Assembly: GCA_000721275.1 (NCBI GenBank)
Contig: JOFO01000003.1
Span: 252,335 to 316,334, forward strand
Direction of reading: 5' to 3'
From: Microtetraspora glauca
GTDB lineage: Bacteria > Actinomycetota > Actinomycetes > Streptomycetales > Streptomycetaceae
DNA: 64,000 nt
Shown here: positions 1-64,000 of the stretch, piece after piece
How the letters are laid out: each line of letters starts with the position of its first letter
Position numbering within the stretch: position 1 is the stretch's first letter
Notes under the pieces: generated by a model
The model's input: only the letters and a program-made list of their open reading frames with translations
Told to the model about the DNA's origin: nothing
Database searches by the model: none
Translations under genes and position numbers: made by a program

Positions 1-503
1 GCCCGGTCTGCGCGACCTTCGAGCAGTCGGTCGGCTCCACCGTCGAGAAGGACGTCGAGGCCGGCAAGTACAAGCTCAAGTACGTCGGCGCGACCTTCAT
101 CGACAACATGGACCAGGGCGAGGGCTCGAAGAACGCCCTGTCGGCGCTGGGCGCGGCGCTCGACGTGAGCCCGGAGGCGTTCCTCGACTACAAGGCGGCG
201 CTCTACTCCGCGAAGTGGCACCCGGAGGAGAGCGACGACAAGTTCGCGAAGGACTCCTACCTGCTGGAGGTCGCGGACACGGTCCCGGCGCTGAAGGGCA
301 ACGCCGCCTTCAGGAAGCACGTGGAGGACGGCACCTTCGACGCGTGGGCGATGAAGATGTCGAAGACCTTCTCCGAGAGCGGGGTGACCGGTACCCCGAC
401 GCTGAAGATGGACGGCAGGACGCTGACCGTCGAGGGCTCGCAGAACCCGCCGCTGACGGTCGAGGAGTTCAACGCCGCGCTCACCCCGGTCCTCGCCGGC
501 TGA
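1..503 (+). CDS. DsbA-family thiol-disulfide oxidoreductase, 3' part only
   Basis: The gene enters the window already in frame; bases 3-503 encode about 166 residues ending in TGA. The first complete codons read Pro-Val-Cys, and the partial codon before them (..GC) fits Cys, so the window opens on a CxxC thioredoxin motif (C-P-V-C). Downstream are the helical insertion and the cis-Pro segment 'TGTPTLKMDG', which are typical of the DsbA/FrnE-like thioredoxin fold. Members are usually membrane-anchored or secreted and oxidise or isomerise protein thiols outside the cell. The N-terminus (signal or TM segment) is outside the window. A perfect hairpin follows the stop. Confidence 0.85.
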   Translation, partial: PVCATFEQSVGSTVEKDVEAGKYKLKYVGATFIDNMDQGEGSKNALSALGAALDVSPEAFLDYKAALYSAKWHPEESDDKFAKDSYLLEVADTVPALKGNAAFRKHVEDGTFDAWAMKMSKTFSESGVTGTPTLKMDGRTLTVEGSQNPPLTVEEFNAALTPVLAG

Positions 504-520
504 CCCTCTCCCCTCCGTCC

Positions 521-546
521 GTCCCCGGCCCGCGCGGGCCGGGGAC
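521..546 (+). terminator. Intrinsic hairpin after the DsbA-like gene
   Basis: A perfect 26-bp palindrome (GTCCCCGGCCCGC and its reverse complement) starts 18 bases after the stop codon. It has no clear T-run, as is common for Streptomyces terminators. It separates the thiol oxidoreductase from phoD. Confidence 0.6.
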
Positions 547-609
547 GACGCGTGTCCGCAGGACCTCGTGAGCGACGGGCGAAGTCCCGGAAAACTTTCC
601 GGATTTCGC

Positions 610-646
610 CGTCAACCTTTCATACCCGTCAGTAATCTGACTGGCC
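610..646 (+). promoter_or_regulatory. phoD promoter, probably leaderless, with a possible PHO-box-like -35 region
   Basis: A -10-like TAATCT at 633-638 ends 8 bases before the GTG start at 647, so transcription may begin at or next to the start codon. GTCAACC at 611-617 lies where the -35 would be. It resembles the GTTCACC core of Streptomyces PhoP boxes, but no clean 11-bp direct repeat is visible, so PhoP control is only a suggestion. Confidence 0.4.
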
Positions 647-2296
647 GTGACCAGTCACTCCATATCTCCTGCCCCCACGCGGCGCACGGTCGTCAAGGCC
701 GCCGCCGTCACCGCCGTCGCCACCCCCGCGCTGCTCGGCGCGGCAGCGCCGGCCCTCGCGGACGCCGCGGCGCCCGCCTTCCTGCACGGCGTCGCCTCGG
801 GCGACCCGCTGCCCGACGGCGTCCTGCTCTGGACGCGCGTCACCCCCTCCCCGGAGGCCGTGCCCGGCTCCGGGCTCGGCGCGGACGTCCGCGTCGACTG
901 GGAGGTGGCCGAGGACCGCTCGTTCACCCGGGTCGCCGCCTCCGGTACGGCCACCGCGACCGCAGCCGCCGACCACACGGTCAAGGCCGACGTCCGCGGA
1001 CTGCGCCCGGCCACCTCGTACTTCTTCCGCTTCACGGCCGGCGGCACGATCTCGGCGACGGGCCGGACCCGCACCGCCCCGGCCGCCGACGCCGCCGCGC
1101 CGGGCGTCCGCTTCGGCGTGGTGTCCTGCGCCAACTTCGAGGCCGGGCACTTCTCCGCGTACCGCCACCTGGCGGGCCGCGCCGACCTCGACGCGGTGCT
1201 GCACCTCGGCGACTACCTGTACGAGTACGCCAGCGGGATCTACCCGAAGGCCGGGGACACCGTCCGGCCGCACGAGCCGCGCCACGAGATCGTGTCGCTG
1301 GCCGACTACCGCACCCGGCACGGCTGGTACAAGACGGACCCGGACCTCCAGGCGCTGCACGCCGCCCACCCGGTGGTGGCGATCTGGGACGACCACGAGT
1401 TCGCCAACGACGCCTGGACGGGCGGCGCCGAGAACCACACCCCGGGCGCCGAGGGCGACTGGGCCGCGCGGGTCGCCGCCGCCAAGCGGGCGTACTTCGA
1501 GTGGATGCCGGTCCGCGCCTCCACGGAGGGCACGGTCTTCCGCCGGATCCGCTTCGGCAGGCTGGCCGATCTGCACCTGCTGGACCTGCGCTCGTTCCGC
1601 TCCGCGCAGGCGAAGGCGGGCTCCGGCGCGGTCGACGACCCGGAGCGCACGCTCACCGGCCGGGCGCAGCTCGACTGGCTGAAGTCCGGTCTGGCCGGTT
1701 CGGACGCCGCCTGGCAGCTGGTCGGCACCTCGGTGATGATCTCGCCGGTGACCTTCGGCTCGCTGCCCGCGTACCTGCTGGAGCCGCTCGCCGAGCTGGT
1801 GGGGCTGCCGACGGAGGGGCTCGCGGTCAACGTCGACCAGTGGGACGGCTACACCGACGACCGCAAGGAGCTGCTGGCGCACCTGAGCTCCCGGGCGATC
1901 CGGAACACGGTCTTCCTGACCGGCGACATCCACATGGCGTGGGCGAACGACGTGCCGGCCAAGGCGGCCACGTACCCGCTCTCCCCCTCGGTGGCCACCG
2001 AGTTCGTGGTCACCTCGGTGACCTCGGACAACCTGGACGACCTGCTGAACGTGGCTCCGGGCACCCTCTCGGTGGTGGCCGCGGGCGCGGTGAAGGCGGC
2101 CAACCGGCACGTGAAGTGGGTGGACATGGACCACCACGGGTACGGCGTCCTCGACGTGACCGCCGAGCGCTCGCAGATGGACTACTACACGGTCTCCGAC
2201 AAGCGCGATCCGGCCGCGACCGCGTCCTGGGCCCGCTCCTACCGGACGCTCAGCGGAACGCAGCGTGTCGAGCGGGTGTACCAGCCGGTCGCCTGA
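647..2296 (+). CDS. phoD: PhoD-family alkaline phosphatase/phosphodiesterase, Tat-exported
   Basis: 549-residue secreted metallophosphoesterase that releases phosphate from phosphomono- and diesters outside the cell. The N-terminus has twin arginines (R12-R13, TRRTVVK), a hydrophobic stretch and an ALA-DA cleavage site near residue 38, which is a Tat signal expected for a cofactor-loaded enzyme. The mature part starts with the PhoD N-terminal fibronectin-like domain ([20 protein letters not shown]). Metal-site motifs follow: HLGDYLYEY (about 186-194), [11 protein letters not shown] (about 246-256) and TGDIHMAW (about 425-432). Length is normal for PhoD. The GTG start has no Shine-Dalgarno sequence but sits 8 bases from a -10 hexamer, consistent with a leaderless message. 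Confidence 0.95.
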
Positions 2297-2359
2297 CCGC
2301 CTTTCGACCGTCGATTTTCAGCCATGATCCTCTGTGTTAACGGACGATGACATGGCTAC

Positions 2360-2405
2360 GGCGGGTGGTGGTCCCGAGGCCCCGAAACCGGACACACCAC
2401 CCGCC
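2360..2405 (+). terminator. Inverted repeat between phoD and the protease gene
   Basis: GGCGGGTGGTG (2360-2370) pairs perfectly with CACCACCCGCC (2395-2405) across a 24-base loop. It lies 64 bases after the phoD stop and could end phoD transcription. The long loop makes it weaker than the other hairpins here. Confidence 0.35.
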
Positions 2406-2592
2406 ACCGGCGCGGCTTCTGTTACGTCGCCGTCTCAAACTGCGGAACCCGCGCAAACTTTTCTTCCCGATGTCCCCAATTGCCCTCCGAATGATTGGGC
2501 CTGATCACCGCTCAACGGTGTCTGACATGAACGCGTAATCTCCCCGCCGTGGCGAGGAAGTACCTCCCACCACCCCCCGCGAGGAGTCACCT

Positions 2593-3591
2593 GTGCGTGC
2601 TCTTGTCCGTATATCGCCGCGTACCTCACGTCGTGTGCTCGGCACCGCCGTCCTGGCCGGAACCCTGGCCCTGGCGCCGTTCTCCGCCCCCGTCGTCGCC
2701 CAGGCCACCCCGGCCCTGGCCGGTGCCTCCGCCGAGGAGTGCCACGACGACGCGGAGGCGCTGTCCGGCGCCCGCAAGGAGAAGGGCGCCGACACCCACG
2801 CCCACGAGCCGAACGAGGTCTCCGCCGCCCAGGCCAAGGCCATGGACGCCGACCTCAGCAAGAAGCTCTCGGCGCTGAAGTCGAGCGGCCGGCTCTCCGC
2901 CACCGCCGCCACCGCCGGCGCGACCATCCCGGTCTACTTCCACGTCATCCACAGCGGCACGACGGGCAAGCTGAGCGCGACGGCCATCAACAACCAGATG
3001 AACGTGCTCAACGCGGCCTTCGGCGGCCAGGGCACCGGCAACGTGAACACCGGCTTCCAGTTCACCCTCGCCGGCACCACCTACACGGACAACGCCTCCT
3101 GGTACAACCTGGCCTCCGGCTCCACCGCCGAGAAGCAGATGAAGCAGACCCTCCGCCAGGGCGGCGCGAACGCGCTGAACATCTACACCGCGAACCTCAG
3201 CGGCGGCCTGCTCGGCTGGGCGACCTTCCCGTCCTCGTACAACTCCAACCCGTCCATGGACGGCGTCGTCCTCCTCGACGGCTCGCTGCCGGGCGGCTCG
3301 GCGGCCAACTACAACCAGGGCGACACCGCCACCCACGAGGTCGGCCACTGGATGGGCCTGTACCACACCTTCCAGGGCGGCTGCAACGGCAACGGCGACT
3401 ACGTCGCCGACACCCCGGCCGAGAAGTCTCCGGCGTACGAGTGCCCGACCGGCCGCGACTCCTGCACCTCCAAGGCCGGCGTGGACCCGATCCACAACTT
3501 CATGGACTACACGTACGACGCGTGCATGTACCAGTTCACCACGGGCCAGGTGACCCGGATGAACGACCACTGGACCGCGTACCGCGCCTGA
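2593..3591 (+). CDS. Secreted zinc metalloprotease (M43/pappalysin-like metzincin)
   Basis: 332-residue secreted protease. Residues 1-40 form a Sec signal peptide (several Arg, then a hydrophobic stretch, ending near VAQATPA). A charged pro-region follows, and a catalytic domain begins near IPVYFHVIH (about residue 112). The metzincin zinc site [11 protein letters not shown] starts at H248 (HExxHxxGxxH), with the Met-turn methionine in [11 protein letters not shown] at about 304. Paired cysteines between the zinc site and the Met-turn fit M43 disulfides. Start is GTG at 2593 with GAGGAG about 8 bases upstream. A strong hairpin lies just downstream, so it is probably transcribed alone. Confidence 0.92.
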
Positions 3592-3613
3592 CGGCCCGTC
3601 CGCGCACAGTGAA

Positions 3614-3642
3614 CGGCCCCCGGGGGACTCCCCCGGGGGCCG
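3614..3642. terminator. Bidirectional terminator hairpin
   Basis: A 12-bp perfect stem (CGGCCCCCGGGG / CCCCGGGGGCCG) lies between convergent genes, 22 bases after the protease stop and 20 bases beyond the hydrolase stop. It can serve both strands. Confidence 0.75.
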
Positions 3643-3662
3643 TCCCCGTCACTCCCCTGCGG

Positions 3663-4253
3663 TCACTCCCCCTCGGCGAGTCCGTCGAGCCCGTCGAGGA
3701 AGTCCAGCGCGATCGCCCAGGTCCGCTCCGCCGCCTCGGCGTCCCAGTCCGGCAGGTCCGGGTCCGTGAAGATGTGCCCGGCGCCCCGGTACCGGTACAC
3801 CTCCACGTCCGCCCCCGCCCTCCGCATCTGGAGGTACCAGGCGGACAGCCAGTCGTCCGTCTCGAACGGGTCCGGCTCGGCCACGTGCAGCTGGACCGGC
3901 AGGTCGTCCACGGACGCGTTCGGCGCGAGGTCCGAGGTGCCGTGGAGCAGCAGCAGCCCGCGCGCCTTCTCGTCGCCGAGCGCCAGCGTCTGCGCCACCG
4001 ACGCCCCGAAGGAGAAGCCCGCGTAGACCAGCCCGCGCTCCGAGTAGGGGGCCGCGGCGAGCACCGCGCGCTTCAGCAGCTCGTCCGCGCCGATCTCGTC
4101 CTTCTTCGCCATGCCCTCCTCCACCGAGTCGGTGGTCCAGCCGTCGAAGAGGTCCGGCACCCACACCTGGTGCCCGGCGGCCCGCAGCCGGTCGGCGGCG
4201 GCCTCGACCGCCGGGCGCACCCCGTGCACCGAGGGGAAAAGCATGATGTCCAT
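3663..4253 (-). CDS. Dienelactone hydrolase-family alpha/beta hydrolase
   Basis: 196-residue cytosolic alpha/beta hydrolase. Starting at the ATG at 4253 (MDIMLFPSVHG) the fold begins as in dienelactone hydrolases; the open frame reaches 4283, but those extra ten residues are not family-like. The nucleophile elbow is GFSFG (79-83), so the usual DLH cysteine is serine (S81). A candidate acid lies in HVAEPDPFE (about 123-131) and the histidine is H160 in GAGHIF. The substrate cannot be read from sequence. The gene is convergent with the protease gene and lies 57 bases downstream of the antiporter gene on the same strand, possibly co-transcribed. Confidence 0.85.
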   Translation of the reverse strand: MDIMLFPSVHGVRPAVEAAADRLRAAGHQVWVPDLFDGWTTDSVEEGMAKKDEIGADELLKRAVLAAAPYSERGLVYAGFSFGASVAQTLALGDEKARGLLLLHGTSDLAPNASVDDLPVQLHVAEPDPFETDDWLSAWYLQMRRAGADVEVYRYRGAGHIFTDPDLPDWDAEAAERTWAIALDFLDGLDGLAEGE

Positions 4254-4310
4254 GCCCGCCATCCTGCCACCCGCCGCGGACAACGCCCCGGAGCCGCCGG
4301 CCGGGCGGGC

Positions 4311-5897
4311 TCAGCGCATCGAGCGGACGTCCAGCTGCCGCAGCACCCGGTCCACCACCTCGGGGTCGGCGCCCGGCTCGCTGCGCGCCGCGAGGACGGC
4401 GTGCCGGGCGGCGGACATCATCTCCCGCTGCACGGCCTGGAGCCGCTTCAGCCGGTCGACCCGCTCCGTGAAGGCGGCCCGCCGCTCCTCGTCCACCATG
4501 TCCGGGCTGATCCGCGCCCCGATGTCGAAGGCCCCGCGCTGGAGCCGTTCCGCGATCTCCTCGGGCAGCTCCTCGACCTCCTCGATCTCCTTCAGGCGCC
4601 GCTTGGCGGCCTTCGCGGCCCGGACGGCCAGCTCGCGCTCGAAGGCCCGCTCGGCGTCGGCGTCGGCCCGCACCCCCAGGAAGCGCACCAGCCGGGGCAG
4701 GGTGAGCCCCTGGACGACGAGCGTCGCCATGATCACGCAGAAGGCGATGAAGACCAGCTCGTCCCGGCCGGGGAAGGGCGAGCCGTCGTCGGTGGTGCGC
4801 GGAATGGCGAGGGCCAGCGCCACCGACGCCACCCCGCGCATCCCGGACCACCACATGACGACCGTCTCCCGCCAGCTCATCGGGATCTCCTCGGCCAGGT
4901 CCCTGCGGTCGTGCAGCCGCTTCGCCAGCCACGTGGCGGGGAGCAGCCACAGCAGCCGGACCCCGACGACCACGGCGACGACCACGGCGCCCCAGCCGAG
5001 CATCTCGCCGGCCCGGCCCTCGGCGACGCCGAAGACGTGGATGAGTTCGAGCCCGATGAGGCCGAAGGCGATGCCGGTGACGAGGGTGTCGACGACCTCC
5101 CAGAAGGTCTGGGCAGCGAGCCGGCCCATCACGTCGTCGGCGTCGACCGCGTACTCGGCGAGGAACAGCGCGGTGACGAGGACCGCGAGGACGCCGGAGC
5201 CGTGCAGCTCCTCGGCGAGCACGTAGGCGACGAACGGGACGAGGAGGGTGAGGCCGGTCTGGAGGGTGGCGTCGCCGACGAAGCCCATCAGCTTGTTGGT
5301 GACCCAGCCGAGCAGCAGGCCGACCGCGACCGCGACGACCGCCGACAGGACGAGCGCCCCCAGCGCCTCCGGCCAGGAGAACTCGCCGCTCACCACCGCC
5401 GCGATGGCCACGTGGTAGAGCACGATCGCGGTGACGTCGTTGAAGAGCCCCTCGCCCTCCAGGATCGACACCAGTCGCCGGGGCAGTCCCAGCGAGCCGG
5501 CGACGGCGGTCGCCGCGACCGGGTCGGGCGGGGCGACCAGGGCGCCGAGCGCGAGCGCGGCGGCCAGCGGGATGCCGGGCACCAGGACGTTCGCGACGGC
5601 GCCGACGGCGGCCGTGGTGACGAAGACCAGGGCGACCGCGAGCAGGAAGATCGGCCGCCGGTTGGCCGCGAACTGCCGCCAGGAGGTCCGCTGCACGGAG
5701 GCGTAGAGCAGCGGCGGCAGCACCAGCGGCAGGATGAACTCGGGCGGGATGTCGACGTTCGGCACGAACGGCAGGACGGCCAGCACGATCCCGAGGAGCG
5801 TCATCAGCACCGGCGCGGGCAGCCCGAGCCGGTCACCGAGGGGCACGGTGAGCACCGCCCCGAGCAGCAGCAAGAACAGAAGGGCCAGTTGATCCAC
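4311..5897 (-). CDS. Na+/H+ antiporter, CPA1 family
   Basis: 528-residue inner-membrane cation/proton exchanger. The first 400 or so residues form about 12 hydrophobic segments. They include VAPPDPVAATAVAGSLGLP and EGLFNDVTAIVLY, the conserved CPA1 signatures whose Asp residues take part in ion exchange. The last 130 residues are cytoplasmic, charged and probably coiled (KAAKRRLKEIEEVEELPEE), like the regulatory tails of NhaP/NhaK-type proteins. Length and layout are normal. It probably has a role in pH and Na+ homeostasis; ion preference (Na+ or K+) cannot be decided. GNAT and rluD genes lie upstream on the same strand. Confidence 0.92.
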   Translation of the reverse strand: MDQLALLFLLLLGAVLTVPLGDRLGLPAPVLMTLLGIVLAVLPFVPNVDIPPEFILPLVLPPLLYASVQRTSWRQFAANRRPIFLLAVALVFVTTAAVGAVANVLVPGIPLAAALALGALVAPPDPVAATAVAGSLGLPRRLVSILEGEGLFNDVTAIVLYHVAIAAVVSGEFSWPEALGALVLSAVVAVAVGLLLGWVTNKLMGFVGDATLQTGLTLLVPFVAYVLAEELHGSGVLAVLVTALFLAEYAVDADDVMGRLAAQTFWEVVDTLVTGIAFGLIGLELIHVFGVAEGRAGEMLGWGAVVVAVVVGVRLLWLLPATWLAKRLHDRRDLAEEIPMSWRETVVMWWSGMRGVASVALALAIPRTTDDGSPFPGRDELVFIAFCVIMATLVVQGLTLPRLVRFLGVRADADAERAFERELAVRAAKAAKRRLKEIEEVEELPEEIAERLQRGAFDIGARISPDMVDEERRAAFTERVDRLKRLQAVQREMMSAARHAVLAARSEPGADPEVVDRVLRQLDVRSMR

Positions 5898-5986
5898 GGC
5901 CCCACCCTGTCACGTACGTCCGTTTTGGTGGCGATAACCCCCTGTGTGACGGCAGATGTCCGCCGTGGTACCGAGGGGGGCGGCGG

Positions 5987-6454
5987 CTAGAGGGCGCGCC
6001 GCATCGCCCGGTGCGGGATGCCCGCGTCGGGGAACTCGCCGCCGTACGCCGCGTAGCCCAGCCGCTCGTAGAACCCGAGGGCGTGGGTCTGGGCGTGCAG
6101 GTCGACGGCGGTCAGGCCGCGCGCCCGGGCCGCGTCCTCGATGGCCCGCACCAGCGCCGCGCCCACCCCGAGGCCGCGCGCCGCCTCGGCGACCGCGAGC
6201 CGGCCGAGCGAGCCGACGGAGGCGTCCGCGCCGGTCTTGCCGACCGCGTCGGCGCCGTGCAGCAGCCGGCCGGTGCCCAGCGGCTGCCCGTCCGGCCGGA
6301 CCGCGAGGACGTGCACGGCGGTGGCGTCGTACGCGTCGTACTCCAGCTCCGCCGGGACGCCCTGCTCCTTCACGAAGACCTCGCGGCGGACCGCGAAGCA
6401 CGCCTCCAGATCGGCCTCGCCGGCCGCCTCGCGGACCTCGTACGCCCCGCTCAC
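5987..6454 (-). CDS. GNAT-family N-acetyltransferase
   Basis: 155-residue acetyl-CoA-dependent acyltransferase. The GNAT core shows [19 protein letters not shown] (strand beta4 plus the R/Q-x-x-G-x-G/A pyrophosphate loop) and the C-terminal [15 protein letters not shown] helix-strand pair. The N-terminal '[15 protein letters not shown]' resembles ElaA/YjcF-type acetyltransferases of unknown substrate. I place the start at GTG 6454, which overlaps the rluD-like stop as GTGA; the two genes are almost certainly one operon with translational coupling. The frame stays open upstream, but that part lies inside the pseudouridine synthase gene. Confidence 0.88.
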
Positions 6455-7392
6455 CGGCTCTCCGCCTCGATGCGGTCGAGCGCGGTCTGGAGGTCGGCCG
6501 GGTAGGTGGAGGCGAACTCGACCCACTTCCCGTCGCCGGGATGCTCGAAGCCGAGCCGGACCGCGTGCAGCCACTGGCGGGTCAGCCCGAGCCGCTTGGC
6601 CATGGTCGGGTCGGCGCCGTAGGTGAGGTCGCCGACGCAGGGGTGGCGGTGGGCCGACATGTGCACCCGGATCTGGTGGGTGCGGCCGGTCTCCAGCTTG
6701 ATGTCGAGCAGCGAGGCCGCCCGGTACGCCTCGATCAGGTCGTAGTGGGTGACGGACGGCTTGCCGTCGGCGGTCACGGCCCACTTGTAGTCGTGGTTCG
6801 GGTGCCGGCCGATCGGCGCGTCGATGGTGCCGCTCAGCGGGTCCGGGTGGCCCTGGACCAGCGCGTGGTAGCGCTTGTCGACCGTGCGCTCCTTGAACTG
6901 GCGCTTGAGCGAGGTGTACGCGTACTCCGACTTGGCGACCACCATGAGGCCGGAGGTGCCGACGTCGAGGCGGTGCACGATGCCCTGGCGCTCGGCGGCG
7001 CCCGAGGTGGAGATCCGGTAGCCGGCGGCGGCGAGGCCGCCGATCACGGTGGTGCCGGTCCAGCCGGGGCTCGGGTGGGCCGCGACCCCGATCGGCTTCA
7101 TGATCACGACGATGTCGTCGTCGTCGTGGACGATCTCCATGCCCTCCACGGGCTCGGCGACGACCTGCACGGGCGCGGGGGCGCCCGGCATCTCGACCTC
7201 CAGCCACGCGCCGCCGCTCACCCGCTCGGACTTGCCGACGACGGCGCCGTCGACCTGGACCTTGCCCGCGGCGGCGAGCTCGGCCGCCTTCGTACGGGAA
7301 AACCCGAACATACGGGCGATGGCGGCGTCGACGCGCTCGCCCTCCAGGCCATCGGGAACGGGCAGGGTGCGGATCTCGGGACTCGTGCTCAC
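6451..7392 (-). CDS. RluD-family large-subunit rRNA pseudouridine synthase
   Basis: 313-residue RNA-modifying enzyme that isomerises uridine to pseudouridine. An N-terminal S4 RNA-binding domain (about 15-70, [20 protein letters not shown]) is followed by the RluA/RluD catalytic domain with [15 protein letters not shown]; the catalytic Asp is D143. [10 protein letters not shown] further on is the conserved RluA-family motif. By family it would act on 23S rRNA helix 69 (positions 1911/1915/1917 in E. coli), although RluC- or RluD-like specificity cannot be proved here. It lies between lspA and the GNAT gene on the same strand; lspA-rluD adjacency is common in bacteria. Confidence 0.93.
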
Positions 7393-7435
7393 CCGTCGAG
7401 TATGCCTTGTGCCGGGAGTGCTCGGTCCTGCGTGC

Positions 7436-8014
7436 TCAGTCCTTGTGGACGGTGCCGTCCGGGTCCAGGCCGCGGAAGGACAGGATGACGATCAGGATGC
7501 CGCCGCAGACGATCGCCGAGTCGGCGAGGTTGAAGACGGCGAAGTGGGCCGGGGCGATGAAGTCCACGACCGCGCCCTCGAAGACGCCCGGCGAACGGAA
7601 CAGCCGGTCGGTCAGGTTGCCCAGCGCGCCGCCGAGCAGCAGGCCCAGCGCGATCGCCCAGGGCAGGCTGTAGAGCTTCCGGGCCAGCCGGATGATCACC
7701 ACGATGACGGCGGCCGCGATACAGGTGAAGACGATGGTGAACGCCTCGCCCATGCCGAAGGCCGCGCCCGGGTTGCGGATCGCCTCGAAGCGGAGCAGAT
7801 CGCCGATGACCTTGATCGGCTCGCGGCCCTCCAGCTTCTCCACCACGACGATCTTGCTGCCGAGGTCGAGGAGGTAGGCGAGCACGGCCACCACGAAGAG
7901 CGCGACGATCCGCCGCCTGCCCTTCGGAGCGCCCTCGGGCCGCTCCTCCGGGGCGGCCGAGTCCTCGGCCCCTGCTGAATCCGGCGTACCGATGACGCTC
8001 TCCGCCTCTGCCAC
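7436..8014 (-). CDS. lspA: Lipoprotein signal peptidase (signal peptidase II)
   Basis: 192-residue membrane aspartic protease that removes signal peptides from diacylated prolipoproteins. Four hydrophobic segments follow a roughly 35-residue acidic, disordered N-terminal extension. Catalytic aspartates are D136 in GNLTDR and D165 in FNLADSAI, and the NPGAAFG motif (81-87) is present. GTG at 8014 is taken as the start because the longer open frame upstream has no family similarity. It lies 43 bases upstream of the rluD-like gene on the same strand, giving the usual lspA-rluD order. Confidence 0.94.
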
Positions 8015-8208
8015 GTGAGTGAGTCCCTCGTACCTCGTTGCCTGACCGTGCACCGAGGGTACGGCACAGGCGTACGAGACCGGCAGCCCGTACCGCCGCC
8101 GCCCCCGCCCGCCCGGGCCGCCGGGCAGCCGTCCGCCGCTCCCGCAGGGGGTGCCCGACCGGGCGCGGCCGACGCCGCGCCCGGCCGGCCCGGTCCGGAG
8201 GAAGCGGC

Positions 8209-9198
8209 CTAGCCGCGCCGCTCCTGCTTCTGCTTGTCCTCCACGCACAGGGTGGCGCGCGGGAACGCCTGCATGCGGGCCTTGCCGATGGGCTTGCCGC
8301 AGACCTCGCAGAGGCCGTACGTGCCCGCGTCGAGCCGTTCCAGGGCGTGCTCGGTCTGCTCCAGCATCTCCCGCGCGTTGGCCGCCAGGGCCAGCTCGTG
8401 CTCCCGGGTGATGTTCTTGGTGCCGGTGTCCGCCTCGTCCTGGCCGGCCCCGTCCCCGGAGTCGCGCATCAGGCCGGTCAGCTCCTCCTGGGAGTGGGCC
8501 AGCTCGCTGCGCAGCCGCAGCACCTCCGCCTGGAGGTCGCTGCGGGCCTCGGCGACCTCCTCCGGGGTCCACGGCTCCTCGCCGGGACGTACCGCGAGGT
8601 CCCCGGCCCGCGCCGGGGGCACGGCCGCCTCGTCCTCGACGGTCGTGACGCCACCCGCGGTCTTCTTCGCTGCCACCGTCCTGGCTCCTGTCTGCGTCTG
8701 CGCGGCCGCCTTCCGGCCGACACCCTTCTCCACGGTTCCCTCCCCCGCCCCTGCCGCCTCCCCGACGGCACCCTTCTCCGCCCCGGCCTCGGCGGCCACG
8801 GCCTTCTTGGCCGCCTTCTTGGCCACGGCTTTCTTGGCCGCAACCTTCTTGGCCACGGCCTTGTCAGCCGCCGCCCCCTCGGCCACGGGCTTCGCGGCCG
8901 CGGCCTTCTTCGCGACCGCCTTCTTCGCGACGGCCTTCTTGGCCACCGCCTTCTTGGCCACCGCCTTCTTCGCGGTCTTCCTCGCGGCCGGAGCCGCCTC
9001 CTCCGCCGCGCCGGAGAGCGCCGCGCCGGAAGGCGCCTCGCCGGACTCGGCCGAGTCGCCCGCGGGCGCGCGTTTCCGCGACGCGCGGGCCGGGGCCGTC
9101 GTACGCCGCTTGCCGGCCGCGCCCGCCGGGGAACCGGCGGACCCGGGGTCCCCGGCGCCGGCCGGGGACTGCTTCGCGGCGGTCTTCTTCGCCACCAT
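8209..9198 (-). CDS. DksA/TraR zinc-finger protein with long Lys/Ala-rich histone H1-like N-terminal tail
   Basis: 329 residues in two very different parts. Residues 1-200 are low-complexity Lys/Ala/Val/Gly with repeated 'AKKAV' blocks, like the C-terminal tails of HupS or eukaryotic histone H1. Residues 210-329 are DksA/TraR-like: an acidic coiled-coil ([19 protein letters not shown]), then a zinc finger with C297-x2-C300 and C318. The fourth ligand position is Asp (C-V-E-D), so the finger is C-C-C-D as written. DksA proteins bind the RNA polymerase secondary channel with ppGpp; whether this one does is inference. It is 155 bases upstream of lspA on the same strand and divergent from ileS. 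Confidence 0.85.
8790..8990 (-). repeat. AKKAV codon repeats inside the DksA-like gene
   Basis: Short direct repeats of about 15 bases (variants of TTCTTGGCCACGGCC on the plus strand) encode the Ala-Lys-Lys-Ala-Val blocks of the tail. Near-identical neighbours make copy-number change by slippage likely. Confidence 0.7.
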
Positions 9199-9481
9199 GT
9201 CGCGGCCCCTTCACATTTTGTGATCTTGCTCGCGCATCGTGCTGGGACGATAAATCGGCCCAAGGCGCGCGGCAACGGGGCACGCCGCCCATTTCGCCCG
9301 CCCCGCGCCCCCGGCCCGGGCCCGTCGGAAACAGGTGCCCAACTCCCCGCCGGGTAATCCGCCCCGCCGCTCCCCCGGACGGCCCCCGGAACACCGCGCC
9401 GGTCCATGTGCCCATTCGGGTCACCGCCCGCCGCCGGCAAACCGGTCGGCCCGGCGCCCCCGCGCCCCGTACACTGGCCTC
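9199..9481. promoter_or_regulatory. Divergent promoter region between the DksA-like gene and ileS
   Basis: No gene is seen. On the plus strand TACACT (9470-9475) is a fair -10 hexamer placing the ileS leader start near 9482; no good -35 is visible. The DksA-side promoter must lie within the first 100 or so bases, but no hexamer stands out. Confidence 0.4.
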
Positions 9482-9768
9482 AGCGAGAGGCGTCGATGGG
9501 GACCAGTAGCGTCGTACGCGAGCCATGAGCGACCCGGGGACGGTGAGAGCCCGGGGGCGAGCCCGACGTGAAGCATCACCCCGGAGCTGCCGGAAGAAAG
9601 CCGCGTGGCCACGCACCACGGCACGCGGTGACTAGACCCGGTGTCGCGACCCCAATGAGGGGGCTTCGGACGGCCACGTCCGGGGCCAAGGAGGGTGGTA
9701 CCGCGGGAGCACGGCTCTCGTCCCTCCGACGGAAGCAGCAATTGTCCGTCCGGAGGAGAGTCCGCCGC
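9482..9768 (+). promoter_or_regulatory. T-box riboswitch (isoleucine) of ileS, translational type
   Basis: An untranslated leader of about 285 bases. The T-box core GGTGGTACCGCGG is at 9694-9706. A short stem I closes with CCGGGG (about 9534-9539) against CCCCGG (9579-9584) and carries the Ile codon ATC at 9575-9577 as likely specifier. After the T-box, TCCCTCCGACGG (9720-9731) is nearly complementary to CCGTCCGGAGGA (9747-9758), which contains the ileS Shine-Dalgarno sequence. This fits the actinobacterial T-box design, where uncharged tRNA-Ile frees the ribosome-binding site instead of preventing a terminator. Confidence 0.9.
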
Positions 9769-12700
9769 ATGACACCGCCGCAGTACCGCCAGGTGCCCGC
9801 CCAGGTCGACCTGCCCGCGCTCGAGCACGCCGTGCTCGACTTCTGGCAGGAGAACAAGGTCTTCGCCAAGTCCCTGGAGCAGTCCGAGGGCCGCCCCGAA
9901 TGGGTCTTCTACGAGGGCCCGCCGACCGCCAACGGCATGCCCGGCGCCCACCACATCGAGGCCCGCGTCTTCAAGGACGTCTTCCCCCGCTTCCGCACCA
10001 TGCGCGGCTACCACGTCGCCCGCAAGGCCGGCTGGGACTGCCACGGCCTGCCGGTGGAGCTCGCCGTCGAGAAGGAGCTGGGCTTCTCCGGCAAGAAGGA
10101 CATCGAGGCGTACGGCATCGCGGAGTTCAACGCGAAGTGCCGCGAGTCCGTGACCCGCCACACCGACGCCTTCGCCGAGCTCACCACCCGCATGGGCTAC
10201 TGGGTCGACATGGACGGCGCCTACCGCACCATGGACCCCTCGTACATCGAGTCGGTCTGGTGGTCGCTCAAGCAGATCTTCGACAAGGGCCTGCTCGTCC
10301 AGGACCACCGCGTCGCCCCCTGGTGCCCCCGCTGCGGCACCGGCCTCTCCGACCACGAGCTCGCCCAGGGCTACGAGACGGTCGTCGACCCCTCGGTCTT
10401 CGTCCGCTTCCCGCTGACCTCCGGCCCCCTCGCCGGCAAGGCCGCGCTCCTCGTCTGGACGACCACCCCGTGGACCCTGGTGTCCAACACGGCCGTCGCC
10501 GCCCACCCCGAGGTCACCTACGTCGTCGCCACCGACGGCGACGAGCGCCTCGTCGTCGCCGAGCCGCTGCTCGACAAGGCCCTCGGCGAGGGCTGGGTCA
10601 CCACCGGCGAGTCCTTCACCGGCAAGGAGATGGAGCGCTGGGCCTACCGGCGCCCCTTCGAGCTGGTCGAGTTCCCGGCCGAGGCGCACTTCGTCGTCAA
10701 CGCCGACTACGTCACCACCGAGGACGGCACCGGTCTCGTCCACCAGTCCCCCGCCTTCGGCGAGGACGACCTCAAGGTCTGCAAGGCGTACGGCCTGCCG
10801 ATGGTCAACCCGGTCCGCCAGGACGGCACCTTCGACGAGGAGCTGCCGCTGGTCGGCGGCATCTTCTTCAAGAAGGCCGACGAGGCCCTGACCGCCGACC
10901 TCGACGCCCGCGGCCTGCTGTACAAGCACGTGCCGTACGAGCACAGCTACCCGCACTGCTGGCGCTGCCACACGGCCCTGCTCTACTACGCGCAGCCGTC
11001 CTGGTACATCCGGACGACCGCCGTCAAGGACCGCCTGCTGGAGGAGAACGAGAACACCAACTGGTTCCCGGACTCCGTCAAGCACGGCCGCTTCGGCGAC
11101 TGGCTGAACAACAACATCGACTGGGCGCTCTCCCGGAACCGCTACTGGGGCACCCCGCTGCCGATCTGGCGCTGCGAGGAGGGCCACCTCACCTGCGTCG
11201 GCTCCCGCGCCGAGCTCACCGAGCTGACCGGCACCGACCAGTCGGCCCTGGACCCGCACCGCCCGTACATCGACGACGTCACCTTCACCTGCCCGGCCGA
11301 GGGCTGCTCCCTCGAAGCCGTCCGTGTCCCCGAGGTCATCGACGCCTGGTACGACTCGGGCTCCATGCCGTTCGCCCAGTACGGCTACCCGTACCAGAAC
11401 AAGGAGCTGTTCGAGAGCCGCTACCCGGCCCAGTTCATCTCCGAGGCCATCGACCAGACCCGCGGCTGGTTCTACACGCTGATGGCCGTCGGCACCCTGG
11501 TCTTCGACAAGTCCTCGTACGAGAACGTGGTCTGCCTCGGCCACATCCTCGCCGAGGACGGCCGCAAGATGTCCAAGCACCTCGGCAACATCCTCCAGCC
11601 GATCCCGCTGATGGACCAGCACGGCGCCGACGCCGTCCGCTGGTTCATGGCGGCCGGCGGCTCCCCCTGGGCGGCCCGCCGCGTCGGCCACGGCACCATC
11701 CAGGAGGTCGTCCGCAAGACCCTCCTCACGTACTGGAACACGGTCGCCTTCCAGGCCCTGTACGCCCGTACGTCCGGCTGGGCACCGTCCGCCGCCGACC
11801 CGGCCCCGGCCGACCGCTCCGTCCTCGACAAGTGGCTGCTGTCCGAGCTGAACACGCTCGTCGCCGAGGCCACCGAGGCGATGGAGGCGTACGACACCCA
11901 GCGCACCGGCAAGCTCCTGTCCGCCTTCGTCGACGACCTCTCCAACTGGTACGTGCGCCGCTCCCGCCGCCGCTTCTGGCAGGGCGACAAGGCGGCCCTG
12001 CGGACCCTGCACGAGGTCGTCGAGACGGTCACCCGGCTGATGGCCCCGCTGACCCCGTTCATCACCGAGCGGGTCTGGCAGGACCTGATCGTCCCGGTCA
12101 CCCCGGACGCCCCCGAGTCGGTCCACCTCGCCACCTGGCCGGAGGCCGACGCGACGCTGGTCGACACCACCCTGTCCGAGCAGATGGTGCTGGTCCGCCG
12201 CCTGGTCGAACTGGGCCGCGCGACCCGCGCCGAGTCCGGCGTGAAGACCCGCCAGCCGCTCTCCCGCGCGCTCGTCGCGGCGAACGGCTTCGCGGCGCTC
12301 TCCCCGGAGCTGCAGGCGCAGATCACCGAGGAGCTGAACGTCACCGCCCTCGCCTCCCTCTCCGAGGTCGGCGGCAGCCTGGTCGACACCACCGCCAAGG
12401 CGAACTTCCGCGCGCTCGGCAAGCGCTTCGGCAAGGGCGTCCAGGACGTCGCCAAGGCCGTCGCCGCGGCCGACGCGGCCGCGCTGGCGCTGGCCCTGCG
12501 GGACGGCGAGGCGAGCCTGGAGGTGAACGGCGAGACGATCACCGTCACCCCCGAGGAGATCATCATCACGGAGACCCCGCGCGAGGGCTGGTCGGTCGCC
12601 TCCGACTCCGGCGCGACCGTCGCCCTGGACCTGGAGATCACCCCCGAGCTGCGCCGCGCCGGCCTGGCCCGGGACGCGATCCGCCTGATCCAGGAGGCCC

Positions 12701-12912
12701 GCAAGAACAGCGGCCTCGACGTCGCCGACCGCATCGCCCTGCGCTGGACCTCCTCCTCGGAGGAGACGGCGGAGGCGCTGACGGTCCACGCGGAGCTGAT
12801 CGCGGACGAGGTCCTGTCGACGGACTACGCCCAGGGCGAGCCGGACGCGGCGTACGGCCCCGCCTTCGAGGACGAGTCCCTGGCCCTCACCTTCCACCTG
12901 CGCAAGGTCTGA
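9769..12912 (+). CDS. ileS: Isoleucyl-tRNA synthetase
   Basis: 1047-residue class I aminoacyl-tRNA synthetase charging tRNA-Ile. The HIGH-equivalent is GAHH near residue 58, after PPTANGMP. The KMSKS motif is KMSKH near residue 600. A long CP1 editing insertion carries WTTTPWTL. The protein is of the long, eukaryote-like IleS type found in actinobacteria and some mupirocin-resistant enzymes. ATG at 9769 lies about 10 bases after GGAGGA; the frame is open upstream but only through the T-box leader. A strong hairpin follows the stop. Confidence 0.97.
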   Translation: MTPPQYRQVPAQVDLPALEHAVLDFWQENKVFAKSLEQSEGRPEWVFYEGPPTANGMPGAHHIEARVFKDVFPRFRTMRGYHVARKAGWDCHGLPVELAVEKELGFSGKKDIEAYGIAEFNAKCRESVTRHTDAFAELTTRMGYWVDMDGAYRTMDPSYIESVWWSLKQIFDKGLLVQDHRVAPWCPRCGTGLSDHELAQGYETVVDPSVFVRFPLTSGPLAGKAALLVWTTTPWTLVSNTAVAAHPEVTYVVATDGDERLVVAEPLLDKALGEGWVTTGESFTGKEMERWAYRRPFELVEFPAEAHFVVNADYVTTEDGTGLVHQSPAFGEDDLKVCKAYGLPMVNPVRQDGTFDEELPLVGGIFFKKADEALTADLDARGLLYKHVPYEHSYPHCWRCHTALLYYAQPSWYIRTTAVKDRLLEENENTNWFPDSVKHGRFGDWLNNNIDWALSRNRYWGTPLPIWRCEEGHLTCVGSRAELTELTGTDQSALDPHRPYIDDVTFTCPAEGCSLEAVRVPEVIDAWYDSGSMPFAQYGYPYQNKELFESRYPAQFISEAIDQTRGWFYTLMAVGTLVFDKSSYENVVCLGHILAEDGRKMSKHLGNILQPIPLMDQHGADAVRWFMAAGGSPWAARRVGHGTIQEVVRKTLLTYWNTVAFQALYARTSGWAPSAADPAPADRSVLDKWLLSELNTLVAEATEAMEAYDTQRTGKLLSAFVDDLSNWYVRRSRRRFWQGDKAALRTLHEVVETVTRLMAPLTPFITERVWQDLIVPVTPDAPESVHLATWPEADATLVDTTLSEQMVLVRRLVELGRATRAESGVKTRQPLSRALVAANGFAALSPELQAQITEELNVTALASLSEVGGSLVDTTAKANFRALGKRFGKGVQDVAKAVAAADAAALALALRDGEASLEVNGETITVTPEEIIITETPREGWSVASDSGATVALDLEITPELRRAGLARDAIRLIQEARKNSGLDVADRIALRWTSSSEETAEALTVHAELIADEVLSTDYAQGEPDAAYGPAFEDESLALTFHLRKV

Positions 12913-12923
12913 GGCACGACGAC

Positions 12924-12963
12924 GGCGCCCGCCCTCCCCGGGAAGCAGGGGAGGGCGGGCGCC
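12924..12963 (+). terminator. Strong terminator after ileS
   Basis: A perfect 16-bp GC-rich stem (12924-12939 with 12948-12963) and an 8-base loop lie 11 bases after the ileS stop. Confidence 0.8.
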
Positions 12964-12994
12964 GCCGTATGCGGAGGAGGGGGCCGGGTACGGC

Positions 12995-13034
12995 GAAGGG
13001 CCAGGGACTGGATCGCTCCAGGTCCTGGCCCTTC
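12995..13034 (-). terminator. Second hairpin, likely for divIVA
   Basis: GAAGGGCCAGGG pairs with CCTGGCCCTTC with one offset, lying 43 bases beyond the divIVA stop on the minus strand. Together with the ileS hairpin it insulates the two convergent genes. Confidence 0.6.
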
Positions 13035-13077
13035 GGCTGCCGACGGCTACGTGCTCACCGCACGCTCAGGCGCCGCC

Positions 13078-14145
13078 TCAGTTGTCGTCCTCGTCGATCA
13101 GGAAGCCGCGCATCGGCGCCGGCGCCTGCTGCATCGGCTGCGGCGCCTGCGGCCGGACCGGAGCCATCGGCTGCGTCATCGCCGGGGACATCTGCTGCTG
13201 ACCGCCGTAGGACGGGGCGCCGCCCATCGACGGACCGCCGCCCATCGGGCTGTTGCCGCCGTACGACGGGGCACCGGCACCGGCGGACGCCATGGACGGG
13301 GCCGGCGGCAGCGAGGCCGTGGCCGGGGTCCGCGGCGGGGCCAGCGAGTCGTCCGCCTGGGTCTCCAGCTGGCGCAGCTGCGACTCCAGGTAGGACTTCA
13401 GACGGGTCCGGTACTCGCGCTCGAAGCCGCGCAGGTCCTCGACCTTGCGCTCCAGCGTGGCGCGGGCGGACTCCAGGGAGCCCATCGCGACGCGGTGCTT
13501 CTCCTGCGCGTCCCGCTCCAGCGCGTCCGCCTTGGCGCGGGCGTCCCGCTCCAGGCCCTCGGCGCGGGAGCGCGCCTCGCCGACGATCTTGTTGGCCTCG
13601 GAGCGGGCCTCGGCGATCGCCTGGTCGGCGGTCTGCTGGGCCAGCGAGAGCACGCGGGCGGCGCTGTCGCCACCGGGCTGCTGCGGCGGCTGCGGCTGCA
13701 TCTGCTGCTGCGGGTGACCCATGGGGCCGCCCTGCATCGGGCCGGGACCCATCGGACCGCCCTGCATCGGGCCCGGACCCATGGGTCCGCCCTGCATGGG
13801 GCCGGCGGGAAGCTGAGGAGCGCCGGAAGGCAGCTGCGGCGGGCCCATCTGCGGCGGCTGCTGCTGTACCGGCGGACCGGATATGGCGGCGGGCACGGGG
13901 GCGCCGGGACCGGGACGGTTGTCCTGCGGCTCCGGCGGCTTGCGCATGGCCTGCTGCTGGTTCTGCGCGGCGGCGCGCGTCGCCGCGGCCAGCTTGGCGC
14001 GCAGGTCCTCGTTCTCGCGGAGCAGGCGGGTCAGCTCGGCCTCGACCTCGTCGAGAAAGGCATCGACCTCGTCCTCGTCATAGCCTTCTCGCAGGCGGAC
14101 GGTCGTGAACTGCTTGTTCCGCACGTCCTCGGGGGTCAGCGGCAT
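13078..14145 (-). CDS. divIVA: DivIVA (Wag31) polar growth scaffold
   Basis: 355-residue coiled-coil protein that marks hyphal tips and recruits wall synthesis; essential in Streptomyces. The N-terminal lipid-binding domain begins MPLTPEDVRNKQF (residues 1-60, ending in the coiled coil DEVEAELTRLL). A Pro/Gln/Gly/Met-rich linker with repeats (about 85-170) leads to a second long coiled coil (about 175-275, AEGLERDARAKADALERD). A Gly/Pro/Gln-rich tail ends in DEDDN. The order coiled coil, PQG-rich linker, coiled coil is typical of Streptomyces DivIVA. It is the last gene of the ftsZ-side cluster, 55 bases from yggT. Confidence 0.96.
   Translation of the reverse strand: MPLTPEDVRNKQFTTVRLREGYDEDEVDAFLDEVEAELTRLLRENEDLRAKLAAATRAAAQNQQQAMRKPPEPQDNRPGPGAPVPAAISGPPVQQQPPQMGPPQLPSGAPQLPAGPMQGGPMGPGPMQGGPMGPGPMQGGPMGHPQQQMQPQPPQQPGGDSAARVLSLAQQTADQAIAEARSEANKIVGEARSRAEGLERDARAKADALERDAQEKHRVAMGSLESARATLERKVEDLRGFEREYRTRLKSYLESQLRQLETQADDSLAPPRTPATASLPPAPSMASAGAGAPSYGGNSPMGGGPSMGGAPSYGGQQQMSPAMTQPMAPVRPQAPQPMQQAPAPMRGFLIDEDDN
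13720..13810 (-). repeat. 30-bp tandem repeat in divIVA linker
   Basis: About three copies of a 30-bp unit encoding MQGGPMGPGP lie in the disordered linker. The unit number is free to vary without breaking the frame. Confidence 0.65.
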
Positions 14146-14200
14146 CTCTTCTTCACCTCTACGTAGTCGTCGGCAGTCGGCAGGACCGTATCGTCCACAC

Positions 14201-14491
14201 TCACCTCGCGAGGGAGTTCACGACGGAGATGAGGATGTAGACGATGATCATCAGAACGAAGAAGGACAGGTCGAGTGCCACGCCCCCGAGACGAAGCGGC
14301 GGGATGAGCCGCCGCAGAAGCTTGAGCGGTGGATCGGTGACAGTGTAGGTGGCCTCCAGAACGACCACCATCGCCTTGCCGGGTTGCCATGAACGGGCGA
14401 ACTGGAAGACGTAGTCCATGACCAGCCGGAAGATCAGAAAGACGAGGAAGCACATCAGCACGATGTAGACCACCTGCAGTGCGACGCCCAT
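14201..14491 (-). CDS. YggT-family membrane protein
   Basis: 96 residues with two hydrophobic segments (about 5-25 and 72-92) joined by a loop containing DPPLKLLRRLIPPLRLGGVALD, the YggT signature. The family sits in division clusters of many Gram-positives (YlmG in Bacillus and Streptococcus) and is linked genetically to division or osmotic tolerance, without known biochemistry. It lies between sepF (77 bases) and divIVA (55 bases). Confidence 0.9.
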   Translation of the reverse strand: MGVALQVVYIVLMCFLVFLIFRLVMDYVFQFARSWQPGKAMVVVLEATYTVTDPPLKLLRRLIPPLRLGGVALDLSFFVLMIIVYILISVVNSLAR

Positions 14492-14568
14492 CCCGCGGTT
14501 CCCTCTCCCCTGGCTCTGCTCTCAGCTTGCTCCGGCCGCTCCCGCGGCCGGTCCGTCCGGTTTCGTTC

Positions 14569-15189
14569 TCAGCTCTGGTTGAAGAATCCGCCCTCTGCGA
14601 TCCGGGCCTTGTCCTCCGCCGTGACATCGACGTTAGCAGGCGACAACAGGAACACCTTCTGCGTCACGCGCTCAATGCTGCCATGGAGCCCGAAGACGAG
14701 TCCGGCGGCAAAGTCGACAAGTCGCTTCGCGTCCGTGTCGTCCATCTCCGTGAGGTTCATGATCACCGGGGTGCCCTCACGGAAGTGTTCCCCGATGGTA
14801 CGGGCCTCGTTGTAGGTCCGCGGGTGCAGCGTGGTGATGCGGTACGGCTCCCGCTCGGACACGACCTTGGGCATGATCACCGGTGCGTTCTTCTCCAGGC
14901 TCGGGCGTTCGGGTGTGATGGATGCCACGGGGGCAATTCGGGCCGGACGACCGCTTTCGGCGAGTACCGGGGCAGAGTGGGCGACCGGCTCCCGGGGCGC
15001 GGGCGGCTGCACCACGCGCACCGGCTCCTCGCGCTCGATCTGGCGCGGCGGGGCCTGCCGGCGCTCCCGCTCGGGTTCCGGCTCCAGCTCGGGCTCGAAG
15101 TCGTCGTCGGGGTCGAAGCCCCGCCCGTCGTACCCATCGTCCTCCACGAGACCGAGGTAGACCGCCATCTTGCGCATCGCGCCGGCCAT
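14569..15189 (-). CDS. sepF: SepF cell-division protein
   Basis: 206-residue Z-ring partner that binds the FtsZ C-terminus and tethers it to membrane, doing the job of the absent FtsA. The amphipathic N-terminus [17 protein letters not shown] is the membrane anchor. An acidic/Arg-rich linker (about 20-90) follows, then the SepF (DUF552) domain from about 110 with [20 protein letters not shown] and the glycine-rich dimer motif [13 protein letters not shown]. It is encoded 122 bases from yggS in the order ftsZ-pgeF-yggS-sepF-yggT-divIVA. Confidence 0.95.
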
Positions 15190-15311
15190 GCTCCGATTCC
15201 TCCGCTCTGTGGTGGATCGGCCTCGTCACCAAGTGCCCGCGATCCACGGGGTCACCCCGCCGTTCGCGGAATGACCATATTTTCTGCTGTGGTCCGACCT
15301 GCTTCGCGACG

Positions 15312-16031
15312 TTACCCGAGCTTCGGGCGCACACCGAGTACCGCCGTACCGACGCGTACGTGTGTCGCCCCGGCAGCGATGGCGTCCTCGAGGTCCGCGC
15401 TCATGCCCGCCGACACCATGTTCGCAGCCGGACGGGCCGCGCGCAGGGCAGTCGACAAATCCATCAGCCGGTCGAAGGCGGCGCGTTGCCGTCCGGCGTA
15501 CGCGCCGACGAGGGGCGCGACGGTCATCAGGCCGTCGAGCCGCAGTCCGGGCGCCGCGTCGACGGCCGACGCCAACTCCGCCACGCCGTCCGGCGCCACG
15601 CCGCCGCGGTCGCCCCGTCCGCCGGCCTCGGCGTCGAGGGCGACCTGGATCAGGCAGCCGAGCTCGCGTCCGGCCTTCTCCGCCGCGGCGGAGAGGGACG
15701 AGACGAGCTTGAGCCGGTCGACGGACTGCACCACATCGGCATAACCCACCACGGATCTGACCTTGTTGGTCTGCAACTGACCGACGAAGTGCCAGGTGAG
15801 ATCGAGGTCGGCGCAGGCCGCCGCCTTGGGCGCGGCGTCCTGGTCGCGGTTCTCCGCCACGTGCCGCACGCCGAGCCCGTGCAGGATCCGCACGTCGCTC
15901 GCCGGGTAGGTCTTGGTGACCACGATGAGGGTCACGTCCTCGCGGGGGCGCCCGGCGGCGGCGCAGGCGGCCGCGATCCGCTCCTCCACCCGCGCGAGGT
16001 TCTCCGCGAGTTCGGCCTTACGGTCCGTCAT
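15312..16031 (-). CDS. YggS-family PLP-binding protein (PLP homeostasis)
   Basis: 239 residues with an alanine-racemase-like TIM barrel. TLIVVTKTYPASDV contains the PLP-binding lysine; the family motif HFVGQLQTNKVR and the C-terminal SAGMSADLEDAIAAGATHVRVGT phosphate-binding region are clear. YggS/PLPBP proteins bind PLP and balance the free pool; no racemase activity is expected. ATG 16031 is 5 bases beyond the pgeF stop, so translation is probably coupled. The frame extends upstream only into pgeF. Confidence 0.93.
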   Translation of the reverse strand: MTDRKAELAENLARVEERIAAACAAAGRPREDVTLIVVTKTYPASDVRILHGLGVRHVAENRDQDAAPKAAACADLDLTWHFVGQLQTNKVRSVVGYADVVQSVDRLKLVSSLSAAAEKAGRELGCLIQVALDAEAGGRGDRGGVAPDGVAELASAVDAAPGLRLDGLMTVAPLVGAYAGRQRAAFDRLMDLSTALRAARPAANMVSAGMSADLEDAIAAGATHVRVGTAVLGVRPKLG

Positions 16032-16036
16032 GCCTC

Positions 16037-16771
16037 TTACCTGCCCAACCAGACATATCCCGCGAGTCGCCCCGTGGTGCGATCGCGTCGGTACGAGAAG
16101 TGGTCCCGGGACTCCAGGGTGCAGACCCCGGCGTCCGTGACGTCGGTGACCCCGAGCCGCGCCAGCTGGGCGCGGACCCCGGCGGCGACGTCGACGGCCG
16201 GGGTGCCCCAGCTGGTCTCGGCGTACGCGCCGGGTTCGACGGCGGCGACCTCGGCGCGCAGCGCCTCGGGGACCTCGTAGCAGCGTCCGCACACGGCGGG
16301 GCCGGTGCGGGCGGTGATCCGGCCGGGCTCGGCGCCGAGTCCGGTCATCGCCTCGACGGCGGCGGGGACGACCCCGGCGACCATGCCGGGGCGTCCGGCG
16401 TGGGCGGCGGCGACGACCCCGGCGACCGGGTCGGCGAGGAGGACGGGGACGCAGTCCGCGGTGAGGACGGCGAGGCCGAGTCCGCGGCGGGTGGTGACGA
16501 CCGCGTCGACGGCGGGGACGGCCCCGCCGTCCTCCCACGGCCCGTCGACCACGGCGACGCCGGCGCCGTGCACCTGGTTCATCCAGACCACGAGCGACGG
16601 GTCGAGCCCCAGCTCGGCGGCGGCGCGCGCCCGGTTGGCCCGGACGGCGGCGGGGTCGTCCCCGACGGCCCCGCCGAGGTTGAGCTCCTCGTACGGAACG
16701 GCGCTCACCCCGCCCCACCGGTCGGTGAAGGCGAAGTGCGCGCCGTTCGTGGTGAAGCGGTGCCCTATCAC
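16037..16771 (-). CDS. pgeF: Polyphenol oxidase/laccase-domain protein (PgeF, YlmD type)
   Basis: 244-residue Cu-oxidase_4 (DUF152) protein. [13 protein letters not shown] and [14 protein letters not shown] carry the conserved Cys and His ligands, and the C-terminal region includes [12 protein letters not shown]. coli PgeF edits peptidoglycan precursors by removing wrongly incorporated L-Ser, and other members act on purine nucleosides; which applies here is unknown. GTG 16771 overlaps the ftsZ stop by 4 bases (GTGA), so it is coupled to ftsZ. Confidence 0.92.
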
Positions 16772-17979
16772 TTGAGGAAGTCCGGCACGTCCAGCTCCTC
16801 GGCGGGGCTGTCCGTGTACGGGCGGGCCGGCGGGACGACCGGCGGGGCGGGCGGCAGCGGCGCCTCGGCGGCCGGGGCCGGCTCGGCGGGGGCGGCCGGG
16901 GGCTCCTCGCGGGGCGTCACGGTGCCGAGGCCGCCGAGCGGGCGGGGGGTCTCGGTGACGCGGGGGGCCGGGGCCGGCTCCTCGCGCTTGGCGGAGACCG
17001 AGCCGATGATGTTGTCCCGGCGGGCCGGCGGCTGGCCGCCGTCGAAGCCGGCCGCGATGACGGTGACCCGGACCTCGTCGCCGAGGGCGTCGTCGATGAC
17101 GGCGCCGAAGATGATGTTGGCCTCCGGGTGGGCGGCCTCGCTGACCAGCTGGGCGGCCTCGTTGATCTCGAAGAGGCCGAGGTCGCTGCCGCCGGAGATG
17201 GAGAGCAGCACGCCGCGGGCGCCGTCGATGGACGCCTCCAGGAGCGGCGAGGAGATCGCCATCTCGGCGGCGGCCACCGCGCGGTCGTCGCCGCGGGCGG
17301 AACCGATGCCCATGAGGGCGGAACCGGCCTCGGACATGACCGACTTGACGTCGGCGAAGTCGAGGTTGATCAGACCCGGGGTGGTGATCAGGTCGGTGAT
17401 GCCCTGGACGCCGCTGAGCAGGACCTGGTCGGCCGACTTGAAGGCGTCGAGGACGGACACCTGGCGGTCCGAGATGGACAGCAGGCGGTCGTTGGGGATG
17501 ACGATGAGGGTGTCGACCTCTTCGCGGAGCTCGGCGATGCCGTCCTCCGCCTGGTTGGCGCGGCGCCGGCCCTCGAAGGTGAAGGGGCGGGTGACCACGC
17601 CGATGGTCAGGGCGCCGAGCGAGCGCGCGATGTTGGCGACGACGGGCGCGCCGCCGGTGCCGGTGCCGCCGCCCTCGCCGGCGGTGACGAAGACCATGTC
17701 GGCCCCCTTGAGGACCTCCTCGATCTCCTCGCGGTGGTCCTCGGCGGCCTTGCGGCCGACGGCCGGGTTGGCCCCGGCCCCGAGGCCGCGGGTGAGTTCG
17801 CGGCCGACGTCGAGCTTGACGTCGGCGTCGCTCATCAACAGTGCCTGTGCGTCGGTGTTGATGGCGATGAACTCGACACCCTTGAGACCGACCTCGATCA
17901 TTCGGTTGATGGCATTGACACCACCGCCGCCGACACCGATGACCTTGATGACTGCGAGGTAGTTCTGCGGTGCTGCCAC
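16768..17979 (-). CDS. ftsZ: Cell-division GTPase FtsZ
   Basis: 403-residue tubulin homologue forming the Z-ring or Z-ladders. The GTP-binding signature GGGTGTGG is at 103-110, the T7 loop NLDFADV lies near 205, and the C-terminal binding peptide DVPDFLK ends a Pro/Ala-rich linker. I choose GTG at 17979 ([13 protein letters not shown]) rather than the upstream ATG at 18015, because GAGAGG lies about 8 bases before it and family proteins begin there. The 279-base region upstream of it probably holds several promoters, since ftsZ is up-regulated for sporulation septation in Streptomyces. Confidence 0.97.
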
Positions 17980-18258
17980 GTCGAAGGCCTCTCGCCTCGA
18001 GTTACGTGTCGTCATTGCGCGGTGGTTGGCGCGCCGCGACGACGGATGCCGATGGGGTGGTCCGTTGCGCCGACCCCAACCCTAACGTTGAAGTTTAGGG
18101 TTACCAGTGTCTCTGTTCGCTGGACTCTTCCGAACAGGACACTAAGTCGACTAGCCGCGCGCGTTCAACGAACACGCCGAACCTCCCGTTTTTCTTTTCA
18201 CCCTATGTGATCACCCGTAGCGGTGGCCAACCAGGGTGCTGGCCAGCGCCGATGCGCG
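17980..18258 (-). promoter_or_regulatory. ftsQ-ftsZ intergenic regulatory region
   Basis: No gene. This stretch is clearly less GC-rich than its neighbours. It holds an inverted repeat AACCCTAA (18078-18085) / TTAGGGTT (18095-18102), about 100 bases before the ftsZ start, and a GACAC (18138-18142), the core of the WhiA motif. In S. coelicolor the matching interval carries several ftsZ promoters, one developmentally induced; their exact positions are not identifiable here. Confidence 0.7.
18078..18102. repeat. Inverted repeat AACCCTAA...TTAGGGTT upstream of ftsZ
   Basis: Perfect 8-bp arms around a 9-base centre (CGTTGAAGT). It could be a protein-binding dyad or a hairpin in a long ftsZ leader. 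Confidence 0.7.
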
Positions 18259-19062
18259 TCAACTCCCTGAGGAGGCGGGTGCGCTGGGGGCACTTACGTC
18301 GAAGTGCCCCGCTTTGGGGGTCGCCTTCATGAGGGCGGTGAGCACGCGGGCCTTCGCGGGCCCGTGTTCGGCACTCCCCCAGAAGACGGTGCGATCCCGG
18401 GTCAGTTCCAGAGTGACGGAATCGTACGAGGAGAGGCGTACGACACGAGTGTCCTTCGCGATCGCGTCCGGGAGTTCACTCCGAACGCGCACCGCCTCGG
18501 CCAGCAGCCGGTCCGCGTCGAACCGGCGCAGGCTGGGTGAAGCGGCCACGTCGAGGACGAGCCGGGGCACACCGCGGGGCGGGGTGGTGACGGTCGCGAA
18601 CGGGACGGCCGCGGAGTCCACTTCGGTAAATGCTCCCCGCTTCTCCAGAAGGAGCACGGGTTTCCGTTCGGTCACTTTCAGACCGATTCCGCGCGGCCAG
18701 GACCGGAATACGTCGACGGAGGCGATCCGGGGCAGTTTCTCCCTGAGCCGTGCCTCGATGCCGTCGGTGTCGACGGTGACCAGCGGCGCGCCGACCGGGA
18801 CGGCGGCGACGGCCTCGACCTCGGCCGGGGTGAGCACCGCCGTGCCGGAAGTCTTCACATGTTCCACACGGAACCAGGTCGATCCGTAGAGGGCCCAGAC
18901 CGTGCCGCCGGCGAGCAGGAGCACGCCGACGGCGATCAGGGCGAGCCGCAGTCCGGTCAGCCGGACGCCTCGGCGCGCGCCCTCCGGCGGGGGCTGCCGG
19001 TCCGACGGTCCCTTCGGTCCGCTGGTGCCGCTCTTCTCCGCGGTCGTCGGTCCGGCTGCCAC
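18259..19062 (-). CDS. ftsQ: Division protein FtsQ (POTRA domain)
   Basis: 267-residue single-pass membrane protein of the divisome; FtsQ links FtsL/FtsB to FtsW/FtsI. A Pro/Gly/Arg-rich cytoplasmic N-terminus (1-35) is followed by one TM helix (about 37-59) and the POTRA domain from about 64 (WFRVEHVKTSGTAVLTPAEVEAV). The extracellular FtsQ domain includes SWPRGIGLKVTERKPV. It starts 25 bases after the murG stop. The cluster has no murC or ddl between murG and ftsQ, as in other streptomycetes. Confidence 0.95.
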   Translation of the reverse strand: MAAGPTTAEKSGTSGPKGPSDRQPPPEGARRGVRLTGLRLALIAVGVLLLAGGTVWALYGSTWFRVEHVKTSGTAVLTPAEVEAVAAVPVGAPLVTVDTDGIEARLREKLPRIASVDVFRSWPRGIGLKVTERKPVLLLEKRGAFTEVDSAAVPFATVTTPPRGVPRLVLDVAASPSLRRFDADRLLAEAVRVRSELPDAIAKDTRVVRLSSYDSVTLELTRDRTVFWGSAEHGPAKARVLTALMKATPKAGHFDVSAPSAPASSGS

Positions 19063-19087
19063 GCGCGCCTCTTCCCTCGGTCCTCCG

Positions 19088-20182
19088 CTACGCCTGTCGG
19101 CGGGCGGCGATCGCCTCGTACACCATGCCGACGAGCAGGTCGTCGGCGTCCCGGCGGCCGAACTCGGAGGCGGCGCGGGACATCTCGTACAGCCGGTGCG
19201 GATCGGCCAGCACGGGCAGGACGTTGGCCTGCACCCACTGCGGCGACAGCTCCGCGTCGTCGACGAGGAGTCCGCCGCCGGCCTTGACCACCGGCTGCGC
19301 GTTGAGCCGCTGTTCGCCGTTGCCGATGGGCAGCGGGACGTAGGCGGCGGGCAGCCCGACGGCCGAGAGCTCGGCGACGGTCATGGCGCCGGCGCGGCAG
19401 AGCATCATGTCGGCCGCGGCGTACGCGAGATCCATCCGGTCCACGTACGGTACCGGGACGTACGGCGGCATCCCGGGCATGTTGTCGACCCGCGGCAGTT
19501 CGTTCTTGGGGCCGACCGCGTGCAGGATCTGGATGCCGGAGCGCTGGAGCACCGGGGCGACCTGCTGGACGACCTCGTTGAGCCGGCGGGCGCCCTGGGA
19601 GCCGCCGGAGACCAGCAGCGTGGGCAGGTTGGGGTCGAGGCCGAAGGCGGCGCGCGCCTCGGGCCGGACCCGGGCCCGGTCGAGGGTGGCGATGGTGTGC
19701 CGCAGCGGGATGCCGATGTAACGGGCGTTCCGCAGCTTGGAGTCCGGGGTGGCGACGGCGACCCCGGCGGCGTACCGGGAGCCGATCTTGTTGGCCAGGC
19801 CGGGCCGGGCGTTGGCCTCGTGGACCACGATCGGCACGCCGAGGCGCTTGGCGGCGAGGTAGCCGGGGAGCGCCACGTATCCGCCGAAGCCGACCACGCA
19901 GTCCGCCTTGGTCCGCTCCAGGACCTGCTCGGCGGCCTTGATGGTGCCGCGCAGGCGCCCGGGGACGGTGATCAGCTCCGGGGTGGGCTTGCGGGGCAGC
20001 GGTACGGCGGGGATGAGCGCCAGTTCGTAGCCCCGCTCGGGGACGAGCCGGGTCTCCAGGCCCTTCTCCGTGCCCAGCGCCGTGATGCCCACGCTCGGGT
20101 CCTGCCTGCGCAGGGCGTCCGCGAGGGCGAGCGCCGGCTCGATGTGACCGGCGGTCCCCCCGCCGGCGAGTACGACATGCAC
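19088..20182 (-). CDS. murG: MurG glycosyltransferase (lipid II synthesis)
   Basis: 364-residue GT28 enzyme at the inner face of the membrane; it transfers GlcNAc from UDP-GlcNAc to lipid I. N-terminal glycine loop [13 protein letters not shown] (residues 7-19), second loop [13 protein letters not shown], and the C-domain donor site [24 protein letters not shown]. Length is normal. It follows ftsW with a 6-base gap. Confidence 0.97.
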
Positions 20183-20188
20183 CGAAAT

Positions 20189-21529
20189 TCACCGCTCTCC
20201 GGACGGGCGCTTCTTGACGCGCCGTCGCATCGACTTCCATCTCACCCCGGCCCGCTTGCCCCATCCGGGGCGGCGCATGGCCAGGGCCGCTTTCGCGGCG
20301 GGTTCCTGTCGCGCGAAGGCGATCAGGAGCCCGACGGCGAACATGGTCGGCAGCAGGGCCGACCCCCCGTACGAGAACAGCGGGAGCGGGACGCCGGCGA
20401 TCGGCAGCAGACCGAGCACCGCACCGATGTTGATCACGGCCTGGGCCGTGATCCAGGTGGTCACGCCTCCCGCGGCGAATCGAACGAAGGGGTCCTCCGT
20501 GCGTCCGGCCACGCGGATACCCGCATAGCCTAGGGCCGCGAACAGGGCGACGACCGACAGCGTCCCCGCGAGGCCCAGTTCCTCACCGGTCACCGCGAAG
20601 ATGAAGTCGGTGTGCGCTTCGGGCAGTTGACCCCATTTTTCCACACTCGCACCGAGCCCGGAACCGAACCATCCGCCCGACGCCAGAGCATAGATTCCGT
20701 GCGCGGCCTGGAGGCACGGGGCCCCCTCGCCACCCGGATCGGTGGCGCCGATGCACTGGAAGCGCCGCATCCGGTTGGCGTTGGTCCTGATGAGCAGCAC
20801 ACCGATCGTGGTGGCCACCACGAGCACGCCGACGAAGAGCCGGGTGGGGGCGCCGGCCGTCCACAGCAGTCCGAAGAGGATCGCCGTGAGGATGATCGCG
20901 GTGCCCATGTCGCCGCCGAGCATGATCAGCCCCAGCAGCATGAAGGCCCCCGGCACCAGCGGCACGAGCATGTGCTTCCACTGGGCGAGGAGCTTCATGT
21001 CCTGTTTACGGGCGAGCAGGTCGGCGCCCCACAGGATGAGGCCCAGCTTGCCGAACTCGCTGGGCTGGAGCATGAACGGGCCGCCGAGCGAGATCCAGTT
21101 CTGGTTGCCGCCGACGGAATGCCCTATCCCCGGGATCTGCACGAGCACCATGAGGAAGACCGCGCCGACCAGGATCGGGTAGGCGAGCGCCCGGTGCAGC
21201 TTCACCGGCATCCGGGAGGCGACGAGCAGCAGCCCGGTGCCCAGGAGCGCGGCGAAGAACTGCTTCCGGAAGAAGTAGGAGGGCACCAGCTCGTAGCGGA
21301 GGGCCGTGATCATCGAGGCGGAGTAGACCATCACCAGGCCGAGCGTGGTGATGAGCAGCCCCGCGCCGATGATCACGTAGTACGCCGTGAGCGGCCGGTC
21401 CCAGGCCCGTCGCGCCCGCGTGTAGAGCCCGCGTACGCCTCCGCCGCGCGCCCCTCGCGGGGGTACCGGCACCCGCCCTCCGCCCGGTCGGGCGGAGGGC
21501 CGGCGTGCCCCGGCGATCTTGCTCGGCAT
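20189..21529 (-). CDS. ftsW: FtsW (SEDS glycan polymerase)
   Basis: 446-residue polytopic membrane protein, about 10 TM helices after a basic 45-residue N-tail. SEDS signatures: GGNQNWISLGGPFMLQPSEFGKL, whose conserved Asp-equivalent region is the polymerase site, and the C-terminal PLPLFSYGGSALLPTM. FtsW polymerises septal glycan with its partner PBP, here FtsI. It lies between murD and murG; the ftsI partner is encoded in the same cluster. In Streptomyces ftsW is needed for sporulation septa, not vegetative growth. Confidence 0.96.
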   Translation of the reverse strand: MPSKIAGARRPSARPGGGRVPVPPRGARGGGVRGLYTRARRAWDRPLTAYYVIIGAGLLITTLGLVMVYSASMITALRYELVPSYFFRKQFFAALLGTGLLLVASRMPVKLHRALAYPILVGAVFLMVLVQIPGIGHSVGGNQNWISLGGPFMLQPSEFGKLGLILWGADLLARKQDMKLLAQWKHMLVPLVPGAFMLLGLIMLGGDMGTAIILTAILFGLLWTAGAPTRLFVGVLVVATTIGVLLIRTNANRMRRFQCIGATDPGGEGAPCLQAAHGIYALASGGWFGSGLGASVEKWGQLPEAHTDFIFAVTGEELGLAGTLSVVALFAALGYAGIRVAGRTEDPFVRFAAGGVTTWITAQAVINIGAVLGLLPIAGVPLPLFSYGGSALLPTMFAVGLLIAFARQEPAAKAALAMRRPGWGKRAGVRWKSMRRRVKKRPSGER

Positions 21530-21584
21530 GGTTCGCTGCCCCCTCCGGTCAGGCCCGGTAGGCCGGACCCTCGCAGTGGTCGGG

Positions 21585-23024
21585 TCAGGCGTCCCCGGTG
21601 GCGGCGAGGGCGCGGACCGCGTCCGCGAACGCCTCGCCCCGCTTGGTGTAGTTGGTGAACATGTCCATCGAGGCGCAGGCCGGGGCCAGGAGGACGGTGT
21701 CCCCCGGGCGGGCGAGCCGGGCCGCCTCGCGGACCGCCTCGGACATCGCCCCAGTGTCGGTCCGGTCGAGGTCCACCACCGGGACCTCCGGGGCGTGTCG
21801 CGCCAGCGCTTCGCGGATCAGCGCGCGGTCGGCGCCCATCAGGACGGCGCCGCGCAGCCGCTTCGCGGACTTCTGGACCAGCTCGTCGAAGGTGGCGCCC
21901 TTGGCGAGGCCGCCGGCGATCCAGACGATCGGGTCGTAGGCGGCCAACGAGGCTTCGGCGGCGTGGGTGTTGGTGGCCTTGGAGTCGTCGACGTACGTCA
22001 CGCCGCCGACCTCTTCGACCAGTTCGATCCGGTGCGGGTCCGGGCGGAAGGCCCGCAGACCGTCCCGTACCGCCTTGGGCTCGACGCCGAAGGCGCGGGC
22101 GAGGGCGGCGGCGGCGAGCGCGTTGGCGATGTTGTGCGGGGCCGGCGGCTGCACGTCGGCGACCTCGGCGAGCTCCTGGGCGTTCTTCTGCCGGTTGGCG
22201 ACGAAGGCCCGGTCGACGAGGACGTCCTCGACGACGCCGAGCTGCGAGGGGCCGGGGACGCCGAGGGTGAAGCCGATGGCGCGGCAGCCCTCCTCGACGT
22301 CGGCCTCGCGGACCAGGTCCTCGGTCACCGGGTCGGCGACGTTGTACACGCAGGCGACCTGGTTGCCCTCGTAGATCCGGCCCTTGTCGGCGGCGTACGC
22401 CTCCATGGAGCCGTGCCAGTCGAGGTGGTCGGGCGCCAGGTTGAGCACGGCGGCCGAGTGGGCGCGCACGGAGGGCGCCCAGTGCAGCTGGTAGCTGGAC
22501 AGCTCGACGGCGAGCACGTCGTACGTCTCCTCGCCGAGGACGGCGTCGAGGAGCGAGACGCCGATGTTGCCGACGGCGGCGGTCCGCAGCCCGGCGGCCT
22601 CCAGGATGGAGGCGAGCATCCGGGTGGTGGTGGTCTTGCCGTTGGTGCCGGTGACCGCCAGCCACGGGGCCGCGCCGGGGCCCCGCAGGCGCCACGCCAG
22701 CTCGACGTCGCCCCAGACCTCCACGCCCGCCTCGGCGGCGGCCTTGAAGAGCGGCTTGTCCGGCTGCCAGCCGGGGGTGGTGACGACCAGCTCGGTGCCG
22801 GCCGGCAGGGTCGCGCCGTCGCCGAGGCGGACGGTGATCCCCTCCGCCTCCAGCGCGGCGGCCTGCGTCCGGGAGCGCTCGTCGTCCCCGTCGTTGACGA
22901 CGGTCACCACGGCGCCGCGGCCGGCCAGGGCCCGGGCGGCCGGGATGCCCGACACCCCGAGGCCCGCGACCGTGACGTGCTTGCCCTGCCAGTCCAGCTC
23001 TTCGCTCACTTGTCGGCTGCCCAT
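21585..23024 (-). CDS. murD: UDP-MurNAc-L-Ala:D-Glu ligase
   Basis: 479-residue ATP-dependent ligase adding D-Glu to UDP-MurNAc-L-Ala. N-terminal dinucleotide-like fold [22 protein letters not shown]; the ATP loop [14 protein letters not shown]; the Mur-ligase lysine/His region near [19 protein letters not shown]-terminal domain [11 protein letters not shown]. Start is ATG 23024, inside the last codons of mraY; GTG 23009, which gives a GTGA overlap, is an alternative. The frame remains open far upstream only because it shadows mraY. Confidence 0.95.
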
Positions 23025-24076
23025 CCCGCGTAGAAGAGGCCCAGGCCCACGATGACGCACATGCCCTGGATGATCCAGAACCGGACGACGACCAGGACCT
23101 CGGACCACCCCTTGAGTTCGAAGTGGTGCTGGAGGGGGGCCATCCGGAAGACGCGCTTGCCGGTCATCTTGAACGAGCCGACCTGGATGACCACGGACAT
23201 CGTGATCAGCACGAACAGGCCGCCGAGCAGCGCGAGCAGCAGCTCCGTACGGGAGCAGATGGCGAGACCGGCGAGCGCGCCGCCGAGCGCGAGGGAGCCG
23301 GTGTCGCCCATGAAGATCTTGGCGGGCGAGGTGTTCCACCACAGGAACCCGAAGCAGGCGCCCATGAGCGCGGAGGCCACGACGGCGAGGTCGAGCGGGT
23401 CGCGGACCTCGAAGCAGGCGTTCGGGTTGGTGAGGGTCAGCGCGTTGGCGCAGGACTCCTGGAACTGCCACAGCCCGATGAAGGTGTAGGCGCCGAAGAC
23501 CATCACGGAGGCGCCGGTGGCCAGACCGTCCAGACCGTCCGTCAGGTTCACGCCGTTGGACATGGCCAGGATCATGAAGAGCGCCCAGACCACGAAGAGG
23601 ACCGGGCCGATCGTCCAGCCGAAGTCCGTGATGAAGGAGAGCTTCTCGGAGGCCGGGGTCAGCCCGCGCGCGTCCGCGAACTGGAGCGAGAGCACCGCGA
23701 AGGCGATGCCCACGATCAGCTGGCCGGCCATCTTCGCCTTGGCCCGCAGGCCCAGCGACCGCTGCTTGACGATCTTGATGTAGTCGTCGAGGAAGCCGAC
23801 CAGGCCCATGCCGGCCATCAGGAACAGCACGAGGACGCCCGAGTACGTCGGGTCCTCGCCGGTGATGACCTTGGCCAGGGCGTACGCGATGAGCGTGGCC
23901 AGGATGAAGGAGATGCCGCCCATGGTGGGCGTGCCCTTCTTCCCGAGGTGGCCGCGCGGGCCGTCGTCCCGGATGAACTGCCCGTACCCCTTGCGGGCCA
24001 GCAGCTTGATGAGCAGCGGGGTGCCGATCAGGGTCAGGAAGAGGCCGATGGCCCCCGCGAAGAGGATCTGCCTCAT
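23006..24076 (-). CDS. mraY: Phospho-MurNAc-pentapeptide translocase (lipid I synthesis)
   Basis: 356-residue, 10-TM enzyme that joins phospho-MurNAc-pentapeptide to undecaprenyl phosphate. Catalytic Asp motifs: [13 protein letters not shown] (DD pair) and [15 protein letters not shown] (NLTDGxDGLA). Another family motif is [18 protein letters not shown], and the C-terminal [13 protein letters not shown] histidine triad is typical. ATG 24076 overlaps the murF stop as ATGA. Confidence 0.97.
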
Positions 24077-25497
24077 CGGCCGGATACCTCGCCCTCAGCG
24101 TCGAGCAGCGCGAGCGCGACCTGCTCCAGACCGACCGAGCGGGACGCCTTCACCAGGACCACGTCCCCCGGGCGCAGCTCCCTGCGCAACAGGTCGACAG
24201 CCGCCTGCGCGTCGGACACGTGCACCGACTCCTCACCCCACGAACCCTCGTTATAGGCGCCCAGTTGCAGCCAGGACGCTTCCCTGTCCCCGACCGCGAC
24301 GAGCTTGCTGACGTTGAGCCGGACGGCGAGCCGTCCGACCGCGTCGTGCTCGGCCAGCGACGCGTCACCGAGCTCGGCCATCTTGCCGAGCACCGCCCAC
24401 GTGCGGGCCCCCTGGGCCTGTCCGGCCCTGCCCATGGCCGCGAGCGCGCGCAGGGCGGCTCGCATGGACTCGGGGTTCGCGTTGTAGGCGTCGTTGACGA
24501 TCGTCACGCCGTCCGGACGCTCGGTGACCTCCATGCGCCAGCGCGACAGGGAGCCTGCCTCGGAGAGCGCGGTGGCGATCTCGTCGGCGGACATGCCCAG
24601 CTCGTGCGCGACGGCGGCCGCTGCGAGCGCGTTCGACACGTGGTGCTCACCGTACAGGCGCAAGGTCACGTCGCTGCACCCGGTGGGTGTGTGGAGCGTG
24701 AAAGAAGGCTGTCCGGTCCCTGTGAGCCGGACGTTCTCGGCACGTACGGCCGCTTCGTCCGCTTCGCCGAACAGGAGGACGCGGGCCTTGGTGCGGCTCT
24801 CCATGGCGCGGACGAGCGGGTCGTCGGCGTTGAGGACCGCCACGCCGCCGTCCTCGGCGGACGGCAGGGACTCCACGAGCTCGCCCTTGGCCACGGCGAT
24901 CTGCTCGCGTCCGCCGAACTCGCCGATGTGGGCGGAGCCCACGTTGAGGACGAGACCGATCCGGGGCGGGGTGAGCCCGGTCAGGTAGCGGATGTGGCCG
25001 ATGCCGCGGGCGCCCATCTCCAGGACGAGGTGCCGGGTCTCCTCGGTGGCCGTGAGCGCGGTGAGCGGCAGGCCGATCTCGTTGTTGAGGGAGCCGGGCG
25101 TCCAGACGGTGGGCGCGTGGCGTTCGAGGACCTGGGCGATCAGGTCCTTGGTGGAGGTCTTGCCGGCCGAGCCGGTGAGGGCGACGACATCGGTGCCGAG
25201 GCGCTCGACGACCGTGCGGGCGAGGGCGCCCAGCGCGGTCTGCACGTCGTCCACGACGATCGCGGGGACGCCGAGGGGACGGACGGCGAGCACGGCCGCC
25301 GCGCCCGCCGCTACGGCGCGCTCCGCGTAGTCGTGGCCGTCGACGCGTTCCCCGGCGAAGGCGGCGAAGAGACTGCCGGGCTTCACCTCGCGGGAGTCGA
25401 TGACGACGGACCCGGTGACCCGGGTGTCCGGATCCGGTATGTCGTGCGCCTGCCCGCCGACGATTTCGGCGATCTCGGCGAGGGAGAGGGCGATCAC
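24073..25497 (-). CDS. murF: UDP-MurNAc-tripeptide:D-Ala-D-Ala ligase
   Basis: 474-residue Mur ligase that adds D-Ala-D-Ala to the UDP-MurNAc-tripeptide. The N-terminal substrate domain is followed by the ATP loop [17 protein letters not shown]; the central domain contains [17 protein letters not shown] and the nucleotide-fitting [18 protein letters not shown] 25497 is 4 bases beyond the murE stop, giving tight coupling. Confidence 0.96.
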
Positions 25498-25501
25498 TGC
25501 T

Positions 25502-27196
25502 TCATCCCTGACTGTTCTGGTGACGGTGTTCGGTCGCCGCGGCGGCCGGTGTCCCGGTCGCCGCCTCGATCGCTTCGCGGAGGACCCGGCGGTCGTCGAA
25601 GGGACGGACCTGCCCGGCGATCTCCTGGCCCTGCTCGTGGCCCTTGCCGGCGACCAGGACGGTGTCGCCCGGCCGGGCGCGGGCCACGGCCGCGGCGATC
25701 GCGGCGGCCCGGTCGGGTTCGACCAGGACGTCTCCGCGCTCGGCGGCGGGCACCTCGGCGGCGCCCGCGAGCATCGCGGTGAGGATCGCGAGCGGGTCCT
25801 CGGAGCGGGGGTTGTCCGAGGTGAGGACGGCGGTGTCGGCGAGCCGGGCGGCGGCGCCGCCCATGGGGCCGCGCTTGGTGGTGTCCCGGTCGCCGCCGCA
25901 GCCGATGACCACGTGCAGCCGGCCCTCGGTGACCTCGCGCAGCGAGCGCAGCACGGACTCGACGGCGTCGGTCTTGTGCGCGTAGTCGACGACGGCGAGG
26001 TACGGCTGGCCGGCGTCGACGCGCTCCAGGCGGCCGGGGACGCCGGGGACGGCGGCGACGCCGTCGGCGGCGGTCCGCGGGTCGAGCCCGGCGGTCGCGA
26101 GGGTCGCGATGGCGGCGAGGGTGTTGGCGACGTTGAAGGGGCCGGGCAGCGGGGCGGTGGCGGGGATCCGCACGCCCTCGGGGCCGACGGCCGTGAAGGT
26201 GGAGCTCGCGGCGCCCAGGACGACGTCCTCGGCGCGCCAGTCGGCGTCGGGGCGGCCCTCGGCGGAGAAGGTGACGACCGGGACGCCCGCCTCCTTCACG
26301 AGCCGGCGGCCGTACTCGTCGTCGGCGTTGACGACGCCGGTCCGGCTGCGCCCGGGGGTGAAGAGGCTCGCCTTGGCCTGGAAGTAGTCCTCCATGTCGG
26401 AGTGGAACTCCATGTGCTCCGGGCTGAGGTTGTTGAAGACGGCGACGTCGAAGACGCAGCCGTCGACCCGGCCGAGCACCAGGGCGTGGCTGGAGACCTC
26501 CATGGCGACGGCCTCGACGCCCCGCTCGCGCATGACGGCGAAGAGGGCCTGGAGGTCGGTGGCCTCGGGGGTGGTGCGCTCGGACTTGATGCGCTCGTCG
26601 CCGATCCGCATCTCGACGGTGCCGACCAGCCCGGTGTGCTTGCCGGCGCCGCGCAGTCCGCCCTCGACGAGGTAGGCGGTGGTGGTCTTGCCGGAGGTGC
26701 CGGTGATGCCGATCTGGAGCAGGTCCGCGCCGGGGCGGCCGTAGATCTCGGCGGCGAGTTCGCCCATCCGGCGGCGCGGGTCGTCGACGACGAGGACCGG
26801 CAGGCCGGTGGCGGCGGCGCGGTCGGCTCCGGCCGGGTCGGTGAGGACCGCGGCGGCGCCGAGGCCGGCGGCCTGGGCGGCGAAGTCGGCGCCGTGCAGG
26901 CGGGCGCCGGCGAGGGCCGCGTACACGTCCCCGGGGCGTACCGCCCGGGAGTCGTGGGTGATTCCCGAGACGGGGACGGCGCGGGCGGCGTCGGGGATCT
27001 CGGTGCCCAGCCGTGCCGCGAGCTCGCCCAGGGGTGTCGGGCGGGCCCGCTCCGGGCGGGGCGGGGTGGTTCGGGACTGATCAGCGTGTGGCACGGCGGT
27101 GAGCGTACCGGGCGCACCCTGCGGGGGACCAAACGAGCCGGGGGCGTCGCCGGAGTTCGATTTCCGGTTCCCGGAGTGGGGGGTGATCGTCGTCAC
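25502..27196 (-). CDS. murE: UDP-MurNAc-dipeptide:diaminopimelate ligase
   Basis: 564-residue Mur ligase adding the third stem residue. ATP loop ITGTSGKTTTAYLVEG; SDNPRSEDP is the DNPR motif tied to diaminopimelate recognition, fitting LL-DAP in Streptomyces wall. The first 34 residues (to the GTG at 27094) are low-similarity and rich in Gly/Pro/Ser; the true start could be either GTG 27196 (GGGAG upstream) or 27094. It lies between ftsI and murF. Confidence 0.94.
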   Translation of the reverse strand: MTTITPHSGNRKSNSGDAPGSFGPPQGAPGTLTAVPHADQSRTTPPRPERARPTPLGELAARLGTEIPDAARAVPVSGITHDSRAVRPGDVYAALAGARLHGADFAAQAAGLGAAAVLTDPAGADRAAATGLPVLVVDDPRRRMGELAAEIYGRPGADLLQIGITGTSGKTTTAYLVEGGLRGAGKHTGLVGTVEMRIGDERIKSERTTPEATDLQALFAVMRERGVEAVAMEVSSHALVLGRVDGCVFDVAVFNNLSPEHMEFHSDMEDYFQAKASLFTPGRSRTGVVNADDEYGRRLVKEAGVPVVTFSAEGRPDADWRAEDVVLGAASSTFTAVGPEGVRIPATAPLPGPFNVANTLAAIATLATAGLDPRTAADGVAAVPGVPGRLERVDAGQPYLAVVDYAHKTDAVESVLRSLREVTEGRLHVVIGCGGDRDTTKRGPMGGAAARLADTAVLTSDNPRSEDPLAILTAMLAGAAEVPAAERGDVLVEPDRAAAIAAAVARARPGDTVLVAGKGHEQGQEIAGQVRPFDDRRVLREAIEAATGTPAAAATEHRHQNSQG

Positions 27197-27214
27197 TGGT
27201 GGTGCTCCCGGGGG

Positions 27215-29230
27215 TCACGGGGTGGGTTCGAAGGTGACCGGCAGGCGCGGCGGTTCGCTGCCGGTGGGTGCCACGTGGAGGGTCTTGAGCGCGAACTCCA
27301 TGACCTTCTTGTAGATGGGGCCGCAGATCTGGCCGCCGAAGTAGCTGCCCTTGGTGGGGTTCTGGATGGCGCAGTAGACGGTGACGCGGGGCTGGTCGGC
27401 GGGGGCGAAGCCGGCGAAGGAGGCGGTGTAGCCCTTGTAGCGGCCGAGTTCGGGGTCGACGCGGTTGGCGGTGCCGGTCTTGCCGGCGACGCGGTAGCCC
27501 GGGATGGCGGCCCGGGTGCCGGTGCCCTCGCGGTCGTCGACGACGGATTCCAGCATCTGGGCGAGGGTCTTGGCGGTCTGTTCGCTGACGACCCGGTGCT
27601 CGGCGGGCTTGGGGGCGGGGGTGAAGCGCCCGTCGGGGCCCTTGGTGCCGCGGACCAGGCTGGGTTCGATCCGTACGCCGCCGTTGGCGACGGTGGAGAA
27701 GACGGAGGCGGCCTGGAGGGCGTTGACGGAGAGGCCCTGGCCGAAGGGGATGGTGTACTGCTGGGAGGTCGACCAGTCCTCGGGCTTGGCGAGGATGCCG
27801 GGGGTCTCGCCGGGGAAGCCGAGGCCGGTGGGGCTGCCGATGCCGAAGCGGCGGAGGTAGCCGTCGAGGATGCGGTTGGACTCGGCCTGGTCCTTGCCGA
27901 GCTGGCCGGTGGCGAGGATGGTGCCGATGTTGCTGGACTTGGCGAGGACGCCGTTGAGCGTCAGGTACCAGGTCTTGTGGTCGATGTCGTCCTTGAAGAG
28001 CCGGTCGCCGCGGTGGAGCCGGTTGGGGACGACGACGTGGGTGTCGGCGGTGGCCTTGCCCTCCTCCAGCACGGCGGCCATGGACATGACCTTGCTGGTG
28101 GAGCCGGGTTCGTAGGCGTCCTGGAGGGCGGCGTTGCCCATGGCGGCGGCGTTGGCGGCGGAGAGGTCGTTGGGGTCGAAGCCGGGCGCGTTGGCCATGG
28201 CGAGGACCTCGCCGGTGCGGGTGTCCTGGACGATGACGTAGCCGCGGTCGGCCCGGGACTTGCGGACCTGTTCGGTGATGGCCTGCTGGGCGGCCCACTG
28301 GATGTCCCGGTCGATGGTGAGCTCGATGTCGGAGCCGGGGACGGCGGGGGTGCCCTGGGAGCCGGCGGTGGGGACCTGCCGGCCGCCGGAGGCGGTGAAG
28401 CGGATCTTCCCGTCGCGGCCGGCGAGTTCGGTGTCGAGCATGGACTCGACGCCGCCGGCGCCGCGGCCCTCGGCGTTGACGTATCCCAGTATCCCGGCGC
28501 CGAGTTCGCCGTTCGGGTAGACCCGCTTGGTGCTGGGCTCGCTGAGGACGCCGCCGAGCAGGTTGACGCCGGTGCCGCCGGGCTCCTGGGACTTCTCGGC
28601 GTAGACCTTCTTGAGGTCCTTGATCTGGTTCCACACCTGCGGGGTCTGCTTGCGGGCCAGCAGCGTGTAGCGGGACTTGGGGGTGCGGAGCTTCTTGGCG
28701 AGCTCCGCCGGTTCCTTGCCGAGGATCGGGGCGAGCAGCGCGGCGGCCTGCTCGGGCGCGTCGCGGCGCTTGGACTCCTCGGGGGTGAAGAGCTTGGGGT
28801 CGGCGGTGATGTCGTAGGCGTCGACGCTGGTGGCGAGGGCGATGCCGTTGCGGTCGGTGATCTCGCCGCGCTCGGCGGAGAGCGTGTACTCCTGGAAGCG
28901 GTACCTGTCGGCCTTGGCGGCGTACGCGCTGGCGTCGACGGCCTGGACCTGGAGCAGCCGCACCACGAAGACGAGCATGACGAGGGTGAGGCCGACGGAG
29001 ATCAGCCGCAGCCGGGGCCGGGGGCGGCCGAGCTTGATGGTGCGCGGCTTGCGGGCCTGCGGCCGGGGCGCGGGGCGGCGGGTGGCCGGCCGTGCTCCGG
29101 GGCGCGGGGCGCGGGCGCCGGATCCGCCCCGGGGGATGCCGCCGGAGGCCGCTCCGGAGCCGGCGGGCCGGGGTCGGGAGGGCCGGGCGGGGCCGGGGAC
29201 GCGGCGGCGCGGGGGCTCCTGGGAGGGCAC
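27215..29230 (-). CDS. ftsI: Septal penicillin-binding protein FtsI (PBP3)
   Basis: 671-residue class B PBP, the transpeptidase of septal wall. A 70-residue Arg/Pro-rich cytoplasmic tail and one TM helix (about 75-95) lead to the PBP dimer domain (from AERGEITDRNGIALATS). The transpeptidase motifs are SxxK (GSTSKVM), SxN (AKSSNIGT) and KTG (KTGTANR). GTG 29230 has AGGTGA 7 bases upstream, formed in part by the ftsL stop. Partner of FtsW. Confidence 0.96.
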   Translation of the reverse strand: MPSQEPPRRRVPGPARPSRPRPAGSGAASGGIPRGGSGARAPRPGARPATRRPAPRPQARKPRTIKLGRPRPRLRLISVGLTLVMLVFVVRLLQVQAVDASAYAAKADRYRFQEYTLSAERGEITDRNGIALATSVDAYDITADPKLFTPEESKRRDAPEQAAALLAPILGKEPAELAKKLRTPKSRYTLLARKQTPQVWNQIKDLKKVYAEKSQEPGGTGVNLLGGVLSEPSTKRVYPNGELGAGILGYVNAEGRGAGGVESMLDTELAGRDGKIRFTASGGRQVPTAGSQGTPAVPGSDIELTIDRDIQWAAQQAITEQVRKSRADRGYVIVQDTRTGEVLAMANAPGFDPNDLSAANAAAMGNAALQDAYEPGSTSKVMSMAAVLEEGKATADTHVVVPNRLHRGDRLFKDDIDHKTWYLTLNGVLAKSSNIGTILATGQLGKDQAESNRILDGYLRRFGIGSPTGLGFPGETPGILAKPEDWSTSQQYTIPFGQGLSVNALQAASVFSTVANGGVRIEPSLVRGTKGPDGRFTPAPKPAEHRVVSEQTAKTLAQMLESVVDDREGTGTRAAIPGYRVAGKTGTANRVDPELGRYKGYTASFAGFAPADQPRVTVYCAIQNPTKGSYFGGQICGPIYKKVMEFALKTLHVAPTGSEPPRLPVTFEPTP

Positions 29231-29237
29231 TGCTCGG

Positions 29238-29783
29238 TCACCTGCCGGAGGTCGTGGGGGCGGTCGGGGCGGTCGCGGTGGCGGTCGCGGTGGCGGTCGC
29301 GGTGGCGGTCGGCTCCGGGGCGGTGCCCGCGCCGGGCGCGGGCGGCCGCGTACCGGAGGCGGCGGGGTCGCCGGTGCGGTCCGGGGCGCGGGACGGCGTC
29401 CGGGAGGGCTTCGGGGAGGGGGCGACGGTGGGCACGCCGAGCACCTTGCCGTCGGGCCCGAGGAAGGCGGGGCTGCCGCCGGGGACCATGCCGAGCTCGC
29501 GGGCGCGGCGCTCCAGGGCGTCGGGTGCGGCGTAGGCGTCGACGTCGCGCTGGAGGGCCTGTTCCTCGTCGGTGAGCTCGGTGGTGCGGTCCTTGAGCTC
29601 GCGCAGCTCGAAGGAGCCCTGGTTGAGGGCGGAGTTCAGCAGCAGCAGGGTGATGAGGCCGCCGCCGAGGAGGAGGACGACGAGCAGGACGAAGGGGGTG
29701 CGGGCGGCCGTGCTGGGTCCGGACGGCATGAGCTGTCCGAGCCGCGCGGCCCGGCCTTTGAGCGGCCCCCTCGCCGCGCTCAC
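29238..29783 (-). CDS. ftsL: FtsL/septum formation initiator-like protein
   Basis: 181-residue bitopic membrane protein. TM helix (about 30-52, [21 protein letters not shown]), then a short coiled coil ([24 protein letters not shown]) and [17 protein letters not shown], the usual FtsL C-terminus. The last 50 residues are an added Pro/Thr/Ala tail with an Ala-Thr repeat. GTG 29783 overlaps the rsmH stop (GTGA). FtsL with FtsB-like DivIC and FtsQ activates FtsW/FtsI. Confidence 0.9.
29270..29310 (-). repeat. 12-bp tandem repeat at the 3' end of ftsL
   Basis: About 3.4 perfect copies of CGGTCGCGGTGG (plus strand) encode the Ala-Thr repeat. The period is a multiple of three, so gains or losses keep the frame. 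Confidence 0.9.
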
Positions 29784-30736
29784 AGCACGTCCTCCCGGAT
29801 GCGCTCGGCGCCCCGCAGCCGGGCGGGGGCGGCCCGGCGGTTCTCGGCCACCTCCTCCTCGGTGGGGAGCTCGGCGCCGCGGGTGAGGAGCTTGAGGCGG
29901 GGCTGGTACTGCTCGGGGACGACCGGGAGGCCGGGCGGCGCGGTGGTGGCGGCGCCGGCCGCGAAGACCTGCTTGACGAGCCGGTCCTCCAGGGAGTGGT
30001 ACGAGAGGACCGCGATCCGGCCGCCGACGGCGAGGGCCTTCACGGCGGCCGGGATCGCCCGCTCCAGGACGCTCAGTTCGCCGTTGACCTCGATGCGCAG
30101 GGCCTGGAAGGTGCGCTTGGCGGGGTTGCCGCCGGTGCGCTTGGCGGCCTGCGGGAGGGCGTCGCGGATGAGTTCGACGAGCCGGGCGCTGGTGGTGAAG
30201 GGTTCCTTCTCGCGCTCCCGGACGATGGCGGAGACGATCCGCTTGGCCTGCTTCTCCTCGCCGTAGGCACGCAGGATGCGGACGAGTTCGCCGGGCGGGT
30301 AGGTGTTGAGGACCTCGGCGGCGCTCATGCCGGTCGTCTGGTCCATGCGCATGTCGAGCGGGGCGTCCTGGGCGTAGGCGAAGCCGCGGTCGGCCTCGTC
30401 CAGCTGCATGGAGGAGACGCCCAGGTCGAACAGGACGCCGTCGGCCTTGTCGATGCCGAGCCGGTCGAGGACCTCGGGCAGCTCGTCGTAGACGGCGTGG
30501 ACGAGGGTGGCGCGGTCGCCGTACGGGGCGAGCCGCTCGCCGGAGAGGCGCAGGGCCTCCTTGTCGCGGTCGAGGGCGACGAGCCGGGCCTCGGGGAAGG
30601 CGCGGAGCAGGGCCTCGCTGTGTCCGCCGAGGCCCAGGGTGCAGTCGACGACGACGGCGCCGGGGCGCTGGAGGGCAGGGGCCAACATGTCCAGGCACCG
30701 CTGGAGCATCACCGGGACGTGTCGGTCGTTGCTCAA
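29780..30736 (-). CDS. rsmH: 16S rRNA (cytosine-1402 N4) methyltransferase
   Basis: 318-residue SAM-dependent methyltransferase (MraW) acting on C1402 of 16S rRNA, first gene of the dcw cluster. SAM site [16 protein letters not shown]; conserved [16 protein letters not shown]-terminal [13 protein letters not shown]. The start codon is TTG (30736), which is rare; AGAGGG about 5 bases upstream supports it. No mraZ lies upstream. Confidence 0.95.
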
Positions 30737-31044
30737 CGCACCCTCTCAGAACGGGCACGGCGAGCGGGTAAGGGGGCGAGCCGTGGGTGCCGCCGCGCAC
30801 ACGGGGGGAGAAACCGCTGCAAAACGCTCGATTGTCTCCGGGAACTCCGCGTCACTCTAGTCCACGGACGGGGCCGGTCAATCAACCGGCTGGCGCGTCG
30901 CGCGGCGCCGGGCGCGGGGGCGGGGGTTCCGGGCGGGTCACCCGGTCGGCGGCGTCCGGCGCGCGCTGTGGGGCGGCTCACACGCCCGCCGGCCGGCGCG
31001 TCGCGTCCGCTTCTCGGGGACGGCGCCGCGGGACGCGCTTGACC

Positions 31045-31053
31045 TGTGGAGAA
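31045..31053 (-). promoter_or_regulatory. DnaA-box-like 9-mer (TTCTCCACA)
   Basis: Minus-strand TTCTCCACA differs at one base from the Streptomyces DnaA box TTGTCCACA. Confidence 0.35.
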
Positions 31054-31124
31054 GCGTTCCGGCAGTGCCCCAGCACACGTTCCGCCACCGCGTAAGACGA
31101 CAAACCCCGGCATTTCCTCCGCAG

Positions 31125-31133
31125 TTGTCCACA
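31125..31133 (+). promoter_or_regulatory. DnaA-box-like 9-mer (TTGTCCACA)
   Basis: Exact match to the Streptomyces DnaA-box consensus, 71 bases from the inverted near-match. Chance occurrence is possible for one 9-mer. Confidence 0.45.
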
Positions 31134-31242
31134 GGCGAGTGACAGGGCCCGGCCGTCCCCACAAGAATGCTCGGGTGACACCCCCCGTACATCCCACCCG
31201 GGGGCAGGTGTCCGTGTTCCTGCAAGGCCGAGGAGGGCCGGG

Positions 31243-32255
<1,013 letters not shown>

Positions 32256-32259
<4 letters not shown>

Positions 32260-33638
32260 TGGCGACCCCCGCCGCACCCCGGGGGCAGCGCGCCGACGAC
32301 CGCGACGGGCCGCGGGCCGAGGACGGCCGGGGCGGTCTGCGGGCCGCCCTCGCGGGCCTCACCACCCGCGGCCGGTCCTTCCTGGCCGCCGGGGCCGCCG
32401 CCGCCGTCTGCGCCTACGTGCTCGGCCAGGCCGACCTGCTCCGGGTCGGCCTGCTGCTCGCCGCCCTCCCGCTGATCTGCGCCGTCGTCCTGCACCGCAC
32501 CCGCTACCGGGTCGCCACGTCCCGCCTGCTCACCCCGCGGCGGGTGGAGGCCGGCACCGAGGCCCGCGTCCAGCTCCGCATGGAGAACGTCGCCAAGCTC
32601 CCCACCGGGCTGCTGATGCTCCAGGACCACGTGCCGTACATGCTCGGCCCCCGCCCCCGCTTCGTCCTGGACCGGGTCGAGGCCGGCGGCCGGCGCGAGG
32701 TCTCCTACCGGGTCCGCTCCGACCTGCGCGGACGCTTCCCGCTGGGGCCGCTCCAGCTGCGGCTGAGCGACCCCTTCGGCATGTGCGAGCTCACCCGCTC
32801 CTTCAGCGCGTACGACACCCTCACCGTCGTCCCGCGCACCGCCCCCCTGCCCGCCGTCCGGCTCGGCGGCGAGGCGTCCGGCCACGGCGACGGGCAGCAG
32901 CGCGCGCTGGCCCTCGCCGGCGACGACGACGTCATCCCGCGCGCGTACCGGCACGGCGACGACCTGCGCCGGGTCCACTGGCGCTCCACCGCCCGGTACG
33001 GCGAGCTGATGGTCCGCCGCGAGGAGCAGCCGCAGCGCTCCCACTGCACCGTCCTGCTCGACACCCGCCGGTCCGGCTACCAGGGCTCCGGACCCGACTC
33101 GGCCTTCGAATGGGCCGTCTCCGGCGCCGCCTCGGTGCTCACCCACATGCTGGAGCGCGGCTACGCCGTCCGGCTGCTCACCGACACCGGCAGCGCGGTC
33201 CCCGGCGTGGGCTCCGACGGCTACACCGGGGCGTCCTCCGCCGACTCCTCGGAGACGGCCGGCCTGATGATGGACACCCTCGCGGTCGTCGACCACTCCG
33301 ACGGCGCCGGCCTCTCCCGCGCCTCCGACGTACTGCGCACCGGGAGCGACGGCCTGCTCGTCGCCTTCCTCGGCGACCTCGACGAGGAGCAGGGCGCGCT
33401 GGCCGCCCGGATGCGCGGACGGGCCGGCGCGGCCGTCGCCTTCCTCCTGGACTCCGGCACCTGGCTCACCGGCGGCGCCGCGGCCGGGGCCGTCGAGACC
33501 CGGGTCCGGCAGCTGCGCGAGGCCGGCTGGACCGTCGTCTCCGTCCCGCCCGGCGCCCGCGTGGCCGACCTCTGGCAGCAGGCCGCCGGCGCGCCGCGGG
33601 AGAGCACCGCCGCAGACAGCTACGGAGGATGGGCATGA
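32256..33638 (+). CDS. DUF58 domain protein (VWA-like, MoxR partner)
   Basis: 460 residues. Two TM helices (about 40-80) are followed by a beta-rich segment and the DUF58 domain, marked by [21 protein letters not shown] (about 227-247) and a downstream VWA-like fold with [14 protein letters not shown] 32256 overlaps the moxR stop as GTGA. Family members are predicted membrane scaffolds with a metal-ion-dependent adhesion-type fold; their targets are unknown. Confidence 0.9.
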
Positions 33639-35971
33639 GCGGGCTCACCCGCCTGACACTGGCCGCCTGGGCGGCCTCCCTGATGGCCGCCGGGGCGCTG
33701 CTGCCGCTGGTCAAGCCGGCCACGTGGATCTTCACCGCCGCCCTGCTGCTGGCGCTGCAGAGCGGCACCGGCTTGCTGTGCCGGCGGGTGCCGCTGGCCC
33801 GGCCGGTGACGATCGGCGCCCAGTTGCTGGTCGGCGTGGTCGCGCTGACCGTGGTCTTCGCCCGGGAGCAGGCCCTCCTCGGCTTCCTGCCCGGGCCGCA
33901 GGCGGTCCAGCGGGGGGCCGAGCTGTTCCGCCTGGGCACCCAGGACGTCGCCACGTACGCGATCCCCGCCCCGGACACCGAGGGCATCCGGCTCATGCTG
34001 GTCGCCGGGGTGCTGGCGATCGGGCTGCTCGTAGACGTCCTGGCGGTCACCTTCCGGCGTGCCGCCCCGGCCGGTCTGCCGCTGCTCGCGCTGTACTCGG
34101 TGGCCGCCGGGCTCTCCGGCGGCGGCGCCGGCCCGCTCTGGTTCGTGCTCGCCGCCACCGGCTACCTGCTGCTGCTCCTCGCCGAGGGCCGCGACCGGCT
34201 GTCCGGGTGGGGCCGCGTCTTCGGCGGCGCCCAGCGTTCCGGCCGGGCCGGGGCGCCCGTGGGCAGCGGCGGGCCGTCCTTCGCGCCGGTGCGCACCGGC
34301 CGGCGGATCGGGGCGGTCGCCATGGGCACCGCCCTGGTGGTGCCGCTGGTGCTGCCGGGCTTCTCCGGCGGGCTGCTGGGGGACGGCGGCGGGGGCGCCG
34401 GCGAGGGCAGCGGGGGCGGCGGCACCATCGCGGCCGTGAACCCGCTGGTCTCCCTCCAGGACAACCTGCGGCAGCCGGAGGACTTCGAGGTCCTCCGCTA
34501 CCGCACCAACGCGCTGGACAACAGCGGCCTCTACCTGCGGCTCGTCGCCCTCGACCAGTTCGACGGCACCTCGTGGAAGTCCTCGGTCCGTCCGATCGAG
34601 GCGGTCCCGAAGTCGCTGCCGTGGCCCGACGGCCTGGCCCAGTCCGTCCGCACCTCCGAGGTGACCAGCAACTTCGTCGCCTCCGAGGGGTACGACCAGA
34701 AGTGGCTGCCGATGCCGTTCCCGGCGGCCCGGGTGGACGTCGAGGGCCGCTGGCGGTACGAGCCGGCCGGCCGGATGCTCGTCGGCGACGACAAGCAGAC
34801 CACCAAGGGCGTCCGCTACCAGGTGACCAGCCTCGACGTGCAGCCGACCGGCGAGCAGCTGGCCCAGGCGGGTCCGGCGCCCGAGCGGCTGCGCGAGGAG
34901 TACACCAAGGTGCCCGGCAGCCTGCCCGCCGACGTGAAGGCGACGGCGCTGGAGGTCACCAAGGACGCGCGGAACGACTACGAGCGGGCGGTGCGGCTCC
35001 AGGACTGGTTCGCCGAGGACGGCGGCTTCCGCTACGACGTGGACGTGACGTCGGGGACGGGCACCGAGGCGATCTCGCGCTTCCTGCGGGACAAGAAGGG
35101 CTTCTGCATCCACTTCTCGTTCTCGATGGCGGCGATGGCCCGCACGCTGGGCATCCCGGCGCGGGTCGCGGTCGGCTTCATGCCCGGCACCGGCCAGTCC
35201 GACGGCTCGGTCTCGGTCGGCATCCGGGACGCCCACGCCTGGCCCGAGCTGTACTTCGAGGGCGCCGGCTGGACCCGGTTCGAGCCGACGCCGTCGCGCG
35301 GCTCCACGCCGGCGTACACCCGGCAGGCGGCGCCCACCGCGGGCCCGACCGGTCCCGCGCAGCCCTCGGCGACGGCCTCGGCCGAGCCCACGGCGGCGCC
35401 GAGCGCCTCGGAGAGCTGCCCGCCGGAGATGCGGCGCCTCGGCGAGTGCGGCCAGGACCCGGCGGCGGCCGCGGGCCCGTCCTCCGGCGGCGGTACGGAC
35501 GTGCTGAAGGTGGCCGGGTGGTCGCTGGCCGCGCTGGTCGCGCTGGCGCTGCCGTTCCTCCCGCTGCTGTGGCGGATCCGCGTCCGGTCCCGCCGGCTCG
35601 CCCCGTCGGCCGGCCCGCTGGCGGTCTGGCGGGAGATCGGCGACACGGCCTGGGACTACGGGTTCGAGCCGGACGACGCGCAGACGCCGCGGAGAACGGC
35701 CGAGCGGATCGTCCGGGCGGGTGAGCTGACCGGTGCGGCGGCGGAAGCGGTGCACCGGGTGGCCGGGGCGGTCGAGGAGGCCCTGTACGCGCCGTCGCCG
35801 CGGCCGATGACGGGGCTGGGGCGGGAGGCGGCGCTGGTACGGGCCGGCTTCCACGCGAGCGCGTCGCGTGCCGGGCGCCTCCGCGCCCTCCTGGCCCCCC
35901 GCTCCGCGACCCGCCTCCGCTGGGCCGCCTCCACCCGCTGGACGGCCCTGCGGACCCGCACGACACCGTGA
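33635..35971 (+). CDS. Membrane transglutaminase-like protein (TgpA/DUF3488 family)
   Basis: 778 residues. Several N-terminal TM helices (about 1-230), a large extracellular transglutaminase-core domain with Cys in DKKGFCIHFSFSMAAMARTL, His in DAHAWPELYF, and a following Asp/Glu region (GAGWTRFEPTP), then a Pro/Ala/Thr-rich linker, a TM helix (about 630) and a cytoplasmic DUF4129 tail. The catalytic Cys-His pair is intact, so peptidase or cross-linking activity is plausible. ATG 33635 (ATGA overlap) is preceded by GGAGG at 33624-33628; an in-frame ATG at 33629 is less well placed. Confidence 0.92.
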   Translation: MSGLTRLTLAAWAASLMAAGALLPLVKPATWIFTAALLLALQSGTGLLCRRVPLARPVTIGAQLLVGVVALTVVFAREQALLGFLPGPQAVQRGAELFRLGTQDVATYAIPAPDTEGIRLMLVAGVLAIGLLVDVLAVTFRRAAPAGLPLLALYSVAAGLSGGGAGPLWFVLAATGYLLLLLAEGRDRLSGWGRVFGGAQRSGRAGAPVGSGGPSFAPVRTGRRIGAVAMGTALVVPLVLPGFSGGLLGDGGGGAGEGSGGGGTIAAVNPLVSLQDNLRQPEDFEVLRYRTNALDNSGLYLRLVALDQFDGTSWKSSVRPIEAVPKSLPWPDGLAQSVRTSEVTSNFVASEGYDQKWLPMPFPAARVDVEGRWRYEPAGRMLVGDDKQTTKGVRYQVTSLDVQPTGEQLAQAGPAPERLREEYTKVPGSLPADVKATALEVTKDARNDYERAVRLQDWFAEDGGFRYDVDVTSGTGTEAISRFLRDKKGFCIHFSFSMAAMARTLGIPARVAVGFMPGTGQSDGSVSVGIRDAHAWPELYFEGAGWTRFEPTPSRGSTPAYTRQAAPTAGPTGPAQPSATASAEPTAAPSASESCPPEMRRLGECGQDPAAAAGPSSGGGTDVLKVAGWSLAALVALALPFLPLLWRIRVRSRRLAPSAGPLAVWREIGDTAWDYGFEPDDAQTPRRTAERIVRAGELTGAAAEAVHRVAGAVEEALYAPSPRPMTGLGREAALVRAGFHASASRAGRLRALLAPRSATRLRWAASTRWTALRTRTTP

Positions 35972-36254
35972 CGGCGGGGGGTGCGGTCCCGGGCGACGCC
36001 CGGGGCCGCACCCCCCCGGCCGACGGGAACGCCTGCCCACGCCACGCCCCGACGGAACGGCGGCGGCGCACTGGTATACGGGCCGGGACACGGCGGCGAT
36101 CGCCGACACCGGCCCGGTCACGGCGGCACAGCACCGATACGGACCCGGACACGGCGGCAGAGCACCGATACGGGCCCGGACATGGCGGCGCCCCGCCAGG
36201 GCTCGGGGCCGGCGGGGCGGGGCCTCGGGGGGCGGGGTCTCCGCTAGGGGGGCG
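35972..36254. other. Intergenic stretch with tandem repeats
   Basis: No gene is supported. The region lies between the convergent tgpA-like and DUF3040 genes; it holds the 30-31-bp tandem repeat at 36076-36190 and a Gly-rich G/C-run before 36254. No clear terminator hairpin was found. Confidence 0.6.
36076..36190. repeat. 30-31-bp intergenic tandem repeat
   Basis: About 3.5 imperfect copies of a unit starting GGNCCGGNCACGGCGGC and ending AGCACCGATAC. The middle two copies (36111-36140 and 36141-36171) are the best preserved; the first and last diverge at one end. Confidence 0.8.
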
Positions 36255-36662
36255 TCAGTGGCCGCCGCCCTGCTGCTCGTCGCGGCGGCGCTGCCACCGC
36301 GCTTCGATACGGTCCATCATGGAGCGTCGCGCCTGTCCACCCTGACGGCCACCGGCCGTCCGGTGCGCCTGCTCGCCCGGCTTGGGCGCCTTGCGCCAGC
36401 CGGTGACCACCAGCACCGCGCAGCCCAGCATGACGAGGAAGCCCACCACACTGAGCCAGATCAGGCCATCCTCGAAGAAGACCAGGCCGGCCATGAGGAG
36501 CGCGATACCCACCAGGAAGCCGGCGACTGCCTGGTACACCCGGCGACGGGTGTACGTGCGCAGCCCGCTTCCTTCGAGCGCTGTCGCGAACTTGGGGTCT
36601 TCGGCGTACAGCGCTCGCTCCATCTGCTCGAGCATTCGCTGCTCGTGCTCCGAGAGCGGCAC
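36255..36662 (-). CDS. DUF3040 membrane protein
   Basis: 135-residue small membrane protein. MPLSEHEQRMLEQMERALY is the hallmark DUF3040 start; two TM helices (about 43-62 and 67-87) are followed by a basic Gln/Arg-rich tail. The family is confined to actinobacteria and has no known function; it is often near dcw genes. GTG 36662 has AGGAGG 6 bases upstream. Confidence 0.92.
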   Translation of the reverse strand: MPLSEHEQRMLEQMERALYAEDPKFATALEGSGLRTYTRRRVYQAVAGFLVGIALLMAGLVFFEDGLIWLSVVGFLVMLGCAVLVVTGWRKAPKPGEQAHRTAGGRQGGQARRSMMDRIEARWQRRRDEQQGGGH

Positions 36663-36934
36663 GGAGTCCTCCTAGTCGTCGGTCGCGGGGGCGACCGGTT
36701 GCGGCCCTTTCAGGATAGGCAGGGAATCGCCCCCGTGAAACCCGCCCTCAATGCCGATCAGTCCATCCGTGCCGCCACGCGGTTCGGTTGGTGAGGCGTT
36801 GATTCCCCAGCCGTCCGCCCGTCATGCCGGATGGTTGCCTCGATCATACGGCGCGAAGCCGCATATGGGGCGGCCTGTGGCAGAGCCGGGCCCGCACCTC
36901 CGAACGGGTGGCGCGGCCCGGGAGTTCCACCGGG
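36663..36934. other. Intergenic region, no gene seen
   Basis: 272 bases between the methyltransferase stop and the DUF3040 start (both minus strand). It should carry the DUF3040 promoter. I see no confident motif or ORF. Confidence 0.4.
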
Positions 36935-37762
36935 TCAGGCGGGCTTCTCGGCGAGCACGTGGAGCTGGGTGGCGACGGCGTGGAAGGCGGCCAGTTCGGC
37001 GGCGGCGGCCTCCAGCTTCAGCAGGGCCTCGGCGGCTCCGGGCTCGGTGTCGACGAGGACGCCGGGCACGAGGTCGGCGAAGATCCGTACGCCGTGGACG
37101 GCCGTCACGGAGAGGCCGGCCTCCTCGGCCAGGCCGGTGAGCTGGTCGGCGGTGAAGCGCCGCGGCACGGGGTCGCCGGCGCCCCAGCGTCCGTCCGGGT
37201 CGCCGAGCGCGGTCCGGGCCTCGGTGAAGTGCCCGGCGAGGGCGCGGGCGAGGACCGCGCCGCCGAGGCCGGCGCCGAGCAGGCTGAGCGCGCCGCCGGG
37301 GCGGAGCGCGGCCACCGTGTGGCGCACGCCTTCGGCGGGGTCGTCCACGTACTCCAGGACGCCGTGGCAGAGCACGGCGTCGTAGGCGCCGCGCTCGACC
37401 ACGTCGAAGAGGCCGCGGACGTCGCCCTGGACGCCGGTCACCAGGTCGGCGACGCCGGCCTCGGCGGCGCGCCGCTCCAGGGCGAAGAGCGCGTTCGGGC
37501 TGGGGTCGACGACGGTGACGCGGTGGCCGAGGCGGGCGACCGGCACCGCGAAGTTGCCGGAGCCGCCGCCGGTGTCCAGGACGTCCAGGGCGGCGTTCCC
37601 GGTGGTGCCGACCCGGCGGTCGAGGGCGTCCTTGAGGACGTCCCAGACGACGGCGGTTCGCAGGGAGGCGCGCGACGGGCGCGACGACGCCTCGCGGCCG
37701 AAGGCGGAGGAAGGGTCCGGCACGGCTCTTGACTCCTCGGTGACGGGTACGGACCTCCCCAC
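36935..37762 (-). CDS. SAM-dependent class I methyltransferase
   Basis: 275 residues. SAM motif I LDTGGGSGNFAVPVARLG (about 62-79), motif II VTGVQGDVRGLFD, motif III GGALSLLGAGLGGAV. The substrate is unknown; the layout is like UbiE/CmoM-type enzymes. GTG 37762 has GGAGG 7 bases upstream; another GTG at 37723 (GAGGAG before it) would give 262 residues. The HEPN gene lies 27 bases upstream on the same strand, so the two may be co-transcribed. Confidence 0.88.
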   Translation of the reverse strand: MGRSVPVTEESRAVPDPSSAFGREASSRPSRASLRTAVVWDVLKDALDRRVGTTGNAALDVLDTGGGSGNFAVPVARLGHRVTVVDPSPNALFALERRAAEAGVADLVTGVQGDVRGLFDVVERGAYDAVLCHGVLEYVDDPAEGVRHTVAALRPGGALSLLGAGLGGAVLARALAGHFTEARTALGDPDGRWGAGDPVPRRFTADQLTGLAEEAGLSVTAVHGVRIFADLVPGVLVDTEPGAAEALLKLEAAAAELAAFHAVATQLHVLAEKPA

Positions 37763-37789
37763 CCTATGGCCTCCGTGGCGCGGCGTGGA

Positions 37790-38263
37790 TCAGCCGGCGA
37801 CCCCGTCCGCCGGGGGCTGCCGGGGCAGGACCGGCTGGAGCACGAGCAGCCGCTCGACCAGGCGCAGGAAGTGCCCGGCGTCCCTGACGAGGTCGTCGGC
37901 CTCGCGCGGGGTCGCGGCGGCGGCGACCCCGGCCTCGGCGAGGGCCCGGCGCGGGGCTCCGGCGGCGAAGAGGGCGCTCCACTCGGTGAGCTCGGGGGCG
38001 AGCTGCGGCAGCAGCTCCCAGGCGCTCCTTATGGCCTGGCGCCGGCGGGTGCGGGGAACCGGGCGGGCGCGGGCGGCGAGGACGGCCGCGGCGGCACGCA
38101 GGGCGGCGAGGTGCGCGGTGGCGTATCTCTCGTGGGGCCGTTCGAGGCCGGCGGCCTCGTCGAGACCGGCCCGGGCCTTGGCGAGCAGGTCGAGGGCGGC
38201 GGGCGGGGCGGTGGTCCGGCGGGACACGGGATGGACGTCGGCTGCTGCGAAAGGACTGGCCAT
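37790..38263 (-). CDS. SAV_6107-type HEPN-domain protein
   Basis: 157-residue, mostly helical protein rich in Ala, Arg and Leu. It has the features of the actinobacterial SAV_6107 HEPN family (HERYATAHLAALRAAAAVLAARARP). The RNase motif RxxxxH of toxic HEPNs is not seen, so a nuclease role is unsupported. ATG 38263 is divergent from the ABC/YhgE operon, whose operator is about 115 bases away. Its own promoter would lie within 38264-38376. Confidence 0.7.
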   Translation of the reverse strand: MASPFAAADVHPVSRRTTAPPAALDLLAKARAGLDEAAGLERPHERYATAHLAALRAAAAVLAARARPVPRTRRRQAIRSAWELLPQLAPELTEWSALFAAGAPRRALAEAGVAAAATPREADDLVRDAGHFLRLVERLLVLQPVLPRQPPADGVAG

Positions 38264-38351
38264 GACGAGCCTCCTGTCGTCGGGTGACGGTCTTGTCGCC
38301 GTCTGTGCCCATCGTGCCGCCCGCCACTGACAATGGGCCTGACCTGGGGTT

Positions 38352-38406
38352 TTGCGGGCTGGGCGGCGACCTTGTAACTTTTGGACTGACCAGTCAGTCC
38401 AAAAGT
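38352..38406 (+). promoter_or_regulatory. Promoter and TetR-type operator of the ABC-YhgE-TetR operon
   Basis: -35 TTGCGG (38352-38357) and -10 TAACTT (38375-38380) are separated by 17 bases. An inverted repeat with perfect 14-bp arms, ACTTTTGGACTGAC (38377-38390) and its complement (38393-38406), spaced by CA, overlaps the -10 and the expected start site. Such a dyad fits a TetR-family repressor, and a TetR gene ends this operon. Confidence 0.85.
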
Positions 38407-38425
38407 GGAACCGGGGGGTGGATCC

Positions 38426-39400
38426 GTGGGATCCGAGGACCTGACCACACGACCGTCTCCGGACGGGCCCGGCGGGGAGCCCGGCACCGACGGCACCGAC
38501 GGCGCCGATCACACCGACGGCACCGCTCTCGCCGACGGCGCCGAGCGCATCGATCACGCCGACCGCACCGATCACGCCGAGCGCACCGACCACACCGGCC
38601 CCGGCGGCTCCGGCCCCGGCGCCGAGGTCGTGGCCGAGGGGCTGGGCCTCAAGGGCCCGCGCGGCTGGGCCTTCCGGGACGTGTCCTTCCGCGCCGGGGC
38701 CGGCGCGCTGGTCGCGCTGGAGGGCCCGTCCGGGACCGGCCGCACCTGCCTGCTGCTCGCCCTCACCGGCCGGATGAAGACCGCCGAGGGCCGCGCCGAG
38801 GTCGGCGGCCTGCCGCTGCCGCGCCGGATGGCCGCCGTGCGCCGGATCGCCGCGCTCGGCCAGGTCCCCGGCGTCAGCGAGCTCGACCCGTCGCTCACGG
38901 TCGCCGAGCACCTGCGCGAGCGGGCCCTGCTCCAGCGCCGGTTCGACGGCTCGGTCCGCGCGCTGCTCCGCCGCCCCGGCACCCGGGCCGCCGAGACCCG
39001 GGCGCGGATCGACGAGGCGCTGGCCGCCGCCGGACTGGACCTCGCCGCCCTGCCGAAGGGCGAGCGGACCTCCGTACGCGACCTGGAACGGCTGGAGGCC
39101 CTGCGCCTGTCGATCGCGCTGGCCCTGATGGGGCGGCCCCGGGTGCTGGGCGTGGACGACACGGACCTGAAGCTGTCGGACGCCGACCGGGCCGCTGCCT
39201 GGGCGCTGCTGCGCTCGGTGGCCGCCGCGGGCACCACCGTCCTCGCGGTGTGCAGCGAGGCGCCCGCCGACGCCCTGCGGATCACCACGGTCGCCGCCGC
39301 CCCGCGAGGGGACGAGCGGGCCCCGGAAGCCGCCGACGACGAAGACGACATCACCGAGGAGGGGGCGGACGATGCGCTCGCCGAAACTGGCCGCGCTTGA
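38426..39400 (+). CDS. Degenerate ABC-transporter ATP-binding protein, partner of YhgE/Pip
   Basis: 324-residue ABC NBD-like protein. The P-loop is GPSGTGRT (100-107), so the Walker A lysine is arginine (R106). The Q-loop glutamine is kept (Q146). There is no LSGGQ signature: the equivalent stretch is VRDLERLEALRLSI. Walker B reads RVLGVDD (D244-D245, no catalytic Glu), and the H-loop His is missing (AVCSEAP). Residues 20-60 are repeated D-H/G-T. GTG 38426 is chosen because GGGGGGTGG lies upstream; GTG 38405 falls inside the operator. It overlaps yhgE by 29 bases. Confidence 0.85.
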   Translation: MGSEDLTTRPSPDGPGGEPGTDGTDGADHTDGTALADGAERIDHADRTDHAERTDHTGPGGSGPGAEVVAEGLGLKGPRGWAFRDVSFRAGAGALVALEGPSGTGRTCLLLALTGRMKTAEGRAEVGGLPLPRRMAAVRRIAALGQVPGVSELDPSLTVAEHLRERALLQRRFDGSVRALLRRPGTRAAETRARIDEALAAAGLDLAALPKGERTSVRDLERLEALRLSIALALMGRPRVLGVDDTDLKLSDADRAAAWALLRSVAAAGTTVLAVCSEAPADALRITTVAAAPRGDERAPEAADDEDDITEEGADDALAETGRA

Positions 39401-41522
39401 GCTGAGGCGCTTCGGCAGGGGCAAGCTGCCGCGCGCCGCGCTCGTCGCGGTCCTGCTGCTGCCGCTGCTGTACGGCGCCCTGTACCTGTACTCGTTCTGG
39501 GACCCGTACGGCAGGCTCGACAAGCTGCCCGTCGCCCTGGTCAACGAGGACCGCGGCGCCACCGCCGACGGCAAGCGGATCACCGCGGGCGCCGACATCA
39601 CCGAGGGGCTGCTCGACAGCGGGACCTTCGAGTGGCACGAGGTCAGCGACGCCGAGGCCCGCGAGGGCGTCGAGGACGGCACGTACTACCTGTCGCTGAC
39701 CGTCCCCCGCGACTTCAGCGAGCGGATCGCGTCCAGCTCCGGGGACTCCCCGGAGACCGGCGCCCTGCAGGTCCGGACGAACGACTCCAACAACTACATC
39801 GTCGGCCAGATCTCCCGGACCGTCTTCGCCGAGGTGCGCACCGCCGCCTCCACCAAGTCGTCCCGGACCTTCCTCGACAAGATCTTCATCTCCTTCTCCG
39901 ACATCCACGAGGCCACCGCCGAGGCCGCCAAGGGCGCCGCCGACCTGAAGAAGGGCGTGGACAAGGCCAAGAAGGGCTCCAAGGACCTCTCCGAGGGCCT
40001 CACCGACGCCAAGGCCGGCAGCAGCGACCTGGCCGCCGGCCTGAAGAAGCTCGACAAGGGCTCCAAGGACGTCCAGACCGGCACCCGCCAGGTCGCGAAC
40101 GGCACCCAGGCGCTCGCCGACAAGGTCAACGGCACCGCCGACAAGGTCCGCCCCTACCTGGCGAACAACGGCACGTCGATCCGCGACACCGCCAAGCTCG
40201 TCTCCGACTCCGCCACGGCCGCGCGCAACGACCTGGCCGACCTGGTCCGCCGCGCCCCGCAGCTGCGCACGGCCGCCCACACGGCGGACGACACCCTCGC
40301 CCGGCTGCACCGCACGTCCTGCGAGAAGCCCGGCGCCACCGACCCGCCGAAGATCGAGCTGCCGGAGGGCGTCACCCTGCCCGAGGGGTTCGTCCTGCCC
40401 GACACGAAGCAGTACTGCTCCGCCCTGAAGGAGGCGTCGACCACCGCCGGCGACGTCGCCACCATCGCGGACGACGTGCACCAGCTGACCAAGGACAGCA
40501 AGGGCGACCTGAAGACGCTCGACGCGCGCCTGAAGAAGCTCAAGAAGGAGGCCGACGAGCTGGCCGCCCGCGCCCCGCACCTGGACGAGGACGTGGAGGG
40601 CGCCATCCGGAAGATCAACGAGCTCAACCGGGGCGCGAAGAAGGTCGCCGACGGCGCCGAGCGGCTCCACACCGGCATCACCGGCGCCCGCGCGGGCTCG
40701 GTCAGCCTGGACAGCGGCGTCGGCAAGCTGAAGAAGGGCGCCGGCGACCTCGACGGCGGCCTGTTCAAGTTGGCCGACGGCTCCGGCTCGCTCGCCACCG
40801 GCCTCAAGGACGGCGTCGGCAAGATCCCGGACTACGACAAGGACGAGCGGGACCGGCGCACGGAGGTCATGGCCGACCCGGTGAAGCTGGCCGCCCAGTC
40901 GCTCCACAAGGCGCCCAACTACGGCACGGGCTTCGCCCCGTACTTCATCCCGCTCTCCCTCTGGGTCGGCGCCATGGTCGCCTACATGATCATCCAGCCG
41001 ATGAACCGGCGGGCCCTCGCCGCCGGCGCCTCCGCCTGGCGGATCGCGCTGGCCGGCTGGCTCCCGGTGGCCGCGATCGGCGTCCTCCAGGTCGGCGCGC
41101 TGCTGGCCGTCCTGCACTGGGGACTCGGCCTGGAGATGGCCAGGGCGGCCGGGACGGTCGGCTTCCTCGCCCTCGTGACCTGCTGCTTCGCCGCGATCAT
41201 CCAGTGGCTGAACGCCCGCTTCGGCGCGGCCGGCCGGATCCTCGTCCTGGCGCTGCTCATGGTCCAGCTGACCTCGGCGGGCGGCACCTACCCCGTGCAG
41301 ACCAGCCCGGGCTTCTTCAACGCCGTCCACCCGTTCCTGCCGATGACCCACGTGGTCGAGGCGCTGCGCCGGCTGATCTCCGGCGGCGGGCTCGGACCGG
41401 TCTGGGAGGCCGTGGCCGTCCTGACCGCCTTCACCCTGGGCGCGCTCGCCCTGACCGCGGTCACCGCGCGCCGCAAGCAGGTGTGGACGCTGGACCGGCT
41501 CCACCCGGAGCTGTCGCTGTGA
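39372..41522 (+). CDS. YhgE/Pip-family membrane protein (ABC-2 type permease)
   Basis: 716 residues. One N-terminal TM (about 20-42), then a large extracellular domain (about 45-510) with repeated helical Lys/Gly/Asp segments (DLKKGVDKAKKGSKDLSEGL) typical of YhgE/Pip and related to EsaA of type VII secretion; a C-terminal ABC-2-like block of about 5 TM helices (about 520-700). The best-known Pip is a phage receptor; family members also act in export. It starts within the ABC gene, and a TetR gene follows 34 bases downstream. Confidence 0.9.
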   Translation: MRSPKLAALELRRFGRGKLPRAALVAVLLLPLLYGALYLYSFWDPYGRLDKLPVALVNEDRGATADGKRITAGADITEGLLDSGTFEWHEVSDAEAREGVEDGTYYLSLTVPRDFSERIASSSGDSPETGALQVRTNDSNNYIVGQISRTVFAEVRTAASTKSSRTFLDKIFISFSDIHEATAEAAKGAADLKKGVDKAKKGSKDLSEGLTDAKAGSSDLAAGLKKLDKGSKDVQTGTRQVANGTQALADKVNGTADKVRPYLANNGTSIRDTAKLVSDSATAARNDLADLVRRAPQLRTAAHTADDTLARLHRTSCEKPGATDPPKIELPEGVTLPEGFVLPDTKQYCSALKEASTTAGDVATIADDVHQLTKDSKGDLKTLDARLKKLKKEADELAARAPHLDEDVEGAIRKINELNRGAKKVADGAERLHTGITGARAGSVSLDSGVGKLKKGAGDLDGGLFKLADGSGSLATGLKDGVGKIPDYDKDERDRRTEVMADPVKLAAQSLHKAPNYGTGFAPYFIPLSLWVGAMVAYMIIQPMNRRALAAGASAWRIALAGWLPVAAIGVLQVGALLAVLHWGLGLEMARAAGTVGFLALVTCCFAAIIQWLNARFGAAGRILVLALLMVQLTSAGGTYPVQTSPGFFNAVHPFLPMTHVVEALRRLISGGGLGPVWEAVAVLTAFTLGALALTAVTARRKQVWTLDRLHPELSL

Positions 41523-41556
41523 ACCGACCCGTACCGGCTCTGTGAGAATCGACCCC

Positions 41557-42168
41557 ATGGACAGCAGCAGCACCCGCCGCCAGGCGACCCGCGCCAAGCT
41601 CTACGAGGCGGCCGTCACCCTCATCGCCGAGCAGGGCTTCTCGGCGACCACGGTCGACGAGATCGCCGACCGGGCCGGGGTGGCCAAGGGCACGGTCTAC
41701 TACAACTTCAAGAGCAAGACCGAGCTCTTCGAGGAGCTGCTGCGCCACGGCGTCTCGCTGCTCACCGCCTCGCTGCGGACCGCCGCCGAGGACACCGAGG
41801 CCCGGGGCGGCACCCGGGTCGCCGCGCTGGACGCGATGATCCGCGCGGGACTCGTCTTCATCGACCGCTACCCGGCCTTCACCCAGCTGTACGTGGCCGA
41901 GCTCTGGCGCACCAACCGGGCGTGGAACTCCACCCTCCTCGTCGTCCGCCAGGAAGCCGTCGCGGTCGTGGAGGGCGTCCTGCGCGCGGGCGTCGAGGAG
42001 GGCGAGCTGAGCGAGGAGATCGACGTCCCGCTGACGGCGGCGGCGCTGGTCGGCATGGTCCTGGTGGCCGCGCTCGACTGGAAGGCGTTCCAGAGCGAGC
42101 GCTCCCTGGACGACGTCCACGCGGCGCTGTCGCTGCTGCTGCACGGCCGCGTGGGCGGGGGCCGCTGA
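41557..42168 (+). CDS. TetR/AcrR-family repressor, likely of its own operon
   Basis: 203 residues (M at 41557; an in-frame GTG at 41542 would add five). N-terminal HTH: EAAVTLIAEQGFSATTVDEIADRAGVAKGTVYYNFKSK, the TetR signature. The C-terminal ligand domain is all helical (TetR_C). ATG 41557 lies 7 bases after a GAGAAT -10-like hexamer, so a second, leaderless promoter is possible. The 30-bp palindrome at 38377-38406 upstream of the operon is its most likely target; autoregulation is inference. Confidence 0.9.
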   Translation: MDSSSTRRQATRAKLYEAAVTLIAEQGFSATTVDEIADRAGVAKGTVYYNFKSKTELFEELLRHGVSLLTASLRTAAEDTEARGGTRVAALDAMIRAGLVFIDRYPAFTQLYVAELWRTNRAWNSTLLVVRQEAVAVVEGVLRAGVEEGELSEEIDVPLTAAALVGMVLVAALDWKAFQSERSLDDVHAALSLLLHGRVGGGR

Positions 42169-42192
42169 GCCGGACCCGTCACGACGACGGAA

Positions 42193-42243
42193 GGCGCCGG
42201 TCCCGCGAGGCTCGATCCCCCCGAGCCACGCCGGACCGGCGCC
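42193..42243 (+). terminator. Compound hairpin after the TetR operon
   Basis: Outer stem GGCGCCGGTCC / GGACCGGCGCC (perfect, 11 bp), inner stem GGCTCG / CGAGCC. It lies 24 bases after the TetR stop. Confidence 0.7.
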
Positions 42244-42481
42244 GTCTTCGTACACCCCCGTGCACGTCCCCCGTGCCGGCAGGCGCACGGCCCCGTTCCG
42301 CCGCCCCGTGCCGGCGGTTCCGGAGCCGCGCCCCTTCCGTGGCTCCACTCTCTCCTCCGGGCGGCCCCTCCCCCATCCGCGCGGGTACTCATCTCCGCGT
42401 CTAGGTACGGATACTCAGTCCCCGTCCCGCCCGCGTCCGGCCCCCGTCCGGCCCTCGTCGGGGCGGGCCCGGGGCGGCCTG

Positions 42482-42517
42482 GTGACGGACGGGCGCGGTC
42501 TCGTTACGATCGCGAGC
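42482..42517 (+). promoter_or_regulatory. Leaderless promoter of the DUF4126 gene
   Basis: GTGACG (42482-42487), 17 bases, then TACGAT (42505-42510), ending 7 bases before the GTG start. Confidence 0.5.
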
Positions 42518-43156
42518 GTGTCCGTACTCCCCCTGGTCTTCACCAGCGGCTGGGCGAGCGGGATCAACGCGTACGCGGTGGTCCTGCTCCTCGGCGTCTT
42601 CGGCGCGACCGGGCTCACCGACGAGGTGCCCGAGGCGCTCCAGCGCACGGATGTCCTGATCGCGGCCGGCGTGCTCTTCCTGTGCGAGGCGGTCGCGGAC
42701 AAGATCCCGTACGTGGACAACGTGTGGGACTCCGTCCACACGGTGATCCGGCCGGTCTCGGGAGCCGTCGTGGCGGCCCTGCTGGCCGGCCAGAGCGGTT
42801 CGCTGCCCGAGCTGGCGGCGGGGGCGGTCGGCGGTTCCACGGCGCTGATGAGCCATCTGGTCAAGGCGGGGACCCGGATGGCGGTGAACACCTCGCCGGA
42901 GCCGTTCTCCAACATCGCGATCAGCACCGCCGAGGACCTGGCCGTCGCCGGGATCATCACCTTCGCGCTCTTCCATCCGGTGGCGGCGGCGGTGATCGCC
43001 GCCGTGCTGCTGGCGCTCGGCATCTGGCTGCTGGTCTTCCTGGCCGCCCGGATCCGGCGGTTCCTGCGCCGCCGGGCGCAGCGCCGCGAGGAGCGCAGAC
43101 GGGCGGCGGCCGGAGGCGGCCCACCTGCGGACCGGTCCGTCGGCGGGGGCCGATAA
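42518..43156 (+). CDS. DUF4126 membrane protein
   Basis: 212 residues with about five TM helices; SGWASGINAYAVVLLLGVFG and KIPYVDNVWDSVHTVIRP are the conserved family motifs, and NTSPEPFSNI is another. The C-terminus is a basic Arg-rich tail. Function is unknown. GTG 42518 is 7 bases from a -10 hexamer and has no Shine-Dalgarno sequence. The stop TAA is part of the -10-like TAAGGT for the next gene. Confidence 0.85.
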   Translation: MSVLPLVFTSGWASGINAYAVVLLLGVFGATGLTDEVPEALQRTDVLIAAGVLFLCEAVADKIPYVDNVWDSVHTVIRPVSGAVVAALLAGQSGSLPELAAGAVGGSTALMSHLVKAGTRMAVNTSPEPFSNIAISTAEDLAVAGIITFALFHPVAAAVIAAVLLALGIWLLVFLAARIRRFLRRRAQRREERRRAAAGGGPPADRSVGGGR

Positions 43157-43166
43157 GGTCCCTGAC

Positions 43167-44600
43167 ATGGGACGGATTGTGGTGATCGGCGCGGGTCTCG
43201 GCGCCATGGCGGCGGCGGCCCGGCTGGCCGTGGCCGGACACGCGGTGACGGTGTACGAGCGGACGCCGGCGTACGGCGGGGCGGTGGGCCGCTTCGAGCG
43301 GGACGGCTTCGCCTTCGACACGGGCCCCGGGCTGCTGCACCTCCCGGCGGTCTACCGCGATCTGTTCGTGAAGACGGGGAAGAAGCCGCTGGAGGAGTGC
43401 GTCGGGCTGAGCCAGGTCGATCCGGCCGCCCGGCACGTCTTCGCCGACGGCACCCGCGTGGACCTGCCGAACGCGTCGCGGGCCGGCACGCTCGCCGCCC
43501 TCGACGCGGCCCTCGGCGCGGGCACCGGCGAGCGCTGGGGCGACTTCCTGGTGCGGGCCCGCGAGGCGTGGGACCGGACCCGCCGCCCGCTCCTGGAGGA
43601 GCCGCAGCCCGCCGACCCGAAGTCCCTGGCCCGCGAGCCGTACCCGGCGCTGAAGTCGGGGCTGCTGCGCCGTCCGACGCGGACGCTCGCCCAGGTCGGC
43701 GCGCGCGAACTGAGGGACCCGCGACTGGTCGCGCTGCTGGACGCGTACGCGGAGGCCTACGGCTTCCCGGCGGCGTCCGCGCCCGCGTCGGCCGCCGTGC
43801 TGCCGTACATGGAGCAGACGTTCGGCAGCTGGTACGTGGCCGGCGGCATGCGGGCGCTCGCGGACGCGGTGTACGAGCGCTGCCGGGAGCGGCGGGTGGA
43901 GTTCGTCTTCGGCGCGGCGGTGGACGAGGTGCTGGAGGAGGACGGCCGGGCCGTCGGGGTGCGACTCGCATCCGGCTCGACGGTGGAGGCCGACCACGTG
44001 GTCGTGGGCGCCCCGGTGCCGGAGCTCTACCGCGAGCAGGTCCTGCCGTGGCGGTACAGCGACGAGTGGACGCACTTCCAGCACCCCGGCACCAGCCGGG
44101 TGACGGTCTGTCTGGCGCTGCGCGGGTCCCGGGAGGCGGACGCGGTCCACCGGACCGTCGTGCACGCGGAGGGCGGCCGGCCGACGGTGACCGTGCTGCG
44201 GCCGGACGACCCGGCGCTGCGCCCGGACGCCGCCCACGAGGCGGTGACGGTCACGGCGACCGTGCCGGCCTCCGTCGAGCGGGAGTGGGAGCCCTTCGCC
44301 GACGGGATGGTCGAGGCGGCCGCGCGGGCGGTGCCGGGGCTGGCCGAGCGGCTGGTGTGGCGGCACGTCCGCACGCCGGAGGACGTCCGGGCGGCGACCG
44401 GGTCGGCCGAGGTGCCGGGCCCGGCGCTGGCGGACGCCCGCGGGGAGTGGCTGCCCGCGCCGAACCTCTCCCCCGTGTCCGGGCTGTACTACGCGGGCGG
44501 CTGGGCGCATCCGGGCGGCGGGCTCGCCCACGCGGGCATGTCGGGCGCGCTGGTGGCCGGGCTGATCGTGGAGGGCGCGGAGTTCCGCGGCTCGCGGTGA
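43167..44600 (+). CDS. CrtI/phytoene desaturase-like FAD-dependent oxidoreductase
   Basis: 477-residue flavoprotein. The dinucleotide-binding start IVVIGAGLGAMAAAARLAV (residues 4-22), GGAVGRFERDGFAFDTGP (phytoene-desaturase signature) and the C-terminal YYAGGWAHPGGGLAHAGMSG are clear. No other carotenoid genes are near, so a role in carotenoid synthesis is unproven; it could oxidise another polyene or amine substrate. ATG 43167 is 7 bases after TAAGGT (43154-43159), suggesting a leaderless message. Confidence 0.88.
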   Translation: MGRIVVIGAGLGAMAAAARLAVAGHAVTVYERTPAYGGAVGRFERDGFAFDTGPGLLHLPAVYRDLFVKTGKKPLEECVGLSQVDPAARHVFADGTRVDLPNASRAGTLAALDAALGAGTGERWGDFLVRAREAWDRTRRPLLEEPQPADPKSLAREPYPALKSGLLRRPTRTLAQVGARELRDPRLVALLDAYAEAYGFPAASAPASAAVLPYMEQTFGSWYVAGGMRALADAVYERCRERRVEFVFGAAVDEVLEEDGRAVGVRLASGSTVEADHVVVGAPVPELYREQVLPWRYSDEWTHFQHPGTSRVTVCLALRGSREADAVHRTVVHAEGGRPTVTVLRPDDPALRPDAAHEAVTVTATVPASVEREWEPFADGMVEAAARAVPGLAERLVWRHVRTPEDVRAATGSAEVPGPALADARGEWLPAPNLSPVSGLYYAGGWAHPGGGLAHAGMSGALVAGLIVEGAEFRGSR

Positions 44601-44622
44601 CCGGGCCCGGCCGGACGGGCAG

Positions 44623-45501
44623 TCAGTAGCGGTACGGGGTCTGCCCGTCGGGGTGCGGGCCCTGGCCGTACGGCGCCGGCGTCTCGTCGGTGTCGCGCTG
44701 CTGCGGCACCCACACGCCGCCGGGCGGAGTGTCGTAGCCGTAGGAGGGCGCCTGGGGGTCGCCGTAGTACGAGGTGTACTGCTGGCCGTCGGTGGCGGGG
44801 CCGATGTACGGGTCGGAGTAGGCGGCGTACTGCTGCGGGGCACCGGTGGCGCCGTAGTCGTAGCCCGGCTGCTGCTGTTCGTAAGCGGGGGCGGCGTAGG
44901 CGTCGTACGCGGGGGCGGCCGGGTCGGCGGGCGCGTAGCCGCCGGTGCCGTAGCCGGAGGTGTCGTAGGTCCCGGTGGCGTAGGCGCCGGTGTCGTAGCC
45001 GTCGTAGCCGGGGGTCTGCGCCGCCGGGTCCTGCTGTCCGCCGCCGTAGACGCCGTACTGGCCGGTGTCCTCGGGCAGCGGCTGCGGCTCGAAGACGGAG
45101 GTGGGCTCGTCGCCCGCGCGCAGTTCCTCGGCGCCGGGGCCGGGGGCGTGTGCCGCGGCGGGGTCCTCGTACGCGAGGCCGGTGACCTCCAGGGTGGGGC
45201 CGGCGCCGGTGGCCGGGCCGGCCTTGCGGCGGCGGCTGGCGCCGGGGTTGCCGCCGATGGCCCAGCCGGTGGAGAAGCCGCGGCGGAAGGAGAGGGTGAC
45301 GAAGGTCTGGCCGACGGCGAAGGCGACCGCGCCGGCGATGATCACCGCCACCGACGGCAGCAGGACGCCGGCGACCACGCCGAGGAAGCCGCAGAAGGCG
45401 AGGACCCGCCAGCGCAGCCGCGCCTTGTACTGGAGCAGCACTTCGCCCAGCAGCCAGAGCGCCACCAGGCCGAACGCGATGTAGAGGACCGTCCACCCCA
45501 T
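44623..45501 (-). CDS. Membrane protein with long Tyr/Gly/Gln-rich disordered tail
   Basis: 292 residues. N-terminal TM segments (about 1-75, MGWTVLYIAFGLVALWLLGE and a second pair), then about 200 residues rich in Tyr, Gly, Ala, Pro and Gln (repeats like GYDGYDTGAY) with no fold recognised. Such tails can drive phase separation, but nothing here shows it. Start ATG 45501 has GAGAGGGG upstream; the frame runs on to 45528. Convergent with the CrtI-like gene (22-base gap). No function assigned. Confidence 0.8.
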   Translation of the reverse strand: MGWTVLYIAFGLVALWLLGEVLLQYKARLRWRVLAFCGFLGVVAGVLLPSVAVIIAGAVAFAVGQTFVTLSFRRGFSTGWAIGGNPGASRRRKAGPATGAGPTLEVTGLAYEDPAAAHAPGPGAEELRAGDEPTSVFEPQPLPEDTGQYGVYGGGQQDPAAQTPGYDGYDTGAYATGTYDTSGYGTGGYAPADPAAPAYDAYAAPAYEQQQPGYDYGATGAPQQYAAYSDPYIGPATDGQQYTSYYGDPQAPSYGYDTPPGGVWVPQQRDTDETPAPYGQGPHPDGQTPYRY

Positions 45502-45557
45502 TGCCCCGCCGCCCCTCTCTACGGCCACCGCCGCGGGTCAGGGGCGGGTACGACCGG

Positions 45558-46472
45558 TCAGGACTGCTGGTGCAGTCCGAGATTCTCGTAGATCTCGAGC
45601 GTCGCGGTGGAGCTGTTGAGCGTGATGAAGTGCAGGCCGGGGACACCCTCGTCCAGCAGACGCGCGCAGAACTCCGTCGCGAACTCGATACCGATGGAGC
45701 GTACAGCGGCGGGATCGTCCTTGACCGCGAGGATGCGTTCTTTCACATCGGCGGGGAAGGCGGCGTTGCTCAGCTGGGGCAGCCGGTCGAGGGTCCTGGC
45801 GGTGACGACGGGCATGACCTCGGGGATGATCGGGGTCTCGCAGCCCGCCTTCTCGACGCTGTCGCGGAGCCGCAGGTAGTTCTCCGGGTCGAAGAACATC
45901 TGGGTGATCGCGTAGTCGGCGCCGGCCCGGCACTTGTCGACGAAGTGGCGGATGTCGGTGTCCCAGTCGGCGGAGCGCGGGTGCATCTCGGGGAAGGCGG
46001 CGACGCCGACGCAGAAGTCGCCGGACTCCTTGATGAGCCGGACCAGGTCGGCGGCGTACCGGACGCCCTCGGGGTGCTCGACCCAGTCGCCCAGCGGGTC
46101 GCCCGGCGGGTCGCCGCGGAGCGCGAGCATGTTGCGGATGCCGGCGTCGGCGTACTGGCCGAGGACGTTCCGCAGTTCGGCGACCGAGTGGTCGACGGCG
46201 GTGAGGTGGGCGACCGGGGTGAGGGTGGTGTCCGAGGCGATCTTCTGGGTGGCCTTGACGGTGCCGCCGCGGGTGGAGCCGCCGGCGCCGTAGGTCACGG
46301 AGACGAAGCTGGGGCCGACGGCCTCGACGCGGCGCATGGCGTTCCAGAGGACCTGCTCGCCCTTGGGCGTCCGGGGGGCGTAGAACTCGAAGGAGTACGA
46401 CGTGCCGGAGGCGAGGATCTCGCGGACCGTGCGGGCGCGGTCCGTACGGACGGAAGCGGTTCCAAGGGCCAT
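45558..46472 (-). CDS. metF: 5,10-methylenetetrahydrofolate reductase
   Basis: 304-residue FAD enzyme making 5-methyl-THF for methionine synthesis. [35 protein letters not shown] and ALRGDPPGD are MetF motifs, and [12 protein letters not shown] is the FAD-binding region. ATG 46472 follows TAACCT by 6 bases on the minus strand (46479-46484), so the message is probably leaderless. No S-box is seen. Confidence 0.96.
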
Positions 46473-46579
46473 ACGGGCAGGTTAGACGGGGTCCAGGCAG
46501 GCGCGGAAACCGCGTCCGAGGACTGGACAGCTTTTCGGACACCGGTACGACGGGGCCGCGCGGGCCCCGCCGGGCTCCG

Positions 46580-47233
46580 TCAGGCGCCGGACCGCTCCCG
46601 GACGCGCTTGGCGAGGGCGGCGCTGGCCTCGGCCGGGTCGTCGGCCTCGGTGATCGCGCGGACGACGACGATCCGGCGGGCGCCGGCGTCCAGCACCTGG
46701 TCCAGGTTGTCCGCGTCGATGCCGCCGATGGCGAACCAGGGGCGGTCCTGGGCGAGCCCCGCCGCGTACCGCACGAGGTCCAGGCCGGGGGCGTACCGCC
46801 CGGGCTTGGTGGGGGTGGGCCAGCAGGGGCCGGTGCAGAAGTAGTCGGTGCCGGGCTCGGCGGCGGCCGCGGCCACCTCGGACTCGGCGTGGCAGGAGCG
46901 GCCGATCAGCACCTCGTCGCCGAGGATCGCGCGGGCGGCGGGGACGGGCAGGTCGCCCTGGCCGAGGTGGAGGACGTCGGAGCCGATGGCGTGGGCGACG
47001 TCGGCCCGGTCGTTCACGGCGAGGAGCGTGCCGTGCCGGCGGCAGGCGTCGGCGAGGACCGCCAGGTGCTCCAGCTCCTCGGCGGCCTCCATGCCCTTGT
47101 CGCGCAGCTGGACGATGTCGACGCCGGAGGAGAGCACGGCGTCGAGGAAGGCGGGCAGGTCGCCCTGGCGCTTCCGGGCGTCGGTGCACAGGTAGAGCCG
47201 GGCGTCGGCGAGCCGCTCGCGAGGCGTGGGCAT
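46580..47233 (-). CDS. thiE: Thiamine-phosphate synthase
   Basis: 217-residue TIM-barrel enzyme joining HMP-PP and HET-P (thiazole phosphate) to thiamine phosphate. [17 protein letters not shown] (pyrophosphate/Mg site), [30 protein letters not shown], and [16 protein letters not shown] are typical ThiE motifs. It is on the opposite strand from the thiO-thiS-thiG operon 2 kb away and shows no TPP riboswitch of its own. About 70 bases from the Rv2175c-like gene upstream. Confidence 0.94.
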
Positions 47234-47257
47234 GGTGGTTCCCCCCGTCGGGTGGTG

Positions 47258-47288
47258 CCGGTGCCGCGGCGCGGGGCCGGGGCACCGG
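47258..47288 (-). terminator. Possible terminator between the Rv2175c-like gene and thiE
   Basis: CCGGTGCC (47258-47265) pairs with GGCACCGG (47281-47288) around a 15-base loop. Confidence 0.4.
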
Positions 47289-47306
47289 CGGTGCTGGTTC
47301 GGCGTG

Positions 47307-47672
47307 TCAGACGGCGAGCGCCTGGGCGCGGCGCTTCACCTCCGTGCCGCGATTCTCGCGGAGCGCCTGCGCGGGGGTGCCGGGCAGGGTCGGGTCCGCG
47401 GTGAAGAGCCACTCCAGCATCTCCGCGTCGGAGAAGCCGTCGTCCCTGAGGAGCGTCAGGGTGCCGGAGAGGCCCTTGACGACCCTGTCCTCCTGGATGA
47501 AGGCGGCGGGCACCTGGAGCGCGTTGTTCTCGCCGCGGCGGACGGCGATCAGCTGGCCCTCCTTCACCAGCTGCCGCACCCGCGTCACCTCGACGCCGAG
47601 CATCTCGGCGATGTCGGGGAGGTGGAGCCACTCGGGGACGAGAGCATCGATGTTTGCGTCAATCTCGGTCAC
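47307..47672 (-). CDS. Rv2175c-family DNA-binding protein
   Basis: 121 residues. A winged-HTH-like N-terminus ([30 protein letters not shown]) and an Rv2175c-type C-terminal domain ([29 protein letters not shown]). In Mycobacterium tuberculosis Rv2175c binds DNA and is phosphorylated by PknL; here a PASTA kinase gene lies 3.8 kb away, so a kinase link is possible but unproved. GTG 47672 start. Confidence 0.85.
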
Positions 47673-47753
47673 GGGACAAGCCTGCCATCCGGGGCCGACA
47701 GCCGGTAGTCGGGCCCGTCCCGCCGCCTCCGTCCGGGGGGTGCCAGGGGGGTG

Positions 47754-48977
47754 CTAGCGGACCGCGGACTTGAGCGGGACGGCCGGGTCGGCGGCGCGCC
47801 CGGGGTCGACGGGGGTGCCCGCCTCGATGAGCTTGCGGCCCTGGGCGAGGTCGCGGGGGCGGCCGACCGCGAGGAGGGCGACCGGCACGCCGTCGCGCAG
47901 CCACAGCACCGACCAGGAGGGGCCGGAGGAGTCGCCGCGCCGGACCAGGGTGTCGGCGCCCGCGTGGTGGCCCGCGTACTGGACGAAGCGGCCGAACTGC
48001 TCGGACCAGAAGTACGGGACGGGGTCGTACGGGTCGGGCGTGCCGCCGTCGGAGCCGGTGATGTCGGCGGCGACCGTGCGGGGGCCCTGGAGGGCGTTGT
48101 CCCAGTGGTGGACGAGGAGCCGTTCGCCGTAGCGGGCGGAGGGGAAGGAGGCGCAGTCGCCGACCGCGTACACGCCGGGCAGGGAGGTGCGCAGCCGGTC
48201 GTCGGCGGTGACGGCGCCGCTCGGGTCGAGGGCGATGCCGGAGCCGGCGAGCCAGGCGGTGGCGGGGCGGGCGCCGATGCCGACGACGACGGCGTCGGCG
48301 AGCAGTTCGCGGCCGTCGGCGAGGACGACGGCGCCGGGCCGGACGGTCTCCACGCGCGCGTGGGTGAGGAGTTCGGCGCCGCTCTCGGCGTACCAGCCGG
48401 CCATGGCGACGGCGACCTCGTCGGGCAGGGCGCCGGCGAGCGGGAGCGGGGCGGCCTCGACGACGGTGACGGCGCAGCCGGCCTCGCGGGCGGCGGTGGT
48501 GAACTCGGCGCCGATCCAGCCGGCGCCGACCACGACGACGGGGCCGCCGCCGGCGAGGACGGGGCCGAGGCGGACGGCGTCGTCGAGGGTGCGCAGCAGG
48601 TGGACGCCGGGGACTCCCTCGGCGCCGGGGAGGGTGAGCGGGTGGGCGCCGGTGGCGAGGACCAGGGTGTCGTACGGGACGGGTCCGGCCTCGGTGTCGA
48701 GGGTGCGGTCGGCGGGGCGGAGGCCGGTGACGTCGACGCCGAGGCGGAGGTCGACGCCGAGGGACTCGAAGTCGATGTCGAAGGCGGAGTGCTCGGCCTT
48801 GCCGAGGAGGACGGCCTTGGAGAGCGGGGGCCGGTCGTAGGGCTGGTGGGGTTCGGCGCCGATGAGGGTGACGGGCCCTTCGAAGCCCTGCTCGCGCAGG
48901 GCGACGGCGGTCTGCACGCCCGCCATGCCCGCGCCGACGATCACGACGTGCCGCTGGGTCTGCTTCTGCTCGCTCAC
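47754..48977 (-). CDS. FAD/NAD(P)-dependent oxidoreductase (ferredoxin/rubredoxin reductase type)
   Basis: 407 residues. FAD loop VVIVGAGMAGVQTAVALREQG, NAD(P) loop VVVVGAGWIGAEFTTAA, FAD C-terminal motif TSLPGVYAVGDCAS, and a reductase C-domain (YDPVPYFWSEQFG). Ferredoxin reductases of cytochrome P450 and dioxygenase systems have this plan, but no partner gene is near, so the acceptor is unknown. GTG 48977 lies 6 bases from TAAGGT (48984-48989, minus strand), suggesting a leaderless start. It is divergent from the thiO riboswitch. Confidence 0.92.
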   Translation of the reverse strand: MSEQKQTQRHVVIVGAGMAGVQTAVALREQGFEGPVTLIGAEPHQPYDRPPLSKAVLLGKAEHSAFDIDFESLGVDLRLGVDVTGLRPADRTLDTEAGPVPYDTLVLATGAHPLTLPGAEGVPGVHLLRTLDDAVRLGPVLAGGGPVVVVGAGWIGAEFTTAAREAGCAVTVVEAAPLPLAGALPDEVAVAMAGWYAESGAELLTHARVETVRPGAVVLADGRELLADAVVVGIGARPATAWLAGSGIALDPSGAVTADDRLRTSLPGVYAVGDCASFPSARYGERLLVHHWDNALQGPRTVAADITGSDGGTPDPYDPVPYFWSEQFGRFVQYAGHHAGADTLVRRGDSSGPSWSVLWLRDGVPVALLAVGRPRDLAQGRKLIEAGTPVDPGRAADPAVPLKSAVR

Positions 48978-49061
48978 CCGTCCACCTTACGCACCTGACG
49001 AAACGTCAGAAAGGGAGGTGCCCTGTGGCGCACCGCCGCCGGGGGCTAGGGTGGCGGGCAG

Positions 49062-49160
49062 ACACCACTCGCGGGAGCCCGGACGCACCGGGCTGAGAGG
49101 GAGGCTGACCGGCCTCCGACCGTACGAACCTGATCCGGGTCATGCCGGCGAAGGGAGGGG
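49062..49160 (+). promoter_or_regulatory. TPP riboswitch (thi element)
   Basis: CCGGGCTGAGAGGG (49088-49101) holds the pyrimidine sensor CTGAGA. ACCTGATCCGGGTCATGCCGGCGAAGGGAG holds the pyrophosphate sensor (49128-49157; motif given in parts: ACCTGATC, GGTCATGCCGGCG, AGGGAG). The 3' strand of the P1 helix runs into AGGGAGGGG, the thiO Shine-Dalgarno, so TPP binding would block translation of thiO. Confidence 0.95.
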
Positions 49161-49171
49161 CGGGAACGCCC

Positions 49172-51353
<2,182 letters not shown>

Positions 51354-51452
51354 CCCGGGGCCGGGGCGGCGGGCGCGGGGTACGTCACAAGCGTGCTGCG
51401 GTCGGGGGCCGGGCGGCGGGGGGACCGCGTACCGGCTCGTAGACTCGACGCC

Positions 51453-53375
51453 GTGGACACGACCCTTCAGGACCCCCTCGTCGGGCGGCTGCTCGACGGC
51501 CGCTACCGCGTCGACGCGCGCATCGCCGTCGGCGGGATGGCCACGGTCTACCGGGCCGTCGACACCCGCCTCGACCGCGTCCTCGCGCTCAAGGTGATGC
51601 ACCCGGCGCTGGCGGCCGACGCCGTCTTCGTCGAGCGGTTCATCCGCGAGGCGAAGTCCGTCGCCCGCCTCGCGCACCCGAACGTGGTCGCCGTCTTCGA
51701 CCAGGGCGCCGAGGGCGCGTACGTCTACCTGGCGATGGAGTACGTCTCCGGCTGCACCCTGCGCGACGTGCTCCGCGAGCGCGGCGCCCTCCAGCCCCGC
51801 GCCGCCCTGGACGTCCTGGAGCCGGTGCTCGCCGCGCTGGGCGCCGCGCACCGGGCCGGGTTCGTGCACCGGGACATGAAGCCGGAGAACGTGCTGATAG
51901 GGGACGACGGCCGGGTCAAGGTCGCCGACTTCGGGCTGGTCCGCTCCGTCGGCTCGGCGACCGCGACCACCGGCTCGGTCCTCGGCACCGTCTCGTACCT
52001 CGCCCCCGAGCAGATCGAGCACGGCACCGCCGACACCCGCGCCGACGTGTACGCCTGCGGCGTCGTCCTGTACGAGATGCTGACCGGCGCCAAGCCGCAC
52101 TCCGGCGACACCCCCGCCCAGGTCCTCTACCGGCACCTGAACACCGACGTGCCGGCCCCGTCCGCCGCCGTGCCGGGGCTGCCGCTTGAACTCGACGAGC
52201 TGGTCGCCGCCGCGACCGCCCGCACCCCCGACGTCCGCCCGCACGACGCCGTCGCGCTCCTCGCCCTGGCCCGGGAGGCGCGGGCCGCGCTCACCGAGGA
52301 GCAGCTGGACGCGGTGCCGCCGGGGGCGCGCGCCGGGCAGCGGGACACCGGCGACGACCGCACCAGCGTGATCGCCCGCGCGGTGCCGTCCGCCGAGCCC
52401 GCCGACCCGCACGAGGTGCTGCACACCAGCCGTCTCGACACCCCGGAGCCGCCGCCGGCCGCCCGGCCGCGCCGGACCTTCCGCAGGCCGCCGAACGGCC
52501 CGCTCCTGATCATCGCCGGCGTGCTGCTCGCCCTGGGCCTCGGCACCGGCGTCTGGTACATCAACGCCGGCCAGTTCACCCGCGTCCCCGCCGTCCTCGG
52601 CCAGACCGAGCGGGCGGCGGCGGACCGGCTCGCCGACGCCGGCCTGGAGCTGGGCACGACGAAGCGCGCCTTCAGCGACGTGTACGAGCGCGGCACGGTG
52701 ATGGGCGTCGACCCGGCGCCCGGCGAGCGGGTCCGCAACCACACCACCGTCACCCTGACCCTGTCCCGGGGCCCGGAGATCGTGAAGGTGCCCAACCTGC
52801 GGAACAAGCCGCTGGACGAGGCCCGGCGGATCCTCACCGAGCAGGGCCTCGCGCCCGGCGTCGTCACCAGCAGGTTCAGCACGACCGTCGCCCAGGGCGC
52901 GGTCATCGGCACCGACCCGGAGCCGGGCACCGAGCGCGCGCCGGACTCGGCCGTCGCGCTGGTGGTCAGCAAGGGCGCCCCGGTCGACGTCCCCGACGTG
53001 ACCGGCGAGACCGTCGCCGACGCCACCGCCACCCTCCAGGAGGCCGGGCTCAAGGTGTCCGTGGCCCCGGAGCGGGTCCACTCCCCCGAGGACGCGGGCG
53101 CGGTCGCCGCGCAGTCCCTCGCCGAGGGCAGCCGGGCCGCGAAGGGCGACGCGATCACCCTGACCGTCTCCAAGGGCCCGCGCCAGGTCGAGGTCCCCGA
53201 CGTGGTCGGCATGACGACCGGCGAGGCCCGCGAGGCGCTGGAGGCCGCCGGCTTCGACGTGAAGGTGGAGAAGAGCTTCCCCTTCCTCGGCGACGAGGTC
53301 ACGGGCCAGTCCGTCGAGGGCGGCGAGACCGCCCCCGAGGGCTCCACCGTCGCCATCACCATCAAGGGAATCTGA
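51453..53375 (+). CDS. PASTA-domain Ser/Thr protein kinase (Stk1/PknB type)
   Basis: 640-residue transmembrane kinase. Kinase domain about 10-275: glycine loop IAVGGMATVY, Lys in LALKVM, catalytic HRDMKPENVL, DFG in KVADFGLV. A juxtamembrane linker and one TM helix (about 352-370) follow, then four PASTA repeats, about 375-640, each starting with a V-P-D/N motif (RVPAVLGQ, KVPNLRNK, DVPDVTGE, EVPDVVGM). PASTA domains bind muropeptides or lipid II, linking wall state to phosphorylation. GTG 51453 lies 7 bases after TAGACT (51440-51445), probably leaderless. Confidence 0.95.
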   Translation: MDTTLQDPLVGRLLDGRYRVDARIAVGGMATVYRAVDTRLDRVLALKVMHPALAADAVFVERFIREAKSVARLAHPNVVAVFDQGAEGAYVYLAMEYVSGCTLRDVLRERGALQPRAALDVLEPVLAALGAAHRAGFVHRDMKPENVLIGDDGRVKVADFGLVRSVGSATATTGSVLGTVSYLAPEQIEHGTADTRADVYACGVVLYEMLTGAKPHSGDTPAQVLYRHLNTDVPAPSAAVPGLPLELDELVAAATARTPDVRPHDAVALLALAREARAALTEEQLDAVPPGARAGQRDTGDDRTSVIARAVPSAEPADPHEVLHTSRLDTPEPPPAARPRRTFRRPPNGPLLIIAGVLLALGLGTGVWYINAGQFTRVPAVLGQTERAAADRLADAGLELGTTKRAFSDVYERGTVMGVDPAPGERVRNHTTVTLTLSRGPEIVKVPNLRNKPLDEARRILTEQGLAPGVVTSRFSTTVAQGAVIGTDPEPGTERAPDSAVALVVSKGAPVDVPDVTGETVADATATLQEAGLKVSVAPERVHSPEDAGAVAAQSLAEGSRAAKGDAITLTVSKGPRQVEVPDVVGMTTGEAREALEAAGFDVKVEKSFPFLGDEVTGQSVEGGETAPEGSTVAITIKGI

Positions 53376-53382
53376 GACACCC

Positions 53383-54234
53383 ATGCGCAACCCCGTCGGC
53401 GGCCACGTCCCCGTGGCCGGCGGACTCGCCACCACCGGCCTCGGCTACGCCCGCGAGCTGGGCGCCGAGACCGTCCAGGTCTTCGTCGCCAACCCGCGCG
53501 GCTGGGCCACCCCCACCGGCAACCCCGCCCAGGACGAGCGGTTCCGCGAGGAGTGCGCCGCCGAGTCGCTGTCGGCCTGGGTGCACGCCCCGTACCTGAT
53601 CAACTTCGGCTCCCACACCGAGGCCACGGTCGACCGGTCGGTGGAGTCCCTGCGGCACTCGCTGCGGCGCGGCCGGGAGATCGGCGCCCGGGGCGTGGTC
53701 GTCCACACCGGCTCGGCGACCGGCGGCCGCCCCCGCGCGGAGGCGCTGGCGCAGGTACGGGAGCGGATGCTGCCGCTGCTCGACGAGCTGACGCACGAGG
53801 ACGACCCGTACCTGCTCCTGGAGTCCACGGCCGGCCAGGGTTCGTCGCTCTGCTCCCGCGCGGAGGACTTCGGCCCGTACTTCGACGCGCTCGACCACCA
53901 CCCGAAGCTGGGGATCTGCCTCGACACGTGCCACATCTTCGCCGCCGGCCACGACCTGGCGGAGCCGGGCGGGGCGGTGCGGACGCTGGACGAGCTGGTC
54001 GCCACGGTCGGCGAGGGCCGGCTGCGGCTGATCCACGCCAACGACTCCAAGGATGTCGCCGGCGCGCACAAGGACCGGCACGCCAACATCGGCGTCGGGC
54101 ACATCGGCCAGGAGGCGTTCCGGCAGCTGCTGCGGCACCCGGCCACCGAGGGGGTGCCGCTGGTCATCGAGACCCCGGGCGGCAAGGAGGGGCACGTCGC
54201 CGACATCGAGCTGCTGAAGAAGCTCCGGGACTGA
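53383..54234 (+). CDS. nfo: Endonuclease IV-like AP endonuclease
   Basis: 283-residue TIM-barrel DNA-repair nuclease (AP endonuclease 2 family). VHAPYLINFG (about 66-75), LLLESTAGQGSSLC, GICLDTCHIFAAGHD, and HANDSKDVAGAHKDRHANIGVGHIG bear the trinuclear zinc ligands, with IETPGG at the end. Its start is 8 bases after the kinase stop, so the two may be co-transcribed although functionally unrelated. Confidence 0.94.
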   Translation: MRNPVGGHVPVAGGLATTGLGYARELGAETVQVFVANPRGWATPTGNPAQDERFREECAAESLSAWVHAPYLINFGSHTEATVDRSVESLRHSLRRGREIGARGVVVHTGSATGGRPRAEALAQVRERMLPLLDELTHEDDPYLLLESTAGQGSSLCSRAEDFGPYFDALDHHPKLGICLDTCHIFAAGHDLAEPGGAVRTLDELVATVGEGRLRLIHANDSKDVAGAHKDRHANIGVGHIGQEAFRQLLRHPATEGVPLVIETPGGKEGHVADIELLKKLRD

Positions 54235-54261
54235 CGGGCGTGGGGCCCCCTGCGTGACACG

Positions 54262-54276
54262 TACCCCGCGGGGGTA
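54262..54276. promoter_or_regulatory. CsoR-like palindrome before the DUF4396 gene
   Basis: TACCCC-GCG-GGGGTA is a perfect dyad 50 bases before the DUF4396 start. Streptomyces CsoR copper repressor sites are reported with TACCC/GGGTA arms, so copper control is plausible. Confidence 0.55.
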
Positions 54277-54325
54277 TGCGCCTCCCTGAGACAGGAACCC
54301 GCTGCCCGAGGTTGGGAGCACCCTC

Positions 54326-54817
54326 ATGGAGCACCAGACGACGCACCACCCTCACCACCCCGAAGGCCACGCCGGTCACGGGGCCTCCTGGGGCACGGCG
54401 GCGAAGGCCACCCTCCACTGCCTGACCGGCTGCGCCGTCGGCGAGGTCCTGGGCATGGTCATCGGCACCGCGCTCGGCTGGGGCAACGCCCCCACCATGG
54501 TCCTGGCGATCGTCCTCGCGTTCTTCTTCGGCTACTCGCTCACGCTGTGGGCCGTCACGCGGGCCGGCCTGGCGCTGCGGGCCGCGATCGGCGTCGCGCT
54601 CGCCGCCGACACGATCTCCATCACGGTGATGGAGGCCGTCGACAACGCCGTGCTGCTGGCGGTCCCGGGCGCCATGGACGCGCACCTGTCGGACGGACTC
54701 TTCTGGGGCGCGCTCGCCTTCGCGTTCCTCGTCGCCTTCCTGGTGACCACCCCGGTCAACAAGTGGATGATCGGGCGCGGCAAGGGTCACGCGGTGGTGC
54801 ACCGGTACCACCACTGA
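54326..54817 (+). CDS. DUF4396 membrane protein, His-rich N-terminus
   Basis: 163 residues. His-rich N-terminus (EHQTTHHPHHPEGHAGHG), then about four TM helices with LHCLTGCAVGEVLGMVIG (two cysteines) and NKWMIGRGKGHAV. DUF4396 has no proven function. The His-rich tail, the Cys pair and the CsoR-like palindrome upstream all point to metal, most likely copper, handling, by inference only. Confidence 0.85.
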   Translation: MEHQTTHHPHHPEGHAGHGASWGTAAKATLHCLTGCAVGEVLGMVIGTALGWGNAPTMVLAIVLAFFFGYSLTLWAVTRAGLALRAAIGVALAADTISITVMEAVDNAVLLAVPGAMDAHLSDGLFWGALAFAFLVAFLVTTPVNKWMIGRGKGHAVVHRYHH

Positions 54818-54834
54818 GGCCGCCTGCGGGCGGG

Positions 54835-55488
54835 CTACAGCTCCGGGCCGTCGCCCGGTTCCTCCTGGTAGGAGTAGCGCTGCTCGGTCCACGGGTCGCC
54901 GAGGTTGTGGTAGCCGCGCTCCTCCCAGAAGCCCCGGCGGTCGGCCGTCATGTACTCCACGCCGCGGACCCACTTCGGGCCCTTCCAGGCGTACAGGTGC
55001 GGCACGACGAGCCGCAGCGGGAAGCCGTGCTCGGCGGTGAGGAGTTCGCCGTCCTTGTGGGTGGCGAAGATGGTGTGCTCGTCGGCGAAGTCGCTCAGCC
55101 GCATGTTGGCGCTGTAGCCGTACTCGGCCCAGACCATGACGTGGGTGACGTGCGGCGCGGGCGGCGCGAGCTCCAGGACCGTCCGGGCGGCGACGCCGCC
55201 CCATTCCGCGCCGAGCATGCTGAACTTGGTGACGCAGTGCAGATCGGCCGTGACCGTGGAGAACGGCAGGGCCGTGAACTCCTCGTGGTTCCAGCAGCGC
55301 TTCTCACCGTCGGCGGTCGCCCCGAAGACGCGGAACTCCCAGCGCTCGGGCTTGAACTTGGGCACGGGCCCGTAGTGGGTGACCGGCCAGCCGCGCTGGA
55401 TCCGCTGCCCCGGCGGCAGCTCGGGCGAAATGTCCGGCATCCCCGCTTCCCGGTGTACTCCGCTCTCCGGCTGACCCATGTCCTCCAT
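54835..55488 (-). CDS. Sulfite-oxidase-like molybdopterin oxidoreductase
   Basis: 217 residues, one Moco domain. FKPERWEFRVFG, then DLHCVTKFSMLGAEWGGV, whose Cys (about residue 100) is the expected Mo ligand, and the YSANMRLSDFADEHT region are characteristic of the YedY/SO family. No Tat signal or heme domain is seen, so the enzyme looks cytosolic. Start is ambiguous among ATG 55488, 55479 and 55440. Convergent with DUF4396 (17-base gap). Confidence 0.9.
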   Translation of the reverse strand: MEDMGQPESGVHREAGMPDISPELPPGQRIQRGWPVTHYGPVPKFKPERWEFRVFGATADGEKRCWNHEEFTALPFSTVTADLHCVTKFSMLGAEWGGVAARTVLELAPPAPHVTHVMVWAEYGYSANMRLSDFADEHTIFATHKDGELLTAEHGFPLRLVVPHLYAWKGPKWVRGVEYMTADRRGFWEERGYHNLGDPWTEQRYSYQEEPGDGPEL

Positions 55489-55660
55489 GGTGACAGACGG
55501 CGAGGGGTGGTCATGACCAGCCACCCGCGCGGACGCACCCATTCGGGCAAGTCCTACTAAGCCTGCACTTACTGGACGCCCCCCATGCGGAGTGCGAGGA
55601 TGCGGCCATCCTGCCCTGTGAAGGGCCGGACACACCCCGTGATGGAAGGAACTTTGAGCG

Positions 55661-56137
55661 ATGCAGGGCGACCCCGAGGTCCTGGAGTTTCTGAACGAGC
55701 AGCTGACCGGCGAGCTGACGGCCATCAACCAGTACTGGCTGCACTACCGCATCCAGGACAACAAGGGCTGGACGAAGCTCGCGAAGTACACCCGCGAAGA
55801 GTCCATCGACGAGATGAAGCACGCGGACAAGCTGACCGAGCGCATCCTCATGCTCGACGGCCTGCCCAACTACCAGCGGCTCTTCCACGTGCGCGTCGGC
55901 CAGACCGTCACCGAGATGTTCCAGGCGGACCGCCAGGTCGAGGTCGAGGCGATCGACCGCCTCAAGCGGGGCATCGAGGTCATGCGCGCCAAGGGCGACA
56001 TCACCTCGGCGAACCTCTTCGAGGAGATCCTCGCGGACGAGGAGCACCACATCGACTACCTGGACACCCAGCTGGAGCTGATCGAGTCGCTGGGCGAGGC
56101 GCTGTACCTCTCGACGCTCATCGAGCAGCCGAGCTAG
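55661..56137 (+). CDS. bfr: Bacterioferritin
   Basis: 158-residue haem-binding ferritin forming 24-mer iron stores. MQGDPEVLEFLNEQLTGELTAINQYW, with ferroxidase Glu18 and Glu51; the haem Met is in IDEMKHADKL (M52). LADEEHHIDYL holds the second-half ferroxidase Glu/His. The stop is TAG inside CTAG. Convergent with bfd, from which it is split by a 940-bp IS. Bfd reduces Bfr iron for release. Confidence 0.96.
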   Translation: MQGDPEVLEFLNEQLTGELTAINQYWLHYRIQDNKGWTKLAKYTREESIDEMKHADKLTERILMLDGLPNYQRLFHVRVGQTVTEMFQADRQVEVEAIDRLKRGIEVMRAKGDITSANLFEEILADEEHHIDYLDTQLELIESLGEALYLSTLIEQPS

Positions 56138-56170
56138 CGAGCGGGCTAGGGTCTGTTGTGAAAGTGCTGG

Positions 56171-56697
56171 TCACAGCCACTCGTTGATGGCTGCGACCAG
56201 CACGGTCGCTTCGTAGCGGACGGCGAGTTTGTCGTATCTGGTGGCGACGGCCCGGTGGCGCTTGAGCCGGTTGATCCCGCACTCGACCGCGTGCCGCTGC
56301 TTGTAGTCGTCCTTGTCGAACGCCGGCGGCCGCCCGCCACGCGATCCGCGCTTGAGGCGGTTACGGACCCGGTCCGCCGGAACCGGGATGGTGGCCTTGA
56401 TCCCGCGTCTGCGCAGGTAGGAGCGATTACGGCGCGAATCGTACGCCTTGTCGGCCCGGACTCGGTCCGGTCGCTTGCGCGGCCTGCCGAGACCCAGCCG
56501 GGGAACCCGGATGGCTTCCAGGACCGGCTCGAACTGCGGGGAGTCGCCCCGCTGACCGGCTGTGATCACGACGGACAGGGGCTTCTGCCCCTGCTCGACC
56601 GCGAGGTGGATCTTGCTGGTCAGTCCGCCGCGGGAGCGTCCGAGGCCGTGATCGGCCGGCTCGACGGAGATCCCGCCGGGTGGCTCCTTCTGGAGAT
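56171..56697 (-). CDS. IS5-family transposase, frame B (DDE C-terminal part)
   Basis: The second frame of the split transposase. It is reached by a -1 shift at 56703-56697 (minus strand AAAGGGG) and reads [22 protein letters not shown] then [18 protein letters not shown]. Catalytic second Asp is in RADKAYDS, the Glu in [15 protein letters not shown]. The ATG at 56569 is internal and not the true start. The joined product is about 291 residues, normal for the group. Confidence 0.85.
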
Positions 56698-57045
56698 CCC
56701 CTTTTTCGCCGCTCCGGCGGCGTGCTGGTGGGCCCGGCAGACGGTGGAGTCGACGTTCACCTCCCAGGTGATCAGGCCCTTGGCGTCCGCCTCGGTCTGG
56801 AGCTGGGTGAGAATCCTCGCCCAGGTGCCGTCCCGCTGCCAGCGCCGGAACAGGTCATAGACCCGGTCCCACGGTCCATAACGCTCGGGCACGTCCCGCC
56901 AGGGAGCACCGGTTCGGGTCCGCCACCGTATGCCGTCTATCAACTGCCGCCGCGTCCACACCTGCGGCCGGCCCGGCTTGATGCCTGTCGGCAGCAGCGG
57001 CTCAAGCCGGGCCCACTGGCCGTTCGTCAGATCCCCACGTCCCAC
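56620..57045 (-). CDS. IS5-family transposase, frame A (N-terminal part)
   Basis: 141-residue frame with the DUF4096-type N-terminal domain ([20 protein letters not shown]) and the first catalytic Asp in [15 protein letters not shown]. It ends at 56620 if no frameshift occurs. The slippery AAAAAGGGG run (56705-56697) allows -1 slipping so that frame B is joined; the shift looks programmed rather than a lesion, since neither half is degraded. Confidence 0.88.
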
Positions 57046-57089
57046 AGGACGTGATCATCAACGAACAAGATCCACTTTCGCAACAGACC

Positions 57090-57326
57090 CTAGGCGGCCT
57101 CGGAGAGGTCGGTGACCTCCGCGGCGAGGGCGGGCATGCCCTGGTCCAGGAGCTCGCGGCGCGGGCAGTTCCCCCGCCCGAGGAGGGCCTGGATGCGCCG
57201 GACGCAGGAACCGCAGTCCGTGCCCGCCTTGGAGGCGGAGGCGATCTGGCGGGGCGTGCAGGCGCCGGCCTCCGCGTGCTCCTTGACCTGCTTCTCCGTG
57301 ACACCGAAGCATGAGCAGACGTACAC
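57090..57326 (-). CDS. bfd: Bacterioferritin-associated ferredoxin
   Basis: 78-residue [2Fe-2S] protein that donates electrons to Bfr to release iron. Cys ligands: MYVCSCFG (C-x-C) and DCGSCVRRI (C-x2-C), the BFD fold. GTG 57326 is preferred over GTG 57335 because GGGAGG ends about 9 bases before it. The stop TAG is contributed by the CTAG target site of the IS, so the reading frame is intact. An iron box lies upstream. Confidence 0.93.
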   Translation of the reverse strand: MYVCSCFGVTEKQVKEHAEAGACTPRQIASASKAGTDCGSCVRRIQALLGRGNCPRRELLDQGMPALAAEVTDLSEAA

Positions 57327-57351
57327 GCGGTTCACCTCCCGCCGAGATCGA

Positions 57352-57370
57352 TTAGGCTAACCTAACCTTA
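57352..57370 (-). promoter_or_regulatory. Iron box (DmdR/IdeR-type operator) before bfd
   Basis: The 19-mer starting TTAGGCTAACC and ending TAACCTTA matches the DmdR1/IdeR consensus (TTAGGTTAGGCTCACCTAA, either strand) at about 15 of 19 positions. It lies 26-44 bases upstream of the bfd start. Confidence 0.8.
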
Positions 57371-57401
57371 CCCGGCGGGCCGGGAGCATAAAAGCCTCCG
57401 A

Positions 57402-57448
57402 TACGACGATGGGGCGCGGATCACAAGGATCCGCGCCCCACTGTCGTA
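57402..57448 (-). terminator. Terminator after the DAHP synthase gene
   Basis: A 21-bp near-perfect stem (GGGGCGCGGATC and complement, flanked by TACGACGAT / ACTGTCGTA) with a 5-base loop. It starts 10 bases beyond the stop. Confidence 0.8.
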
Positions 57449-57457
57449 GGTATCTAC

Positions 57458-58930
<1,473 letters not shown>

Positions 58931-58985
58931 TCAGCAAACGAGCAAACCTGCTCTCCGATGCTTGGCCGAACACATAGGGGTGGGC

Positions 58986-61766
58986 GTGACCCAGAGGCAC
59001 CGCAGGGATCGCAAGAAGAAACGACTCTTGTACGGAGCGGCGGCGGCGGTCGTCGCCACGGCCACGATCGGCACGATCGCGGTCGCCTCGCCCGGTGTCC
59101 TCGGCACGTCCGAGGACCCGAAGCCCGGCGCCGCGGCCACCCTCCAGGAGCAGTTCGCGGCGGCGGCGGAGGAGTTCGACGTCCCGCAGAGCGTGCTGAT
59201 GGCGGTGTCGTACCAGCAGACCCGCTGGGAGTCGCACGACGGCGAGCCGAGCACCACCGGCGCGTACAACGTCATGGGGCTGACGAAGGTCGACCCGGGG
59301 GACGTCCAGCAGGAGGTCACCGACGAGCAGATCGACCACTTCAACGGCTCCGGCCGCCCGGAGATCGAGAAGACCTTCGACCGCGAGAAGGTCCGCCGCA
59401 TCCTGGAGAGCGCGCTCGTCGACACCGACGACCCGCGCCTCCACACCCTGGACAAGGGCGCCGAGCTGATCGGCAGCTCCACCGAGTCCGTGCAGAACGA
59501 CACCGCCGCGTCCATCCGCGCCGGCGCCGCCCTGCTCGCCGACTACCAGAAGCAGGCGGGCGCCGAGCTGTCGGACGAGCCCGGTGACTGGTACCCGGCC
59601 GTGGCCCGGTACAGCCAGTCCCCGGAGAAGAAGGGCGCCGACCTCTTCGCGAAGCGCGTCTTCGAGTCGATCAAGAAGGGCGAGCGGGAGCTCACCCTCG
59701 ACGGCGAGCAGGTCGCGCTGCCGGCCGACCCCACGGTCGAGCCCGTCAAGCCGGCGAACGTGCCGCTGGCCGCCACCTTCGCGAGCACCACGGCGACCAC
59801 GCTCCCCGAGTGCCCGAGCGGCCTGAACTGCAACGTCAAGCTGACCGTGCCCTCCTCCACCGGCAAGAAGAACTACACCGCCGCCGACCGCCCCAACCAG
59901 GGCGTCGACATCCGCCAGATCGTCATCCACGACACCGAGGGCGGCTACGACGGCTCCCTCAAGGTGCTCACCGACCCGAACGGCGGGGGCAGCGCCCACT
60001 ACCTGATCCGGGCGTCCGACGGCCTGGTCACCCAGATGCTCGAGAACAAGAACCTGGCGTGGCACGCGGGCAACTGGACCCACAACATGCACGCCATCGG
60101 CGTGGAGCACGAGGGCTACGCCATCAAGGAGGGCAGCTGGTACACCGAGCCCCAGTACCGCTCCTCCGCGGCGCTGGTGAAGCACCTGGCGACCACGTAC
60201 GGCGTGCCGATCGACCGTGAGCACATCATCGGCCACGACGAGGTCGCGCTCCAGACCGACGACAAGGTCGCCAACCTGCACTGGGACGGCGGGCCGTACT
60301 GGGACTGGAACCACTACATGTCCCTCCTGGGCGCCCCGCAGGGCGACCAGGGCGCGGGCGGCCTGCTCCGGGCCGGCCAGACGGTCCGCGTGGTCCCGCC
60401 CTTCACCACGGCGAACCAGCCGAAGCTGAGCGTCGGCGGCACGGAGGTCCCGCCGCGGCCGTCGAACTTCGGCTACCTGTACACGTCGCCCTCGACGTCG
60501 GCGACGACGCTCAAGGACCCGTACTTCACCTCGCTGTGGACCGAGGGCTCGAACTACGGCAACAAGGTCCGCGCCGGCGGCCTGTACGTCGTCGCCGAGG
60601 TCCGGTCCAACTGGACGGCGATCTGGTACGCGGGCGAGAAGGCGTGGTTCTACAACCCCGGCGGCCAGTACACCGTGCCGGTGAACGCCACCACGGTGAA
60701 GGTGAAGTCCGGCCTGGCCTCGATCAAGGTCTTCGGCCGCTCCTTCCCGGAGACCGCCGCCTACACCGCGGCCGGTCTGTCGGCGCCCGGCAACGAGAAC
60801 GACCCGCTGTCGAAGTTCACCTTCGAGGCCGGCGAGGCGTACGTGAAGGCCGGTCCCGCCGTGAAGGGCGACGACTGGTTCGGCTCCGCCCAGAAGAACG
60901 TCATCGGCTCCACGCTGTTCGTGCCGATCCGCTTCCACCACAAGATCGTCTGGGTGAAGCAGAGCGAGATCACGGAGGCGCCCGGCGCCGCCCCGGTCAG
61001 CACCACCGACCGCAACAACATCATCGCCCGCGACGCCTCCGGTGTGCTCTGGCAGTACCAGGGGACCGGGTCCGGCAGCGCGCCGTTCCTGACCAAGTAC
61101 CGGGTCGGCCCGGGGTGGCAGGTGTACAACACCATCACGCCGATGACGACGCTGAAGGCCGACGGGACCGGGGACGTCGTCGCCCGGGACAAGGACGGCG
61201 TGCTCTGGTACTACAAGGGCACCGGCAACCCCTCCGCCCCGTTCAAGACGCGGCTCAAGGTCGGCGGCGGCTGGAACATCTACAACAAGCTCCTCGGCGT
61301 CGGCGACATGAACGCCGACGGCCGGCCGGACCTGGTCGCCCGGGACACCGCGGGCGTGCTGTGGCTGTACACGAACACGGGCGCGTCCCCGAACCCCTTC
61401 GCGACCCGCGTCCGCGTCGGCGGCGGCTGGAACGTGTACAACGAGCTGATCGCCACCGGGGACATGACCGCGGACGGCAAGCCCGACCTGATCGCCCGCG
61501 ACACGGCCGGCTACCTGTGGCTGTACAAGAACACCGGCGGCTCCCCGAACCCGTACGCCACGCGCGCGAAGGTCGGCGGCGGCTGGGGCGTCTACGACGT
61601 CATGGTCGGCCCCGGTGACCTGGACAAGGACGGCAAGCCCGACCTGATCGCCCGGGACAGGTCCGGCGTCCTGTGGTTCTACAAGAACACCAGCGGCTAC
61701 CCGAACCCGTACGCCACCCGCGTGAACGTGGGCAGCGGCTGGGGGGTCTACAACCTGATCGTCTGA
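58986..61766 (+). CDS. Secreted N-acetylmuramoyl-L-alanine amidase with five C-terminal 52-residue repeats
   Basis: 926-residue wall enzyme. A signal/TM segment (about 14-35) is followed by an SLT/lysozyme-like helical domain (about 50-230) in which the usual catalytic Glu position reads Gln (SYQQTRW), so it is probably inactive. The Amidase_2 (PGRP-like) domain is about 310-425: IVIHDTEGGYD, LAWHAGNW, HIIGHDEV hold zinc ligands. An SH3-like middle region (about 440-660) and five 52-residue repeats (677-926) end the protein, each with NxDGxxD and GVLWxYxxTG. GTG 58986 is preferred because AGGGGTG lies upstream. Confidence 0.88.
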   Translation: MTQRHRRDRKKKRLLYGAAAAVVATATIGTIAVASPGVLGTSEDPKPGAAATLQEQFAAAAEEFDVPQSVLMAVSYQQTRWESHDGEPSTTGAYNVMGLTKVDPGDVQQEVTDEQIDHFNGSGRPEIEKTFDREKVRRILESALVDTDDPRLHTLDKGAELIGSSTESVQNDTAASIRAGAALLADYQKQAGAELSDEPGDWYPAVARYSQSPEKKGADLFAKRVFESIKKGERELTLDGEQVALPADPTVEPVKPANVPLAATFASTTATTLPECPSGLNCNVKLTVPSSTGKKNYTAADRPNQGVDIRQIVIHDTEGGYDGSLKVLTDPNGGGSAHYLIRASDGLVTQMLENKNLAWHAGNWTHNMHAIGVEHEGYAIKEGSWYTEPQYRSSAALVKHLATTYGVPIDREHIIGHDEVALQTDDKVANLHWDGGPYWDWNHYMSLLGAPQGDQGAGGLLRAGQTVRVVPPFTTANQPKLSVGGTEVPPRPSNFGYLYTSPSTSATTLKDPYFTSLWTEGSNYGNKVRAGGLYVVAEVRSNWTAIWYAGEKAWFYNPGGQYTVPVNATTVKVKSGLASIKVFGRSFPETAAYTAAGLSAPGNENDPLSKFTFEAGEAYVKAGPAVKGDDWFGSAQKNVIGSTLFVPIRFHHKIVWVKQSEITEAPGAAPVSTTDRNNIIARDASGVLWQYQGTGSGSAPFLTKYRVGPGWQVYNTITPMTTLKADGTGDVVARDKDGVLWYYKGTGNPSAPFKTRLKVGGGWNIYNKLLGVGDMNADGRPDLVARDTAGVLWLYTNTGASPNPFATRVRVGGGWNVYNELIATGDMTADGKPDLIARDTAGYLWLYKNTGGSPNPYATRAKVGGGWGVYDVMVGPGDLDKDGKPDLIARDRSGVLWFYKNTSGYPNPYATRVNVGSGWGVYNLIV
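61013..61763 (+). repeat. Five 156-bp coding repeats (52-residue FG-GAP/propeller-like units)
   Basis: Units 1 to 4 are full length and the fifth is cut after about 41 residues by the stop. Pattern: D-L-I/V-A-R-D-x2-G-V-L-W-x-Y, P-x2-T-R-x-x-V-G-G-G-W, and D-x-N/T-x-D-G. The third to fifth copies are most alike. Confidence 0.85.
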
Positions 61767-61784
61767 TCGGGCACGGCCTCGCAC

Positions 61785-61824
61785 GGGGCCCGTTCCGTAC
61801 CGTCCACGGTGCGGAACGGGCCCC
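61785..61824 (+). terminator. Terminator after the amidase gene
   Basis: Perfect 13-bp stem (GGGGCCCGTTCCG / CGGAACGGGCCCC) with a 14-base loop, starting 18 bases after the stop. Confidence 0.8.
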
Positions 61825-61844
61825 GTTCCCGTCTCCCGCTGGGT

Positions 61845-61961
61845 TACAGTGCTCGCATGTACGCGCTGCCGACCCAGAACTGGTGGTGGACCGTCCCTCC
61901 GGCGGCCCACTGACTGCGCGTACTCCGAAGACCACGCGAAGGCCGCCCGAGGGGCGGCCTT
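61845..61961 (+). promoter_or_regulatory. trp attenuator region
   Basis: The -10 TACAGT (61845-61850) ends 6 bases before the leader-peptide ATG. After the leader ORF (three Trp codons in a row) comes a terminator hairpin AAGGCCGCCC / GGGCGGCCTT (61939-61948 and 61952-61961) followed by TTCTCGTT. Charged Trp-tRNA scarcity would stall the ribosome and prevent the terminator. This attenuation design has been described for a Streptomyces anthranilate synthase gene. Confidence 0.9.
61857..61913 (+). CDS. trpL: trp leader peptide
   Basis: 18-residue peptide MYALPTQNWWWTVPPAAH. Three consecutive TGG codons act as the Trp sensor. The ATG is 6 bases from a -10 hexamer with no Shine-Dalgarno, so the leader itself seems to be leaderless. 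It is followed by the attenuator hairpin and the fused anthranilate synthase gene 110 bases downstream. Confidence 0.9.
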   Translation: MYALPTQNWWWTVPPAAH

Positions 61962-62022
61962 TCTCGTTCCCGCGAGGCCGTTCCTCTCCGCTCCCGCCCC
62001 GACCGGAAGGAACCCGCACGCC

Positions 62023-63897
62023 ATGAGCTTCGACCTCTCCCGTCTCCTCGACGACTCCGCCCCGCCGTTCGCCCTGCTCCGCCGCCGCACGCCCGGCCGC
62101 GACCACGACACCGTCGAGGTGCTGATCGGCGCCGTCCACGAGGCGGAGCGGCTGGCCGACCTGCCGGTGGGCGGGCGGCCGGCGCTCGCGCTGGTGCCGT
62201 TCCGGCAGATCCGGGAGCGCGGCTTCGACGTCCGCGACGACGGCACCCCGCTCTCCGTGCTGGTCGCGGAGGAGACGCACGAGCTGCCGCTCGGCGCGGT
62301 GCTCGACGCGCTGCCCGCGCACCGGGTCGAGGTGACCGGCGGGGCGTTCGACGTCTCCGACGAGGAGTACGCGGGGATCGTGCGGCGGGTGATCGAGGAC
62401 GAGATCGGCGCCGGCGAGGGCGCCAACTTCGTCATCCGGCGGACGTACACCGGCGAGATCCCCGGCTTCGGGCGGGCCGACGCGCTGGCGCTGTTCCGGC
62501 GGCTGCTGGCGGGCGAGCGGGGCGCGTACTGGACGTTCGTGGTGCACACCGGGGAGCGGGTGCTCGTCGGGGCCAGCCCGGAGGTGCACGTGCGGATGGC
62601 GGGCGGGACCGTGGTCATGAACCCGATCAGCGGCACGTACCGCTACCCGGACGGGGAGGCGCCGACCGCCGAGGGGCTGCTCGGCTTCCTCGCCGACCGC
62701 AAGGAGACCGAGGAGCTCTCCATGGTGGTCGACGAGGAGCTGAAGATGATGTGCACGGTCGGGGACCGGGGCGGGGTGGTGATCGGGCCCCGGCTGAAGG
62801 AGATGGCGCACCTCGCGCACACCGAGTACGAGCTGCGCGGCCGGTCCTCGCTGGACGTGCGGGAGGTGCTGCGCGAGACGATGTTCGCGGCGACCGTGAC
62901 CGGCTCACCGGTGCAGAACGCCTGCCGGGTGATCGAGCGCCACGAAGCCGGCGGGCGCGGCTACTACGCGGGGGCGCTGGCCCTGCTCGGCACGGACGGC
63001 AGCGGGGCGCAGACGCTGGACTCGCCCATCCTCATCCGGACCGCCGACATCGCCCTCGACGGGCGGCTGCGGGTGCCGGTGGGGGCGACCCTGGTCCGGC
63101 ACTCGGACCCGGCGGGCGAGGTCGCGGAGACGCACGCGAAGGCGGCGGCGGTGCTGGCGGCGCTCGGCGTGCGGGAGGGGCGCCCGGCGGAGGACTCCCC
63201 CGCCCGGCCGCGGCTCGCGGACGACCCGCGGGTGCGGGCCGCGCTGGACGCCCGGCGGGCGGACCTGGCGCCGTTCTGGCTGCGGATGCAGAGCCGGTCG
63301 GCGGAGCTGACGGGCCACGCCCTGGTGGTCGACGCGGAGGACACCTTCACCGCGATGCTGGCGCACCTGCTGCGCTCCTCGGGGCTGGAGGTGTCGGTGC
63401 TGCGGTACGACGAGCCGGGGCTGCGGGAGCTGGCGCTCGCCCACGAGGGGCCGGTGGTGCTCGGACCCGGGCCCGGCGATCCGGCGGACGCGGCCGATCC
63501 GAAGATGCGGTTCCTGCGCGGGCTCACCGCCGAGCTGCTGCGGGGCCACCGGCACGGGCTGCTCGGGGTGTGCCTGGGGCACGAGCTGATCGCGGCGGAG
63601 CTGGGCCTGGACCTGGTGCGGAAGCGGACCCCGTTCCAGGGCGCGCAGGTGCGGATCGACCTGTTCGGACAGGAGCGGACGGTCGGCTTCTACAACAGCT
63701 TCACCGCGCGCTGCGACGAGCGGGAGGCGACGGAGCTGGCGCTGCACCGGATCGAGGTGAGCCGGGACGCGGCGACGGGCGAGGTGCACGCGCTGCGCGG
63801 CCCCGGCTTCGCGGGGGTCCAGTTCCACCCGGAGTCGGTGCTGACGCTGGAGGGCGCGGCGGTGACGGCCTCGCTGCTGGCCGGGGTGCTGGTCTAG
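62023..63897 (+). CDS. trpE: Anthranilate synthase, fused component I + glutamine amidotransferase
   Basis: 624-residue fusion: a TrpE/PabB-like chorismate-binding domain (about 100-400, NPISGTYRYPDGE, KETEELSMVVDEELKMM, TVTGSPVQNACRVIERHE) and a C-terminal class I glutamine amidotransferase (about 425-624) with Cys in GVCLGHELIA and His-x-Glu in FHPES, so one chain makes anthranilate from chorismate and glutamine. Single-chain enzymes of this shape (PhzE and fused TrpEG) occur in actinobacteria. ATG 62023 has GGAAGGAA upstream. Control by trpL argues for tryptophan supply rather than a secondary pathway. Confidence 0.93.
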   Translation: MSFDLSRLLDDSAPPFALLRRRTPGRDHDTVEVLIGAVHEAERLADLPVGGRPALALVPFRQIRERGFDVRDDGTPLSVLVAEETHELPLGAVLDALPAHRVEVTGGAFDVSDEEYAGIVRRVIEDEIGAGEGANFVIRRTYTGEIPGFGRADALALFRRLLAGERGAYWTFVVHTGERVLVGASPEVHVRMAGGTVVMNPISGTYRYPDGEAPTAEGLLGFLADRKETEELSMVVDEELKMMCTVGDRGGVVIGPRLKEMAHLAHTEYELRGRSSLDVREVLRETMFAATVTGSPVQNACRVIERHEAGGRGYYAGALALLGTDGSGAQTLDSPILIRTADIALDGRLRVPVGATLVRHSDPAGEVAETHAKAAAVLAALGVREGRPAEDSPARPRLADDPRVRAALDARRADLAPFWLRMQSRSAELTGHALVVDAEDTFTAMLAHLLRSSGLEVSVLRYDEPGLRELALAHEGPVVLGPGPGDPADAADPKMRFLRGLTAELLRGHRHGLLGVCLGHELIAAELGLDLVRKRTPFQGAQVRIDLFGQERTVGFYNSFTARCDEREATELALHRIEVSRDAATGEVHALRGPGFAGVQFHPESVLTLEGAAVTASLLAGVLV

Positions 63898-63907
63898 GAG
63901 GTCCTAG

Positions 63908-64000
63908 GCCGTGTCTGACAAATGATCACGAGCTGGTTTCGCGGAGCCAGAGGATCAGCGAGGCAAGAACGACTCCGGCACGGTAGCGGTCGGCGAGCTT
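63908..64000 (-). mobile_element. Second IS5-family element, end only
   Basis: A terminal sequence starting GGCCGTGTCTGACAAATG follows CTAG (63904-63907), 7 bases after the trpE stop. Its transposase ends inward on the minus strand. The rest lies outside the window, so completeness and the second inverted repeat cannot be judged. Confidence 0.75.
63926..64000 (-). CDS. IS5-family transposase, C-terminal 24 residues
   Basis: Minus-strand frame reads KLADRYRAGVVLASLILWLR then ETSS and a TGA stop at 63926-63928, a typical end of IS5-family transposases. The start is off the window's right edge. This is a different element from the IS at 56150: the ends do not match. Confidence 0.8.
   Translation of the reverse strand, partial: KLADRYRAGVVLASLILWLRETSS

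Follow-up and report, generated by a model that had tools for sequence, protein, structure and literature searches.

The operon described here lies in the window, the whole stretch of 64,000 nucleotides that was analysed, and encodes a degenerate ABC nucleotide-binding (NBD) protein together with a membrane protein of the YhgE/Pip family. The genome is of the Streptomyces type, the named relatives being Streptomyces. As read from sequence and a structural model, the ABC fold of the NBD protein is kept, its catalytic residues are lost throughout the family as sampled, its pairing with the permease is fixed, and purifying selection acts on it. We consider it rather likely that the protein is a pseudo-ATPase and a dedicated YhgE/Pip partner that docks on, stabilises or gates the permease without hydrolysis, in an operon repressed by its TetR, and that the permease works without a motor or with another source of energy. 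In public records these proteins are called ATP-binding cassette proteins, implying a working pump. Conservation points instead to a widespread, operon-encoded ABC partner without any of the usual catalytic residues.

Layout and regulation of the operon

The features of the operon are listed below by position in the window and strand.

38377..38406, no strand: 30-bp perfect palindrome ACTTTTGGACTGAC-CA-GTCAGTCCAAAAGT, probable operator, with its end 19 bases upstream of the GTG
38413..38418, +: GGGGGG, read from the sequence as the probable ribosome binding site for the NBD
38426..39400, +: NBD gene (degenerate ABC nucleotide-binding protein), GTG start at 38426, 324 aa
38482..38597, +: tandem repeat in the coding frame, units of 9, 18, 27 and 45 bp (TRF), translated as the acidic D-H-T N-terminus
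38723..38746, +: Walker A, GPSGTGRT, with R106 (38741-38743) replacing Lys; Arg in 200/200 and 120/120 relatives
39056..39112, +: segment K-G-x-R-T-x-V-R-D-L-E-R-x-E-A-L-R-L-S replacing the LSGGQ signature; aligns with the ABCA3/ABCA4 signature
39143..39166, +: Walker B, ending D244-D245, with D245 at the catalytic Glu position, where the canonical DEP aligns; Asp in 200/200 at both
39236..39259, +: H-loop position without His (Ser277); Ser 184, Ala 10, Gly 4, Arg 2 of 200
39372..41522, +: YhgE/Pip membrane protein gene, 716 aa, with TIGR03061, TIGR03062 and PF12698 matches
41542..42168, +: last of the three genes, a TetR-family regulator, PF00440 at 70.9 bits

The NBD coordinates, R106 and the 29-base overlap between the NBD and permease genes, all given in an earlier note, were recovered, with the permease ATG at 39372. 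The gene order NBD, permease, TetR on one strand was observed in all 80 Streptomyces loci. With a tolerance of up to 3 mismatches, the window contains a single copy of the 22-bp core of the palindrome, and 100 shuffles contained none. Additionally, ACTGAC-NN-GTCAGT is present within 220 bases 5' of the NBD domain in 81 of 81 sequences, the 80 loci and the window. Because of this position and conservation, the palindrome is probably the operator of the operon's own TetR, suggesting autoregulation. A literature search with the operator string found no paper.

Upstream of the operon, a SAV_6107-type HEPN gene, matched by PF18726 at 119.6 bits, runs in the opposite direction at 37790-38287 (-). 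It adjoins a methyltransferase gene at 36935-37762 (-), relatives of which are present in 78 of the 80 loci. Divergent NBD-YhgE/Pip pairs also exist in other genomes of the family (L198-L203 and L223), with Walker A Arg there too; in G413 (L202) and G037 (L223) the divergent pair is a second one beside the usual pair.

Fold and catalytic positions of the NBD protein

The NBD protein matched Pfam ABC_tran at 47.5 bits, against a cut-off of 25, and its ABC nucleotide-binding fold is intact in the predicted structure. The earlier note had described a kept ABC fold, in agreement with this model, in which Arg takes the place of the Walker A Lys and the LSGGQ signature, the Walker B glutamate and the H-loop His are missing, but the Walker B aspartates and the Q-loop are retained. 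Most of this description stands: R106 occupies the Lys position, L-E-R-L-E the signature position, D245 the catalytic Glu position and Ser277 the H-loop position, and both Walker B aspartates are kept. The Q-loop is the exception, as profile alignment to ABCA3 and ABCA4 places Gly149 at the canonical Gln. Gln146, probably the residue meant in that description, precedes this position by three residues and varies among relatives (Gln 120, His 66, Pro 11 and Asn 3 of 200).

Eleven or more positions of the segment that replaces the signature (K, R, T, V, R, D, L, R, L, R and L) are invariant in 200/200 sequences. In canonical NBDs the signature neighbourhood lies near the coupling helices, and from its sequence the segment is a candidate contact surface. 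The Arg at Walker A is not the background state of the genome, since Walker A Lys was present in 20 of 20 other ABC NBDs sampled from the 30 matches in the same genome. In these controls the signature was called in 14/20, Glu in 17/20 and His in 10/20, by simple patterns applied to excised stretches; some real motifs were overlooked in this way.

The acidic D-H-T N-terminus, previously pointed out as unusual, is a real stretch but a product of a local DNA tandem repeat. The repeat is absent from the close relative P0005 and, among 18 aligned proteins, is present only in that of the window. Residues 21-62 mostly have pLDDT below 50 and are predicted to be mostly disordered.

Relatives of the NBD protein

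The survey of NBDs comprised 76 loci, 60 around matches to the family profile and 16 from a survey of the phylum. The permease gene lies 3' of the NBD on the same strand in 72 of the 76, and a TetR gene follows the permease in 50 of the 76, with some loci cut by contig or stretch ends. Only those 72 loci, in which the NBD is directly upstream of the YhgE/Pip gene, were counted; the other four (L265, L266, L268 and L269), which lack a YhgE/Pip match and whose motifs look canonical, had been left out. The Walker A residue was Arg in 61, Lys in 8 and Gln in 3, where L260 and L261 were scored as Gln though Lys stands one residue further on. Glu occurred at the catalytic position in none of the 72 (Asp 59, Asn 7, Gly 4, Ser 1, His 1), and neither the SGG core at the signature nor the H-loop His was present in any of them. 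The genomes sampled from f1 (Streptomycetaceae-type) and f19 have Arg, as do some of the f6 loci, and Lys is found in L215, L217, L220, L221 and the f64 loci L254-L257. The P-loop is broken in L259-L261, L303 and L305.

It can be seen that, of the two traits whose conservation the earlier note had asked about, the missing signature is universal among these NBDs and the Arg is only partly conserved. Given the complete absence of Glu, SGG and His and the mixture of Walker A residues, the loss of signature, Glu and His looks like a trait of the YhgE/Pip-linked family as sampled, and the Arg appears to be one of several Walker A states that vary by lineage. A tree built from 58 sequences set the 51 members of the family apart from seven canonical NBDs (support 85). 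L254, L255 and L257, which carry Lys, were placed on a long branch within an Arg group (support 60), in a tree of which several deep nodes are weak and the branching of the Lys and Arg groups is poorly resolved. Because of this placement, the two residues may have replaced one another, and the idea that the Arg arose only once was considered and not accepted.

Among closer relatives, 200 sequences were aligned, 80 from the Streptomyces loci and 120 database proteins, sets that may share strains; P0003, the record of the window itself, and another record at 99% identity are among them. The Walker A Arg, Thr107 and the catalytic-position Asp were each present in 200/200. Also, G110, G112, R113 and T114 (P0001 numbering), the G-x-G-R-T of the P-loop, were invariant in these 200 Streptomyces-type sequences. 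In a more distant set, the 120 best of 546 matches, 46-100% identical to the L206 query, Arg was present in 120/120, the catalytic position was Asp in 61 and Asn in 58 with one gap, and His was present at the H-loop column in 4/120.

Selection on the operon was estimated by the Nei-Gojobori method. Comparison with the five closest loci gave dN/dS of 0.18-0.26 (NBD), 0.14-0.27 (permease) and 0.07-0.13 (TetR); the medians over all 80 loci were higher, at 0.41, 0.43 and 0.26, respectively. The claim that the NBD is kept under selection agrees with the values for the five closest loci, which indicate purifying selection similar to that on the permease. Both genes were counted in 55 genomes of the window's genus; some of the genome-level matches contain one internal stop codon (e.g. 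G077, G074 and G067). Eight genomes of the genus were listed without the NBD, and the permease match was absent in 7 of them and weak in the other, G044.

That the NBD gene is decaying and heading for loss is hardly credible. Some genomes of the genus do match neither gene, as decay would allow, but the NBD and permease are retained or lost jointly, all aligned relatives are in the same state, and the dN/dS is near that of the permease. Close homologues with an intact Lys and LSGGQ, which the earlier note took as the mark of a decaying copy, were sought and not found among the 200 and 120 relatives, in all of which the residue is Arg. Decay was rejected on these counts and on the dN/dS.

It might also be supposed that the protein is an unusual active ATPase, in which Arg serves for Lys, D245 or other conserved acids serve for Glu, and KGxRTxVRDL is a new signature. 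Few parts of the protein are indeed as conserved as this segment, and the Arg and the D-D pair are fixed in 200/200. Nevertheless, changes of Lys to Arg at Walker A usually cripple hydrolysis, the P-loop is also lost in some relatives, and Glu, the SGG core and the H-loop His are jointly absent in 72/72. An active enzyme is thus quite unlikely.

The permease, its associations and the proposed role

The permease scored above the cut-offs of both YhgE/Pip models (TIGR03061, 193 against 96.15 bits; TIGR03062, 238.8 against 102.2) and above the gathering scores of the ABC-2 permease families (PF12698, 97.6 against 31.6 bits; PF01061, 30.5 against 26.9). It stayed below the cut-off for EsaA of type VII secretion (TIGR03929, 57.4 bits against 122). 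The predicted structure of the permease is poor, with pLDDT 54.6, below use for comparison with other folds, and for this reason neither a complex nor a coupling helix is claimed.

Twenty stretches around YhgE/Pip genes were found with TIGR03062 in a draw from the phylum. In 17 of the 20 no family NBD adjoins the YhgE/Pip gene. Among these, L314 is cut by a contig end on the side where an NBD is to be expected, and L311, L313 and L317 include an ABC match that is not beside the gene. L303 and L305 have a degenerate family NBD beside the gene, and L304 has a doubtful match only. Among the stretches without the NBD, three f86 loci have YhgE/Pip and TetR, L306, L313 and L314 have a single YhgE/Pip gene in the stretch, and eleven loci of f57, f64 and f78 (L307-L312 and L315-L319) have tandem YhgE/Pip pairs, an arrangement that suggests heterodimers.

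A different association is seen in L215 (1326-4223, +) and L217 (3381-6263, -), where an MMPL transporter carries the family NBD at its C-terminus and is directly followed by a YhgE/Pip gene; the MMPL part in L217 matched PF03176 with E 9.6e-88. A search for such fusions, deliberately confined to proteins of about the same length, listed 98 matches, of which 85 (P0244-P0328) carry PF03176 and 83 of these also PF00005. Many of the MMPL-NBD proteins listed are named Aeromicrobium. Walker A Lys was present in 83 of the 85, and the catalytic position was Asp in 80, Gly in 4 and Asn in 1. An LSGGQ-like string was present somewhere in the last 300 residues in 6/85, and the third residue at the signature column was never Gly (85/85). 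P0326, in which MMPL, ABC and YhgE domains share one reading frame, was rejected as evidence of a triple fusion because it looks out of frame inside the NBD; it remains among the 85. The Aeromicrobium-type proteins thus resemble the window in having an NBD of this family and a downstream YhgE/Pip gene, and differ in being fused to a PF03176 transporter and in keeping the Lys. With the MMPL query, no match was obtained in the window, the 80 Streptomyces loci, the other 74 survey loci or the 20 YhgE/Pip loci, and therefore the coupling seems specific to the Aeromicrobium-type lineage as sampled. The fusion hints that, in this one lineage, there may be coupling to a transporter driven by protons. 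A wider form of this idea is that YhgE/Pip proteins are ATP-uncoupled proteins of the ABC-2 fold and the pseudo-NBD is an adaptor to other machinery, physically joining, in the Aeromicrobium type, a proton-driven MMPL to the YhgE/Pip permease as an RND/ABC-2 hybrid in which no ATP is hydrolysed; we regard this as unlikely.

Nucleotide binding may still matter, since the G-x-G-R-T of the P-loop is invariant in the 200 sequences and Lys is kept in 8/72 and 83/85. One alternative, which we judge somewhat unlikely, is a nucleotide sensor, in which the P-loop binds ATP or another nucleotide without hydrolysis and the permease is opened or closed by the nucleotide level. The four invariant P-loop residues, the Arg of all 120 distant proteins and the Lys of the f64 loci and the MMPL fusions are in keeping with such a role. 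Against it, the broken P-loops of L259-L261, L303 and L305 argue that binding is no general need, and no conserved signature is present to close the nucleotide sandwich.

To return to the pseudo-ATPase reading, the NBD protein is probably a fixed or regulatory subunit and not the engine, because many actinobacteria retain relatives that lack the same residues. Weighing against this reading are the H-loop His in 4/120 distant proteins, the LSGGQ-like string in 6/85 MMPL proteins and the higher median dN/dS over all 80 loci. Most likely a dimer of the protein would sit against the cytoplasmic face of the permease, which is ABC-2-like, and would stabilise or gate it, leaving ATP unhydrolysed. The TetR encoded in the operon would act on the palindrome as repressor, and a ligand of the TetR would bring about induction. 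The broken P-loops, together with the YhgE/Pip genes that have no such NBD, argue that ATP hydrolysis by the NBD partner is not what drives the permease. Since many YhgE/Pip genes lack an adjoining family NBD, the permease may work motor-free or take its energy from another source.

Several known systems can be compared with this operon. ABC-2 exporters with ABCA/DrrA-like NBDs (PF00005 with PF12698) are among the closest, and the NBD of the window differs from theirs in having no Lys, LSGGQ, Glu, H-loop His or Q-loop Gln. Heterodimeric ABC exporters, such as TAP and TM287/288, keep one intact site. They share with the window a conserved site without catalytic residues, but the operon of the window encodes a single NBD. 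Degenerate nucleotide sites of such exporters are the subject of one report (PMC7756269). The permease belongs by both models to the YhgE/Pip family, which includes the phage infection proteins of Bacillota; PIP is classified as TC 9.B.74, with ABC-2 homologues, in the excerpt of PMC3924187. Enterococcus PIP is described in the accessible part of PMC4999554 as having a YhgE/PIP domain of unknown function and a second transport domain, with an NBD unmentioned in that part; unlike it, the permease of the window has a dedicated pseudo-NBD gene.

The literature search, which left subscription journals mostly outside its scope, gave no account of a non-catalytic NBD beside YhgE/Pip. As far as can be told, a lone pseudo-NBD kept across many actinobacterial families is new, and degenerate sites of heterodimers are known. 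If the pseudo-ATPase reading is true, the operon offers a testable model for an ABC-2-like permease operating without a motor, the MMPL fusion becomes a lead on the coupling partner of YhgE/Pip, and YhgE/Pip, described without known function in the text available of PMC4999554, gains a defined subunit.

A link of YhgE with fatty acids was also considered. The excerpts of two reports mention YhgE mutations in Enterococcus nonsensitive to ginkgolic acid (PMC8754111) and down-regulation of one YhgE/Pip-like gene under lauric acid (PMC5816558), and the link was judged too thin to use. In Streptomyces lincolnensis, a TetR and an adjoining resistance gene (SLCG_2919/SLCG_2920), described in the available part of PMC10717218, are candidates for a possible orthologue.
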